Positions 1 to 52,931 of a stretch of 52,931 nt of DNA are shown piece after piece (position 1 is the first letter of the stretch; every line of letters starts with the position of its first letter). The stretch lies in contig ONTT01000012.1 in the NCBI GenBank assembly GCA_900320865.1, positions 1 to 52,931 on the forward strand, in the 5' to 3' direction. The notes below the pieces were generated by a model that saw only the letters and a list, made by a program, of their open reading frames with translations, was not told the origin of the DNA and made no database searches. A program made the translations under genes and the position numbers. The stretch is from an uncultured Bacteroidales bacterium (GTDB taxonomy: Bacteria > Bacteroidota > Bacteroidia > Bacteroidales > Paludibacteraceae).

Positions 1-7
1 TACGAAG

Positions 8-220
8 ATGAAGAAACATGTATCGAAATCATTGACGATTATTCTGCTTAGCGCAGTCACACTCGCCGCCGTAACCATCGGCGTCTGTAGTTGCAAGGCT
101 TGGAGAACCATCTCCACTACCGCAACTTACGTTCAGCAGAACGACTCGGTCAAGAACCAGACGACCTCGACCATCACTACCAAAACTTCTGAAGAATACG
201 TAGGTGTTCGGAAGAAATAA
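8..220 (+). CDS. small secreted peptide or lipoprotein, 70 aa
   Basis: Unrecognised small protein. Residues 1-27 form a basic N-terminus plus a hydrophobic segment; Cys27 and Cys29 follow it in a loose lipobox-like context (V-C-S-C), so it is probably a secreted peptide or small lipoprotein. The rest is rich in Thr, Ser and Gln and ends in E-E-Y-V-G-V-R-K-K. It faintly resembles the very short Bacteroidales peptides called smalltalk proteins, but I cannot confirm this. The ATG at 8 is chosen because it directly precedes the signal-like segment; only 7 bases of upstream sequence are visible. A second, diverged in-frame copy of its last codons lies at 326-355, after a structured element. Confidence 0.6.
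   Translation: MKKHVSKSLTIILLSAVTLAAVTIGVCSCKAWRTISTTATYVQQNDSVKNQTTSTITTKTSEEYVGVRKK
191..220 (+). repeat. gene tail copy 1 (codes EEYVGVRKK, stop)
   Basis: Last nine codons and stop of the small gene. It pairs with the copy at 326-355, exactly 135 nt (45 codons) downstream and in the same frame. Confidence 0.75.
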
Positions 221-322
221 TGGGGTCCCCGGAAATCTGCCGATTTTTGGGGAGAGCGGAGCTGCTCCGAGTACTCCTTACTAAAACGTAGTTTTGGTAC
301 ATGTACGAGGAGTTTGCCCGCG
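221..322 (+). ncRNA. structured RNA element, copy A
   Basis: It begins directly after the stop codon of the small gene. Visible helices: an 11-bp hairpin (227-237 with 242-252, loop TGCC); a 9-bp hairpin (279-287 with 291-299, loop GTA); a 6-bp helix enclosing it (273-278 with 308-313); and a possible closing helix GCGG 256-259 with CCGC 318-321. Copy B at 887-987 keeps these helices with different bases, including double compensatory changes. Conserved single-stranded or core parts are the GAGAGCGGAGCTG block, the GTA loop, GTACG and TGCCCGCG. In frame with the upstream gene, the element contains no stop codon. I do not recognise the family; a regulatory RNA, an mRNA 3' protective structure or a mobile palindromic element are all possible. 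Confidence 0.7.
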
Positions 323-325
323 GTA

Positions 326-355
326 GAGGAGTACCAAGGTGTGAAGAAAAAGTAG
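326..355 (+). repeat. gene tail copy 2 (would code EEYQGVKKK, stop)
   Basis: Diverged repeat of 191-220 in the same frame. Most differences are third-position or conservative (gaa/gag, gtt/gtg, cgg/aag, aag/aaa, taa/tag), which implies the copy was under coding constraint or came from a coding paralogue. Confidence 0.75.
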
Positions 356-488
356 CGTCGTCAATTAGGTCGGATGACATCCGACACCTCCCACAGCCGC
401 AAAGGGCGCTCGGCTCAAAAGAAAGCGCACACATCTACTTACTCACTATTCCTCCAAGCGGTTAGGAGTTATGTTAACCGCAAACACT
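356..488 (+). other. leader of the 129-aa gene with three hairpins
   Basis: Noncoding. It holds a near-perfect palindrome GTCGGATG-A-CATCCGAC at about 372-388, an AGCCG/CGGCT hairpin at about 394-415, and a 7-bp hairpin GCGGTTA (458-464) with TAACCGC (475-481) whose loop contains an AGGAG-like motif and the ATG at 471. No TAnnTTTG promoter is seen, so the downstream gene is probably cotranscribed with the first. Confidence 0.5.
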
Positions 489-878
489 ATGGGAAAAGTA
501 GTTTATTCGCCGGGTATCGAGTATGTACAAGGTGCCTTGGCTAAAGCGAAAAAGAAAGACGGTCACATCTGCGGTGACTATCTGATTGGTACCCACCGTA
601 CCGCTGCAACGGAAAACCCGAACTGTACCCGCCTGTACATCCGTAAGGGCACTTCGTACGAGCGTACGACCGCGCTGACGTCCAATGAGTTGGATGCACG
701 CGCTCGCTTCGCTGCTGTAGCGGCTGCTGTGAAGGCTCGTAAGAGCGATCTGAACAAGATCACTACGGACCAACAGAACTTCGCGGCTCAGAAGGATCAA
801 GCCGGTGGCAAAAAGACCATGCGCGCCTACTTGTGGAAAGTCTGCGGTCAAGAGTATGACGCAGCCCACAACGGCTAA
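489..878 (+). CDS. unrecognised basic 129-aa protein
   Basis: Start chosen at ATG 489 (M-G-K-V-V-Y-S-P-G) rather than ATG 471, because the 471 ATG lies in the loop of a 7-bp hairpin and the extra six residues look unstructured. The protein has no signal peptide or membrane segment. Its N-terminal ~60 residues are rich in Lys, Arg, Gly and Tyr; the middle is an alanine-rich, probably helical region (E-L-D-A-R-A-R-F-A-A-V) followed by Lys/Gln-rich helices. It is probably cytoplasmic and possibly nucleic-acid binding from its charge, which is inference only. It lies between structured RNA copies A and B and just before a strong terminator, so it likely forms a two-gene operon with the small peptide gene. 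I cannot name a family. Confidence 0.7.
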   Translation: MGKVVYSPGIEYVQGALAKAKKKDGHICGDYLIGTHRTAATENPNCTRLYIRKGTSYERTTALTSNELDARARFAAVAAAVKARKSDLNKITTDQQNFAAQKDQAGGKKTMRAYLWKVCGQEYDAAHNG

Positions 879-886
879 CCCTTAAT

Positions 887-987
887 TGGGGCCCCCGAGG
901 ATTTTTAATCCTTGGGGAGAGCGGAGCTGCCCCGAGTACTTCCTACCTGAACGTAGTTTAGGTACACGTACGAGGGGTATGCCCGCG
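887..987 (+). ncRNA. structured RNA element, copy B
   Basis: It starts 8 nt after the stop codon of the 129-aa gene. Helices: 893-903 with 907-917 (11 bp, loop TTT); 944-952 with 956-964 (9 bp, loop GTA); 938-942 with 974-978 (5 bp, two G-T pairs). These match copy A pair for pair. Changes that keep pairing include A-T to G-C at two adjacent positions and C-G to T-A in the first hairpin, and A-T to T-A in the second. The core at 917-937 differs from copy A at one base only. Unlike copy A it is not followed by a recognisable copy of the preceding gene's tail. Confidence 0.7.
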
Positions 988-1006
988 AGGCTAATGAGCC
1001 GTGTAT

Positions 1007-1058
1007 TGTTCCTATGGAACATGTAGAAGCGTCCTTCGGGGCGCTTTTTTATTTTTTT
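1007..1058 (+). terminator. rho-independent terminator of the small operon
   Basis: A 7-bp GC-rich stem (1028-1034 with 1039-1045) is closed by a C(TTCG)G tetraloop and followed by six T, one A and seven T. A short GTTCC/GGAAC hairpin lies just upstream at about 1007-1019. Confidence 0.9.
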
Positions 1059-1214
1059 GCCCGAATATTTGCATATGTCAAATATTTGTAGAACTTCGGA
1101 CTCCGCCTTGCGTTGCAATTCCCCCGAAATTACGTTCGCTCAATTTAGCGAACTCCAACTAAATCGCCAAAAACCTGAATTAATACAAGCATTATTCATT
1201 TTTTTGTCAATTTA
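1059..1214. other. AT-rich intergenic spacer
   Basis: No coding region or repeat is supported here. It separates the terminator of the small operon from the promoter at 1215. Confidence 0.5.
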
Positions 1215-1246
1215 TTTGGTACTTCAAATTTTTTTTTGTAAATTTG
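1215..1246 (+). promoter_or_regulatory. Bacteroidetes-type promoter for the esterase gene
   Basis: TTTG (1215-1218), 20-nt spacer, TAAATTTG (1239-1246). It fits the -33 TTG / -7 TAnnTTTG consensus and is followed by GCGCCCG and a leader of about 27 nt. Confidence 0.8.
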
Positions 1247-1278
1247 CGCCCGATTTGGTTTTATATATTTAAAAATAT

Positions 1279-2028
1279 ATGAAAAAGTTGCTTTTTAGTG
1301 CCCTGCTGGCAGCGGGGTTGTTTGCTGCCGGGTGTAGCCCGAAAGGGCAAGTTCAGAACGCTCAAGTGCCTGGTGTAGGAGAGGTGATACGCGACACGCT
1401 CAACGGCGTGCCCTGTTGCGTCTATCTGCCGGAGCATTATGTAGACCGTACGGAGGTGTATCCGGTGCTGTATCTGCAGCACGGTATGTGGGGCAATGAG
1501 TTCGACTGGACTCTGAAAGGCAACTTGCTCGGAATCATGGACTCTCTTTTACGCGCGGGCGCTGTACGCGAAATGGTAGTCATCATGCCTGATAACTGTC
1601 CGGGTAGGCCGACGTCCGAGGAGGAGAAAGCCAATGCTACAACCGGCGAATGGGAGGCAAACTTTGCGACATTCATGGCAGAGGCGGAGTCGGAGTACCG
1701 CATCAGTGCCGAGCCGGCTCAACGTGCTATAGCCGGACTCTCAATGGGCGGATACCATACAATGCGCGTATCGTCGGTGCTGGACGGACAGTTCGAATAC
1801 GTAGCGATGTTCTCTCCGGCGACCTTTGTACACAACGCTCCTACCCGACCCCGCGTGTTCTGGCTTGCGATCGGCACGGAGGATTTCCTCTGGGATTCGT
1901 TCCAGGAATATCGCGAGTGGCTGGAGGCCGAGCACATCGAATATACGTATTACGAGAGTACGGGCGGGCATGACTGGCCCAATTGGCAGGACTATTTGGG
2001 AAGATTTTTGCCAAAACTCTTCCAATGA
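1279..2028 (+). CDS. esterase D/feruloyl esterase-like lipoprotein
   Basis: 249-aa alpha/beta hydrolase of the putative esterase family (PF00756 type). A type II signal peptide ends at lipobox Cys19, so it is probably membrane-anchored. The nucleophile elbow G-L-S-M-G-G places Ser155; His231 in G-G-H-D-W and Asp202 are the likely remaining triad members. The Y-L-Q-H-G-M turn at ~65-70 is the usual oxyanion strand of the family. Members hydrolyse acyl esters, including acetyl or feruloyl groups on plant polysaccharides; the substrate here is unknown and no CAZyme neighbours are seen. It is preceded by a good promoter. Its stop codon lies within the first unit of the ATGAATA tract. Confidence 0.85.
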   Translation: MKKLLFSALLAAGLFAAGCSPKGQVQNAQVPGVGEVIRDTLNGVPCCVYLPEHYVDRTEVYPVLYLQHGMWGNEFDWTLKGNLLGIMDSLLRAGAVREMVVIMPDNCPGRPTSEEEKANATTGEWEANFATFMAEAESEYRISAEPAQRAIAGLSMGGYHTMRVSSVLDGQFEYVAMFSPATFVHNAPTRPRVFWLAIGTEDFLWDSFQEYREWLEAEHIEYTYYESTGGHDWPNWQDYLGRFLPKLFQ

Positions 2029-2121
2029 ACAATGAATAATGAATAATGAATATTTTTTTTCAATGAATAATGAATAATGAATAATGAATATTTTTTTTCA
2101 ATGAATAATGAATAATGAATA
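2025..2121 (+). repeat. ATGAATA heptamer tract, three blocks
   Basis: Blocks of 4, 4 and 3 units of ATGAATA (the first unit is ATGAACA), the first two blocks each followed by T8 and CA, so there is also a larger repeat unit of roughly 38 nt. The TGA of the first unit is the esterase stop codon. Confidence 0.95.
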
Positions 2122-2141
2122 TTTTGAAAAATTGATATATT

Positions 2142-2504
2142 ATGGCAAATGACAAACAACAGAGCGGATTGATGTTCAATGCATTGACCGCAGGAAGTAA
2201 AATTGTAGGTAACATCACGGCGGACAGCGACTACCGTATCGACGGTTTGATAGAAGGCGATCTGCAGTGTACCGGTAAAGTAGTAATCGGCGAGGCCGGA
2301 AAAGTAAAAGGTACGATCGGCTGCCAGAACGCAGAGATCATGGGATTGCTGGAAGGAAAGATCAGCTGCAGCAACCAGTTGTCGCTCCGCGCGAGCGGTA
2401 AGATCGTGGGCGATGTCAATACCAAGACACTCATCGTCGAGCCGGGAGCATTGTTCAACGGTACCTGCTCTATGGGAGCGGCGAAAACGGCGCCTTCCAA
2501 ATAA
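2142..2504 (+). CDS. bactofilin family polymer-forming protein
   Basis: 120-aa bactofilin (PF04519). The central ~90 residues show the regular Gly/Ile/Val pattern of a right-handed beta helix (I-D-G-L-I-E-G-D-L-Q, G-K-V-V-I-G-E, I-V-G-D-V-N-T), flanked by short disordered ends. Bactofilins self-assemble without nucleotide and scaffold envelope or shape functions at the inner membrane. There is no signal peptide, as expected. The leader lacks a Shine-Dalgarno sequence. It is separated from the esterase only by the heptamer tract, so the two may share a transcript. Confidence 0.93.
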   Translation: MANDKQQSGLMFNALTAGSKIVGNITADSDYRIDGLIEGDLQCTGKVVIGEAGKVKGTIGCQNAEIMGLLEGKISCSNQLSLRASGKIVGDVNTKTLIVEPGALFNGTCSMGAAKTAPSK

Positions 2505-2533
2505 TTCTTAGCCCACAAGGGGCACGATTATTT

Positions 2534-2561
2534 CACAATTCACAATTCACAATTCACAAGC
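2534..2561 (+). repeat. CACAATT heptamer tract
   Basis: Three CACAATT units and a fourth CACAAGC, downstream of the bactofilin gene. Confidence 0.9.
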
Positions 2562-2635
2562 GTCCTAGTGGCTTTGGTACAAACCGAAAAGTCCGTACGG
2601 ATCTTAAAACATTGTACCAAACTCCTAAAGCCCTT
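2562..2635 (+). other. structured intergenic region before the DUF1015 gene
   Basis: A 10-bp inverted repeat TTTGGTACAA (2573-2582) / TTGTACCAAA (2612-2621) encloses the palindrome TCCGTACGGA (2592-2601). GGCTTT (2570-2575) can alternatively pair with AAAGCC (2627-2632), so two exclusive pairings are possible. This could be a leader switch or a palindromic insertion; I do not recognise a known riboswitch. Confidence 0.45.
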
Positions 2636-2663
2636 TATAAATTGTAAATTATAAATTGTACAT
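2636..2663 (+). repeat. TRTAAAT heptamer tract
   Basis: TATAAAT, TGTAAAT, TATAAAT, TGTACAT, ending 4 nt before the ATG of the DUF1015 gene. Confidence 0.85.
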
Positions 2664-2667
2664 TAAT

Positions 2668-3954
2668 ATGAAGATAAAACCTTTTAAGGGAATACGGCCA
2701 CCGAAGGAATTGGTGGAACAGGTAAGCAGCAGACCGTACGATGTGCTCAATAGCGAAGAAGCACAAGCGGAGGCAGCAGGCAATGAGATGAGTCTGTATC
2801 ATATCATCAAGCCGGAGATCAATTTTAACCCGCTTATCGATGAGCACGACCCGCGTGTGTACCCGGAGGCACTTTCGCAATACAAGCGTTTTCGCGCCAA
2901 AGGCTGGTTGAAACAAGACCTCGAAGAGAAATACTACGTCTATGCCCAGACGATCTTGGCTTCCAACCCTCTCTCGGGCGGAAAAGACAAGACCCAGTAC
3001 GGTCTGGTGGTCGGAGCATGGGTGGATGATTATCTCGAGGGCCGCATCAAGAAGCACGAACTCACGCGTCGCGACAAGGAAGAGGACCGCATGAAACATG
3101 TGCGTACGCTGAACGCCAACATGGAGCCGGTTTTCTTTGCTTACCCGCATCGCGACGATCTGGATGCGATCATTGAGAAAGTATGCAAACAGACTCCCGA
3201 ATACGACTTTGTAGCTGCTCCGGAAGGATTCAGGCACACGTTCTGGGTAATTAACGACAAACCGACCATTGAGCGTATCACCGAGATATTCGCTTCTATT
3301 CCGGCGATGTATATTGCGGACGGACACCATCGTTCTGCCGCGGCAGCACGTGTAGGAGAGGAGCTGAAAATCAAAAATCAAAACTCAAAAATCAAAAATC
3401 CCGAATCCGATTTCTTCCTCGCCGTTTGTTTCCCGGATAACCAACTCAATATCATCGATTACAACCGCGTGGTGAAGGACCTGAACGGGTTGAGCGAGGA
3501 GGAGTTTCTATCGAAAGTCTCTGAAGATTTCGATATCGAATGTTATAATGATGCAAATGATGCAAATGGTGTAAAGCCGAAGAAGTTGCATAACTTCAGC
3601 CTTTATTTAGGCGGGAAATGGTACAGTCTGACGGCTAAAGAAGGTCGATACGATGACAGTGACCCGATCGGTGTGCTGGATGTGACGATATCGAGTAACC
3701 TGATTCTCGATAAGATTCTCGGCATAAAGGACCTAAGGTCGGATAAACGCATCGATTTTGTCGGTGGTATTCGCGGATTAGGCGAGTTGCAACGTCGTGT
3801 AGATAGCGGAGAGATGAAAGTGGCATTAGCCCTCTACCCCGTTACGATGCAGCAGATTATCGACATCGCCGACTCGGGCAATATCATGCCGCCGAAGACC
3901 ACCTGGTTTGAGCCGAAGCTGCGTTCCGGTTTGATAGTTCACGAGCTCCAATGA
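2668..3954 (+). CDS. DUF1015 family protein
   Basis: 428-aa cytoplasmic protein of the DUF1015 family (PF06245). The start is ATG 2668 (M-K-I-K-P-F-K-G-I-R-P), which matches how family members begin; the upstream TTG at 2656 lies in the repeat tract. The hallmark I-A-D-G-H-H-R-S-A-A-A motif is at ~216-226. The biochemical role is not established; homologues in Bacteroidales often lie near serine biosynthesis genes, which is not the case here. Residues ~234-245 (K-I-K-N-Q-N-S-K-I-K-N-P) are encoded by a 35-nt heptamer tract and probably form a surface loop. A short 9-nt in-frame repeat codes N-D-A-N-D-A-N further on. The TGA stop is part of the next ATGAATA tract. Confidence 0.9.
   Translation: MKIKPFKGIRPPKELVEQVSSRPYDVLNSEEAQAEAAGNEMSLYHIIKPEINFNPLIDEHDPRVYPEALSQYKRFRAKGWLKQDLEEKYYVYAQTILASNPLSGGKDKTQYGLVVGAWVDDYLEGRIKKHELTRRDKEEDRMKHVRTLNANMEPVFFAYPHRDDLDAIIEKVCKQTPEYDFVAAPEGFRHTFWVINDKPTIERITEIFASIPAMYIADGHHRSAAAARVGEELKIKNQNSKIKNPESDFFLAVCFPDNQLNIIDYNRVVKDLNGLSEEEFLSKVSEDFDIECYNDANDANGVKPKKLHNFSLYLGGKWYSLTAKEGRYDDSDPIGVLDVTISSNLILDKILGIKDLRSDKRIDFVGGIRGLGELQRRVDSGEMKVALALYPVTMQQIIDIADSGNIMPPKTTWFEPKLRSGLIVHELQ
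3367..3401 (+). repeat. AAAATCA heptamer tract inside the DUF1015 gene
   Basis: Five units (AAAATCA, AAAATCA, AAACTCA, AAAATCA, AAAATCC) read through as Lys/Ile/Asn/Gln-rich residues. Confidence 0.9.
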
Positions 3955-3985
3955 ATAGTGAATAATGAATAATGAATAATGAATA
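3951..3985 (+). repeat. ATGAATA heptamer tract joining two genes
   Basis: Five units (the second begins with G). The first contains the TGA stop of the DUF1015 gene and the last supplies the ATG start of the PorE-like gene. Confidence 0.95.
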
Positions 3986-6051
3986 TTTTTTCGAAGAAAC
4001 ATATATTCATCTTTGCTCTTTGCTCATTGTTCCTTACTCTGAGCGGGTGCTCGGTGCAGCAGCGTATCAAGCGGGCGGATAAGAAGTTCGCTATCGGCGA
4101 GTACTACACGGCCGGAGATATCTACAAACAGTGCTACAGTCGCTTGAGTACGAAGAAAGACCGCGACCTGAAGGGTTATGTCGCTTTCCGGCAAGGCGAG
4201 TGCTATCGGATACTGAACAACACCCGTGCGGCGAACTGTTACCAGAGTGCGCTGCGCTGCAAATACCAGCAGCAGGACTCGATCATCTATCTCCGAATGG
4301 CGCAAGTGCAGCAATACCAGGGTAAGTACAAAGACGCGGCAAAGAACTACGAGATCTACCTCGAGGCGCATCCCGATAGTTATGTAGCCAAAGCCGGTCG
4401 GTACGCGTGCGCCAAGATAGACGAGTGGAAGCGCGAGACGAGTCGGTATAAGATCAGCGAGGCGAAAGCCTTCAATGAGAAACGCACGAGTAACTTCGCG
4501 CCTATGTTTATCGGTTCAGGCGACGATGCACTGGTCTTCACTACCAACAGACAGGAGAAACAGACGGGTACGAAGAAGTTGAAACGCCCGAGTAATGTAA
4601 CCGGCCAGCAGCTCTTCCAACTCTATCAGACGCGTAAGAACGCAGCCGGCGAATGGGAGAACTTCGAGCCTGTGGAAGGTCTAATGGGCAGTCCCGATGA
4701 ACAGCAGCAACAGAACGACTCCACCTCCAAACAGGGCGGTAGTGCCGAGATGGGTGTATGCTGCTTCACGCAGGACGGCCGCACGATGTATTTCACTTAC
4801 TCGAAGCCGATCAACGGTCAGGACTTAGGAGCAAAGATATGCCGCAGCGAACGTGCCAGCGGTGAATGGGGTGAGGCGCAGGAAGTGAAACTCTTTGCCG
4901 ACAGTTCCATCACAGTGGGTCACCCCGCTTTGAACCGCACGGGCGACACCCTCTATTTCGTGAGTGACGCTCCCGGCGGAGAAGGAGGAAAAGATATCTG
5001 GATGGCCGTGCTGGACGGAGACGACTGGACCGACGTGCAGCCGCTGGGCAAGAGTATCAACACCTCTGCCGATGAGATGTATCCCTATATCCACGAAGAC
5101 GGGACCTTGTATTTTGCCAGCAATGGTCACCCGGGCTACGGAGGACTCGACATCTTCAAAGCAACACGCGACACAACGGTCAAAGACTCGACCGTCTGGA
5201 TCCTCTATAACATGGGTGTCCCCTTCAACGGGGCCGGAGACGACTTCGGCATCACCTTTGCCGGGAACTCCCAGAACGGTTTCTTCTCCTCCAACCGCAA
5301 TGACAAGAAAGGCTTGGATAAGATATACCAATTCGTGCTGCCGGAAATGGAGTTCATCGCGGAAGGTGTGGTGAACGACGAGTTAGGCAACCCGATAGCC
5401 GATGCCAAACTGCGACTCGTGGGTTCGGACGGTACGAACAGTAAACTCAACGCCCGTCGCGACGGTACGTATAAGATCAAGATCAAACAAGACGTGAAAT
5501 ACGTGATGCTGGCTACAGCACGCGGTTTCCTTAATGCCAAAGAGCAATGGAACACCTTTGGTCTGAAGGACAGCAAGACCTATACGCTCAATTTTGCGCT
5601 CAGCCCGATCAGCCGACCCGTGAAAATGGAGAATATCTTCTATGAGTTCGGACGATGGGAACTGACGCAAGCCTCTGAGGCGGAACTGGAGCAACTGGTG
5701 AAACTGCTGAACGATAACCCCAATATCACCATTGAACTCAGTGCGCACACCGATATGAAAGGAACGGATGAGTTCAACAACGAGTTGAGTTTCAAACGTG
5801 CCCAGAGTTGCTGTAACTACCTCATCGCGCATGGTATCGAGAAAGAACGCCTCACGCCGGTAGGATACGGTAAGACCAAACCCGTCATTGCCGACAAAGC
5901 GCTGCACACCCAATATCCGTGGATTCCGGAAGAGCAAGTGCTGGATGAAGGATTCATCCTCAAACTCAAACCGGAGCAGCAGGAGATATGTAATGCCATC
6001 AACCGTCGCACGGAATTTAAAGTTGTAAAAACAACGTACAAACTGTATTAG
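3979..6051 (+). CDS. PorE-like OmpA-family lipoprotein
   Basis: 690 aa. Type II signal peptide with lipobox L-S-G-C (Cys24), TPR-like helical repeats ~30-150, a PD40/WD40-type beta-propeller region ~165-455 (repeated G-G-x-D-I-W/F blades), a carboxypeptidase-regulatory-like domain ~460-550, and a C-terminal OmpA peptidoglycan-binding domain ~565-690 (L-S-A-H-T-D, R-A-Q-S, V-G-Y-G). This order and length match PorE of the type IX secretion system, a periplasmic lipoprotein thought to anchor the machinery to peptidoglycan. Other OmpA/TPR lipoproteins share the architecture, so the PorE assignment is probable rather than certain. The ATG start comes from the repeat tract. Confidence 0.8.
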   Translation: MNIFSKKHIFIFALCSLFLTLSGCSVQQRIKRADKKFAIGEYYTAGDIYKQCYSRLSTKKDRDLKGYVAFRQGECYRILNNTRAANCYQSALRCKYQQQDSIIYLRMAQVQQYQGKYKDAAKNYEIYLEAHPDSYVAKAGRYACAKIDEWKRETSRYKISEAKAFNEKRTSNFAPMFIGSGDDALVFTTNRQEKQTGTKKLKRPSNVTGQQLFQLYQTRKNAAGEWENFEPVEGLMGSPDEQQQQNDSTSKQGGSAEMGVCCFTQDGRTMYFTYSKPINGQDLGAKICRSERASGEWGEAQEVKLFADSSITVGHPALNRTGDTLYFVSDAPGGEGGKDIWMAVLDGDDWTDVQPLGKSINTSADEMYPYIHEDGTLYFASNGHPGYGGLDIFKATRDTTVKDSTVWILYNMGVPFNGAGDDFGITFAGNSQNGFFSSNRNDKKGLDKIYQFVLPEMEFIAEGVVNDELGNPIADAKLRLVGSDGTNSKLNARRDGTYKIKIKQDVKYVMLATARGFLNAKEQWNTFGLKDSKTYTLNFALSPISRPVKMENIFYEFGRWELTQASEAELEQLVKLLNDNPNITIELSAHTDMKGTDEFNNELSFKRAQSCCNYLIAHGIEKERLTPVGYGKTKPVIADKALHTQYPWIPEEQVLDEGFILKLKPEQQEICNAINRRTEFKVVKTTYKLY

Positions 6052-6071
6052 TAGAAAGTAGAAAGATAAAA
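6051..6071 (+). repeat. GTAGAAA heptamer tract
   Basis: GTAGAAA, GTAGAAA, GATAAAA directly after the stop of the PorE-like gene; the same unit type occurs at 18944-18990. Confidence 0.75.
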
Positions 6072-6161
6072 GACCGTCCACGTCCGTGGACTCAAAGCCG
6101 CAAGACGCTTTATACTTTGAGCGTAGCGGTCTTTATACTTTGAGCAGCTTAACTGCGGTCT
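6069..6161 (+). other. structured, internally repeated leader of thyA
   Basis: AAAGACC (6069-6075) pairs with GGTCTTT (6128-6134) and encloses a GTCCACG/CGTGGAC hairpin (6076-6082, 6085-6091) and a CTCAAAG/CTTTGAG pairing (6091-6097, 6115-6121), giving a three-way-junction-like fold. A 15-nt direct repeat CTTTATACTTTGAGC occurs at 6108-6122 and 6131-6145 (23-nt spacing), and GCGGTCT recurs at 6126 and 6155. It could be a cis-regulatory leader of thyA-folA or a repeat remnant. Confidence 0.45.
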
Positions 6162-6175
6162 ATAATAACTAATTT

Positions 6176-6970
6176 ATGAAGCAATATTTAGACTTATGCA
6201 AGCGAGTGCTGGAAGAAGGCACGGTGAAGCACGACCGCACAGGAACAGGTACGATTTCCGTGTTTGGTCACCAAATGCGATTTAAAATGGAAGACGGTTT
6301 TCCGCTCTTGACCACAAAAAAACTGCACCTGAAGTCCATCATCTATGAACTGCTTTGGTTCTTACAGGGCGACACGAACGTCAAATACCTGCAGGAGCAC
6401 GGGGTGCGTATCTGGAATGAATGGGCGGACGAGAACGGTGAGTTGGGACCCGTTTACGGCCATCAGTGGCGCTCCTGGCCCGATTATAACGGAGGGACCA
6501 TTGACCAGATAGCCAATATCGTAGAAACAATAAAAAAGAATCCTGATAGCCGACGGATGTTGGTCAGCGCATGGAACGTAGCAGAAGTGGATAAGATGGC
6601 ACTACCGCCGTGTCATTGCCTGTTCCAGTTCTATGTAGCGGACGGTAAACTCAGTCTGCAACTCTATCAACGCAGCGCCGATATCTTTTTGGGTGTACCG
6701 TTTAACATCGCCAGTTATGCCCTGCTGCTGCAAATGATGGCACAGGTGACCGGTTTGAAATGCGGTGACTTCGTTCATACGCTCGGCGATGCACATATCT
6801 ATTTAAACCACTTGGAGCAAGTGAAACTGCAGTTAACGAGAGAGCCTCGTCCGCTGCCGAAAATGATAATTAACCCCGAGGTGAAGGACCTATTTAGTTT
6901 TCAGTATGAAGATTTCAGTCTTCAGAACTATGATCCCCACCCTCATATAGCCGGACAAGTGGCCGTCTAA
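6176..6970 (+). CDS. thyA: thymidylate synthase
   Basis: 264 aa, the same length as the E. coli enzyme. It methylates dUMP to dTMP using 5,10-methylenetetrahydrofolate and yields dihydrofolate. Catalytic Cys146 lies in L-P-P-C-H-C; the phosphate-binding H-D-R-T-G-T-G-T loop is near residue 21, and Q-R-S-A-D-I-F-L-G and F-N-I-A-S-Y complete the dUMP site. It is followed at 24 nt by the dihydrofolate reductase gene that regenerates its cofactor, a classic pair. The leader carries the structured repeat region described separately and no Shine-Dalgarno sequence. Confidence 0.98.
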
Positions 6971-6971
6971 T

Positions 6972-6999
6972 TTTTGATTTAAGATTTTAGATTTATGAT
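6972..6999 (+). repeat. TTTWGAT heptamer tract with the folA start
   Basis: GAT recurs every 7 nt at 6976, 6983, 6990 and 6997. The last unit (TTTATGAT) provides the ATG of folA. Confidence 0.85.
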
Positions 7000-7483
7000 T
7001 TCTATCATTGTTGCAATAGCAGAGAATTATGCCATCGGCAAGAAAGGTGACCTGTTATGTCACATGCCGGCGGACCTGAAGCATTTCAAAGACATCACCA
7101 GCGGGCAAACCGTGATGATGGGTGAGCGTACCTTCTTCTCGCTGCCCAAACACCCGCTGCCCAATAGACGGAATATCGTGCTGACAGATGTAGCCGGTAA
7201 GACCTTCGAGGGAGCAGAGGCTGTGTACTCACTCGATGAGATGTGCGCTAAAGTGAAGCAAGAGCAGGAAGCTTTCGTCATTGGAGGAGGTATGGTTTAC
7301 CGTCAGATGATGCCTTTAGCGGATAAACTCTATATCACACATATCCATCATAGTTGGGAAGACGCAGATACCTTCTTCCCTGAAATCAAAGAAAGCGAAT
7401 GGAAACTGCTGAACGCAGAGCGCCATTTCGCAGATGAAAAGAACCCCTACGATTATACTTTCGCAACTTATGGCAGACGATAA
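6995..7483 (+). CDS. folA: dihydrofolate reductase
   Basis: 162 aa. It reduces dihydrofolate to tetrahydrofolate with NADPH, completing the cycle with the adjacent thyA. The catalytic acid Asp27 is present in M-P-A-D-L-K-H-F-K, the N-terminal strand I-S-I-I-V-A-I-A is typical, and P-L-P-N-R-R-N-I-V-L-T is the usual cofactor loop. Two normally conserved positions differ: residue 22 is Cys instead of Trp (L-L-C-H-M-P) and residue 44 is Glu where Arg normally contacts the NADPH 2'-phosphate (M-G-E-R-T). The end overlaps the start of ettA by 14 nt, implying coupled translation. Confidence 0.95.
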   Translation: MISIIVAIAENYAIGKKGDLLCHMPADLKHFKDITSGQTVMMGERTFFSLPKHPLPNRRNIVLTDVAGKTFEGAEAVYSLDEMCAKVKQEQEAFVIGGGMVYRQMMPLADKLYITHIHHSWEDADTFFPEIKESEWKLLNAERHFADEKNPYDYTFATYGRR

Positions 7484-9149
7484 AAAAATAATATTTTCTA
7501 TGGTCGGGCTGAGTAAGAACTTCGGTCCGCAGAAACAGGTACTGAAAAACATCTACCTCAGTTTTTTCTATGGTGCCAAGATAGGTATCATCGGTCTCAA
7601 CGGCGCCGGTAAATCGACGCTGCTGAAGATCATCGCCGGTATAGAGAAAGAATACCAGGGTGAAGTCGTTTGGAGTCCGGGTTATAGCGTAGGATACCTG
7701 GAGCAGGACCCGCATCTGGATCCCAATAAGACCGTGCGCGAGGTAGTTCAGGAAGGTGTGCAGCCTATCATGGATATGCTCAAGGAATACGACGATATCA
7801 ACATGGCTTTCGCAGAGCCGGACGCCGACTTTGACAAACTGCTGGCCCGTCAAGCGGAACTGCAAGACAAACTGGATGCAGCCGATGCATGGAATATCGA
7901 CCAGAAGTTAGACCGCGCGATGGACGCATTACGCTGTCCGCCCGACGACGCCAATGTCACTACCCTCTCCGGAGGTGAACGCAGACGTGTGGCGTTATGT
8001 CGCTTGCTGCTGCAGCAACCCGATGTGCTGTTACTCGATGAGCCGACCAACCATTTGGATGCGGAGAGTATCGATTGGTTAGAGCAACACTTGCAGCAAT
8101 ACGCGGGCACGGTAATCTGTATCACGCACGACCGCTATTTTCTGGATAATGTAGCCGGATGGATTCTGGAACTGGACCGCGGAGAAGGTATTCCTTGGAA
8201 AGGTAATTACTCTTCTTGGTTGGACCAGAAGACCGCACGTATGGCTTTGGAAGAGAAACAGGCGAGTAAGCGCCGTAAGACGCTCGAGCGCGAATTGGAA
8301 TGGATTCGTATGGTCCCCAAAGCGCGTCACGCGAAACAGAAAGCCCGTCTGGAGTCATACGACCGCATGTTGAACGAGGAGCAGAAAGCGAAAGAAGAGA
8401 AACTGGAGATCTTCATTCCGAACGGTCCGCGTCTGGGAAATAAGGTCATTAATGCCGAAGGCGTAGCGAAGTCGTTCGGGGACCGTCTGCTGTTTGAGGA
8501 CCTGAACTTCATGTTACCGCCGAACGGAATTGTGGGAGTGATCGGTCCGAACGGTGCCGGTAAGACTACCCTCTTCCGTATGATCATCGGGTCCGAGAAA
8601 GCTGACAAGGGTACGTTCTCTGTGGGAGAGACCGTGAAGATCGGCTATGTGGACCAACAACACGCAGACATAGACCCGAACAAGTCTGTCTTTGAGACCA
8701 TCAGCGGTGGTACGGAGTTCATCCGTGTGGCAGGCCGTGAGATCAATGCACGTGCCTACCTGAGTCGTTTTAACTTCACCGGTGCGGACCAAGAGAAGAA
8801 ATGCGGTGTACTCTCCGGCGGTGAACGAAACCGTTTACACCTTGCGTTGACGCTGAAGAGCGAAGCCAATGTGCTGCTGCTGGATGAGCCGACCAATGAT
8901 ATCGATGTGAACACCCTGCGTGCCTTAGAAGAAGGTCTGGAAAACTTCGCCGGCTGTGCGGTAGTGATCTCGCACGACCGCTGGTTCCTGGATCGTATCT
9001 GCACCCACATCCTCGCGTATGAAGGCGACGGAAAAGTGTTCTGGTTCGAAGGCAGTTACTCGGAATACGAGGAGAATAAGAAAATGCGACTCGGCGAGGA
9101 GGCTTGCGAGCCGAAACGCGTCAAATACCGCGGACTAATTGATAATTGA
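7470..9149 (+). CDS. ettA: energy-dependent translational throttle protein EttA (ABC-F)
   Basis: 559 aa with the start at ATG 7470 (M-A-D-D-K-K-I-I-F), which gives the usual family length. Two ABC domains: Walker A G-L-N-G-A-G-K-S-T with signature L-S-G-G-E-R-R-R and L-L-D-E-P-T-N-H-L-D, then G-P-N-G-A-G-K-T-T with L-S-G-G-E-R-N-R and L-L-D-E-P-T-N-D-I-D. No membrane segment; the arm and linker (R-K-T-L-E-R-E-L-E-W) are EttA-like. It binds the ribosomal E site and gates the first elongation steps according to ATP/ADP. The last residues (L-I-D-N) and the TGA are encoded by the TTGATAA tract. Confidence 0.96.
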   Translation: MADDKKIIFSMVGLSKNFGPQKQVLKNIYLSFFYGAKIGIIGLNGAGKSTLLKIIAGIEKEYQGEVVWSPGYSVGYLEQDPHLDPNKTVREVVQEGVQPIMDMLKEYDDINMAFAEPDADFDKLLARQAELQDKLDAADAWNIDQKLDRAMDALRCPPDDANVTTLSGGERRRVALCRLLLQQPDVLLLDEPTNHLDAESIDWLEQHLQQYAGTVICITHDRYFLDNVAGWILELDRGEGIPWKGNYSSWLDQKTARMALEEKQASKRRKTLERELEWIRMVPKARHAKQKARLESYDRMLNEEQKAKEEKLEIFIPNGPRLGNKVINAEGVAKSFGDRLLFEDLNFMLPPNGIVGVIGPNGAGKTTLFRMIIGSEKADKGTFSVGETVKIGYVDQQHADIDPNKSVFETISGGTEFIRVAGREINARAYLSRFNFTGADQEKKCGVLSGGERNRLHLALTLKSEANVLLLDEPTNDIDVNTLRALEEGLENFAGCAVVISHDRWFLDRICTHILAYEGDGKVFWFEGSYSEYEENKKMRLGEEACEPKRVKYRGLIDN

Positions 9150-9169
9150 TAATTGATAATTGATAATTG
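9139..9169 (+). repeat. TTGATAA heptamer tract joining ettA and tilS
   Basis: Five TTG-spaced units (TTG at 9139, 9146, 9153, 9160, 9167). It supplies the ettA stop and probably the TTG start of tilS. Confidence 0.95.
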
Positions 9170-10045
9170 CTGCGCAGGGTAACGACATATATTCGGCAGC
9201 GGGGTTTGTTGGATAAACGACTTCCGGTGTTGGTAGCAGTAAGTGGCGGTGCGGACAGTGTCGCCCTGCTGGATGTGTTGGTGAGAGCCGGCTATCATTG
9301 CATCGCGGCGCATTGTAATTTTCATTTACGCGGCGCAGAGAGTGATCGGGATGAAGCCTTTGTGCGGGAGTTATGTGCTCATATGAATGTTCCGTTAGAA
9401 GTGCAGGATTTCGATACGCAGCGCTATGCAGCGCAACAGAAAGTGAGTATCGAAGTAGCGGCTCGGGAACTGCGCTATACCTGGTTCGGGGAAATCGCCC
9501 GCACGAAAGAGTGTCAAGCTATCGCTGTGGCGCATCACCAAAACGATCAGGCTGAGACCATCCTGATGAACCTCAAACGTGGCACAGGTCTTCGTGGCCT
9601 ATGCGGTATGCGACCGATCAGTAAGAACCCTATGACTCCGGAAGGAGTACCGGTCGTTCGTCCTTTACTCTGTACAACGCGCGATTATATCGAGCATTAC
9701 TTACGCGACAAAAGGGGTTTGGCCTGGATGACCGATAGCACGAATAGCGACACAACGATCACCCGTAATGCAGTGCGTGAACAGTTGAAGACATTCAGCA
9801 AAGCGGAGATCGAACACATCGCTCAAACCGCCGAATACATACAAGGCTATGCCGATAGATTAGACGGTAAAAATACGCGCGAAGCAGGTATTGCGCAGTT
9901 ATACGAAGAACTTCGCGAGTACGGATTCGCGGAAATTGATAAGATATATGATGCCCTGCAACGCGGAGAAGGAGGGAAAGAATTCAGGTCTAAGACGCAT
10001 AAAGCGGTGATAAAAAAGGGGAAACTATGCATCACTACGGTATAA
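9167..10045 (+). CDS. tilS: tRNA(Ile)-lysidine synthase, short form
   Basis: 292 aa. It converts C34 of the CAU-anticodon tRNA-Ile to lysidine so that it reads AUA. The PP-loop ATP motif V-S-G-G-A-D-S is at ~25-31, followed by A-A-H-C-N-F-H-L-R-G, and the H-H-Q-N-D-Q-A-E-T motif near residue 126. The usual C-terminal domain (about 100-150 residues in most Bacteroidales homologues) is missing; the protein ends soon after the linker helices. Minimal forms of this kind exist in other phyla, so it may be functional. The TTG start at 9167 lies in the repeat tract; CTG 9170 is the alternative. It overlaps aroE by 19 nt. Confidence 0.9.
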   Translation: MLRRVTTYIRQRGLLDKRLPVLVAVSGGADSVALLDVLVRAGYHCIAAHCNFHLRGAESDRDEAFVRELCAHMNVPLEVQDFDTQRYAAQQKVSIEVAARELRYTWFGEIARTKECQAIAVAHHQNDQAETILMNLKRGTGLRGLCGMRPISKNPMTPEGVPVVRPLLCTTRDYIEHYLRDKRGLAWMTDSTNSDTTITRNAVREQLKTFSKAEIEHIAQTAEYIQGYADRLDGKNTREAGIAQLYEELREYGFAEIDKIYDALQRGEGGKEFRSKTHKAVIKKGKLCITTV

Positions 10046-10746
10046 TAGGATATCCATTAGAGCACTCGCTCTCAGCCAAACTCTTCAACGAGAAGTTTGC
10101 GGCTGAAGGAATTGAGGCGGAGTATGATTTGTACTCCGTACCTGATGGTAAATGGTCATTGGTCATTGGTAATTTGTTGGACACCCTGGACGGATTCAAC
10201 GTGACCTATCCGTACAAACAGACGATTATACCCTATCTGAACGAACTGGATGAGTCTGCAAAAGCGATTGGTGCGGTGAATGTGGTCTATCAACGCAAAG
10301 GCTATAACACCGACTGCATCGGTTTTATGGCTTCGATCCGTCCGCTGTTGAGACCTTTTGACAAACAAGCCTTGGTTCTCGGCACAGGTGGTGCTTCGAA
10401 AGCCGTATGTTACGCGCTGCACCGGTTAGGTATTGCGCCCACGATCGTCAGTCGTACGCCGCAACAAGGTGCTATCACGTACAAGGACCTGAGCGCCGAA
10501 GTGATGCAGCAGCACACACTGATCATCAACTGTACGCCTTTGGGTATGTTTCCGGACGTGGACAGTTATCCGCCAATTCCGTATGACTGTATTTCGGCAC
10601 AACATTTGTTGTACGACTGTGTGTATAACCCGGAAGAGACGCTGTTCTTACGCAAAGGCAAGACACAAGGAGCACGCATCAAGAATGGCATGGAGATGCT
10701 GAAAGAACAAGCCAAAGCAGCATGGGAGATATGGAACAATGAATAA
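10027..10746 (+). CDS. aroE: shikimate dehydrogenase
   Basis: 239 aa. NADPH-dependent reduction of 3-dehydroshikimate in the shikimate pathway. N-terminal Y-G-I-I-G-Y-P-L-E-H-S-L-S substrate motif, N-V-T-Y-P-Y-K-Q with the catalytic Lys near residue 61, the nucleotide loop G-T-G-G-A-S-K-A, and N-C-T-P-L-G-M-F-P. It is slightly shorter than the E. coli enzyme (272 aa), as is common in this phylum. Residues ~41-50 (K-W-S-L-V-I-G-N) are encoded by a GGTCATT tract. The C-terminal N-N-E and stop come from an ATGAATA tract. Confidence 0.96.
   Translation: MHHYGIIGYPLEHSLSAKLFNEKFAAEGIEAEYDLYSVPDGKWSLVIGNLLDTLDGFNVTYPYKQTIIPYLNELDESAKAIGAVNVVYQRKGYNTDCIGFMASIRPLLRPFDKQALVLGTGGASKAVCYALHRLGIAPTIVSRTPQQGAITYKDLSAEVMQQHTLIINCTPLGMFPDVDSYPPIPYDCISAQHLLYDCVYNPEETLFLRKGKTQGARIKNGMEMLKEQAKAAWEIWNNE
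10147..10174 (+). repeat. GGTCATT heptamer tract inside aroE
   Basis: GGTAAAT, GGTCATT, GGTCATT, GGTAATT; read through in frame as a short loop. Confidence 0.85.
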
Positions 10747-10759
10747 TGAATAATGAATA
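10739..10759 (+). repeat. ATGAATA heptamer tract at the aroE end
   Basis: Three ATGAATA units followed by T-rich sequence, like the tracts at 2025 and 3951. They encode the end and stop of aroE. Confidence 0.95.
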
Positions 10760-10769
10760 TTTTTGAGAT

Positions 10770-11813
10770 ATGAAAAAGATTTTTTTGTTGCTCGTAGGAG
10801 CATGTATGGCAGGTGCAGCCATGGCACAGGTAGTAGCACGCGATGAGTCGGCACTCGTGTATTATTCGCCGAAGACCGACGTGGTGCTGAATTTCAATTA
10901 CACGGTAGAACGTCAAGAAGCAGGTATCTATGCCAAGTATGCCGAGAGTATGTTGGGTGTGAAAGAATGGGTGAAAGAGACCAAGACGACTCATCGTCTG
11001 AATGACGTGCGTATCACCACTCATACGACCACCGACTACAGTCGTCCGCATAAAGTGAGTGCAAACGCAGGTATTCCGATGTTGCTCAACATCAACGCCA
11101 AAGGCTTGTTAGTGGGTTATAACGTACCCTTAGACAAGTGTGAGAAGAAAGCCTTCCCGAAGCACCCGCAGGAGAAAGCGAAAGAAGCAGCTCAACTGGC
11201 TGTTCCCTACATGGAGAATGTACTGAAAGCCGCGACCCCGCTGGCTCAGGCGCATGCCGTAGCACAACAGATATTGCATATTCGCGAGACTCGTATGTTC
11301 CTGCTGAGCGGTGAAGTGGAGAAAGAACCGGCTGACGGTAAGGCGATGCAACTGGTGTTGGACGAATTGGATAAACAAGAGCAGGCCTTGACGGAACTTT
11401 TTATAGGCAAGACCGTTCGTTCGACAGAGACCAAGCGCGTAGTGTTTGACCCGGCAGAAGCTGCGCAGACGATGTGGTTCTTCTCGGAAGAGAACGGATT
11501 TACCGACGCAGAGAACATCGATGCGGATACCATTCGTGTACAGGTCGAAATGCACCCGCAACGCTATCTCTCTTCTACGCCGGACGAGATGAAGAAGAAA
11601 AAAAGCGTGGAGTTGAGTCCGATCGTATATAACTTGCCGGGTAATGCGGATGTGAAAGTGGTGTATAAGGACAATGCTCTCGGTGAGCGCAATATCGCTA
11701 TTGCGCAAATAGGAGTCGATGTACCCTTAACGAAGGAGTTGTTCAAGTCCGCTGACCTGCCGACCATCCTCTTCAACGAGCAAACAGGAAATGTAGAATC
11801 AATTACAAAGTAA
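10770..11813 (+). CDS. DUF4831 family exported protein
   Basis: 347 aa with a Sec signal peptide (cleavage after A-M-A-Q, ~20). It matches the Bacteroidetes-restricted DUF4831 family by the early L-V-Y-Y-S-P-K-T-D-V-V-L segment and the overall length. Function is unknown; probably periplasmic or outer-membrane associated. It is followed after 1 nt by the DUF4835 gene, a frequent companion of recN in the phylum. No Shine-Dalgarno sequence. Confidence 0.85.
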   Translation: MKKIFLLLVGACMAGAAMAQVVARDESALVYYSPKTDVVLNFNYTVERQEAGIYAKYAESMLGVKEWVKETKTTHRLNDVRITTHTTTDYSRPHKVSANAGIPMLLNINAKGLLVGYNVPLDKCEKKAFPKHPQEKAKEAAQLAVPYMENVLKAATPLAQAHAVAQQILHIRETRMFLLSGEVEKEPADGKAMQLVLDELDKQEQALTELFIGKTVRSTETKRVVFDPAEAAQTMWFFSEENGFTDAENIDADTIRVQVEMHPQRYLSSTPDEMKKKKSVELSPIVYNLPGNADVKVVYKDNALGERNIAIAQIGVDVPLTKELFKSADLPTILFNEQTGNVESITK

Positions 11814-11833
11814 TATGATTTTTGATTTGAGAT
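11813..11833 (+). repeat. short TTTTGAT heptamer tract
   Basis: GAT recurs at 11817, 11824 and 11831; the tract overlaps the ATG start (11815) of the DUF4835 gene. Confidence 0.55.
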
Positions 11834-12729
11834 ATATCGTCTTGGGGCTTTTCAGTATGTGGTTCGTTTCGGCCGGTGCGCAGGAACTGAATTGCACCGT
11901 GACCATTAACTCCGACCAGATAGAGGGTTCGAATAAACAAGTATACGAGACCCTGAAGCAAGGTATTGAGGAGTATATGAATCAGAACCGCTGGACGAAT
12001 ATGACCTTTGCGGAGACAGAGAAGATCGAATGCAGCATGCTGATCGTTGTGAAACAGGTGCTGGGTAATTCGTATTCCTGCGAAATGACGCTCCAGAGTC
12101 GTCGTCCGGTGTATGGTACGACCTACACTACCCCGCTGTTGAACTTCAAAGACAATGCGTTTAACTTCACTTATCAGGAGTTCGACCGTATCGAATGGCA
12201 ACAAAATCAGTTCACAACGAACCTCACGGCGATGTTGGCGTACTACTGCTATCTGATCATCGGTCATGACCTGGATAGTTACCAGCGTCTGGGTGGTACG
12301 CCTTGTTTCCGTATGTGCGAGGAGATCGTGAACGCCTGTCAGTCCGCCAGCATGGAGGGCAGTGAGCAGAAAGGATGGTTAGCTTTTGATAGCAACCGTA
12401 ACCGGTATGCATTGATCAATAACCTGCAGGACGAGGCTTTTAAGAAATACCGTAATTTCTACTACGAATACCATCGTCTGGGTTTGGATGAGATGAGCGG
12501 AAATGTGACGAACGGTAGAGCCCGTATTGCCGAAGGACTGCCGGTATTGAAAGAAGCCTATCGTGCCCGTCCGGCGACATATGTCATTAATACCTTCCTG
12601 GATGCCAAGGCCGATGAACTGGTAGATATCTTCCGCAAAGGAACAGACAAAGAGAAAAAAGAAGTGTATGATCTGCTGATCGATATTGATCCTACGAGGC
12701 AGAATACGTATGATCGAATCAATGAATAA
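11815..12729 (+). CDS. DUF4835 family exported protein
   Basis: 304 aa with a signal peptide ending at S-A-G-A-Q (~23). It matches the DUF4835 family through the N-x-x-V-x-I-N-S-D-Q-I beginning and the central W-x-x-x-x-F-x-x-x-E-x-I-x-C pattern. In Bacteroidetes this gene characteristically precedes recN, as here (32 nt downstream). Function is unknown. The end (I-N-E, stop) matches one ATGAATA unit. Confidence 0.88.
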   Translation: MIFDLRYIVLGLFSMWFVSAGAQELNCTVTINSDQIEGSNKQVYETLKQGIEEYMNQNRWTNMTFAETEKIECSMLIVVKQVLGNSYSCEMTLQSRRPVYGTTYTTPLLNFKDNAFNFTYQEFDRIEWQQNQFTTNLTAMLAYYCYLIIGHDLDSYQRLGGTPCFRMCEEIVNACQSASMEGSEQKGWLAFDSNRNRYALINNLQDEAFKKYRNFYYEYHRLGLDEMSGNVTNGRARIAEGLPVLKEAYRARPATYVINTFLDAKADELVDIFRKGTDKEKKEVYDLLIDIDPTRQNTYDRINE

Positions 12730-12737
12730 TTCGATAT

Positions 12738-12758
12738 TTTAGATTTTAGATTTTTGAT
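12738..12758 (+). repeat. TTTAGAT heptamer tract before recN
   Basis: TTTAGAT, TTTAGAT, TTTTGAT; ends 3 nt before the recN start. Confidence 0.85.
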
Positions 12759-12761
12759 TTA

Positions 12762-14339
12762 ATGCTCAAGCATTTACACATACAAAACTACGCACTGATC
12801 AGTCACCTGGATATTGATTTTGAATCCGGTTTCTCCGTAATGACCGGTGAGACAGGTGCCGGTAAGAGTATCATCTTAGGTGCTCTGGCTTTGGTATTGG
12901 GTGCCCGTGCCGACAGCAAAGCTATCACGGACGGAGAAGAGAAATGTATCATTGAGGCGGAGTTTGATGAGGGGATTATCCGTCGTGAGTTATATGCCAA
13001 TGGTAAGAGTCGCTCGTTCGTGGATGACAGTGTGGTCACACTGCAGGAACTGAAGGTTCTGGCCAATAAACTGATCGATATTCATAGCCAACATGCAAAC
13101 TTGCTGATCGAGAACGCGGATTTCCAATTGGAGATCGTAGATGCCATCGCGCAGAACGAACCTCAGCAGGCCGACTACAGCACTCGATACGAAGCGTACA
13201 CAGCAGCCGTTGAAGCTTTGCATAAACTGCAGAACTTGGCCAAGAAAAGTCAGCAGGATGCCGACTATATTCAGTATCGCTATAAGCTCTTAGACGAAGC
13301 GGGACTGCAGGAAGGTGAACTGGAGCAGTTAGAGCAAGAGCAGTACCGTTTGAGCCATGCCGAAGAGATTCGAATGGCCCTCGAGACCGCGGTAGCGGCC
13401 CTACAAGGTGAGCAAGGCAGTGCGATAGAGGCGCTGCGTGCGTGTCGTTTAGACGAAGCGGCTCCGGAACTGCAGGAGCGTATCGACAGTGCGCGCATAG
13501 AGTTACAAGATATCTGCCATGAAGCCGAGCGTATGGCCGGTCGTGTCGAGATGGACCCGCAAAGACTGCAATGGGTGGAAGAACGCATGGAGAGTTTGAA
13601 TACCCTCTTGCATAAATTCAATGCAGCCAATGAAACGGAACTGATCGCGCTGCGCGATGAGTTAGCGGAACAAGTAAATCGGCTGGATAGTTTTGATTTT
13701 GATATCGCTAACGCCCAAAAAGAAGTGGAGCAGCAGCGTGCGGCGTTGACCAAAGCGGCAGAGGCCTTAACAAAGAGTCGCAAAGCGGTGACAAAACCGA
13801 TTTGTGAACGCCTGATAGCCAACCTCAAGTTGTTAGGTGTAGCACACGCGAACGTAGCTATCGAACTGAACCCCACTTCGGACTTCACACCCAAAGGATG
13901 CGACGAGGTGCAACTCCTTTTTGCAGCCAACCTCAACCAGAGTTTGCGCAATGTGAGTGAAGTGGCTTCGGGGGGTGAGATCAGTCGACTCATGCTATGC
14001 GTGAAAGCCTTGATCGCCACAACGAAAGGTCTACCGACGATTATCTTCGATGAGATAGACACGGGTGTGAGTGGCGATATCGCGACCCAAATGGCGTCCA
14101 TCATGCGAGAAATGGCGAAACATCGACAGATTATTGCTATCACCCATTTACCACAGATAGCGGCACGGGGAGAGCACCATTATAAAGTATATAAAGCCGA
14201 TACGAGTTCTCGCACGGAGACCCACATAAGCCGTCTCAACGAAGAAGAACGTATCATAGAGATCGCTTCGATGCTGAGTGGTAAGAACCCCTCACCCGAA
14301 GCTATTGCTAATGCCAAACAGTTATTATGTTACCTTTAG
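12762..14339 (+). CDS. recN: DNA repair protein RecN
   Basis: 525 aa, an SMC-like ATPase for double-strand break repair. Walker A G-E-T-G-A-G-K-S near residue 29, coiled-coil arms ~155-370 rich in Glu, Gln, Leu and Ala, the signature region S-G-G-E-I-S-R-L-M-L, Walker B I-I-F-D-E-I-D-T-G-V-S-G and the I-T-H-L-P-Q-I-A-A switch. It is slightly shorter than typical RecN (~550). It overlaps rarA by 13 nt, so the two repair genes are probably translationally coupled. Confidence 0.96.
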   Translation: MLKHLHIQNYALISHLDIDFESGFSVMTGETGAGKSIILGALALVLGARADSKAITDGEEKCIIEAEFDEGIIRRELYANGKSRSFVDDSVVTLQELKVLANKLIDIHSQHANLLIENADFQLEIVDAIAQNEPQQADYSTRYEAYTAAVEALHKLQNLAKKSQQDADYIQYRYKLLDEAGLQEGELEQLEQEQYRLSHAEEIRMALETAVAALQGEQGSAIEALRACRLDEAAPELQERIDSARIELQDICHEAERMAGRVEMDPQRLQWVEERMESLNTLLHKFNAANETELIALRDELAEQVNRLDSFDFDIANAQKEVEQQRAALTKAAEALTKSRKAVTKPICERLIANLKLLGVAHANVAIELNPTSDFTPKGCDEVQLLFAANLNQSLRNVSEVASGGEISRLMLCVKALIATTKGLPTIIFDEIDTGVSGDIATQMASIMREMAKHRQIIAITHLPQIAARGEHHYKVYKADTSSRTETHISRLNEEERIIEIASMLSGKNPSPEAIANAKQLLCYL

Positions 14340-15547
14340 CAGAACGCATGCGTCCGAAGACGCTGAACGATTACATAGGCCAGAAGCACTTGGTAGGTGA
14401 AGGAGCGATCCTGCGCCAGATGATAGAGAGCGGTAATATCGCCAGTTTCATCCTGTGGGGCCCTCCCGGAGTCGGCAAAACGACTCTCGCCCGTATCATC
14501 GCGCATCAACTCCAGCGACCGTTCTATACGCTGAGTGCCGTGACGAGCGGCGTGAAGGAAGTACGGGATGTGATAGACAAAGCCAAACGCAATGCGTCTA
14601 TCAACAGCGGTCTCTTTGCACCGACAGACGGGAGAAGTCCTATTCTCTTCATCGATGAGATCCATCGCTTCAGCAAGAGTCAACAGGACAGTTTATTGGG
14701 CGCCGTAGAAGAAGGAACGATCACTTTGGTCGGTGCGACAACAGAGAACCCGAGTTTTGAAGTGATCACTCCGCTGCTCAGTCGCTGTCAGGTATATGTA
14801 CTGAAGCCGCTGGACAAAGAGGACTTGATGGAATTGATGAACAGGGTGCTGATCAAAGACGAGTACATCAGGAATCTGGGACTGAAGGTCAAGGAGACCG
14901 AAGCGCTGCTGCGCTATAGCGGAGGCGATGCCCGCAAACTGCTCAATATCATGGAACTGGTAAGTAACAGCGGTGCCCGGGTAATTGATAATGATACGGT
15001 GACGAAACAATTGCAGCAAAATCCTGTGGCGTATGATAAGGACGGGGAAATGCACTACGACATCATCTCGGCTTTCATTAAATCTATTCGCGGCAGTGAC
15101 CCACAGGCGGCTATTTATTGGTTAGCCCGTATGTTAGAAGGTGGAGAAGACCCGAAGTTCATTGCACGGCGGTTGGTGATCTCGGCCAGTGAAGATATCG
15201 GGTTGGCGAACCCGAACGCGATGCTGTTAGCCAATACCTGTTTTGAAGTGGTGAATAAGATAGGTATGCCCGAAGGACGTATTCCTTTAGCGGAGACGAC
15301 CATCTATCTGGCTACCTGCAAGAAAGATAACTCGGCCTATCTGGCGATAGACGATGCGTTGGCAAGAGTGCGTGAGACGGGTAACTTACCTGTGCCCTTG
15401 CATTTACGGAACGCACCGACGAGTTTGATGAAGGACTTGGGCTACTCGGACGGATATAAGTACCCGCACGATTTTCCGGGACACTGGGTGGAACAGCAGT
15501 ACTTACCGGACGAGTTAAAAGGAACGACGTTTTGGAAGAAGGATTAA
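14327..15547 (+). CDS. rarA: replication-associated recombination protein A (AAA+ ATPase)
   Basis: 406 aa. Clamp-loader-like AAA+ ATPase acting at stalled forks (RarA/MgsA/WRNIP1 family). Walker A G-P-P-G-V-G-K-T-T near residue 46, Walker B I-L-F-I-D-E-I-H-R-F, sensor T-T-E-N-P-S-F, and the C-terminal MgsA tetramerisation domain (H-Y-D-I-I-S-A-F-I-K-S-I-R-G-S-D-P). The start lies within the end of recN. Confidence 0.96.
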   Translation: MLPLAERMRPKTLNDYIGQKHLVGEGAILRQMIESGNIASFILWGPPGVGKTTLARIIAHQLQRPFYTLSAVTSGVKEVRDVIDKAKRNASINSGLFAPTDGRSPILFIDEIHRFSKSQQDSLLGAVEEGTITLVGATTENPSFEVITPLLSRCQVYVLKPLDKEDLMELMNRVLIKDEYIRNLGLKVKETEALLRYSGGDARKLLNIMELVSNSGARVIDNDTVTKQLQQNPVAYDKDGEMHYDIISAFIKSIRGSDPQAAIYWLARMLEGGEDPKFIARRLVISASEDIGLANPNAMLLANTCFEVVNKIGMPEGRIPLAETTIYLATCKKDNSAYLAIDDALARVRETGNLPVPLHLRNAPTSLMKDLGYSDGYKYPHDFPGHWVEQQYLPDELKGTTFWKKD

Positions 15548-15581
15548 GGTTTAGGATTTAGCGTTTAGGGTTTAGCGATTA
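15547..15581 (+). repeat. GNRTTTA heptamer tract between rarA and hemW
   Basis: AGGTTTA, GGATTTA, GCGTTTA, GGGTTTA, GCGATTA; the GTG start of hemW begins at the next base. Confidence 0.9.
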
Positions 15582-16661
15582 GTGGCCGGCGTATACGTAC
15601 ATATTCCGTTTTGCAAGAAGCGCTGCTTGTATTGCGATTTCTTCTCCACCACCTTGTTGGAGCAAAGAGAAGCCTATATCGAAGCGGTGCTGCAAGAGAT
15701 AAAAGCTCGTAAAGGCGAAGCACACGAGCCCATACGAACTATCTATATCGGCGGCGGAACACCGAGCACTCTGGCTGCACGCGACATACAACGGATTGTT
15801 GAGGCGATCGGCACGCAGGACGCCATAGAGATCACGATGGAGATGAATCCGGGCGATGCGTCTGAGGAATATATACGGGCGCTTAAGGAAGCAGGGATAA
15901 ACCGTCTGTCTATCGGAATTCAGTCCTTTCAGGACGAGTTGCTTCAGTTGATCGGCAGACGACACAATGCTGCGCAAGCCAAAGCGGCGGTACGTCTGGC
16001 ACAGGAGGCCGGAATAACAAATATATCGATCGACCTGATGTACGCCCTACCAACCCAGACGATGGATCAATGGGAGCAAGACATAAGGACGGCTTTATCG
16101 CTCGGCGTACAGCATATATCGTCCTACGGACTGATGTATGAAGAAGGGACGAGAATGACGAGGATGATCGAAGAAGGTACACTCACGCCTATTGATGAGG
16201 ATACAGAGAACGCGATGTACGATACTTTATGTAGTCGTCTGCAAATAGCCGGGTTTGTGCATTATGAGGTAAGTAACTTTGCTCTACCCGGCTACGAGTC
16301 AAAGCATAACAGCGCCTATTGGAACGGCACACCGTATATAGGGATCGGAGCAGGGGCACACAGTTATATCGGGGATATACGCAGCTGGAATGCCGATGAG
16401 CTCGAAGCCTATATCCGCGGCATAAAAGAAGGTACTTGGGTACGCGAGCAGGAAGTATTAGGCGAAAAAGAGCGTTATAACGAGCGCATTATGTTGGGAC
16501 TACGAACCCGTCAAGGTGTACCTCGACAGATCTTACAACGCGATCCGCAGACTTTTATAAAAGCAGGATTGCTGCGCGAGACAGAGGAGGGAAATATAGT
16601 GGCAACGCAGGAAGGGATACATATCCTGAACCGCATTATCGGTGAATTAATGATCGAATAA
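15582..16661 (+). CDS. hemW: radical SAM heme chaperone HemW
   Basis: 359 aa. The CxxxCxxC radical SAM cluster is at C11, C15 and C18 (P-F-C-K-K-R-C-L-Y-C-D-F), followed by the G-G-G-T-P-S SAM-binding motif and M-E-M-N-P-G-D. HemW binds heme and delivers it to respiratory enzymes; it is often misnamed coproporphyrinogen dehydrogenase but lacks the longer N-terminus of HemN. The GTG start immediately follows the repeat tract; Y-V-H-I-P-F-C is the usual N-terminus, so this start is well supported. Confidence 0.93.
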   Translation: MAGVYVHIPFCKKRCLYCDFFSTTLLEQREAYIEAVLQEIKARKGEAHEPIRTIYIGGGTPSTLAARDIQRIVEAIGTQDAIEITMEMNPGDASEEYIRALKEAGINRLSIGIQSFQDELLQLIGRRHNAAQAKAAVRLAQEAGITNISIDLMYALPTQTMDQWEQDIRTALSLGVQHISSYGLMYEEGTRMTRMIEEGTLTPIDEDTENAMYDTLCSRLQIAGFVHYEVSNFALPGYESKHNSAYWNGTPYIGIGAGAHSYIGDIRSWNADELEAYIRGIKEGTWVREQEVLGEKERYNERIMLGLRTRQGVPRQILQRDPQTFIKAGLLRETEEGNIVATQEGIHILNRIIGELMIE

Positions 16662-16674
16662 ACACATACAAGAT

Positions 16675-18939
16675 ATGAAAAATTGGTATAAAGTATTTTT
16701 AATTTGGTTTTGGAGTCTTTTCTTCGGAGGCATCCTGATCATCAGTCTCTCGATGTGGGCTATTATCAGTGGTGCATGGGGCTATATGCCGCCTTTTGAG
16801 GAACTGCAGAATCCGAAGAACACCTTCGCTAGTGAAATCATCACTTCCGATAATCAGTCTTTAGGTCGCTATTACCGGTACGAGAACCGCGTAGGCGTTC
16901 ACTACGAGGACCTTTCGGATACCCTTGTGATGGCACTCATTGCTACCGAGGATGCACGCTTCTATAACCATACAGGAGTGGATTTCAAATCCCTCTTCCG
17001 TGCGGTGCTCAAACTCGGTCGTGCCGGAGGTGGAAGTACGATCACCCAGCAGTTAGCAAAGCAGTTATGGTCGCCGCGCGCCAACAACACGCTGGAGCGC
17101 GCCATGCAGAAACCGATCGAATGGATCATTGCCACGAAATTGGAGCGACTCTATTCGAAAGACGAGATTCTGCTGATGTACCTGAACCAATTTGACTTCC
17201 TGTATAATGCCGTAGGTATTCAGTCCGCTTCGCAGGTGTATTTCTCCACTACCCCGAAGGACCTGAAGATCGAAGAGGCTGCGATGCTGGTAGGTATGTG
17301 TAAGAACCCGTCGCTCTATAATCCTGTACGACACCCGGAGCGGGCAAGAAATCGCCGCAACACCGTACTGAGCCAGATGGAGAAATACGGCTATATAGAT
17401 AAAGCGACTTGTGATTCGGTTTCGGCTCTGCCGCTAACCTTGCATTATCGCTCAGTGGATCACAAGCAGGGAAGTGCACCCTATTTCCGGGAATATCTGC
17501 GCGTGATGTTGACGGCAAAAGAACCGAATGAGAGTGATTATCCGTCCTGGAATAAACAGCAATATAAGATCGATCGCTATCAATGGGACAACAATGACTT
17601 ATACGGTTTTTGCGAAAAGAACCGTAAGGCGGACGGTAGCAAATACGACATCTATCAAGACGGTCTGAAGATTTATACGACGATCGACTCGCGTATGCAA
17701 AAATACGCCGAGGAGGCAGTGGACGAACATATGCGTGCACAACAGGTTTCGTTCTTCAAGGAGCTGAAGCGTAAGAAGAATGCTCCTTTCTCGCGCTCTT
17801 TGACACAAGAGGAAGTGAATGGTATCATGAATCGCTCGATGCGTCAGACAGACAGATATCGCGTCATGAAACGTGCCGGCATCAGTCATGACTCCATCAT
17901 GCAGTCGTTCTACCAACCCTGCGAAATGCAGATCTTTACGTACGAGAATGGACTTATTGATACCATCATGACACCATACGACTCCATTCGCTGGCAGAAG
18001 AGTTATCTACGATGCGGATTCATGTCCATGGACCCGCGTACAGGTCATGTAAAAGCGTATGTAGGCGGTCCTGATTTTGCGCAGTTCCAATACGACATGG
18101 CTACTAAGGGTAGACGACAAGTAGGTTCTACTGTGAAGCCCTATCTCTTCACCTTAGCGATGGATGAAGGAATGTGGCCGTGCGAGACTTTTGTCTATGA
18201 CTCGGTCACCCTCATTGACGCCAATGGCAACCCCTGGACACCGCGCGATACACACGAGAAATACCAAGGCGACACGGTGACCTTAGCATGGGGACTCAAA
18301 GAGTCGTCCAACTGGATGTCCGCTTATCTGATGTCGCTCTTCACACCGGAGCAATTGGTGAAAATCATGCAGTCCTTCGGCATTCAAGGTCAACTCGATC
18401 CTGTAGTATCCCTCTGTTTGGGTCCTTGCGAAGTAAGTGTAGAAGAGATGGTAGATGCTTATACCACCTTCGCCAACAAAGGTATTCGTACCGAGCCGCT
18501 GTATGTAACGCGTATTGAGGACAACAATGGTAATATCATCGGTACCTTCACCCCGCGCACACATGAAATCATCAGCGAAACAACGGCATACAAAATGATT
18601 TATATGCTACGTCAGGTCATTGATCACGGTACGGGTGTTCGTGTACGTTATAAATATGGTATCACGGCTCCGATGGGAGGTAAGACCGGTACGACCAATA
18701 ACAACTCGGATGGTTGGTTCGTTTGCTTCACGCCTTCGCTGGTCAGCGGTACTTGGGTAGGTGGAGAAGACCGCGGCATCCACTTTGATAACATGGCAGA
18801 AGGACAAGGTGCATCCATGGCATTGCCTATCTGCGCGATTTATATGAAGAAGATTTATGCGGATCCTGAATTAGGCTATTCGCAAGACGAAGACTTCGAT
18901 ATCCCTGTTTGGTTCGATCCTAATGAAGGTTGTGAATAA
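16675..18939 (+). CDS. class A penicillin-binding protein (PBP1-type)
   Basis: 754 aa, bifunctional peptidoglycan synthase. One N-terminal TM (~7-30), then a GT51 glycosyltransferase domain with E92-D-A-R-F and G-G-S-T-I-T-Q-Q-L-A-K, then a transpeptidase domain with S485-T-V-K, S544-S-N and G-K-T-G-T. All catalytic motifs are intact. A cytoplasmic start, periplasmic body and the position 13 nt after hemW suggest continuous transcription. It is related to PBP1A/MrcA, but I leave out a symbol because several class A paralogues exist in Bacteroidales. Confidence 0.94.
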   Translation: MKNWYKVFLIWFWSLFFGGILIISLSMWAIISGAWGYMPPFEELQNPKNTFASEIITSDNQSLGRYYRYENRVGVHYEDLSDTLVMALIATEDARFYNHTGVDFKSLFRAVLKLGRAGGGSTITQQLAKQLWSPRANNTLERAMQKPIEWIIATKLERLYSKDEILLMYLNQFDFLYNAVGIQSASQVYFSTTPKDLKIEEAAMLVGMCKNPSLYNPVRHPERARNRRNTVLSQMEKYGYIDKATCDSVSALPLTLHYRSVDHKQGSAPYFREYLRVMLTAKEPNESDYPSWNKQQYKIDRYQWDNNDLYGFCEKNRKADGSKYDIYQDGLKIYTTIDSRMQKYAEEAVDEHMRAQQVSFFKELKRKKNAPFSRSLTQEEVNGIMNRSMRQTDRYRVMKRAGISHDSIMQSFYQPCEMQIFTYENGLIDTIMTPYDSIRWQKSYLRCGFMSMDPRTGHVKAYVGGPDFAQFQYDMATKGRRQVGSTVKPYLFTLAMDEGMWPCETFVYDSVTLIDANGNPWTPRDTHEKYQGDTVTLAWGLKESSNWMSAYLMSLFTPEQLVKIMQSFGIQGQLDPVVSLCLGPCEVSVEEMVDAYTTFANKGIRTEPLYVTRIEDNNGNIIGTFTPRTHEIISETTAYKMIYMLRQVIDHGTGVRVRYKYGITAPMGGKTGTTNNNSDGWFVCFTPSLVSGTWVGGEDRGIHFDNMAEGQGASMALPICAIYMKKIYADPELGYSQDEDFDIPVWFDPNEGCE

Positions 18940-18943
18940 AGTG

Positions 18944-18990
18944 GAAAGATAAAAGTAGAAAGTAGAAAGTAGAAAGCAGAAAGTTGAAAG
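18944..18990 (+). repeat. AGTAGAA heptamer tract
   Basis: GAAAG recurs with period 7 from 18944 to 18990 (seven units, one degenerate). It contains the likely TTG start of the TPR gene. Confidence 0.9.
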
Positions 18991-20984
18991 TTTATAGATA
19001 CATAGTAATCCTGGGGCTTTTGTCGTTGTTCATTATACCGGCAAAGGCACAATTCAATACCGATCGTATTACTGCGATCGGGCGGAACGCTTTGTATTTT
19101 GAGGATTATATTCTTTCTATTCAGTATTTCAATCAGGTCATTCGTCTCAAGCCCTACTTGGCAGAACCCTATTTCTATCGGGCGATAGCCAAGATTCAAT
19201 TGGAGGATTATCAAGGGGCGCTGCGGGATTGTAATGCGGCGATAGAACGTAATCCGTTCTCTCCCGGATGCTATTACGCACGCGGTTATATCTATCGCCA
19301 ACTGAATCAATGGGAAGAGGCTGAGAAGGATTATACCGAGGCCCTGCATTTCAGTCCCGAGAATCGCACCTATATGTTATTACGCGCAGATACGCGTGCG
19401 CAGATGAAGCAGTACGATGCCGCCTTGGAGGATATCGAGCATATGTTGCGTCGGGAGCCGCAGGCTGCATCGGTATGGACCGAGAAAGGGCAGATATGCA
19501 TCTATAAGAAGGACACGCTCAGTGCCTTAGCAGCCTTTGAGAAAGCGGCTCAGTACGACAAAGCGAACCCTGCAGTTTGGTCCGCATTAGGTGTAACAAA
19601 CCTTATGTTGGGACATGAAGAGGACGCGTATGTTCAACTGACTCAGGCGATTAACTTGGGTTCGAAATGGGCAGGCGACTATATCAACCGCGGTTTATTG
19701 CATTACCGGCGCCATAACTATCGCGGTGCCTTGTCGGATTATGACCAGGCTGTTAAGTTAGCACCGCGTGAAGCGGACACGTATTATAACCGCGGTGTGA
19801 TGCGACAAGAGGTAGGCGATTATAACCGGGCTTTGGAAGATTTCAACACAGCCATTGAGTTAGATCCGGAGCGCACAGAAATGCGATATCAACGCGGTTT
19901 GGTGGAAATGCAGCTCAAGCAATGGAAGGCCGTTGAGGAAGATATGAAAGCCCTTATTGAGCGCTATCCGTATTTCTTACCGGCGTATTACATGGCTGCG
20001 CAGGCTAAGTCCAAACAAGGCAATGAGACAGCGGCGTATCGCTATCGGGACAAAGCTCGTCAGTTAGAGGAACGCAAAGATCAGATACAAGCGCAACAGG
20101 CGGCTCAACCGAATACGGACTTGTTGATCGCGGAGGCACAGCCGCAGAAGAAAGATCACCGCAAAGAGTTCTCTGCTTCTACTGCTCAGAATCAGACGGA
20201 AATCCCGGATGAGGAACAGAAATACGACTCGCAGACACGTGGTACGGTGCAGAAACGCTATCAGGATGTGATTAATGAACCGCATGTGGTCTTGAGTTAT
20301 TATAGCAAGGACCTGAGTCTGAGACGGACCAATTACTATCACCCGATCGTGGATCAACTCAACAAAAGTAATGTGTTGCCTTCGGCTTTGCGTTTCACAC
20401 CGCAAGAGATCACGTTGACGGCCGATATGGTAGATTTCCACTTCACGGAGATCACCCGTCTCTCGCAACAAATAGATGTGGCTCCTTCGGTAATCCTCTA
20501 TTTTGCCCGAGCGATAGAGTTTGCTATTGTACAGGATTATACGAGTGCTATTGATGACTGTACCCGAGCGCTGCAATTAGCTACGATCGATACGGACTTA
20601 TCGACGATCATCACCTTCAGTCGGGCTAACTGGCGCTATCGACTCTTGGAGTACCAGCGAGCGATCGGAGAACAAGACGCAACGGCCAACATGGACTTTG
20701 AAATCATGTTGCGCGACTACGACCAGGTCATTCGCCGTCAACCCGATTTTGTCTTTGCGCTTTATAACAAGGCGAATATCCTTTGTGCGCAGCGTGACTT
20801 TAAGTCTGCTATCGACTATTATACACGCGCTATTGCGCAAGATATCGATTTTGCGGAGGCATACTTTAATAGAGGCCTGACGTACATCTATATCGGCGAG
20901 AACGAGAAGGGTTTAGCAGATCTCTCCAAAGCAGGCGAGTTGGGTATCTATCAGGCATATAACCTGATTACAAGGTTTAAATAA
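18984..20984 (+). CDS. exported TPR-repeat protein
   Basis: 666 aa with a signal peptide (cleavage after A-K-A-Q, ~23) and two blocks of tetratricopeptide repeats: ~25-360 (about nine or ten, e.g. Y-Y-N-R-G-V-M-R-Q-E-V-G-D-Y-N-R-A-L-E-D) and ~500-660, separated by a Gln/Lys/Glu-rich linker ~360-430. Probably a periplasmic or outer-membrane-associated scaffold; partners unknown. The TTG start is inside the repeat tract, and the signal peptide follows at once, which supports it. Only 2 nt separate it from the next gene. Confidence 0.85.
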   Translation: MKVYRYIVILGLLSLFIIPAKAQFNTDRITAIGRNALYFEDYILSIQYFNQVIRLKPYLAEPYFYRAIAKIQLEDYQGALRDCNAAIERNPFSPGCYYARGYIYRQLNQWEEAEKDYTEALHFSPENRTYMLLRADTRAQMKQYDAALEDIEHMLRREPQAASVWTEKGQICIYKKDTLSALAAFEKAAQYDKANPAVWSALGVTNLMLGHEEDAYVQLTQAINLGSKWAGDYINRGLLHYRRHNYRGALSDYDQAVKLAPREADTYYNRGVMRQEVGDYNRALEDFNTAIELDPERTEMRYQRGLVEMQLKQWKAVEEDMKALIERYPYFLPAYYMAAQAKSKQGNETAAYRYRDKARQLEERKDQIQAQQAAQPNTDLLIAEAQPQKKDHRKEFSASTAQNQTEIPDEEQKYDSQTRGTVQKRYQDVINEPHVVLSYYSKDLSLRRTNYYHPIVDQLNKSNVLPSALRFTPQEITLTADMVDFHFTEITRLSQQIDVAPSVILYFARAIEFAIVQDYTSAIDDCTRALQLATIDTDLSTIITFSRANWRYRLLEYQRAIGEQDATANMDFEIMLRDYDQVIRRQPDFVFALYNKANILCAQRDFKSAIDYYTRAIAQDIDFAEAYFNRGLTYIYIGENEKGLADLSKAGELGIYQAYNLITRFK

Positions 20985-20986
20985 GA

Positions 20987-21892
20987 ATGAAGAGTTCGAT
21001 AAAATATATTCTGATTATAGTCCTTTGCACGTTGTCCTTTTGCCCGTTAAGAGCACAACTCTTATATGAGGTAAGCGGAAACAGTGCGAAGCAGAAATCG
21101 TATATTCTGGCCATTAATCGCTTGGTACCGATGCAGTTTCTGGATACCATTCCGAACGTGTTTAAATGCTTCGGAAACTGCGATAAGGTCATTACGGAAT
21201 TCGCGATGCAAGACTATGAAGCCCTTTCGGCACTGCGGCAGGCAGCCGTATTACCGGATTCGGTCAAACTGAGTAATTTCTATACGGAGAGCGAGTATGA
21301 GTATATCGATAATAGTTTGCGCATCAATTTAGGGATGGGTCTGGATCAGTTATGTCGCATGAAACCCTCGTACCTGACAGAAATGTTTCGCACCGAGTTG
21401 ATGAAGCAATGGTTACAATACGATGAACAGCAATCCATGGAGAGTTTCTTTGAACTGGTAGCTGCGGAGCGCAACATGCCTGTGATCGGTTTGGATAAGA
21501 TAGGCGAGACGATGTATATGCTCTTCGACCGAGAACCCTTTCATTGGCAATGTCAGGAGCTGCTGAAAGTGATACAATATCCGGAGAACGAAGTGAAACA
21601 GGAACGTGCGATTAAAGCCATGTATCTGGACGGTCGACTGAGCGATATTGCGTATCAGGTGAAGGGACCGGATAACACCAGTTCTATTTCCTTCTCGGAT
21701 TATAAAGTCTATTGTCAGCGAAACCAACAATGGGTGAAACGCCTTAAACCGTATCTGACGGAAGGAGCCGCGTTTATCACGCTTAATGCCATCTATTTAG
21801 GGGGAGAAGAAGGATTATTGGAGCAGTTACGGGCAGCAGGCTATCGGGTGCGTCCCGTGAATAGAGGGCTGAAGTTGCAATTAAAGAATTAA
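20987..21892 (+). CDS. TraB/GumN-like exported protein lacking the usual histidines
   Basis: 301 aa with a signal peptide (~1-24). The overall pattern fits the TraB/GumN family: an early L-L-Y-E-V-S-G strand followed by a Y-I-L-type strand, and a late G-G-E-E-G-L-L-E-Q-L-R-A-A-G-Y-R-V motif near residues 272-290. The conserved G-T-x-H after the first strand is replaced by L-A-I-N (41-44), and the G-x-x-H-L before the late motif by L-N-A-I-Y-L. Both putative metal ligands are therefore absent, so it may be a non-catalytic relative. It sits in a run of exported proteins of unknown role. Confidence 0.7.
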   Translation: MKSSIKYILIIVLCTLSFCPLRAQLLYEVSGNSAKQKSYILAINRLVPMQFLDTIPNVFKCFGNCDKVITEFAMQDYEALSALRQAAVLPDSVKLSNFYTESEYEYIDNSLRINLGMGLDQLCRMKPSYLTEMFRTELMKQWLQYDEQQSMESFFELVAAERNMPVIGLDKIGETMYMLFDREPFHWQCQELLKVIQYPENEVKQERAIKAMYLDGRLSDIAYQVKGPDNTSSISFSDYKVYCQRNQQWVKRLKPYLTEGAAFITLNAIYLGGEEGLLEQLRAAGYRVRPVNRGLKLQLKN

Positions 21893-21899
21893 CATAGAT

Positions 21900-22463
21900 A
21901 TGAAAAAAGTATTTTCTGTATTCGTAGCCTTAGTATTGGCTACCACAATGAGTATCAACGCTGCGGAACGCGGCAAGTTCATTCACGTGGATAACTCGGC
22001 GAACAAAGATCTCAAGCCGCAGTTAGCTTTCTGTCAAGAGCATAAGGACGGACAAGACATCACGTCCCTACTCCTTTGGACCGTACAGCCGAACACGTAT
22101 CATGAGTTCAACGATGAGGCCCGTCTGCTGATCGCTTTTGCGGATGGACTTAAAGTGCGTCTGAATCGTATCGGTGGCTCGGAAGAGAAGCGCGAGACAT
22201 ACACCAAGAAAGCCGGTACTGCGACGATCAAGTACTACAAGACTATCACGGCCTATGAGATGAAGCCGGAAGTGCTGGAGAGACTCAAAAACGGTATTGC
22301 CATCACCAAAATACGTGTGGTCTTCAAGGAGAACGATGTTCGCAACTACGAGATCGCCGAGGGTTATCAGGCACGTATGGCATCCGACTTGTTGAAATCG
22401 TATCTGGAGGCCAGCCAAAAGAACAAAAAAGCGAATGGTGATTTGAGTGATGAGGATTTTTAA
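21900..22463 (+). CDS. hypothetical exported protein, 187 aa
   Basis: Signal peptide with cleavage near A-A (residues ~20-22). The mature part is hydrophilic with alternating strands and a Lys/Asn-rich tail; no motif that I recognise. It starts 7 nt after the TraB/GumN-like gene and overlaps the following amidase-like gene by 14 nt, so it belongs to the same operon. No function is assigned. Confidence 0.75.
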   Translation: MKKVFSVFVALVLATTMSINAAERGKFIHVDNSANKDLKPQLAFCQEHKDGQDITSLLLWTVQPNTYHEFNDEARLLIAFADGLKVRLNRIGGSEEKRETYTKKAGTATIKYYKTITAYEMKPEVLERLKNGIAITKIRVVFKENDVRNYEIAEGYQARMASDLLKSYLEASQKNKKANGDLSDEDF

Positions 22464-24693
22464 GAGTATATTCGTCCTTGCTCTTTGTTCCTTGTTCGTT
22501 CTTCCGGCCAAGGCACAAATCGGTATGCACGAGTTAGGGGACTCCTTGACGGTTTGGACAGGTTTCTCCCCCGTCTGGTCTCCGGCTGTGCAGATAAAGA
22601 ACCTGCGTGTGAACGGCAATAATGTCACCGTACGCACCAATAGTGTCTTACGTGATGTGCGCTGGACACCGGAAAACGTAGCACAGCTGAAGCGAAAAGT
22701 GAGTCAGTGGGTGTTGGGACACGAGAAAGGGAAAGTGACTATTCAGGCGCTGAATACCAATATCGATGACCTCATCACAGACTGTGCCAGAAAGAGCAAA
22801 CCCGCCGTTAATCAGAATTGCGACCTGACGGATCGCAATATCGCATTGTACCCGAGTCATGGTCTCTATTATAATAGAGACCGCGGAGAATGGATTTGGC
22901 AAAGAGCTACGCTATGGACGACCGTAGAAGACCTGTATAGCCAGGAATACGTACGGTTGATTAAGAAGATGTTGGAGAATGCCGGCGCAACAATTTATAT
23001 GCCGCGTGCGGGACTTGAGCAACAGACGCTCGGTGTATCCGGGATGCCCGAATGGACCGAAGGTGCTCGCTACTGGGTGAAGGCACAGGGAGCCGACTCA
23101 GCCATATGGAATTTATACGACGGAGACGAGTATAAAGACGACCTGAAATGTCGTGCGATGTGGGTGAACGCACTGGATGTACCGGTGGACCTCTGTCTTG
23201 CTTTTCATACCGACGGACAAGATAGTGGAAATGACTCAACCATCATTGGTACCTTGGTGATTTATACTGCTAAAGACGATGAAGGCAAGACCACTTTGCG
23301 CAATGGTAAAGACCGCGAACACACCAACCGCAACTTTGCGGATTGGATACAGACGCAAATTGTTTCGGACCTGCGCACAATAGCTCCGGAGTGGACCAGA
23401 CGTCAACTCAAAGAAGCGAATTACTGTGAGACCCGTGTGCCGGTAGTTCCGAGTCTGATCTTGGAGTTGCTGAGTCATAAAAACATGGCGGATATGAAGT
23501 ACGGTTTGGATCCTACTTTCCGCTTCACGGCTGCTCGCGCAGTATATAAAGGTATCTTGCGCTATCTGAACGGAGCGAACGCCATTGTGCAGCCCTTGCC
23601 GGTACAGGAACTGGGTATTGATCCGAACGGAGTGCTGCAATGGGTTCCGACCGAAGACGCTTTAGAGGCCAATGCAACGCCCGCTTATTATATGGTATAT
23701 ACGCAAGCGGATGAAGGCGAATGGGATATTCAGCAAGTGGAGAAAACAACTCAATTGCAGGTGGATATTAAGCCGGGCGTACGGTATAACTTCTACGTAG
23801 TAGCCGGTAATGACGGAGGTCTCAGTTTTCCAAGTCCTATCATCAGTGCGTATCGCAGTGAACGGGAAGAGGCGCCGTTGGCTCTGATCGTCGATGGGTT
23901 TAGCGACAGTTATGGTCCAGAATGGTTTGCCGACAGCACCTATGCCGGTATTATGCCGGGCAGTTATGCGTGTGAAAACGGCTTCAGCTGCGCGTATATC
24001 GGTGAGCAATGGGACTTCACTCGCAGCCATGAATGGCTCAATGACGATAACTGCGGTTGGGGTGCTTGTTACAGAGACCACGCGGGTCAATTGACGATCG
24101 GCAACACACACGATTGGTGTGCTCGACACGGCTATGCGCTGCGTAAAATGCGTATCTCGTATGTATCCTGTACGGCCGGCATGTTGGTGAATTATTCATC
24201 GCAACTACCCCAATTCCAATTGGTCGATTTTGTATGTGGCAGACAGCGTCAGCCACTCGAAGAAGCCCACTATGCCCTGCTGACAGAGTATCTGGCAAAG
24301 GGTGGAAAACTATTGCTGAGTACGGATCATTTTAGTGCCATTGATGCGCAATGGGCTAAGGAAAATCTGCATGCAGCCTACTATGCGGCGAAAGCGACAC
24401 GCAGCGGAAGAGTCTCTTCTCCGATGCATCGTTTGTACCAATTGATGTTGGAGCCCAACGAAGAACAAATCTTCACATGTAGGCCCGAAGGGGTGAAAAA
24501 CGCAGACACAACAGCCATTCGCATGGCGACATACGAAGATATGCGCTGTGGTGCAGCTGTGGGGTATAGAGGTCAAAAGAGTAAGACTTTGGTCTATGGC
24601 TTCCCCTTAGAGGCCGTGCAAGACTTTGAAAAAATTTACAAACATTCCATTGAATGGTTAATCTATGAAGAAAAAGAATCTTCCGCTTTTTGA
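22450..24693 (+). CDS. N-acetylmuramoyl-L-alanine amidase-like exported protein
   Basis: 747 aa from ATG 22450. Signal peptide ends at A-K-A-Q (~23). Residues ~130-375 resemble the amidase_3 zinc hydrolase fold: S-H-G near 139, a glutamate in the V-E-D-L-Y helix, L-A-F-H-T-D-G and the late L-I-L-E-L-L-S-H. A fibronectin III-like segment lies at ~395-470 and an unassigned C-terminal domain at ~475-745. Homologues in Bacteroidales are often labelled xanthan lyase without evidence. A peptidoglycan amidase role is likely but unproven. It overlaps the upstream gene by 14 nt and rlmD by 29 nt. Confidence 0.7.
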   Translation: MRIFKSIFVLALCSLFVLPAKAQIGMHELGDSLTVWTGFSPVWSPAVQIKNLRVNGNNVTVRTNSVLRDVRWTPENVAQLKRKVSQWVLGHEKGKVTIQALNTNIDDLITDCARKSKPAVNQNCDLTDRNIALYPSHGLYYNRDRGEWIWQRATLWTTVEDLYSQEYVRLIKKMLENAGATIYMPRAGLEQQTLGVSGMPEWTEGARYWVKAQGADSAIWNLYDGDEYKDDLKCRAMWVNALDVPVDLCLAFHTDGQDSGNDSTIIGTLVIYTAKDDEGKTTLRNGKDREHTNRNFADWIQTQIVSDLRTIAPEWTRRQLKEANYCETRVPVVPSLILELLSHKNMADMKYGLDPTFRFTAARAVYKGILRYLNGANAIVQPLPVQELGIDPNGVLQWVPTEDALEANATPAYYMVYTQADEGEWDIQQVEKTTQLQVDIKPGVRYNFYVVAGNDGGLSFPSPIISAYRSEREEAPLALIVDGFSDSYGPEWFADSTYAGIMPGSYACENGFSCAYIGEQWDFTRSHEWLNDDNCGWGACYRDHAGQLTIGNTHDWCARHGYALRKMRISYVSCTAGMLVNYSSQLPQFQLVDFVCGRQRQPLEEAHYALLTEYLAKGGKLLLSTDHFSAIDAQWAKENLHAAYYAAKATRSGRVSSPMHRLYQLMLEPNEEQIFTCRPEGVKNADTTAIRMATYEDMRCGAAVGYRGQKSKTLVYGFPLEAVQDFEKIYKHSIEWLIYEEKESSAF

Positions 24694-26086
24694 GCATATT
24701 GAGATTACCGGAGTAGCCGCAGAAGGAAAGGCACTGGTGCGTATCAATGATATCGTTACGTTTGTGCCGAATTGTGTTCCCGGAGATATTGTGGACCTGC
24801 AGATCACGAAGAAGAAACACTCTTTCATGGAGGCAAAGGTGCTTCGTCTGGTACAACCGAGTAAGGTGCGCTGTGCTGCTCGTTGTGCGCATTTCGGTGT
24901 ATGCGGCGGATGTAAATGGCAGATTTTGCCGTACGAGGAGCAGTTGAAATACAAACAACAGCAAATTGTAGACAACCTCACGCGTATCGGAAAAATTGAA
25001 CTGCCTGAGATCAGTCCTATTCTGGGTTCGAAGCATATTTACGAATATCGCAACAAATTAGAGTTCACCTGTGCCGACCGGAAGTGGTTTCCATGGGAAG
25101 TCATTGAAGCGGCAGGTGGATTAGACAAGGTAGACAGCAGTTACGGACTTGGTTTTCATATCCCGAATTGTTTTGATAAAGTGCTGGACATCGAGGAGTG
25201 TCATTTAATGCCGGATATCAATAACCGCATTCGAAACGGGGTGCGGGAATTTGCGCGTACGCACGGGCTGACATTCTATAATGAACACACGCATGAGGGA
25301 CAAGTAAGGACGTTGATCTTAAGAAACAACCACGAAGGAGAATTGATGCTTATTGTCGCCTTCGGCGAGCCGGTAACAGACGCAAGTATGGAATTGCTGG
25401 AGTGGTTACATCAAGAGTTCTCTGAGATTATCTCCCTACTCTATGTGGAGAATACGAAGTTCAATGATACGATCGGAGACTTGGATGTGAAGGTGTATTT
25501 CGGTCAGGACCACATCATGGAAGAGATGGAGGGATTGCAGTTCAAAGTAGGTCCCAAATCCTTCTACCAGACCAATACGGAACAAGCCTATGAGTTGTAT
25601 AAAGTCGCACGCGAGTTTGCCGAATTGACCGGCAATGAATTAGTGTACGATTTATATACCGGAACAGGTACTATTGCGAACTTCGTCGCTCGTCAAGCGC
25701 GTCAAGTGATTGGTATTGAGTATGTACCGGAAGCCATTGAAGACGCGAAAGTGAATTCTGCCATCAATGGCATTGAAAACACGTTGTTCTTTGCCGGAGA
25801 TATGAAGGATATCCTCAATGAGAATTTTGTGGCGCAGTATGGAAGACCGGATGTGATTATCACGGATCCGCCTCGTGCCGGTATGCATGAGGACGTAGTG
25901 AATGTGATTCTCGATGCGGAGCCGAAACGCATCGTATATGTGAGTTGTAACCCGGCTACGCAGGCAAGAGACCTGCAATTGCTGGACGCCAAATATCGTG
26001 TAACCAAAGTACAACCCGTAGATATGTTTCCGCACACCCAGCACGTAGAAAATGTGGTGCAATTGGAGTTAAAAACGAAAAATTAA
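24665..26086 (+). CDS. rlmD: 23S rRNA (uracil-C5)-methyltransferase, RlmD type
   Basis: 473 aa. N-terminal TRAM domain (~8-62), a 4Fe-4S cluster at C70, C74, C80 and C83 (the last two in C-G-G-C-K-W), a Q-T-N substrate motif (F-Y-Q-T-N-T-E-Q-A), the SAM site D-L-Y-T-G-T-G-T-I, D-P-P-R-A-G and the catalytic Cys in Y-V-S-C-N-P-A-T. It makes 5-methyluridine in 23S rRNA. Some homologues act on the other conserved uridine (RlmCD), so the exact target is inferred from the RlmD-like cluster spacing. Confidence 0.92.
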   Translation: MKKKNLPLFEHIEITGVAAEGKALVRINDIVTFVPNCVPGDIVDLQITKKKHSFMEAKVLRLVQPSKVRCAARCAHFGVCGGCKWQILPYEEQLKYKQQQIVDNLTRIGKIELPEISPILGSKHIYEYRNKLEFTCADRKWFPWEVIEAAGGLDKVDSSYGLGFHIPNCFDKVLDIEECHLMPDINNRIRNGVREFARTHGLTFYNEHTHEGQVRTLILRNNHEGELMLIVAFGEPVTDASMELLEWLHQEFSEIISLLYVENTKFNDTIGDLDVKVYFGQDHIMEEMEGLQFKVGPKSFYQTNTEQAYELYKVAREFAELTGNELVYDLYTGTGTIANFVARQARQVIGIEYVPEAIEDAKVNSAINGIENTLFFAGDMKDILNENFVAQYGRPDVIITDPPRAGMHEDVVNVILDAEPKRIVYVSCNPATQARDLQLLDAKYRVTKVQPVDMFPHTQHVENVVQLELKTKN

Positions 26087-26097
26087 GGAATCCCGAT

Positions 26098-27498
26098 ATG
26101 CTGAAATTATTAATCCTACTTAATGTGTTTTTTGTTTCGTTCACCGATAAACCGGAGAAGAGTGCACCGGCCTTGTCCCCGCGTGCCGTAGAGCAACGTG
26201 CGAAATGGGATATTCCTACGGATGCGATGGATTATCCGGTAGCGCACTTGTATGTAGATAGTCTGCGCCGCATGGGAGCGAAGGTATTTCATACCAGTCG
26301 TTGGTTTAATGGGGCGACAGTTGAGATGTCGGATGAGTTGGCATCGAAAGTGCAGGCTTTGGATTTCGTAGAAGCCGTAGAGATGACACGGGATAATAGT
26401 GAATCGCTTTATGCTTCCAAACGCCGGGTAATTACACGTGAAGAAACCTCAGACGACCCGGGAATAATTACGGAACAGCAGTTAGGTCTTTATAATCTTC
26501 TGCCCTTGCATGAAGCGGGTTTTGAAGGAGAAGGTATCCTTATGGCTGTTTGCGATGGAGGTTTTTATAATGCCAATATCCTTACCTGTTTTCGTCAGGA
26601 GCAAGAATTGGGTCATTTTGACTTTACGGACGATGCAGTGGACATTTATGGCCATACAGGTACGCACGGAACAGAGTGCTTGAGTACGATCTCCGGTAGC
26701 ACGACCATTTATAAAGGAGCAGCCACCAAGGCGAATTATTATTTGATGCGTTCCGAAGAAAGCAAAACAGAGAGTCCTAAAGAGATGGATAACTTGGTAG
26801 TTGCTTTGGAGACAGCGGATTCGTTAGGCGTCAATGTATTTTCCGTTTCGTTGGGATATGCCTACTTTGACAATGATAAATGGTCGCTGAACAAAAACAC
26901 CGACTTAGACGGCAAAACAACCCGTGTGAGTCGTGCTGCGACTATCGCAGCCCGTAAAGGCATGTTGGTTTGCGTAGCAGCCGGCAATGAGGGAGACAAT
27001 GCATGGCGAACCATTTCAGTCCCTGCGGATGCCGATAGTATTCTGACCGTGGGAGCTGTTAGTACATGGGGAGAGATAGGAAATTTCTCCAGTTATGGAC
27101 CATCCTCCGACGGACGTATCAAACCTGAGGTTTGTGCTGTAGGCGTAAGGACGCAACTGATTAATCCGGGTGGAAATATAGTCACATCCAACGGTACTAG
27201 TTTTGCAACTCCGCTTTTGGCGGGTTTGGCCGCCTCCTTATGGTCCGCTTTGCCCGACGAGAACGCTATGCAGATTCGAAGCCGTATCATTCGTTCGGCG
27301 GATCGCTATCTGAATCCGGATACTCAGCAATACGGCTATGGTATTCCGAACGCATGGAAAGCCTATACAATGGGACCGGAAGGAATAGAAGACGTTCAAA
27401 CGGAAACAAACAGTTGTCAAAAGATCTTAAGGAACGGGCAAATAATCATCCTGCGAAACGGTATTGAATATACGATTTCAGGACAACGCGTGCGGTAA
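26098..27498 (+). CDS. S8 family serine peptidase with a type IX-style C-terminal tag
   Basis: 466 aa. Short signal peptide (~1-16), then a subtilisin domain with Asp153 (V-C-D-G-G), His190 (G-T-H-G-T), oxyanion Asn297 (A-A-G-N-E-G) and Ser368 (G-T-S-F-A-T-P). The last ~25 residues (K-I-L-R-N-G-Q-I ... I-S-G-Q-R-V-R) resemble the short C-terminal sorting signal of type IX secretion cargo, fitting the PorE-like protein at 3979. It is probably a secreted or surface protease. The next feature is the SRP RNA on the opposite strand, so this gene closes the plus-strand run. Confidence 0.9.
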   Translation: MLKLLILLNVFFVSFTDKPEKSAPALSPRAVEQRAKWDIPTDAMDYPVAHLYVDSLRRMGAKVFHTSRWFNGATVEMSDELASKVQALDFVEAVEMTRDNSESLYASKRRVITREETSDDPGIITEQQLGLYNLLPLHEAGFEGEGILMAVCDGGFYNANILTCFRQEQELGHFDFTDDAVDIYGHTGTHGTECLSTISGSTTIYKGAATKANYYLMRSEESKTESPKEMDNLVVALETADSLGVNVFSVSLGYAYFDNDKWSLNKNTDLDGKTTRVSRAATIAARKGMLVCVAAGNEGDNAWRTISVPADADSILTVGAVSTWGEIGNFSSYGPSSDGRIKPEVCAVGVRTQLINPGGNIVTSNGTSFATPLLAGLAASLWSALPDENAMQIRSRIIRSADRYLNPDTQQYGYGIPNAWKAYTMGPEGIEDVQTETNSCQKILRNGQIIILRNGIEYTISGQRVR

Positions 27499-27504
27499 GG
27501 GCAC

Positions 27505-27606
27505 AAAAAAGGCAGGCTAACTACATCGCACCGCTACAACCTCGTACCCTTGCTACGGTCAAGTCCTGGGGGAGTTCGGAGGGAGCTGGTCGTATAGCAC
27601 CTGCCT
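27505..27606 (-). ncRNA. ffs: small bacterial signal recognition particle RNA (4.5S)
   Basis: On the minus strand the sequence reads as a long hairpin closed by AGGCAGG (5' end at 27606) and CCTGCCT. Domain IV is recognisable as CCCCCAGGACTTGACC followed by GTAGCAAGGG, carrying the conserved CAGG and AGCA internal-loop strands that bind Ffh. The apical loop is of the UGAC (URRC) kind, not GGAA. A run of T on the minus strand after the closing helix (27505-27510) makes the 3' end a self-terminator. With Ffh it targets inner-membrane proteins during translation. Confidence 0.9.
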
Positions 27607-27631
27607 ATACTTTGCTTTTCAAAAGCGGGTG

Positions 27632-27663
27632 CAAAATTACAACAATTTTCTGACATACGCAAA
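27632..27663 (-). promoter_or_regulatory. promoter of the SRP RNA gene
   Basis: On the minus strand: TTTG (27663-27660), 20-nt spacer, TAATTTTG (27639-27632). It lies just upstream of the preferred start of the helicase gene on the other strand. Confidence 0.75.
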
Positions 27664-27679
27664 TAAAATTGCAAAAAAA

Positions 27680-29077
27680 TTGCTAAATGACTTCATTATA
27701 GGACGTATTAAGGCTGAATTGCCCTTCGAACCCAACGCAGAAAAAGAAGAATTATTGAAAGCGTTGGGGGCGTTTTTGGTGAGTCGAGACGAACGCAAAG
27801 CGTTTATCTTGCGAGGCTATGCAGGTACAGGTAAGACGAGTGTCATCAGTGCCTTGGTACGGGCGATGAAACAGCTCAAGCAACCGACGGTTTTATTAGC
27901 GCCTACAGGTCGAGCGGCGAAGGTATTCAGTAGATATTCCGGAACGCAGGCATATACGATTCATAAGAAGATCTATCGTCAAACGCAATTGGGCAAAGAG
28001 TCCTTTACACTCGGCGATAATCTGCATAGAGGAGCCCTTTTCATCATAGATGAAGCCTCTATGCTTTCGGGTCAACGGGATAATTCCACTTTTGGTAGCG
28101 GTTGTTTGTTAGATGACCTGGTTCGATACGTGTATAGCGGGTCTAACTGTTCGTTGTTACTTGTGGGAGACGATGCGCAGTTACCGCCTGTAGGAAGCAC
28201 GCTGAGTCCTGCCCTTGATGCGGATTTTATGAGGGGTTACGGGTTACAGGTTACAAGTTACCAATTAACTGCTGTAGCACGGCAGGCTTTGGATAGCGGC
28301 ATCCTAAGCGAAGCGACGCGTCTGAGGGAATTGTTGAATTCTCAGAATACTCACAATATTCAGATTATTCCGAATGGCATTGATATTATCCACGTTCCGG
28401 GTGAACAAGTGATCGAGCAGTTAGAGAGCAGTTGGCGGGAAGTGGGAGCAGAAGAGACGCTGATTATTGCACGCAGCAATAAGATGACTAATTTGTATAA
28501 CGGAGGAGTGCGGGCGAGAGTGCTGTGGAAAGAAGATGATTTGTCGAATGGTGACCGTCTTATGGTGACCAAAAACAATTATTTCTGGGCAGAGGAGTAT
28601 GAGGACTTGGAGTTTATCGCCAATGGCGATATGTTCGAGATCGAACGCCTGACCAACCGGCATGAACTATACGGTTTTCATTTCGCCAAAGCTTCGCTTC
28701 GATCGGTGGACTATAACTGGGAAATAGATGCGCTTATATGGTTAGATACGCTGACTACTGATAGTCCTGAAGCCAATTATCAATTGCAAAGGGAACTGTT
28801 CGCGCGAATTGCAGAAGACTATCCGGAGATACGGAACAAAAAAGAATTGGTCAAAAAGATCTATGACTCTCCCTATTTCAATGCGTTACAGGTGCGTTTT
28901 GCGTATTGTGTGACTTGTCACAAGGCGCAAGGTGGTCAGTGGAAGCATGTATATATCGACAACGGATTAGGGGATGAGTGGATTAGCGGCTTAACCGAAG
29001 AGGAGCGCCTCGAATACCTTCGTTGGCTATACACGGCCCTTACCCGTTCTTCCGAAAAAATCTACCTTTTGCGATAA
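27680..29077 (+). CDS. RecD-like/AAA family helicase
   Basis: 465 aa from TTG 27680; GTG 27629 would add 17 residues lying over the SRP promoter. The TTG start puts the N-terminus about ten residues before the L-P-F-E-P block, where homologues usually begin. Walker A G-Y-A-G-T-G-K-T-S near residue 46, L-A-P-T-G-R-A-A-K, I-I-D-E-A-S-M-L, V-G-D-D-A-Q-L-P-P-V-G, and the C-terminal UvrD-type V-T-C-H-K-A-Q-G-G-Q-W and Y-T-A-L-T-R-S. Superfamily 1 5'-3' DNA helicase related to RecD, probably in repair. A GGGTTAC heptamer tract codes residues ~186-194. Confidence 0.88.
   Translation: MLNDFIIGRIKAELPFEPNAEKEELLKALGAFLVSRDERKAFILRGYAGTGKTSVISALVRAMKQLKQPTVLLAPTGRAAKVFSRYSGTQAYTIHKKIYRQTQLGKESFTLGDNLHRGALFIIDEASMLSGQRDNSTFGSGCLLDDLVRYVYSGSNCSLLLVGDDAQLPPVGSTLSPALDADFMRGYGLQVTSYQLTAVARQALDSGILSEATRLRELLNSQNTHNIQIIPNGIDIIHVPGEQVIEQLESSWREVGAEETLIIARSNKMTNLYNGGVRARVLWKEDDLSNGDRLMVTKNNYFWAEEYEDLEFIANGDMFEIERLTNRHELYGFHFAKASLRSVDYNWEIDALIWLDTLTTDSPEANYQLQRELFARIAEDYPEIRNKKELVKKIYDSPYFNALQVRFAYCVTCHKAQGGQWKHVYIDNGLGDEWISGLTEEERLEYLRWLYTALTRSSEKIYLLR
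28234..28261 (+). repeat. GGGTTAC heptamer tract inside the helicase gene
   Basis: GGGTTAC, GGGTTAC, AGGTTAC, AAGTTAC; read through as part of G-Y-G-L-Q-V-T-S-Y. Confidence 0.9.
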
Positions 29078-29135
29078 AATTCCTTAGTGATCAAAGTACG
29101 AATTAAAATTGACAACCCGTATTTAGTCCGATTTG

Positions 29136-29168
29136 CCTCTTACTTTCCTCTTACTTTCCTCTTACTAA
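29136..29168 (+). repeat. 11-bp direct repeats upstream of a promoter
   Basis: CCTCTTACTTT twice and a third CCTCTTACTAA, head to tail, about 75 bp upstream of the promoter at 29241. The 11-bp period is close to one helical turn, so a phased protein-binding site is possible. Confidence 0.7.
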
Positions 29169-29240
29169 AGTCTAATTAGGGGCTATATGGGCAAAAAATA
29201 AAACTAATTTGCATAAAGACGATATTTTTTGCTAAAATAC

Positions 29241-29271
29241 TTGCAAATTTAAAAAATTTGTAGTATCTTTG
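29241..29271 (+). promoter_or_regulatory. promoter for the lipoprotein/DUF5723 operon
   Basis: TTG (29241-29243), 20-nt spacer, TATCTTTG (29264-29271), followed by CAGCCGAAT, identical to the sequence after the lepA -7 box. Confidence 0.85.
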
Positions 29272-29313
29272 CAGCCGAATTGGTATGTAACAAACAACTC
29301 TATTTATAATCGT

Positions 29314-31185
29314 ATGATTTTCAAGCATTTACATGGACCTATTGTTCTGACAATAGCGATGCTATTAGCAGGCTGTCACGCGGATGTGGACATGCAGAAC
29401 ATCGATCCAAGAGCGGAATTGGATTTAGGCATGGCGCTGCCGGTGGGAAGCGTACGTGCAACTATTGGTGATTTCTTGGGCGACAGCGTAAGTCACTTAT
29501 ACGTTGACTCGCTGCAAAACAAAGGTGTTCTTACTTGGCAGAGCACGTTCCAAATCAGTCGTAAATTCCACGAAGACTCGTTGGACCTGACGAACATGAT
29601 CTCCAGTAAAAAACTGACTCTGGATGTATATGATCACCTACCCGCTGCCACGATGATAGGTGATAACAAGCGTATCACGGGTACGGGAGATCCTATCACC
29701 TTACGCTTTGAACTTCCGCTGAACCTGAAGGGTGTGAACAAGGAGTTAGGCGGCGAGCGTCTGGACAGTGCGTTAATCGACATGGCCAGTTTCCAATCGG
29801 TGATTAATAAGAAGAATGGTCTTCCGTTGAAATGGGAATGGGTAGATGGCGTGACACTGGAGTTAGGTGCCCAGATCAATCGTCCGAAAGGCAACACGAT
29901 GCAGGTTTACACGAAAGGCGACGCGGACGATTACGGTACGCCGATCGAGACCGCTGTGGATAATTTCGTGATCAGTTTGATGAAGAAGCAGTTGAACCCG
30001 AAAACGGAACAATCGCTGTATGATTACAACGTCATTGACTCCTGCACCTTCTATATTAACTTCACTTTCACTGTTCCGGAAGGCACGACGGTAGATGTGC
30101 CGAAGGATGCCGGATTCGAATACCAACTGAACGTGCAGTTTATTACGTACAAGGCTATCTGGGGCAAGTTCATTCGTTCGAACTCCATGTATGACGAAGC
30201 GGAAGTAGACCTTAGCGACAGTTGGGGTGATTTAGCATTTCTTTCCCGTTCGAATATCCCGTTTGCGGATCCGAAAGTAGATATGAGCGTCATGACCTAT
30301 ATCGCGGGAGCGATGAAGATGGACGGCGAGTATCTGTATTCGGAAGACGCCAATGGAGTCAAGCACTATGCGGAGTTCTTACGCGGAAATCAGACTTATC
30401 GCAATTACCCGAAGCAGTTTGAGGAAGGCGAGTATCTGGATCCTATCACAAGTGCGATCGGCGACTCGACAACGAACATGATTGTTCATTTCAGCAAGGA
30501 TCCGAAGGAAGGTACGATAGATAGCCTCTTTAGGAACATGCCGCAGAAATTGGGTTATAAGTTCAATATTGACTTCAACTATCAGATGACGCCTCAAGTG
30601 CGTATCGTGCCGAACACGAACGTGCGTGTTGATGCTCTCTGCACACTGCCTTTGATCTTCAACAATGGATTGTTCATTTCTTACTCTGACACGATCAAAG
30701 ATGTGCACTTGAGCCAATACACGATTGACTCATTGGTATCGGGTATAGCGAAGATAGATACGGTAAAGAGTTCTAATCTGCGTGTTGTGCTGAAGGCACT
30801 GAACACCATTCCTTTGGATGTTAAAGCGACGATGCGTTGCTACGACTCGATCGGCAACATGATTATGGATCCTGATAGCACGGATAAACCGCTGTTGCTC
30901 TTCGAGCAAGACACAGTGACGTTAGTAGCTCCGACCTATGCGTTCGAGAATGGTAGTTGGACGCAAGTAGAACCGGGTATCACGACACTAATAGCCGTAC
31001 TTTCGAAAGAGAAAATGGCTAAGTTGCCGGAAATCAACTATATCGTATACACGGCGATTATCGATGATGAATCACTGCAGTATGCGTATAAGAAGGGACA
31101 ATTCCATGTTCGTATCACCGAAGATGGCAGCGTGACGCTTAAGATCGGGCTAGCGGCGCAAGTAGATGCAATCATTAATCTATAG
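29314..31185 (+). CDS. large lipoprotein of unknown function, partner of the DUF5723 protein
   Basis: 623 aa from ATG 29314; the in-frame extension upstream (29269) covers the promoter and is rejected. Type II signal peptide with lipobox L-A-G-C (Cys22). The mature protein is rich in beta-strand-like segments and Asp/Thr, with N-terminal L-D-L-G-M-A-L-P-V-G-S. I recognise no catalytic motif. It is followed at 12 nt by the OmpA/DUF5723 barrel gene with a strong AGGAGG site, so the two form an operon and probably an envelope complex. Confidence 0.8.
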   Translation: MIFKHLHGPIVLTIAMLLAGCHADVDMQNIDPRAELDLGMALPVGSVRATIGDFLGDSVSHLYVDSLQNKGVLTWQSTFQISRKFHEDSLDLTNMISSKKLTLDVYDHLPAATMIGDNKRITGTGDPITLRFELPLNLKGVNKELGGERLDSALIDMASFQSVINKKNGLPLKWEWVDGVTLELGAQINRPKGNTMQVYTKGDADDYGTPIETAVDNFVISLMKKQLNPKTEQSLYDYNVIDSCTFYINFTFTVPEGTTVDVPKDAGFEYQLNVQFITYKAIWGKFIRSNSMYDEAEVDLSDSWGDLAFLSRSNIPFADPKVDMSVMTYIAGAMKMDGEYLYSEDANGVKHYAEFLRGNQTYRNYPKQFEEGEYLDPITSAIGDSTTNMIVHFSKDPKEGTIDSLFRNMPQKLGYKFNIDFNYQMTPQVRIVPNTNVRVDALCTLPLIFNNGLFISYSDTIKDVHLSQYTIDSLVSGIAKIDTVKSSNLRVVLKALNTIPLDVKATMRCYDSIGNMIMDPDSTDKPLLLFEQDTVTLVAPTYAFENGSWTQVEPGITTLIAVLSKEKMAKLPEINYIVYTAIIDDESLQYAYKKGQFHVRITEDGSVTLKIGLAAQVDAIINL

Positions 31186-31197
31186 GAGGACTGAATC

Positions 31198-33822
31198 ATG
31201 AAAGCAAGACATTATATGATTACAGCCCTCGTGGCTATGATGGCGGTTAGTGCCAGTGCGCAGCAAGTAAACACGCTGTATTTCTTGGAGAACGCACCTA
31301 TGCGTCATACGATCAACCCGGCTTTCCAACCGGTGAGCGATGGATTTGTGAACATCAGTCCCCTCGGTTGGTATAGTTTGAGTTTCGGAAACAACTCGTT
31401 GACGGTAAGTGATTTGTTCTTCCGGGACAACGTTATGAATAGTCCTTATTACGGCAATACTATTACTCCGCTTCACCCCGATGCTGATTCAAATAAGTTC
31501 CTTCGTACCTTGCGCTCGATGCTGTATGTGAACGAGGACATGAGTATGGGCTTGGTGAACTTAGGTTTGCGCATCAAAGATGCGGGTTATCTGACCGTAG
31601 GTATCAACCAGCGTATTGAGTCGGGAGCAACCACTCCGCGTTCTGTCTTTGACTTCATGTTAGGCGGAGGTATGACCAACCTGGACGGAGGTATCAACAC
31701 GTTAAATCTGTCTGGTTTTGGAGCAGGAATGACCGCTTACATGGAGATCGGCGGCGGATACAGCCATAAACTCAATGATCAATGGACCGTCGGTGGTAAG
31801 TTCAAGTTCCTGTTAGGACAAGCCTACGTAGGTGTTCGAAGCCGTAACCTCGCTATTGATGCGAGCACAGAGTCTTGGCGCATCTATGGTCGTCAGGAAA
31901 TCGATATCGCGGCGCCTATTAATGCGCCGTATCTGGATGGTATCTTGGATGGCGTCACGATGACGGAAGTGATTGAGGCTATTCAGGCGGGTAAGTTCGT
32001 CGTAGATAGTATCTTCGGCGGCAATATCAGTGGCGGTAATATTCTGCCGTTAGTTCGCAAGGCCTTGACTCCGGCCGGCTACGGAGCTGCGATCGATATC
32101 GGTTTTACGTATAAACCCATTGAGCAGTTACAGATCAGCGCTGCTTTGACTGACCTCGGTTTTGTATACTGGTCGCACAGCAGCAACTACGCATGTAATG
32201 TAGATACGACGTTCATGGGTGCAGGTCAAATTGACTACGGCGATCCGGCGTATCGTGATGCAGAGGGTAAGTTCTCCACGGCTATTCTGATGGATACAGT
32301 GAAGAGCAACCTCTATCATATGCTGAACGGTTTCCGTCTTTCGTCTCAGGGTGCGCATGGTAAGGCACATATGACCTCTGCGCGTCTGAACATCGGCTTG
32401 GATGCCAATTTCTGGGATAATCGCGTAGGCGTAGGTATTGTTTCGGCTACCCGTCTGTATAACTACCGTTTATACGAAGAGGTAACGATCGGTGCAGCGT
32501 TCCGTCCGTTCAACTGGCTGAATATTGCCCTATCCTACTCGCTGATGAACAACGGTAAGTACAGCAATATCGGCGCGGGTTTGAGTATCATGCCGTATGA
32601 CGGAATCAACATGACTCTGGCGCTGGATTATATCCCGACGAGTTATGCGGGTATCGACGTGAAGGGGCAAACGAAATATATTCTGCCGTACAAAGCGAAG
32701 ATGGTGAACGTAGCACTGGGATTCTCTGTATGCTGGGGCACCAACCGTCGCGACAAAGACAAAGACGGTGTATGGGATAAGATCGATATGTGTCCGGATA
32801 CCCCGAGAGGTGTAGTAGTGGACAGTGTAGGTTGTCCTCTGGATGAGGATCATGACGGTGTACCCGATTATATGGATCATTGCTTAGGTACTCCTGCTGA
32901 AGCGATCGGTCATGTAGATAGCGTAGGTTGCGCGTTGGATACCGATGGAGACGGCGTTGAGGATTACAAAGATCAATGTCCGGAGACACCGGAAGAAGCA
33001 CGCGGTCAGGTAGATAGCCTCGGTTGCCCGCTGGACAGCGATAGTGATGGAGTTGCGGACTACCTCGATGAATGTCCGGATACTCCGGCTGAAGCTATCG
33101 GTAAGGTGAACACCAACGGCTGTCCGAAGGATAGCGACGGGGATGGAGTTCCTGATTATTTGGACGAGTGCCCTGATACTCCGGAGGCCGCTTGGAGCAC
33201 CGTTGATGACAAGGGTTGTCCAAAGGACAGCGATGGAGATGGAGTTCCTGATTATTTGGACGAGTGTCCCGATACTCCGATCACCGCTATTGGATTCGTA
33301 GATGAGAAAGGTTGTGAACTGGATACAGACGAAGATGGTGTGCCTGACTATAAGGATGCATGTCCGAACGTACCTGGTGTAAAAGCGAACAAGGGTTGTC
33401 CGGAAGTAAAACGCGAAATTAAAATGCTGCTGCAGAAAGCTATGCAAGGTATTGAGTTTGAATCCGGGAAGGCAACCATCAAATCGAAATCTTACGCTCT
33501 GCTTGACCAAATAGCTCAGACTTTCATCGAGAATGAAGATTATATCATCGAGGTGCAAGGTCACACCGACGCAACCGGTAAAGCAGCTGAGAATAAGAAG
33601 TTATCGCAAGCACGTGCAGAGGCCGTGATGATGTATCTGGTGAAGAAAGGTGTTTCTTCGACCCGCATGACCGCAGTGGGTTACGGCCAAGAAAAGCCCA
33701 TCGCAGATAACAAGACCAAAGCAGGTCGTCAGAAGAACCGCCGCGTACAGTTCATCATCACGTTCGAGGAAGTACATGTAGAGACTATTCTGGATCATGC
33801 TGATCCTACTCCTGCAGAGTAA
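31198..33822 (+). CDS. DUF5723 barrel with TSP3 repeats and OmpA domain
   Basis: 874 aa. Signal peptide (A-S-A-Q, ~22), an N-terminal outer-membrane-like region ~25-510 of the DUF5723 type (the early I-N-P-A-F-Q-P motif is typical), seven thrombospondin type 3 calcium-binding repeats ~520-740 (D-x-D-x-D-G-V-x-D-x-x-D-x-C-P-x-T-P), and a C-terminal OmpA domain ~750-865 (Q-G-H-T-D-A-T, R-A-E-A-V, V-G-Y-G-Q). It links the outer membrane to peptidoglycan. Repeats 5 and 6 share a long identical DNA stretch, suggesting recent duplication. A strong AGGAGG precedes the start, unusual in this window outside nqr. Confidence 0.88.
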   Translation: MKARHYMITALVAMMAVSASAQQVNTLYFLENAPMRHTINPAFQPVSDGFVNISPLGWYSLSFGNNSLTVSDLFFRDNVMNSPYYGNTITPLHPDADSNKFLRTLRSMLYVNEDMSMGLVNLGLRIKDAGYLTVGINQRIESGATTPRSVFDFMLGGGMTNLDGGINTLNLSGFGAGMTAYMEIGGGYSHKLNDQWTVGGKFKFLLGQAYVGVRSRNLAIDASTESWRIYGRQEIDIAAPINAPYLDGILDGVTMTEVIEAIQAGKFVVDSIFGGNISGGNILPLVRKALTPAGYGAAIDIGFTYKPIEQLQISAALTDLGFVYWSHSSNYACNVDTTFMGAGQIDYGDPAYRDAEGKFSTAILMDTVKSNLYHMLNGFRLSSQGAHGKAHMTSARLNIGLDANFWDNRVGVGIVSATRLYNYRLYEEVTIGAAFRPFNWLNIALSYSLMNNGKYSNIGAGLSIMPYDGINMTLALDYIPTSYAGIDVKGQTKYILPYKAKMVNVALGFSVCWGTNRRDKDKDGVWDKIDMCPDTPRGVVVDSVGCPLDEDHDGVPDYMDHCLGTPAEAIGHVDSVGCALDTDGDGVEDYKDQCPETPEEARGQVDSLGCPLDSDSDGVADYLDECPDTPAEAIGKVNTNGCPKDSDGDGVPDYLDECPDTPEAAWSTVDDKGCPKDSDGDGVPDYLDECPDTPITAIGFVDEKGCELDTDEDGVPDYKDACPNVPGVKANKGCPEVKREIKMLLQKAMQGIEFESGKATIKSKSYALLDQIAQTFIENEDYIIEVQGHTDATGKAAENKKLSQARAEAVMMYLVKKGVSSTRMTAVGYGQEKPIADNKTKAGRQKNRRVQFIITFEEVHVETILDHADPTPAE

Positions 33823-33864
33823 TCACTAACTCATTAACTTGATAATTCGTTAAAAAATAATATT

Positions 33865-34584
33865 ATGGGAAGAGCTTTTGAATATCGCAAAGCGACAAAA
33901 TTGAAACGTTGGGGACACATGTCCCGTACATTTACAAAATTAGGTAAAGAAATCACGATTGCAGCCCGTGAGGGTGGACCGGATCCGGATTCGAACCCGC
34001 GTCTGCGTACGCTGATTCAACAATGTAAACGCGAAAACATGCCGAAGGACAATATCGACCGCGCCATTAAGAAAGCGACCGATAAATCGTCTGAAGGTTA
34101 TAAGGAAATCAACTACGAAGGATACGGACCGCATGGTATTGCTATTTTCGTGGAGACAGCTACGGATAATCACATGCGTACGGTAGCCAATATCCGCTCG
34201 TATTTCACGAAGTTCGGCGGCACACTTGGTACACAGGGTAGCCTTCAGTTCCTCTTCGACCGCAAGGCATGCTTCACCGTTACAATGAAAGATGGTATCG
34301 ATCTCGATGAACTCGAACTCGAACTCATCGACTTCGGTGTAGAGGAGTTAGGCGTAGATGAAGAAGAGAACACCATTGTCATCTACTCGGACTTCAACGA
34401 GGCGGTTAACATGCAGAAATACCTCGAGGACAACGGCTTTGAGATCCAGTCCATGGAGTTTGTTCGTATTCCGAACGACACCAAAGAGCTGACCGACGAG
34501 CAGCGTGAGTCCGTACAGAAACTGATCGATAAGATCGAGGAGGACGAAGACGTTCAGAACGTATTCACCAACATGGCAGAGTAA
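33865..34584 (+). CDS. YebC/PmpR family DNA-binding/translation factor
   Basis: 239 aa. The N-terminal M-G-R-A-F-E-Y-R-K segment, G-G-P-D-P-D-S-N-P-R-L, M-P-K-D-N-I-D-R-A-I and Y-E-G-Y-G-P-H-G-I-A motifs identify the YebC family. Members were named transcriptional regulators and some are now linked to translation of proline-rich stretches. It is cytoplasmic, of normal length, and followed 15 nt later by rsmG. Confidence 0.95.
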   Translation: MGRAFEYRKATKLKRWGHMSRTFTKLGKEITIAAREGGPDPDSNPRLRTLIQQCKRENMPKDNIDRAIKKATDKSSEGYKEINYEGYGPHGIAIFVETATDNHMRTVANIRSYFTKFGGTLGTQGSLQFLFDRKACFTVTMKDGIDLDELELELIDFGVEELGVDEEENTIVIYSDFNEAVNMQKYLEDNGFEIQSMEFVRIPNDTKELTDEQRESVQKLIDKIEEDEDVQNVFTNMAE

Positions 34585-34599
34585 TTTACCAAGCGACCA

Positions 34600-35217
34600 A
34601 TGACAATAATCTCTGATTATTTCAAATTATCCGATCGTCAGGCTGAGCAATTCGCTCAGCTTGACGCACTTTATCGCGATTGGAACAGCAAAATCAATGT
34701 CATATCCCGCAAGGATATCGATAACCTCTATGAGCATCATGTGCTTCATTCATTGGCTATCGCAAAATGGATTCCGTTCCAACCCGATACGACGATTTTG
34801 GATGTAGGAACCGGAGGTGGTTTTCCGGGTATTCCGCTGGCGATAATGTTTCCACAATGCCGCTTCGTCTTAGTGGATTCTATCGGTAAGAAGATCAAAG
34901 TGGCCTCAGAGGTGGCTAAGACACTTGGTCTGACCAATGTGGTATGCAAACAGGAGCGCGTGGAGGAAGAGAAGGAGAAATTCGACTTCGTCGTCTCTCG
35001 CGCTGTGATGCCCCTACCCGACTTGGTGAAACTGGTGCGCAAGAATATATCCAACAAGCATCGTAATGCGATGCCAAACGGACTTATTGTTCTCAAAGGC
35101 GGAGACCTGCAAGCAGAAGTAGCGCCGTATATAAAAACTGCAGAGATCGCTCCCTGCAGTAAATGGTTTAAAGGAAGTTGGTTCGAGACCAAACAAATAA
35201 TATACTTACCCTTCTAG
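34600..35217 (+). CDS. rsmG: 16S rRNA (guanine527-N7)-methyltransferase
   Basis: 205 aa. Class I SAM methyltransferase; SAM motif I D-V-G-T-G-G-G-F-P-G-I-P at ~67-78, the N-terminal N-V-I-S-R-K-D segment, and S-R-A-V-M-P-L-P-D-L. It modifies G527 in the 530 loop; its loss gives low-level streptomycin resistance in other bacteria. The end (F-E-T-K-Q-I-I-Y-L-P-F) is followed by a 39-nt hairpin and then a second in-frame copy of this tail (F-E-T-K-Q-L-I-Y-L-P-L), described separately. Confidence 0.95.
   Translation: MTIISDYFKLSDRQAEQFAQLDALYRDWNSKINVISRKDIDNLYEHHVLHSLAIAKWIPFQPDTTILDVGTGGGFPGIPLAIMFPQCRFVLVDSIGKKIKVASEVAKTLGLTNVVCKQERVEEEKEKFDFVVSRAVMPLPDLVKLVRKNISNKHRNAMPNGLIVLKGGDLQAEVAPYIKTAEIAPCSKWFKGSWFETKQIIYLPF
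35180..35217 (+). repeat. rsmG tail copy 1
   Basis: It begins with GGTTCGAGACCAAACAA (35180-35196), repeated exactly at 35258-35274. The offset between copies is 78 nt, so both are in the same frame. Confidence 0.85.
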
Positions 35218-35218
35218 G

Positions 35219-35257
35219 CGGAGGCCGCTCCTCCCGTTTCATCGGGAGGACGCTCCG
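35219..35257 (+). other. hairpin insert between two rsmG tails
   Basis: Outer helix CGGAG (35219-35223) / CTCCG (35253-35257) and an inner 8-bp helix TCCTCCCG (35229-35236) / CGGGAGGA (35243-35250) with loop TTTCAT. Read in the rsmG frame it contains no stop after the TAG. It has no T-run, so it is not a typical terminator. Confidence 0.7.
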
Positions 35258-35295
35258 GGTTCGAGACCAAACAATTGATCTATCTCCCCCTCTAA
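35258..35295 (+). repeat. rsmG tail copy 2
   Basis: It would code F-E-T-K-Q-L-I-Y-L-P-L and TAA. Differences from copy 1 are synonymous or conservative, so it looks like a coding-derived sequence, perhaps from a relative's rsmG. It ends 3 nt before the korB stop. Confidence 0.85.
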
Positions 35296-35298
35296 CGC

Positions 35299-36333
35299 CT
35301 ACACCTGCCAACTATCCAAAGTTGCCGTCAGTTCGTCGAAGTTATGCGCTTTAGCATGCTCGCGAACGTCGGCAATTTGTTTGTTTACAGCCTCATCATA
35401 GGTCTCCGCTTCTACGCTGCGGATCACGCCTAATGCAATCGGCAGGCTATCTTCCGTCGGTTGAGTGTTCACATCAGTTACCAGATTCTGCCCCATCAAG
35501 GCTAAGAGTCTATGCAGCGTCGGATCCGTTTGTGTTGCATCGTGCGTCAGTACACGCGGATCGTCCGCCGGCACAACAATTATCTTAGGTACAAACGTAA
35601 CAGGGTCGATCTCTACCGCCAAACCCTTATCGTTATTCTTACCGAAGATCATCTTCTTGCCGTGCTTGAGGATAATCGAGTGCTCCGCACGTTGTTCGCG
35701 ATCGGCTATCCACGCGTGCGTACCATTATTAAATATCACGCAGTTCACGAGGCACTCCACGATCGAGCAACCCTTATGTTCGTTGGCGGCTACCAGACAA
35801 TTCACTGTGGTCGGCACATCTACATCCAGCGTACGAGCGAAGAACGTACCTCCGGCTCCCAAAACCAATTGAGCCGGTACAAAGGGACGCTCTACTGTAC
35901 CAAAAGGACTCGACTTACTGACGAAACCTTTGGGGCTGGTAGGCGAATACTGCCCTTTGGTTAGACCGTAGATACGGTTATTGAACATGCAGACGTTCAG
36001 GTCCACATTTCGGCGGATCTCATGAATGAAATGGTTTCCTCCAATAGCCAAACAGTCTCCATCACCGCTTATTTGCCAAACCGTCAGCTCCGGATGGCTC
36101 GTCTTTACACCCGTAGCAATGGCTCCGCCACGACCATGAATGGTATTAAAACCGTATGTATTGAGGTAATGCGGCATGCGGCTGCTGCAGCCGATACCTG
36201 AGATAACAGCTATCTGATGAGGCGGGATACCTATCTGTGCCATCGCTTTTTGCAAAGCCATACAGATCGCATGATCACCGCAACCCGGGCAAAAACGTAC
36301 GTATTGATCCGATTTAAATTGAGAAGCTTCCAT
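35299..36333 (-). CDS. korB: 2-oxoacid:ferredoxin oxidoreductase, beta subunit
   Basis: 344 aa. Thiamine-diphosphate-binding subunit of 2-oxoglutarate (or related 2-oxoacid):ferredoxin oxidoreductase. F-C-P-G-C-G-D-H near residue 14, S-G-I-G-C-S-S-R, G-R-G-G-A-I-A-T-G and the ThDP/Mg motif G-D-G-D-C-L-A-I-G-G-N-H-F-I-H, plus Y-G-L-T-K-G-Q-Y-S-P-T-S. It starts 4 nt after korA and is cotranscribed with it. Substrate choice (2-oxoglutarate versus pyruvate) is inferred from the two-subunit KorAB layout. Confidence 0.93.
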   Translation of the reverse strand: MEASQFKSDQYVRFCPGCGDHAICMALQKAMAQIGIPPHQIAVISGIGCSSRMPHYLNTYGFNTIHGRGGAIATGVKTSHPELTVWQISGDGDCLAIGGNHFIHEIRRNVDLNVCMFNNRIYGLTKGQYSPTSPKGFVSKSSPFGTVERPFVPAQLVLGAGGTFFARTLDVDVPTTVNCLVAANEHKGCSIVECLVNCVIFNNGTHAWIADREQRAEHSIILKHGKKMIFGKNNDKGLAVEIDPVTFVPKIIVVPADDPRVLTHDATQTDPTLHRLLALMGQNLVTDVNTQPTEDSLPIALGVIRSVEAETYDEAVNKQIADVREHAKAHNFDELTATLDSWQV

Positions 36334-36337
36334 AGTT

Positions 36338-38227
36338 TTACTGTTTTACGAAATTAACGATACGTTCTACAGCGAAAGGCTGTCCTTGTATTTCATTATA
36401 CTGCTCAATAGGCAGTTCCGGGAATTGCGAACGAAGATATGTCGCAAACTGACCTGTATTCAATTCGCAAACGACGATGCGTTTGTATTGACTCAGTACC
36501 TCGCGCGTATTCTTGGGCAGCGGACAGATATAATTGAACTGCGCCAGATCGCAACCCAACTCATTCGCCGCAGCATGCAGGTGTCCCTCCGTACTACCCC
36601 AACCTACCAGCAAAGTATCTTGGCTCTCAGCTCCATGAATTACCTTCAATTCCGGTATTCTCTCCGCAATTTGTTCGATTTTATGTTTGCGGGCCAGCAC
36701 CATGGTCTCATGGTTTTCGGGATTCGTAGAGATCGTGCCTCTTTCAGCATCGCGCTCCAAACCGATATTACGATGCTCATAACCTTCCATACCGGGGAAA
36801 GCCCAATAGCGTACACCACGTTCGTCACGTAGCGCCGGATTGTACTTATCTTTCAGCTCCTCCGGCACGCTCTGCGGTTTTATCTCCGGCAGGTCAACTA
36901 ACTTCGGAATACGCCATAAGCCCGTACCATTGGCCAGATAGGTGTCGGTCAGGAGCACCACAGGCGTCATATTCTCCAAGGCAATCTTACATGCCTCGTA
37001 GGCGAAATCGAAACAGTTCGCACTGCTGGATGCCGCCAGTACCACCGCCGGGCACTCGCCGTTACGTCCATAGAGCGCTTGCAGCAAGTCGGTCTGCTCG
37101 GTCTTCGTAGGCAGACCCGTCGAAGGACCACCTCGTTGGACATCCACGATGACTAATGGCAACTCGGCCATCACCGCCAAACCAATTGCCTCGGACTTCA
37201 GACTCAGACCGGGACCACTGGTCGATGTACAAGCCAAATCACCCGCAAAAGCCGCTCCAATTGCCGTACATACACCGGCTATCTCGTCCTCGACCTGAAT
37301 AGCCATTACGTTCATATCTTTGCGACCCGCTAACTCGTGGAGAATATCCGTCGCCGGCGTGATAGGATAAGACCCCAAGAAGAGGTGCTTACCTGCTTTC
37401 TCGGCTGCAGCAATGAGACCGAACGCCGTCGCTCTGTTGCCCGCTATGGAGGTATAGACACCCTTCTCTTGACTATTGTCACCAGACTCACCGAGGCGAA
37501 TTTGGTTTACACTAAGTGCCATATTAGCGCCGTAGTTGTAACCGTCAACCATCACTTTCGTATTCGGAGCGATGAGCGCCGGTTTCTTCTTGAACTTATC
37601 CTCCAGCAGGTGAATCGCTTTATCCATGGGTTCGTCGAACAACCAGCAGACAAGACCCAAGGCGAACATGTTTCGGCTCTTGAGCATGGATTTATTATCC
37701 ATGCCGGAGTCCTTCAGCGCCTCTTTGGTCAGCGTCGTCAAGGCTACCGGCACAACCTGTACACTCTCGGGGATACCCAGTTCCGTAAACGGGTTATCGG
37801 TATGATACTGCGCTTTTTCCAAGTCCTTATCTGTCAGGCTATCGGTATCTACCAGCACGATGGCATGACGATGATACAGCGCAAACTGCTCATCGTAGTG
37901 CGCCTGAGGATGGTTGAAATGCGAGCCTAACGTACACACCTTCAGCGCCGCAGCGTTCATCGCTACAATAACATCCGCTTTGTCACCCGGGGTATACACC
38001 TCGCTTCCTAACTCAACTTGAAAACCACTCACGCCGCCTAATGTACCTTGCGGCGCACGAATTTCTGCCGGGAAGTCCGGCAAGGTGGAGATCTCATGAC
38101 CTAATTCCGCACCTAACTGAGCAAATAAATTACCCGTTAACTGCATGCCGTCACCCGAGTCTCCGCAAAAACGAATCGTGACGTTTTTCTTCGTCACCTG
38201 AGTTTGATGATCTAATGCGTTTTTCAC
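36338..38227 (-). CDS. korA: 2-oxoacid:ferredoxin oxidoreductase, fused gamma-alpha subunit
   Basis: 629 aa with a GTG start. N-terminal gamma domain ~15-200 (F-C-G-D-S-G-D-G-M-Q, F-P-A-E-I-R-A-P-Q-G-T), then the pyrimidine-binding alpha domain with Y-P-I-T-P-A-T-D-I-L and S-T-S-G-P-G-L-S-L-K, then domain II to the end. With KorB it makes acyl-CoA and reduced ferredoxin in an incomplete anaerobic TCA cycle. Its promoter is divergent from, and interleaved with, that of lepA. Confidence 0.93.
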   Translation of the reverse strand: MKNALDHQTQVTKKNVTIRFCGDSGDGMQLTGNLFAQLGAELGHEISTLPDFPAEIRAPQGTLGGVSGFQVELGSEVYTPGDKADVIVAMNAAALKVCTLGSHFNHPQAHYDEQFALYHRHAIVLVDTDSLTDKDLEKAQYHTDNPFTELGIPESVQVVPVALTTLTKEALKDSGMDNKSMLKSRNMFALGLVCWLFDEPMDKAIHLLEDKFKKKPALIAPNTKVMVDGYNYGANMALSVNQIRLGESGDNSQEKGVYTSIAGNRATAFGLIAAAEKAGKHLFLGSYPITPATDILHELAGRKDMNVMAIQVEDEIAGVCTAIGAAFAGDLACTSTSGPGLSLKSEAIGLAVMAELPLVIVDVQRGGPSTGLPTKTEQTDLLQALYGRNGECPAVVLAASSSANCFDFAYEACKIALENMTPVVLLTDTYLANGTGLWRIPKLVDLPEIKPQSVPEELKDKYNPALRDERGVRYWAFPGMEGYEHRNIGLERDAERGTISTNPENHETMVLARKHKIEQIAERIPELKVIHGAESQDTLLVGWGSTEGHLHAAANELGCDLAQFNYICPLPKNTREVLSQYKRIVVCELNTGQFATYLRSQFPELPIEQYNEIQGQPFAVERIVNFVKQ

Positions 38228-38255
38228 GTTACAACAATAATTGGTAAATTTTGCG

Positions 38256-38287
38256 CAAAATTACAAAAAAATTTTTATATGTGCAAA
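38256..38287 (-). promoter_or_regulatory. promoter of korAB
   Basis: Minus strand: TTTG (38287-38284), 20-nt spacer, TAATTTTG (38263-38256). Confidence 0.8.
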
Positions 38288-38303
38288 AAAAAGTGTATCT
38301 TTG
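38273..38303 (+). promoter_or_regulatory. promoter of lepA, nearly leaderless
   Basis: The -7 box TATCTTTG (38296-38303) is followed by CAGCCGAAT. The -33 position reads TTT rather than TTG. The ATG is only 10 nt after the box, so the 5' leader would be a few bases at most. Confidence 0.75.
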
Positions 38304-38312
38304 CAGCCGAAT

Positions 38313-40088
38313 ATGGATAAGATACGTAATTTTTGTATTATTGCGCACATAGACCACGGGAAAAGTACCCTGGCAGATCGTATGTTGGAGCTCACCGGAA
38401 CCGTAGATGTTCGGAACATGGAAAATCAGGTGCTCGACGATATGGACCTGGAGAAGGAACGCGGTATCACCATCAAGTCGCACGCTATCCAGATGGCTTA
38501 TAAGGGATATACGCTCAACCTGATTGATACTCCGGGACACGTGGACTTCAGTTATGAAGTCAGTCGTTCCATCGCGGCCTGTGAAGGTGCCGTGCTTGTG
38601 GTGGATGCTACGCAGGGCGTGCAGGCGCAGACGATATCGAACCTCTATATGGCGATAGAGCATGACCTGGAGATCATTCCGGTTCTCAATAAATGCGATA
38701 TGGAGAACGCCATGCCGGAGCGCGTGGAGGATGAGATAGTGGACCTGTTGGGATGCAAACGTGAAGAGATACTCCGTTGCTCTGCCAAGACCGGAGAGGG
38801 AGTTCCCGAGATACTGGATGCTATCATCGAGCGGATACCTGCACCGGTAGGCGATCCGAACGCACCGCTGCAGTGTCTTGTCTTTGACTCCGTGTTCAAT
38901 TCTTTCCGCGGTATCATCGCTTATTTCAAAGTAGTGAACGGTACCCTGCACAGCGGCGACCTGGTACGCTTCGTCAACACCGGCAAGGAGTACGATGCCG
39001 ATGAGATAGGCATTCTCAAACTGGACATGAGTCCGCGTAAAGAGATCAGTGCCGGTAACGTAGGCTATATTATATCGGGTATCAAGACCTCGACCGAAGT
39101 CAAAGTGGGTGACACAATCACCCATGTGGCCCGTCCGTGCGAGAAGGCGATAGACGGCTTCGAAGAAGCCAAACCTATGGTCTTCGCCGGTGTCTATCCT
39201 ATCGAGAGTGAAGACTACGAAGACCTGCGTGCGAGTTTAGAAAAACTGCAATTGAACGATGCGAGTCTGACCTTCCAACCGGAGAGTTCGATGGCTTTAG
39301 GCTTCGGTTTCCGTTGCGGATTCTTAGGTCTTCTGCATATGGAGATCGTTCAGGAGCGTCTGGATCGTGAGTTTGATATGGATGTCATCACGACCGTGCC
39401 GAACGTAAGTTATAACGTCTATACCAAGGACGGCGGTATGATAGAGGTACATAACCCCGCCGGCATGCCAGATCTGACGGAGATAGACCGCATCGAAGAA
39501 CCGTATATCCGCGCGTCGGTCATCACTACCGCCGACTTTATCGGACCTATTATGACGCTCTGCCTCGGCAAACGAGGCGAACTCGTCAAACAGGAGTATA
39601 TCTCCGGCAACCGCATGGAACTTCTTTTCGACATGCCGCTCGGCGAGATCGTTATCGATTTCTACGACAAACTCAAATCAATCTCCAAGGGCTACGCCTC
39701 CTTCGACTGGCATATGAACGGTTTCCGTCCGTCTAACCTCGTCAAACTGGATATCCTCCTTAATGGCGAGCAGGTTGATGCACTCTCTACCCTCACCCAC
39801 CGAGACAATGCCGTTGATTTCGGTCGTCGTATGTGCGAGAAACTCAAGGAACTCCTTCCGCGTCAGCAATTTGATATTGCCATCCAAGCAGCCATTGGCG
39901 CCAAGATCATCGCCCGCGAGACCGTCAAGCAGGTGCGTAAAGATGTGCTCGCGAAGTGTTACGGCGGTGATGTGAGTCGTAAGCGTAAGTTGCTCGAGAA
40001 GCAGAAACGCGGTAAGAAACGTATGAAGCAGATCGGCAATGTAGAAGTGCCACAGAAAGCCTTCCTTGCTGTGCTGAAACTTGATTAA
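38313..40088 (+). CDS. lepA: elongation factor 4
   Basis: 591 aa from ATG 38313 ([19 protein letters not shown]); the 24-residue upstream extension is rejected because it covers the promoter. GTPase with G1 [10 protein letters not shown]3 D-T-P-G-H and G4 N-K-C-D, then domain II, EF-G-like III and V domains and the LepA-specific C-terminal domain. It acts on the ribosome in elongation or assembly. Length is normal. Confidence 0.97.
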
Positions 40089-40104
40089 AAAAAATATTTA
40101 TACT

Positions 40105-41451
40105 ATGGAACAATTTGTACATTCAGCATGGTCGCTAATTCCGTTCGGACTCATGCTTCTGATGATTGCGATCGGTCCGCTGGTGGCCGAACATTGGTGG
40201 GAGAAGAACACCAACAAACTTATTGTCTCGCTCTTCTTAGGCGTTCCGGTAGCGGTATGCCTGATTATGGGTGGAATGATGCACGAGTTGGAGCACCAGA
40301 TATTCTTCGACTACGTGCCGTTCATCATCCTTCTGCTGGCGTTGTTTGTCATCACCGGCGGTATTCATTTCTCGGGAGACCTGAAAGCCAAGCCTTGGGT
40401 CAACACCGGTTTCTTGGGCTTGGGCTGGATCTTAGCCTCTATCATGGGTACGACGGGCGCAGCCATGCTGCTTATCCGTCCGCTCATCGAGACCAACAAA
40501 CAACGTGAACACAAGGTTCACACCATCCTTTTCTTCATCGCGCTGGTAGCTAACTGCGGCGGTCTGCTGACCCCGCTGGGCGACCCACCTTTGTTCATGC
40601 TCTTCCTCCGCGGCGCACATTTCTCATGGTTCTTGCACCTTGCTCCGGAATGGGCGGTAACGGGTCTGCTGCTGCTCGGCCTCTATTTCGCGATGGACAC
40701 TTATTATTACAAGAAAGAGCACTGGACCTCTCTCTCCGCTGACTCGCGTGAGGCGACGCCGATGGTAATGAAAGGTACTATCAATTTCGTATATCTGTTA
40801 GGCGTAGTGCTGGCAGTGGCTTTTGTGAACGAAGGAACCATCAAGCAGATGGGTGAAGCAGACGCTCCGCTGTGGCTCAAGTACCTGCGTGAGATAGTGC
40901 TGCTCTCGCTCACAGGTCTCTCGCTCTACACCACCAAGAAAGAGGTGCGTTATGACGACAACAAGTTCAGCTGGACGCCGATTGTAGAGGTAGCCGTTCT
41001 GTTCCTCGGTATCTTCACGACGATGACCCCTGCCCTCGCCTATCTGAAGGCGCACGCAGCCGACCTCGGTTTCACCCACGCATGGCAGTTCTATTACTCG
41101 ACCGGTGCGCTCTCTGCGTTCCTCGATAACACGCCGACAGCCGTTGCCTTCCACGGCGTAGCTTCCGGCCTGCCGGAGTCGCTTGCTGCCGCTGAAGCCG
41201 GTGTCGTAACAGGTATGTTCAACGGCACACCTTTCGTAGCCGGTGTTCCGGAGATACTGCTCAAAGCTATCTCCATCGCGGCTGTGATGTTCGGCTCACT
41301 GACCTATATCGGCAACGGACCTAACTTCATGGTCAAGGCCATCGCAGAGGAGAGCGGCATCAAGATGCCGTCATTCTTCGGCTATATGATTAAGTTCAGT
41401 TTGATCATCTTGTTACCGGTTTATATCATCGTTCAACTCCTCTTTATCTAA
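40105..41451 (+). CDS. nhaD: NhaD-type sodium:proton antiporter
   Basis: 448 aa from ATG 40105, with about eleven or twelve hydrophobic segments. Ion transporter superfamily motifs: N-C-G-G-L-L-T-P-L-G-D-P-P-L near residue 155 and D-N-T-P-T-A-V-A-F near 345, typical of NhaD. Exports sodium in exchange for protons and fits with the sodium-pumping Nqr complex encoded downstream. It is followed immediately by a DedA gene. Confidence 0.9.
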   Translation: MEQFVHSAWSLIPFGLMLLMIAIGPLVAEHWWEKNTNKLIVSLFLGVPVAVCLIMGGMMHELEHQIFFDYVPFIILLLALFVITGGIHFSGDLKAKPWVNTGFLGLGWILASIMGTTGAAMLLIRPLIETNKQREHKVHTILFFIALVANCGGLLTPLGDPPLFMLFLRGAHFSWFLHLAPEWAVTGLLLLGLYFAMDTYYYKKEHWTSLSADSREATPMVMKGTINFVYLLGVVLAVAFVNEGTIKQMGEADAPLWLKYLREIVLLSLTGLSLYTTKKEVRYDDNKFSWTPIVEVAVLFLGIFTTMTPALAYLKAHAADLGFTHAWQFYYSTGALSAFLDNTPTAVAFHGVASGLPESLAAAEAGVVTGMFNGTPFVAGVPEILLKAISIAAVMFGSLTYIGNGPNFMVKAIAEESGIKMPSFFGYMIKFSLIILLPVYIIVQLLFI

Positions 41452-42105
41452 ATGAGTCTCGTTGATAACATTATCACGTGGTACTCGGCGCATATGAACT
41501 ATGCGTCGATTACTGCGTTGATGGCGGTGGAGAGTTCCTTCATCCCCTTTCCGAGCGAAGTGGTCATTCCACCTGCTGCTTTTGTAGCCGGTCAACCGGA
41601 GAGTGTACTGTGTGCAACGGGTAACTATCTTGTGGATGTATTGATCATCGTGCTTTTCGGCACCTTGGGTGCGATGATAGGTGCGATCATCAACTATGGA
41701 TTGAGTGTTTGGCTCGGACGTATTATCATCTATAAGTTTGCGGACAGCAAAGTCGGACACCTTTGTCTGCTCTCGAGCGAGAAGATACAGAAAGCAGAGG
41801 AGTATTTCCGAGAGAAAGGCAATGTATCTACTTTTATCGGTCGATTCATTCCGGGTATCCGTCAATTGATATCCATTCCGGCAGGATTAAGCCGCATGCA
41901 TTTTGGTTCATTCCTTTGGTGGACGTTCCTTGGTGCTTTCATATGGAACTGCATCCTCGCTGCCATTGGCTACGTAGCAGCCGGTCAAATGGACCGTATA
42001 AAAGAATATAGCCACGAACTAAGTGTGGCTATACTGGTACTGCTTGGTGCAGTGATTCTTTATTTTGTAATCAAGAAGATTATTGCTTTAACCAAGCGTA
42101 AATAG
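41452..42105 (+). CDS. DedA family membrane protein
   Basis: 217 aa with about five hydrophobic segments. Features of the DedA/VTT family: F-I-P-F-P-S-E-V-V-I-P near residue 22, an Asn/Gly-rich first loop, F-I-G-R-F-I-P-G-I-R-Q near 125 and G-A-F-I-W-N near 160. Members help maintain membrane potential and several are lipid or undecaprenyl-phosphate flippases. The start abuts the nhaD stop. The 3' end overlaps the convergent gene by 26 nt. Confidence 0.92.
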   Translation: MSLVDNIITWYSAHMNYASITALMAVESSFIPFPSEVVIPPAAFVAGQPESVLCATGNYLVDVLIIVLFGTLGAMIGAIINYGLSVWLGRIIIYKFADSKVGHLCLLSSEKIQKAEEYFREKGNVSTFIGRFIPGIRQLISIPAGLSRMHFGSFLWWTFLGAFIWNCILAAIGYVAAGQMDRIKEYSHELSVAILVLLGAVILYFVIKKIIALTKRK

Positions 42106-43033
42106 CTTTGCGCTTGTCAATTATCTGAGCAAGTACACATCCTGCTATCCAGCCTAAGAGGCAGAAGATCAGCACGATTTGAGAGCGACTGTGAACGGGT
42201 TTTGGATCTACCGTAAAATGGTTCTCCAAAGTCACCGGTGCAGTCGCTAACTGTAAGCGATAATCACTTAACTGCATATGCTTATGCTGACGATAGATTT
42301 CGTTCAGGAACAGACGGATCTTACGATCGCCGTAGAAGTTCACACCCGAACCATTTACATCCGAGGTTAGAGATGTAGTTCCGGCGTTGTAGTAATAAGC
42401 GCTCGTGAGGCTATCCAGTTTAACGGCCTGCTTATGATTGAAGGCTACTTGCTCTTTCAGATTCTCCAGATACACCGCATAGGACTGCTGCATCGCTTCG
42501 TCGGCATTTAACCAGTTCAGCAAGGCGTTCTCCACTTCCGCAACCGTACCTAAACAATATCCGCGTAAACGGAACTGCAGACACAGACGATCGTCCATCT
42601 GGAGACGCAAGGTATCCGTAGGAGAGGATTTACGTTTGAAATCTATCATATCGGCTGTTCCGTCGTGCAAGCAGTCTACTACGCGATAACTCGTAAAGGC
42701 TTCTACTTTGCGATTGTTCAGCAACTGCGCAATACGCACATTGCCGTCGATGAGGGAACCTGTCTGCAACGCAGCGTACTTCTGCTCAAACTGCTGGATG
42801 CTGGGTCCGTTCAGGAAGGCAATCGCGTTGACGCGAAAACAGATATTGTCCGGACGGGTGTGGTACACAGCGGCAGCAATGGCCAACGCCACAACCGGTA
42901 CTACGGTCCACCAATAACGCCATGTCAGACGGATCATGCGGGCGATCACTTCCCATGCTGCTACACATGCTCGACCTATCGCGCGAGCTATCGCCACGCA
43001 GAGGTCCCAAAAATTCATTTCGTGTTGTTCCAT
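42080..43033 (-). CDS. Wzz-like two-TM membrane protein of unknown role
   Basis: 317 aa. A cytoplasmic N-terminus with amphipathic helices (1-38), TM1 ~40-58, a periplasmic domain ~60-285 with helical stretches, and TM2 ~286-306 before a basic tail. This topology resembles chain-length determinant (Wzz) polysaccharide co-polymerases, but the proline-rich TM2 motif is weak. It follows ftsZ by 34 nt (containing a heptamer tract) and is probably cotranscribed with the division genes. A role in envelope assembly is plausible only. Confidence 0.6.
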   Translation of the reverse strand: MEQHEMNFWDLCVAIARAIGRACVAAWEVIARMIRLTWRYWWTVVPVVALAIAAAVYHTRPDNICFRVNAIAFLNGPSIQQFEQKYAALQTGSLIDGNVRIAQLLNNRKVEAFTSYRVVDCLHDGTADMIDFKRKSSPTDTLRLQMDDRLCLQFRLRGYCLGTVAEVENALLNWLNADEAMQQSYAVYLENLKEQVAFNHKQAVKLDSLTSAYYYNAGTTSLTSDVNGSGVNFYGDRKIRLFLNEIYRQHKHMQLSDYRLQLATAPVTLENHFTVDPKPVHSRSQIVLIFCLLGWIAGCVLAQIIDKRKAIYAWLKQ

Positions 43034-43040
43034 ATATCTT

Positions 43041-43068
43041 TAAACTCTAATCTCTAAACGTTAAACTT
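43041..43068 (-). repeat. TAAACNT heptamer tract after ftsZ
   Basis: Plus-strand units TAAACTC, TAATCTC, TAAACGT, TAAACTT, touching the ftsZ stop. Confidence 0.85.
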
Positions 43069-44318
43069 TACTTCCTGCGGATCCACGCAAACGGACTGGT
43101 ACGTTGCGGTTCAGCGGGTTCCTCGGTCTTCGACTCGTCCTCTATCGTGATAACTACTTCGTCGGCTGAAGTAGAAGAACTATGTTCTCTAACCGGTTGG
43201 GGTTCTTTGATGCCTTCTGCGCGAAGCGTATCGCTCAAATCAATCATCTGCGGATTCTCATCCTCCAGTTGCTTCGGCACCTGCGGCGGATAATTGGCAT
43301 CGATCGCCTCTGCAATCGTCTTCTTACCTTCCTCCTCTTCTTCCGAAGGAAGACCATCCACTTTATAACCCGTTGCAATCACGGTCACACGCACTTCTTC
43401 GCCGAGCGTCTCGTCGATCGAAGCCCCCCATTGAACCTCGATATCGTCGCCTACTTCCTGCACGAACTCATTAATCTGGTCGATCTCCTCCATCACGATC
43501 GCATGCTCCGTGGAGCAATAGAACTGCAGCAGGATGCGCTCCGCACCATGCACGTCATTCGTGTTCACGAGCGGCGAGTTCAAGGCATCGTTGATGGCAT
43601 TGGTAATACGCTGATCACCGGATGCGCGACCGATATTCATGATCGCCACACCGCCCTTGCGTAAGGTGTTTCGCACGTCGGCAAAGTCCGTATTGATATA
43701 ACCCGGGACGGTGATGATCTCTGCAATCGCACGCGCAGCATTCGCAACCACGTCGTCCGACTTACTGAAGGCGTTGAGCAGGTTCAGTTCCGGATAGATC
43801 TGTTTCAGTTTCTCATTATTAATAATGAGAAGCGCATCCACATGCTTGGCCAAACGAGCCACACCCGTCATGGCTTTCTCGATCTTCTTCTTGCCTTCAA
43901 ACGCGAACGGAATAGTCACAATACCTACCGTCAGAATACCCATTTCTTGCGCCACTTCGGCTACTACAGCGGATGCACCGGTACCTGTACCGCCACCCAT
44001 GCCGGCAGCCAGAAACAACATCTGGGTACCATCATTCAAGGCCTCGCGGATATGTTCCCTACTCTCCTCTGCGTACTGACGAGCGGTCTCCGGATCGCCA
44101 CCGGCACCTAAACCCGGTCCCAACTGCAGTTTGCTGGGAACAGAACTTTTCACCAGCACCTGACGGTCCGTATTGCATACCAAAAACGATACGTCCTTCA
44201 GTCCTTGACGATGCATGTAGTTCACGGCATTACATCCGCCGCCACCTACACCAATTACCTTAATAATACTATCTTCCGTTAGACCCTCCAACGGCAGTGT
44301 GATCATTTCATCTTCCAT
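43068..44318 (-). CDS. ftsZ: cell division protein FtsZ
   Basis: 416 aa tubulin-like GTPase forming the division ring. N-terminal G-V-G-G-G-G-C-N-A-V-N, the tubulin signature G-G-G-T-G-T-G near residue 110, the T7 loop N-T-D-F-A-D-V, a disordered acidic linker ~325-400 and a basic C-terminal end S-P-F-A-W-I-R-R-K that replaces the canonical partner-binding peptide in this phylum. It lies 1 nt after ftsA in the murC-ftsQ-ftsA-ftsZ order. Confidence 0.97.
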   Translation of the reverse strand: MEDEMITLPLEGLTEDSIIKVIGVGGGGCNAVNYMHRQGLKDVSFLVCNTDRQVLVKSSVPSKLQLGPGLGAGGDPETARQYAEESREHIREALNDGTQMLFLAAGMGGGTGTGASAVVAEVAQEMGILTVGIVTIPFAFEGKKKIEKAMTGVARLAKHVDALLIINNEKLKQIYPELNLLNAFSKSDDVVANAARAIAEIITVPGYINTDFADVRNTLRKGGVAIMNIGRASGDQRITNAINDALNSPLVNTNDVHGAERILLQFYCSTEHAIVMEEIDQINEFVQEVGDDIEVQWGASIDETLGEEVRVTVIATGYKVDGLPSEEEEEGKKTIAEAIDANYPPQVPKQLEDENPQMIDLSDTLRAEGIKEPQPVREHSSSTSADEVVITIEDESKTEEPAEPQRTSPFAWIRRK

Positions 44319-44319
44319 A

Positions 44320-45603
44320 TTACTGTTGATCTATAAACATATCTAATGTTGATTCTTTGACGCGATCGAAGAACCCGGGCTTGCGCACCAACTGGTTCTT
44401 ATGGCTGTCGCGATAATCCTGACCCAACAGAATCGTACCTACCAGCGACGTATATTGCGGCGAGAGGTATTTCTCTTCTGTATCGCGGTGCAACAGTAGG
44501 TTATGTGCACCAAATTGCACTTTCGCAGACGTTAAGCCCTGCAGATACTCCGCCAAACCGCTCAGCATGCTGCCGCCTCCGGTGATATACAGCGTCGATA
44601 TACGACCTTCTACTTTCTTCAACTCCTCCATCAGCGGCGTTAAGATCTCCTGGAGTTTCAGTTCAATAGCCTCCGCTAACTCTCGAGCACTGATTACCAT
44701 GTCGCCACCCATCTCCGGCGAAGCCGGAATACGTAACTTCACTTCCTTGGTCACAAAGGCCGGCGAAGCACAACCGTATTTCTTCTTCAGCACCTCTGCC
44801 GTCGCGAAGTTCATGCCCTGCTGCTCCAACATACGCGTGATATGGTATCCACCCTTGGGCACCACTTTATTCAGCAGGTATTGCCCGCCTTTATACACCG
44901 TTAACGAAGTCGTCTGTGCGCCGAAATCCAGTACTGCACAACCGTTCATCAGAATATGATTGCCGTCGCAGGTAGCAAAAGCGGATAACAGGGTCTCCGG
45001 ACGGACGAACACATGCTCGATGCTACGTCCTGCTTGCGAGAACGATTTTTGCAATTGGGTATCCATCGCTTTGCGACCGTAGAAAGCAATATAATGCGCT
45101 TCTACCAGGGCTGCACGTTGTTCTTCGCTCGGCATCTCATCCTGCTCCACTCCGTCCAACGTGAAATAACTCGGCACAAGGCCCAACACGGCCACTTCCG
45201 GATTACGACGCTCTATCTTCTCCTTGCACTCCAACTCCATCTCATCCAGCAGCGCCTGACTGATCTCTTTCTTACGGGCCTGATCTCGACGGGAATGAAC
45301 GGCTACAATCTGCATCGACTGACCGCCTACCGATACAAAGGCGGTAGGTAACTCCGTCACGCCGATACGGTTAGCTAATAACTTCAGCACCTCTGCAATC
45401 ACATATCCCGCATTACTCGATTGCGTGATGATACCTTGTTCCACGCATACGTTTCCTAATTTCTGAGCACGCTCTTCGACACCCAGCACCTGAAATAAAT
45501 CAGCTGCTATTCGCCGAGCGGCCATCGCACGTACGCTGTCGCTTCCTAAGTCAATTGCCACTAATGGCAATGCGTCTGCTATTTGATTCTGTCTCCTCGC
45601 CAT
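44320..45603 (-). CDS. ftsA: cell division protein FtsA
   Basis: 427 aa actin-like ATPase that tethers FtsZ to the membrane. Phosphate 1 motif A-I-D-L-G-S-D-S-V-R near residue 17, V-L-D-F-G-A-Q-T-T and the adenosine motif I-T-G-G-G-S-M-L-S-G. The C-terminal amphipathic helix (F-F-D-R-V-K-E-S-T-L-D-M-F) is intact. It is between ftsQ and ftsZ. Confidence 0.96.
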   Translation of the reverse strand: MARRQNQIADALPLVAIDLGSDSVRAMAARRIAADLFQVLGVEERAQKLGNVCVEQGIITQSSNAGYVIAEVLKLLANRIGVTELPTAFVSVGGQSMQIVAVHSRRDQARKKEISQALLDEMELECKEKIERRNPEVAVLGLVPSYFTLDGVEQDEMPSEEQRAALVEAHYIAFYGRKAMDTQLQKSFSQAGRSIEHVFVRPETLLSAFATCDGNHILMNGCAVLDFGAQTTSLTVYKGGQYLLNKVVPKGGYHITRMLEQQGMNFATAEVLKKKYGCASPAFVTKEVKLRIPASPEMGGDMVISARELAEAIELKLQEILTPLMEELKKVEGRISTLYITGGGSMLSGLAEYLQGLTSAKVQFGAHNLLLHRDTEEKYLSPQYTSLVGTILLGQDYRDSHKNQLVRKPGFFDRVKESTLDMFIDQQ

Positions 45604-45609
45604 AATTAA

Positions 45610-46347
45610 CTATCGTCCGACTACTTGTCCTCTAAATCGCACATCCAACTCCGTATATTTCTTTCCGGCCATGGCTTCTGTACCTTCATCTAAGAACATA
45701 CGTAGCTTTGCTAACTTCCGCTCATAGCCTTGCATGTTTCCTAATACCACACGGGGTAAACCGCCGCGCAGATACAGATAAATCAACTGAGGTGACTGCA
45801 CATATACGTATCGCACGCGCTCACGCCAATACTTGTTCGTCTGCAACCACTCCGCAAAATCACCTAACGCACCGGATGCTATCTGTACCCCTACTGCACC
45901 GCGTACGACTAACACGCTGTCTTTCACCACGGCTTTAGCAGGCATCACCTGCCGGTTTTCATCTATCAGATAGGTATCGCTGGCCGTCACGACGCGTAAC
46001 AAAGGCACACGTTGCGTCAACCGCACCCGCACTTCTCTTCGCGGCGTCAGGTAACACTCCGTCGTACGCACCAGGTCATGCGCACGGATGGTACGCTCTA
46101 TTCCTTGTAGCGAGATGTTGCGAAGAGCCTTACCTACCGGGTACTGACCTTCCTTCTCTAATAATCCGTTCAGTTCCCTTTCCGTCACATACTGACGTTC
46201 ATCCAAATCTTCTATCGTGTAACGGATCGACTCGCACTTCACAGTGTTCGGTGTCTCACGCACACCCCATATCAGCGCTGCAACCACGATAGCGGCTACC
46301 ACACTGATACCTATTCCCTTCCATATGTTCCGAACACGCTCTGTCAA
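45610..46347 (-). CDS. ftsQ: cell division protein FtsQ
   Basis: 245 aa bitopic divisome protein. A short cytoplasmic N-terminus, one TM (~11-29), then POTRA-like and beta domains (E-R-Q-Y-V-T-E-R-E-L, R-R-E-V-R-V-R-L-T-Q-R-V-P-L). Bridges early and late divisome proteins. The TTG start comes from the heptamer tract; M-T-E-R-V-R-N-I-W-K then leads directly into the TM. Confidence 0.92.
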   Translation of the reverse strand: MTERVRNIWKGIGISVVAAIVVAALIWGVRETPNTVKCESIRYTIEDLDERQYVTERELNGLLEKEGQYPVGKALRNISLQGIERTIRAHDLVRTTECYLTPRREVRVRLTQRVPLLRVVTASDTYLIDENRQVMPAKAVVKDSVLVVRGAVGVQIASGALGDFAEWLQTNKYWRERVRYVYVQSPQLIYLYLRGGLPRVVLGNMQGYERKLAKLRMFLDEGTEAMAGKKYTELDVRFRGQVVGR

Positions 46348-46378
46348 ATCTCAAATCTAAACGCTAAACGTTCAACGC
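46344..46378 (-). repeat. TCAAATC/TAAACGC heptamer tract between murC and ftsQ
   Basis: Plus-strand units TCAAATC, TCAAATC, TAAACGC, TAAACGT, TCAACGC. It supplies the end and stop of murC and the TTG start of ftsQ. Confidence 0.9.
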
Positions 46379-47728
46379 TTGTGCCACATCAGGGACCAAG
46401 CGATCTATATCGCCGGCACCCACAGTGAGTACTACCACCGGTTCCTTACTCTCTGCTACCCGTCGTTTCAACTCTGCGATCAGGTCGGCTTTCTGCACTA
46501 CCGTTCCACCTAACATCTCGCTTGTCACTCCGGGTATCGGTTCTTCTCGCGCCGGATAGATCGGTAATAAGATACACTCATCCAGTGTCCCCAACACCGC
46601 CTTAAATCCGTCCGCAAAATCACGCGTGCGGGTGTAAAGATGCGGCTGGAACACACCGATTAACTTCCGCTCCGGATAGATTTTTCGAATTGAATCAATG
46701 GCCGTAGCAATCTCCTGCGGGTGATGCGCATAGTCGTCGATAAACGCTACTTTCGGCGTATTCACATGGATGTTAAATCGTCTCCAGACACCTTTGAACG
46801 AAGCCACTTGCTGCTTGATCTGCGCTTCCGATACGCCCGTCAGTAATGCCACCGTGATAGCAGCAACGGCGTTCTCGATATTCACCCAGACCGGCACACC
46901 TAACTCGATGTCTCGAATCGTAGCCAAGGGCGATACGTAATCAAAGATGATCTGTCCGTCCCGCACACGTATATTCTCCGCGTTATCCATGCTATAGGTG
47001 TACAGCTTCACACCCGGTTGCAAGCGCGGCTGCAGTTCAAGCCCTTTCTTCATCACCAGTGCACCGGTGATGAGACTCGTATAATGCGCAAACGCATCAC
47101 GATAAGCTTCCGGCGTACCATAGATATCGAGGTGGTCCGGATCTACAGCCGTTACCACTGAGATATAGGGCGTCAGGTGATGAAAACTGCGATCGTATTC
47201 GTCTGCTTCCACTACCACAAACTCACTCTGAGGCTCAATCAACACATTTGTGTTGTAATTTAAACTGATGCCTCCTAAGAACGCATTTACATCCTTCAGC
47301 AGGTGCGCGATCATCGTACTCGTTGTGGTCTTACCGTGTGTACCTGCTACGCAAAGTGCTTTCTTCTCGCGGGTCACCATGCCTAACACTTCGGCCCGCT
47401 TGCGGATATCGAATCCCTGCTTACGCAGATAGGTATAGATCGTATTATCTTCCGGTACTGCAGGCGTACGAACCACTAAGGTATCGGATGGTTTCAAATC
47501 TTCAATCTTCAATCTACAATCATCAATTCTGTCATCATAGATGACAACGATGCCTTCCTTCTCCAATTCCTTCGTCAACTCCGAGGGCGTACGGTCATAT
47601 CCGCACACGCGGTAACGCGCCGTACCGTCTGCTTTGCGCTGACGACTAAAATATCGCGCCAGGCCACTCATGCCGATACCGCCGATCCCTAAGAAAAAGA
47701 GAGTTGATATGTCCTTTTGTGCTAACAT
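46364..47728 (-). CDS. murC: UDP-N-acetylmuramate--L-alanine ligase
   Basis: 454 aa. Adds L-Ala to UDP-MurNAc in peptidoglycan synthesis. The N-terminal G-I-G-G-I-G-M-S-G loop, the ATP loop G-T-H-G-K-T-T-T near residue 127, E-A-D-E-Y-D-R-S-F and the late D-D-Y-A-H-H-P motif are all present. Residues ~67-78 (including D-C-R-L-K-I-E-D-L-K) are encoded by a heptamer tract, and the final L-N-V and stop come from another. It is first in the division operon, with its own promoter. Confidence 0.96.
   Translation of the reverse strand: MLAQKDISTLFFLGIGGIGMSGLARYFSRQRKADGTARYRVCGYDRTPSELTKELEKEGIVVIYDDRIDDCRLKIEDLKPSDTLVVRTPAVPEDNTIYTYLRKQGFDIRKRAEVLGMVTREKKALCVAGTHGKTTTSTMIAHLLKDVNAFLGGISLNYNTNVLIEPQSEFVVVEADEYDRSFHHLTPYISVVTAVDPDHLDIYGTPEAYRDAFAHYTSLITGALVMKKGLELQPRLQPGVKLYTYSMDNAENIRVRDGQIIFDYVSPLATIRDIELGVPVWVNIENAVAAITVALLTGVSEAQIKQQVASFKGVWRRFNIHVNTPKVAFIDDYAHHPQEIATAIDSIRKIYPERKLIGVFQPHLYTRTRDFADGFKAVLGTLDECILLPIYPAREEPIPGVTSEMLGGTVVQKADLIAELKRRVAESKEPVVVLTVGAGDIDRLVPDVAQALNV
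47494..47528 (-). repeat. TTCAATC heptamer tract inside murC
   Basis: Plus-strand units TCAAATC, TTCAATC, TTCAATC, TACAATC, ATCAATT; read on the minus strand as a Lys/Asp/Leu-rich loop. Confidence 0.9.
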
Positions 47729-47754
47729 GATCGCATAATCCTCATTTTCGCCTG

Positions 47755-47785
47755 CAAAATTACTAAAAAAAAATCACTCAGCCAA
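47755..47785 (-). promoter_or_regulatory. promoter of the murC-ftsQAZ operon
   Basis: Minus strand: TTG (47785-47783), 20-nt spacer, TAATTTTG (47762-47755), followed by CAGGCG. Confidence 0.8.
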
Positions 47786-47853
47786 TAGGACACCATTTTT
47801 TTCGCAAATAAGCCCCATAAAACTATTTTTTTTTGGAAAAAGAACGCGCGCGC

Positions 47854-47884
47854 TTGCGTATATAAAATCTTTTTTGTAACTTTG
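47854..47884 (+). promoter_or_regulatory. promoter of the nqr operon
   Basis: TTG (47854-47856), 20-nt spacer, TAACTTTG (47877-47884), followed by CAGCCG and a ~50-nt AT-rich leader. Confidence 0.85.
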
Positions 47885-47939
47885 CAGCCGGTTTTGTTGT
47901 GACCAATTAAAATCAAATTCAAAATAATTTATTAACACT

Positions 47940-49295
47940 ATGCAAACAATCAAACTGAAACGTGGTTTGGACATTCCGTTTGAAGGAGCTGCAGCCCTTA
48001 CGCTTGGAAGCGTGAGACGTCCGGAGGTCTTTCATATTGTGCCTGACCACTTCGCCGGAATCACTCCGAAGCTGGATGTGAAAGTAGGCGACTCGGTGAA
48101 AGCAGGTTCTCCCCTCTTTCACGACAAGGCGTTTGAGGAAATGCAGTTCACGTCCCCTGTCTCGGGTAAAGTCGTAGATATCGTGCGTGGTGATCGTCGT
48201 AAGGTGATGTCGATAGACATCCAGGCGGATGCTACCATCGCTTACGAGAAATTCGACGCCTCGGGTGATGTGAAGTCGCTGCTTCTCAAATCCGGTTTGT
48301 GGGCGCTCATCAAGCAGCGTCCGTATGACTGCATCGCGATGCCGAACAAGATGCCTCGTGCGTTCTTCATCTCGTCGTTTGACACAGCGCCTGCTGCGCC
48401 GGACTACGAGTTCGTGCTCAAAGGTCAGTTACCTACCCTGCAGGCCGGTGTATCGGCGCTCGCAAAACTCGCGCCGGTGTATGTCGGTATCCGTGGCGGA
48501 GCCAAGGCTACTGAGTTTAGAGAGTTAAAAGAGTGTACTCTCTTCGAGGTTTATGGTCCGCATCCTGCCGGTAATGTCGGTGTACAACTGAACAACCTCG
48601 CGCCGTTGGCAAAGGGGGAGACGGTCTTCACGATTAACATCCAGGATCTGGCTGTTATCGGACGTCTGTTCCAGAAAGGTATCGTTGATTACACCAAGAA
48701 AGTAGCGCTCACCGGTCCGTTGGCTTACGGTCGTCAGTACTACAACGTGCTGCCGGGTATGCCGGTTGCTGCGATCTTCAAGTCGAACGTTCATGACGAG
48801 GTAGCATGCCGTTACATCGCAGGCAACGTACTGAGCGGTCGTCAGGTATGCCCGGAGAGCGACATCGTTTCGCCGTACGACAACCAGTTCACCGTGCTTG
48901 AGGACGGCGCAGACCGTCATGAGTTCATGGGCTGGCTCATGCCGCGTTTCGCGAACTTCAACGCCGGTTGTACAGACCCCGCTAAGATGCTGGACAACAG
49001 CTTCACCCGTTGGCTCTTCGGTCCGAAGAAATACCAATGGGATGCACGTCTGAAAGGTGGACGCCGCGCTATCATCGTTAGCAACGAGTATGACCGCGTC
49101 TTCCCAATGGACATCTATCCTGAGTATTTGATTAAAGCCATGATCGCAGGTAATATCGATCGCATGGAGGCACTCGGCGCTTACGAAGTGGCACCGGAGG
49201 ACTTTGCGCTCTGTGAGTTCGTCTGCACGTCGAAGATGCCGTTGCAGGCTATCGTGCGTCAAGCGCTGGACAATTTAAAAAAGGAGATTGAGTGA
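47940..49295 (+). CDS. nqrA: Na+-translocating NADH:quinone reductase subunit A
   Basis: 451 aa cytoplasmic subunit, implicated in quinone binding at the membrane interface. I-K-L-K-R-G-L-D-I-P-F-E-G near the start and the biotinyl-like D-V-K-V-G-D-S-V-K-A-G-S-P-L region are typical. It is first of six genes. It has no Shine-Dalgarno sequence, unlike every downstream gene of the operon. Its TGA overlaps the nqrB start by one base. Confidence 0.97.
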   Translation: MQTIKLKRGLDIPFEGAAALTLGSVRRPEVFHIVPDHFAGITPKLDVKVGDSVKAGSPLFHDKAFEEMQFTSPVSGKVVDIVRGDRRKVMSIDIQADATIAYEKFDASGDVKSLLLKSGLWALIKQRPYDCIAMPNKMPRAFFISSFDTAPAAPDYEFVLKGQLPTLQAGVSALAKLAPVYVGIRGGAKATEFRELKECTLFEVYGPHPAGNVGVQLNNLAPLAKGETVFTINIQDLAVIGRLFQKGIVDYTKKVALTGPLAYGRQYYNVLPGMPVAAIFKSNVHDEVACRYIAGNVLSGRQVCPESDIVSPYDNQFTVLEDGADRHEFMGWLMPRFANFNAGCTDPAKMLDNSFTRWLFGPKKYQWDARLKGGRRAIIVSNEYDRVFPMDIYPEYLIKAMIAGNIDRMEALGAYEVAPEDFALCEFVCTSKMPLQAIVRQALDNLKKEIE

Positions 49296-50503
49296 TGGAA
49301 AAGTTTTATGCTATTTGGAAGAAGTTCGGTAAGAACTTCGAAGAAGGCGGTAAGCTCGCTAAGTTGAGCTCGTTCTATGACGCCTTCGATACCTTCCTGT
49401 TCACTCCGCAGACCACCGCTAAGAAAAACGGCACCCATATCCATGACGGTTCGGACTCGAAGCGCACGATGATCATCGTAGTGCTCGCTTTGGTGCCCGC
49501 ACTTCTCTTCGGTATGTTCAATGTCGGTTATCAGCACCTGCTCGCTACCGGACAACTGGCTGAGGGTCTCACCTGTGCATTGTTCTGGAAAGCGTTCGGT
49601 TTCGGTTTGCTGGCCGTGCTGCCGTATATCCTCGTTTCCTACATCGTCGGCTTGGGTATTGAGTTCGTAGTAGCTCAAATCAAGCATGAGGAGGTAGCGG
49701 AGGGATATCTGGTAACAGGATTCATTATACCGCTCATCGTGCCGATCAATACGCCGCTCTGGCAAGTAGCTATCGCAGTAGCGTTCGCTGTTATCTTTGC
49801 CAAAGAGGTGTTCGGTGGAACGGGATATAACATCTTCAACGTAGCGCTCATCACCCGTGCGTTCCTCTTCTTCGCATACCCGTCGTCCATGACGGGCGAT
49901 AAGATGTTCGTTCGTGATGGTGGTACCTGGGGTTGGGACGGCGGTCTCGTAGATGGTTACACCTGCGCTACCCCGCTTACCCAATTAGCTACCGGTACGG
50001 ATGTGCAACTCTCGTTCTGGGATATGGCGAACGGTCTGATCCCCGGTTCTGTAGGCGAGACCTGTCTCTGGGCTATCCTGCTCGGCGCTTGTCTGCTTCT
50101 CATCACCGGTGTGGCAAGCTGGAAGACCATGCTCTCTGTATTCGCAGGAGGTGCACTCACCGCGTTCCTGTTCAATAAGTTCGGCGCAGCAGATAACCTC
50201 GTAGCGCAGTATCCTTGGTATATGCATCTCGTATCGGGCGGTTTCGCTTTCGGTGCTGTCTTCATGGCTACCGACCCTGTTACCTCGGCTCGTACGGAGT
50301 GCGGTAAATGGATCTACGGTTTCCTCATCGGTTTCGTAGCCGTTATCGTACGTGTACTCAACCCGGGTTATCCGGAGGGTATGATGCTCGCTATCCTGCT
50401 GATGAATGCCTTCGCGCCGCTCATCGACTGGTGCGTTGTTCAAGTTAACATCAATAAACGCGCGAAGCGCTTAAACAGCGTTAGCGATAAACTTGTGAAG
50501 TAA
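49295..50503 (+). CDS. nqrB: Na+-translocating NADH:quinone reductase subunit B
   Basis: 402 aa integral membrane subunit with about ten TMs and a covalent FMN. The flavinylation site is probably the Thr in D-G-Y-T-C-A-T-P-L (~209-217), a variant of the more common S-G-A-T form. Preceded by AAGGAG. Together with NqrA, D and E it forms the sodium path; electrons pass NADH to FAD, 2Fe-2S, FMN, FMN, riboflavin and quinone. Confidence 0.96.
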   Translation: MEKFYAIWKKFGKNFEEGGKLAKLSSFYDAFDTFLFTPQTTAKKNGTHIHDGSDSKRTMIIVVLALVPALLFGMFNVGYQHLLATGQLAEGLTCALFWKAFGFGLLAVLPYILVSYIVGLGIEFVVAQIKHEEVAEGYLVTGFIIPLIVPINTPLWQVAIAVAFAVIFAKEVFGGTGYNIFNVALITRAFLFFAYPSSMTGDKMFVRDGGTWGWDGGLVDGYTCATPLTQLATGTDVQLSFWDMANGLIPGSVGETCLWAILLGACLLLITGVASWKTMLSVFAGGALTAFLFNKFGAADNLVAQYPWYMHLVSGGFAFGAVFMATDPVTSARTECGKWIYGFLIGFVAVIVRVLNPGYPEGMMLAILLMNAFAPLIDWCVVQVNINKRAKRLNSVSDKLVK

Positions 50504-50514
50504 GGAGGTACGCT

Positions 50515-51207
50515 ATGAATACGAATAGTAATGTTTATACGATCGCATATGCTACCGTCATGGTAGTTATCGTAGCTGTCCTGTTGGCTTTTGTCAGCCA
50601 AGCGCTTACTCCGCGTCAGCAGGCGAATATCAAACTCGACCAACAGAAGCAGATGTTGGTGGCTCTTAACCAGGAACTGGATAGCTTTGCTAATCCCGCT
50701 GCGCGTTACGAGGAACTCGTGCGCGATACCATCCAGATGAATGAGGATGGTACCAAGGCCAACATTATTCGCTTTGAGGTAGAAGGTGCTACCAAGTACG
50801 TGCTTCGTCTCCACGGTGCCGGTCTTTGGGGAGGTATCGGTGGTTATATTGCCCTAGATGAGGACAAGAATACCATCTTCGGTATCAACTTCAATCATGA
50901 GTCCGAGACCCCGGGTCTGGGTGCGCTCATCGTAGAGAAACCTTTCCGCGAGCAGTTCATTGGTAAACATATCCGTAATGCCGCAGGCGACATCGTCAGT
51001 GTAGTCGTTCTCAAGAAAGGCAACAAGGCAGAGAACGGTGAGGAGCAGGTAGATGCTGTTTCGGGCGCTACCATCACCTCTACCGGTGTCAGCGATATGT
51101 TGAAGACCAACCTCAGCGAGGAATACAAAGATTTCCTGTATGTGCTTATCGGTAATGCAGAGCCCGCTGAAGAAGAGATTGTTGAACCAAATCAAGAGGA
51201 GGAATAA
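50515..51207 (+). CDS. nqrC: Na+-translocating NADH:quinone reductase subunit C
   Basis: 230 aa with one N-terminal TM (~8-28) and a periplasmic FMN-binding domain. The covalent FMN site is the Thr of V-S-G-A-T-I-T-S near residue 186. It is preceded by TAAGGAGGT, a nearly perfect match to the 16S 3' end. The acidic C-terminal tail is Glu-rich. Confidence 0.97.
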   Translation: MNTNSNVYTIAYATVMVVIVAVLLAFVSQALTPRQQANIKLDQQKQMLVALNQELDSFANPAARYEELVRDTIQMNEDGTKANIIRFEVEGATKYVLRLHGAGLWGGIGGYIALDEDKNTIFGINFNHESETPGLGALIVEKPFREQFIGKHIRNAAGDIVSVVVLKKGNKAENGEEQVDAVSGATITSTGVSDMLKTNLSEEYKDFLYVLIGNAEPAEEEIVEPNQEEE

Positions 51208-51210
51208 GTT

Positions 51211-51831
51211 ATGTTAAGTCAGAAAACAAAGGACACTTTACTTGGTCCTCTTAATGTCAATAACCCGGTCGTAGTACAGGTGCTCGGTATCTGTTCGGCG
51301 CTTGCCGTAACCGTGCAACTCAAGCCTGCCCTCGTCATGGGTATCGCCGTAACCATCATCGTGGCAATGTCGAATGTCATCATCTCGTTGCTTCGTAACA
51401 CGATTCCGATGCGTATTCGTATCATCGTGCAACTCGTTGTCGTTGCGGCGCTCGTAACCCTCGTCAGCGAGGTGCTCAAAGCGTTTGCTTTCGATGTGGC
51501 GATGCAGCTGTCCGTTTATCTCGGACTGATCATCACCAACTGTATCCTCATGGGTCGTCTCGAGGCCTTCGCCATGACCAATAAACCCTGGGATTCGTTC
51601 CTCGATGGTCTGGGCAACGGCTTCGGCTATGCACTCATCCTCGTCATCGTAGCGTTCGTTCGCGAACTCTTCGGCTCGGGTAAACTCCTGGGTATCCAGA
51701 TCATTCCGGATAGCTGGTATGCTGCCGGTTATGAGAACTGCGGTATGATGATGATGCCTGCTATGGCACTTATCTTAGTTGGATGTATCATCTGGGCGCA
51801 CCGCGCCATTAATGACAAGGAGGGCAAGTAA
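51211..51831 (+). CDS. nqrD: Na+-translocating NADH:quinone reductase subunit D
   Basis: 206 aa with six hydrophobic segments; early [11 protein letters not shown] and [12 protein letters not shown] motifs. Inner-membrane subunit homologous to RnfE. Preceded by AGAGGAGGAA. Its stop overlaps the nqrE start. Confidence 0.97.
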
Positions 51832-52439
51832 TGGAACATGCATTAAGTTTATTCGTTCGCTCGATCTTTGCGGACAATATGATCTTCGCTTTCTTCCTCG
51901 GCATGTGTTCGTACCTTGCCGTATCGAAGACCGTGAAGACTTCTGCCGGTCTGGGAGTAGCCGTTACCTTCGTGCTGGTGATCACCCTGCCGGTTAACTA
52001 CCTGCTGCAGGTCTATGTGCTCAACCCGCTGAATCTGAGCTACCTCAGCTTTATTCTCTTCATCGCCGTGATCGCTGCCATCGTGCAGATCGTCGAGATG
52101 GTAGTTGAGAAATTCAGCCCGTCGCTCTATGCCAGCCTCGGTATCTTCCTGCCGCTGATCGCGGTGAACTGCGCCATCATGGGTGGTTCGCTCTTTATGC
52201 AGCAGCGTATATTGCTGAGCGCAGATAACGTCAAAGCTATCGCTAATCTCGGCGATGCGTTTGCCTACGCGCTCGGTTCAGGTATCGGATGGTTCCTGGC
52301 TATCGTCTGCCTGGCAGGTATTCGTGAGAAAATGGAGTATAACGATGTTCCGAAACCCTTGCAGGGTCTGGGTATCACCTTCATCACCGTTGGTTTGATG
52401 GCCCTCGCCTTCATGTGTTTCTCGGGTCTTAAAATCTAA
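51831..52439 (+). CDS. nqrE: Na+-translocating NADH:quinone reductase subunit E
   Basis: 202 aa with six hydrophobic segments; [10 protein letters not shown] near the start and N-C-A-I-M-G-G mid-protein. It is the inverted-topology partner of NqrD, and the paired cysteines of the two subunits hold a membrane iron centre. Preceded by AAGGAGGG. Confidence 0.97.
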
Positions 52440-52454
52440 AAGGAGGACTGTACT

Positions 52455-52931
52455 ATGTTGAAGACTATTCTTATTTCAGTGGCAGTATTCCTTGCAGTAA
52501 TACTCCTGTTAGTGATCATTCTGCTCGTTGCGAAAAAATACCTTGTGTCGTCCGGTAATGTCAAAGTGACCATCAACGGCGACAAGGTCTATGACGTGGC
52601 AGCCGGTGGTTCGCTCCTTGCCCAACTCGGTGAAGCAGGTGTACACCTACCTTCCGCGTGCGGCGGTAAGGGTTCGTGCGGTCAGTGTAAGTGCCAGGTC
52701 CTCTCCGGTGGAGGTGAGATCCTGCCTACTGAGACCGTTCATTTCTCGCGTAAGCAACAGAAAGAAGGTTGGCGTCTGGGATGCCAAGTGAAAGTAAAAG
52801 AAGACATCACCATGAAGGTGGATGAAGCCGTACTCGGCGTCAAAGAATGGGAGTGCGAAGTCATCTCCAACAAGAACGTCGCTACCTTCATCAAAGAGTT
52901 CAAAGTGCAGCTGCCTCCGGGCGAGCACATG
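52455..52931 (+). CDS. nqrF: Na+-translocating NADH:quinone reductase subunit F, 5' part
   Basis: The first 159 codons only; the gene runs off the window. N-terminal TM (~5-26), then a 2Fe-2S ferredoxin domain with C69, C75, C78 and C110 (A-C-G-G-K-G-S-C-G-Q-C), then the start of the FAD/NADH reductase domain (E-F-K-V-Q-L-P-P-G-E-H). It is the NADH-oxidising entry point. AGGAGG precedes the ATG. Confidence 0.97.
   Translation, partial: MLKTILISVAVFLAVILLLVIILLVAKKYLVSSGNVKVTINGDKVYDVAAGGSLLAQLGEAGVHLPSACGGKGSCGQCKCQVLSGGGEILPTETVHFSRKQQKEGWRLGCQVKVKEDITMKVDEAVLGVKEWECEVISNKNVATFIKEFKVQLPPGEHM

Follow-up and report, generated by a model that had tools for sequence, protein, structure and literature searches.

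A double-hairpin repeat near-restricted to one genus of gut bacteria, probably a mobile non-autonomous element with its 3′ end often set against tRNA and tmRNA genes

The window, the whole 52,931-nt stretch of DNA analysed here, is the start of the 52.9-kb contig C26 of a draft genome (1.97 Mb, 82.65% complete). Two small genes, ORF1 and ORF2, are each followed by a segment of about 102 nt (Table 1). These segments sit where an earlier note on this DNA had placed them, and each was predicted to fold into two hairpins (A and B). The RNA folding energies were −48.1 kcal/mol for copy 1 and −55.0 kcal/mol for copy 2, far better than those of shuffled sequences, of which 0/200 folded as well as either copy. 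The compensatory changes described in the earlier note were confirmed in the sequence. In hairpin A, the pairs 233–246, 234–245, and 237–242 of copy 1 (A-T, A-T, C-G) are replaced by 899–911, 900–910, and 903–907 of copy 2 (G-C, G-C, T-A), and in the second hairpin the pair 283–295 is changed on both sides at 948–960. These four double changes correspond to columns 13/26, 14/25, 17/22, and 63/75 of the alignment of own-genome copies. The structure had been called unrecognised, and in the Rfam search no family reached its curated threshold; at E ≤ 10 there were only eight weak matches, near a terminator at approximately 1027–1055. Short tandem repeats of AATGAATAATG with T runs were also observed at 2029–2120, after an esterase gene.

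Table 1. Features of the repeat copies and their host genes in the window.
Feature	Position	Strand	Evidence or remark
ORF1, host gene of copy 1 (at the 3′ end); small and lipoprotein-like by eye	8..220	+	7 matches at E ≤ 0.01 in own genome
Left ORF1 gene end (SEEYVGVRKK stop)	188..220	+	Same 33 nt in G350, element there too (by eye)
Element copy 1, TGGGG...GCCCGCG	221..322	+	R1 match 111.6 bits (copy itself in model); fold z −5.6
Hairpin A, copy 1	226..253	+	Predicted fold; covariation helix 1
Hairpin B, copy 1	256..321	+	Predicted fold; covariation helices 2–3; closing GCG/CGC, CGAG/CGAG internal loop, GTA triloop
Right ORF1 gene end (VEEYQGVKKK stop)	323..355	+	Form of paralogue C64; 20/33 nt identical to left copy
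ORF2, multicopy host gene, copy 2 just past its stop codon	471..878	+	Homologue comparison
Gene end GGCTAA followed by CCCTTAAT, on the left side of copy 2	873..886	+	By eye
Element copy 2	887..987	+	R1 match 115.9 bits (copy itself in model); fold z −6.6
Hairpin A, copy 2	893..917	+	Predicted fold
Hairpin B, copy 2	921..986	+	Predicted fold
GGCTAATGAGCC, native gene end as in element-free L411/L413; repeats GGCTAA (6 nt, weak alone)	989..1000	+	By eye

The count of two copies proved too low. In the own genome, blastn gave 17 pieces at E ≤ 10, and the covariance model R1, built from eight own-genome copies, gave 21 matches at E ≤ 10 and 14 at E ≤ 0.01. The second model, R2, gave five matches at E ≤ 0.01, three of which were counted as new, bringing the total to approximately 17 copies. 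The searches of Bacteroidales genomes found further homologues, and the pairing was kept in those that were aligned. R1 matched 27 of 61 genomes, all within the 37 genomes of the own genus and none among the 24 of other families, and R2 matched 29 of the 37. In a search over the order with stricter filters (295 genomes, 183 genera), the two genomes that R2 matched belong to the own genus; the 293 outside it gave no match. A pattern scan gave, among the matches listed, mainly Paludibacteraceae or Bacteroidales records from ruminant and other animal guts. Eight loci labelled Mycobacterium, Planobispora, or Tautonia were taken as chance GC-rich matches and omitted from the target count. L148, labelled Prevotellaceae (a label that may be older naming), has one copy with a tRNA directly behind it. 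L104, labelled Clostridia, has hairpin-A-type matches at 445–515 and 2761–2811 (E 0.008 and 0.0004) and no proper hairpin B; it may be a misbinned contig, a chance match, or a member of a wider hairpin A family. The element is dispersed and near-restricted to one genus of gut bacteria.

The element is approximately 95–120 nt long and consists of two hairpins on one strand, with the plan T-GGGG-N-CCCC-(hairpin A)-GGGG-AGA-GCG-(hairpin B)-CGC-G. Hairpin B falls into several sub-families with different stems, which share the closing GCG/CGC, internal loops, and single-base bulges. By eye, comparison of the two ends, TGGGGNCCCC and CGAACGCG, showed no terminal inverted repeats. The copies are mosaic: an extra hairpin module of about 50 nt (GTGAAGAAGTGCC...GGCACTTC...CTCGG) is present at the GGGGAGAGCGG joint between hairpins A and B at two places in G000 (C19 18113 and C33 89284; L018, L019) and in the G026 rpsA leader (L227). 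It is missing from L092, which is 98.75 and 97% identical around the C19 site.

Covariation was strong in both alignments. In the eight own-genome copies, 10 of 36 pairs were changed on both sides, which none of 500 shuffles reached; the slid controls gave 0–2 double-changed pairs, but 6 at +1. Further pair types, one of the five measures, were not above the shuffles (275/500 reached the value). The commonest sub-family was represented by 33 copies chosen by sequence pattern from related genomes, two of them from the own genome. Here double changes affected 13 of 23 pairs (124 cells; 0/500 shuffles), against 3–6 in the slid controls. The covariation score of these copies was 0.444, compared with 0.147 for the shuffles, none of which (0/500) reached it, and at most 0.083 for the slid controls; further pair types were again not above the shuffles (477/500). 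The fold is preserved while the sequence diverges. The earlier note took the double changes as selection on RNA structure. Preservation of the pairing, by selection or by copying, is strongly supported; the functional form may be RNA or folded single-stranded DNA. By our own sums, G-U pairs filled 9 of approximately 727 paired cells in the commonest sub-family (33 copies) and 21 of approximately 243 in the sub-family of the window, where they are not rare. Over 118 hairpins, their share was 2.9% for the element strand, compared with 1.3% for the opposite strand. The G-U content is not decisive between folded DNA and RNA.

ORF1 and ORF2 (127–135 aa) were observed as multicopy, neighbouring gene families in the genus (the window, L411–L413, and others). 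Pfam, NCBIfam, and PHROGs gave nothing over the cut-off for either ORF (best PHROGs E 0.02), and ORF1 had no Pfam match of any kind. Element-free homologues of ORF1 have VEEYQGVKKK or a near variant as their end, and the paralogue C64 is an element-free site. In the window, the gene end ACT-TCTGAAGAATACGTAGGTGTTCGGAAGAAATAA is followed at once by the element and then by GTAGAGGAGTACCAAGGTGTGAAGAAAAAGTAG, the usual gene end. The likeness of the left and right ends is clear at the protein level and is absent from the scored repeat list. G350 has the same arrangement; its left end is identical over the 33 nt, and its right end has decayed. For ORF2-type genes, 37 distinct 3′ ends were found by pattern in the fetched loci, and 11 of them carry an element just past the stop codon. 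Eight ORF2-type cases were picked because the repeat had already been seen by eye; in seven, KVCG..YD..H.G or a similar motif stands on both sides of the element, and in L048, the remaining case, the motif on the right has decayed. Compared with L411 and L413, copy 2 has a flanking repeat of GGCTAA only, with CCCTTAAT before the element. The flanking gene-end repeats may come from a variable-length target duplication followed by divergence, or from recombination with an element-bearing paralogue.

In ORF2-type genes, the 6–10 nt leading up to the element were also seen by eye to be reverse-complementary to the beginning of the repeated gene end (TGGAAAATTT...AAATTTTCCA). This TGGAAAATTT/AAATTTTCCA pairing is kept through changes in several species (L024 (C36), L015 (C58), L043, L044, L048, and L070).

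From the position after each ORF, the earlier note had suggested a regulatory, processing, or mobile role in a two-gene operon. The mobile option fits, and the idea of an RNA belonging to the operon does not, since both small genes have element-free homologues in this and other genomes. For the same reason, the position after each ORF points to insertion at gene 3′ ends.

Filled and empty sites were compared at several conserved loci. The rdgB gene of G000 contains an antisense, in-frame copy, and G006 has an in-frame copy at the same place; the apical 9-bp stems of the two copies differ throughout, and both still pair. Other relatives have shorter, different, or no inserts at this site. The in-frame insertion was seen in this one gene, without a systematic scan. 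The element was present in 2 of 20 readable rpsA leaders (L211, L227) and missing from 18, the other 10 of 30 loci being unread by the script; in G000 and G026, it lies between the rpsA promoter and the start codon. The RNase P RNA gene has an insertion in L131 and is empty in L060, L155, and L089. The tRNA-Leu spacer is filled in L179 and empty in L248, L256, and L247, and the tRNA-Gln site is filled in L156 and empty in L127. The near-identical genome L092 (= G061) had 72–100% identity among the matches listed and one imprecise empty site (L034/L286), and no target duplication was found in this empty-site comparison. Exact empty sites were rare because the spacers between these species diverge, and base-by-base insertion was not observed among the compared species. 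A 5′-truncated copy was noted singly in L250, without a systematic count. Judged from these sequence comparisons, the repeat is mobile, occupying sites that are empty in relatives. Another palindromic repeat (AATGATGGAATGAGCGC...GCTCAATGATGAAATG), unrelated to this one, was also observed in frame in rdgB (L012, approximately 5625–5670; L244 and L248).

The target preference was determined in 148 copies with unique downstream flanks, namely 95 pattern matches (among those listed) and 53 R2 matches from six genus genomes. Duplicate downstream flanks and flanks under 30 nt were omitted, and L104 was retained despite its lack of a proper hairpin B. Among the matches listed there were 162 pattern copies; the folding rule found the 3′ end in 139, and the other 23 include some false matches. 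A total of 62 R2 matches were examined in the six genomes, and for the 53 genus copies the 5′ end was placed approximately, at 40 nt before hairpin B.

A tRNA or tmRNA gene lay within 10 nt on the 3′ side in 24/148 copies and on the 5′ side in 0/148, with approximately 0.4 expected per side; random intergenic positions in the same loci gave 0.3% per side. The 24 neighbours comprise 11 isotypes plus tmRNA, 21 in sense and 3 in antisense direction, and 20 of them lie at 1–3 nt. At least four of the 23 copies mentioned above also have tRNAs a few nt downstream and stand outside the 24 (L022 and L074; L085 and L125 by eye). An opposing −7 promoter motif was found in the first 16 nt downstream of 13/148 copies, compared with 0–4 in each of five windows from 16 nt on. 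The 3′ end (CGCG) is near tRNA/tmRNA genes and opposing promoter motifs far above chance, and the 5′ end is not at tRNA genes. Selection against damage alone fails to predict this polarity.

On the other side, a sense promoter motif occurred in up to 10/148 copies per 16-nt window at 16–48 nt upstream. The 5′ flank is A/T-rich and G-poor and in some cases, such as L026 (by eye), is a terminator. Flanking direct repeats with a score of at least 30 were found in 9/189 cases, with 0.6 expected. Some of the nine were already there in the empty site (L065/L137) or resemble tandem units of the locus (L058, L376), and three are in the ORF2 family. The flanking repeats at gene ends measured 6, 33, and approximately 42–45 nt, and none were found at tRNA sites.

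Three other target classes were rejected. A start codon (ORF of at least 60 aa) lay at 0–5 nt in 10/148 copies, but 7 and 6 were counted at 18–23 and 24–29 nt, so this class is weak and matched by farther windows. Insertion 5′ of hairpins in general was examined in 114 flanks without listed tRNAs, where the mean z was −0.72 downstream and −1.11 upstream. With 20 downstream and 29 upstream flanks below z −2, the upstream side is if anything more structured, as terminators would give. Insertion into hairpin loops gave no clear excess of flank inverted repeats (3 versus 1.4).

Some single loci were recorded separately. Elements of different sub-families stand 1–2 nt before tmRNA in L140 and L365 (ARAGORN) and in L033 and L278 (similarity), and by eye an element also precedes tmRNA in G000 and G061. 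In L016 (approximately 5946–6124), a full element lies just before tRNA-Cys (ARAGORN), and in L022 (approximately 1950–2060), hairpin A alone lies just before a tRNA (Rfam); by eye, both are followed by a sufB-like gene.

We consider the repeat to be, probably, a mobile non-autonomous double-hairpin element, and hold any single mechanism with much less confidence. The folded strand would be recognised by a mobilising enzyme, and insertion would join the 3′ end to the target first. Target-primed copying of an RNA or single-stranded intermediate may fit better than cut-and-paste with a fixed-length target duplication, because the repeat length varies (6 to approximately 45 nt), extra bases occasionally stand at the 5′ junction, one copy is 5′-truncated, and the 3′ end is fixed. 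Neither of the two enzyme families searched, Y1 transposase and reverse transcriptase (RVT_1), tracks the copies.

A possible but still doubtful form of such movement is SINE-like, in which the element RNA is reverse-transcribed at the target by an enzyme acting in trans, giving a fixed 3′ junction with variable 5′ junctions and target duplications. The fixed 3′ ends, the looser 5′ ends with the truncated copy in L250, and the varying repeats are consistent with it, as are the sense promoter motif upstream and the 21/24 tRNA/tmRNA neighbours in sense direction. RVT_1, however, was found in 9/37 genus genomes, which are incomplete, and no match was present in the copy-rich G034, G035, G022, G003, G017, G007, and G001, which argues against a resident enzyme of that kind. 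Just one truncated copy was noted, and G-U pairs are few in one sub-family. We speculate, with less conviction, that the element may be a bacterial counterpart of tRNA-gene-targeted retroelements. A double-hairpin RNA of approximately 100 nt would be copied into the chromosome with its 3′ end fixed at tRNA/tmRNA genes and promoters, protein genes would be spared because the gene end is repeated upstream, and the enzyme would lie outside the two families searched.

It is unlikely that the repeat is REP-like and that a Y1 HUH transposase (RAYT/TnpA), recognising DNA hairpins, moves it in the form of single-stranded DNA. The hairpins are strand-specific, G-U pairs are few in the commonest sub-family, and the element has C(GNA)G triloops, which are very stable in DNA. 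Y1 genes were found in 16/37 genus genomes (12 over the cut-off). They were present in 9 of the 16 genomes with at least five R1 copies, compared with 7 of the 21 others, a weak trend in the favourable direction. A copy lay at 2 of 21 Y1 loci (L194, L201), on one side only in each, where approximately one is expected from the copy density; the other 19 had none at E ≤ 1. No Y1 match was found in G034, G002, G004, G006, G014, G026, and G036, all with at least five R1 copies, or in G017 and G001 with 28 and 18 R2 copies. Variable-length flanking repeats would be unexpected under this mechanism, and G-U pairs are not rare in the sub-family of the window. Long RAYT-like Y1 proteins of approximately 330–440 aa, with a partial Y1_Tnp match only, were observed in several genus genomes (L191–L210).

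A conserved leader RNA that aids the processing or expression of tRNA, tmRNA, or mRNA, with dispersal secondary and copies kept for function, seems to us more improbable still. The 3′ end is flush with tRNA/tmRNA 5′ ends, promoters lie upstream of some copies, elements precede tmRNA at the loci given above, and the orthologous rdgB site keeps its pairing despite a wholly different apical stem. However, the same tRNAs have empty sites, some copies are antisense to tRNAs and promoters, others are inserted inside rdgB and RNase P RNA, and few rpsA leaders carry the element. Some copies of a mobile element may serve as leaders. Recombination sites of gene cassettes (attC) can practically be dismissed: an imperfect hairpin after small genes that keeps its structure while its sequence varies would suit them, but inverted core boxes of the attC type were absent by eye, and many copies are located next to tRNA genes or within other genes.

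The spread of enzyme-less palindromic repeats, among them Rickettsia palindromic elements (RPEs) and mitochondrial hairpin elements, still awaits an explanation. The present family offers a wealth of diverging copies and sequenced relatives, sites both filled and empty, and a sharp, directly testable target rule, with the 3′ end against tRNA/tmRNA ends. It also calls for caution, as strong covariation in a short gene-adjacent motif is no proof of a host regulatory RNA; an equal covariation signature would be left by a mobile element that needs its fold to move. The polarised placement, in which tRNA/tmRNA genes lie within 10 nt of the 3′ end but not of the 5′ end, appears to be new. Neither this family nor a bacterial repeat within a few nt of tRNA genes was found in the open-access literature, outside which most subscription journals lie.

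REP and REPIN sequences are dispersed hairpins in bacterial intergenic regions, and in this the present family resembles those associated with RAYT. Unlike them, it has no consistent link to the Y1 genes of the genus, and at none of the 21 Y1 loci do copies stand on both sides of the gene. MITEs such as Correia/NEMIS and RUP are described as small non-autonomous mobile repeats (PMC2229807). The present element differs in having no terminal inverted repeats (by eye); a fixed-length target duplication was not seen at the sites compared.

The mitochondrial DHE, RHE, and GC clusters are described as short mobile hairpins without an enzyme, whose units are merged and shuffled (PMC2800124, PMC4478555). 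In one sponge, mitochondrial RHEs are reported to lie within rRNA genes and, between genes, on the 5′ side of many tRNA genes (PMC2800124), and yeast GC clusters are reported with short AG/ACT flanking repeats (PMC2800124, PMC4478555). The present element is on a bacterial chromosome and measures approximately 100 nt, and its flanking repeats are long and variable rather than short AG/ACT.

RPEs are described as palindromic sequences of 105–146 bp inserted in frame in conserved protein genes (PMC2229807). According to the same account, they also occur inside tmRNA and RNase P RNA genes, and their mobiliser is not shown there (PMC2229807). The present family is likewise a dispersed palindromic repeat near-confined to one genus (L148 and L104 do not fit a strict limit), with in-frame insertion in a conserved protein gene (rdgB of G000 and G006) and insertion inside RNase P RNA (L131), but it lies beside tmRNA, not inside it. 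In contrast to RPEs, it consists of two hairpins with fixed ends and strong covariation, its 3′ end adjoins tRNA/tmRNA genes and opposing promoters, and gene ends are repeated at some of its sites. By analogy, the family may work like RPEs and mitochondrial hairpin elements, to which we liken it by description without filing it as a member of either.
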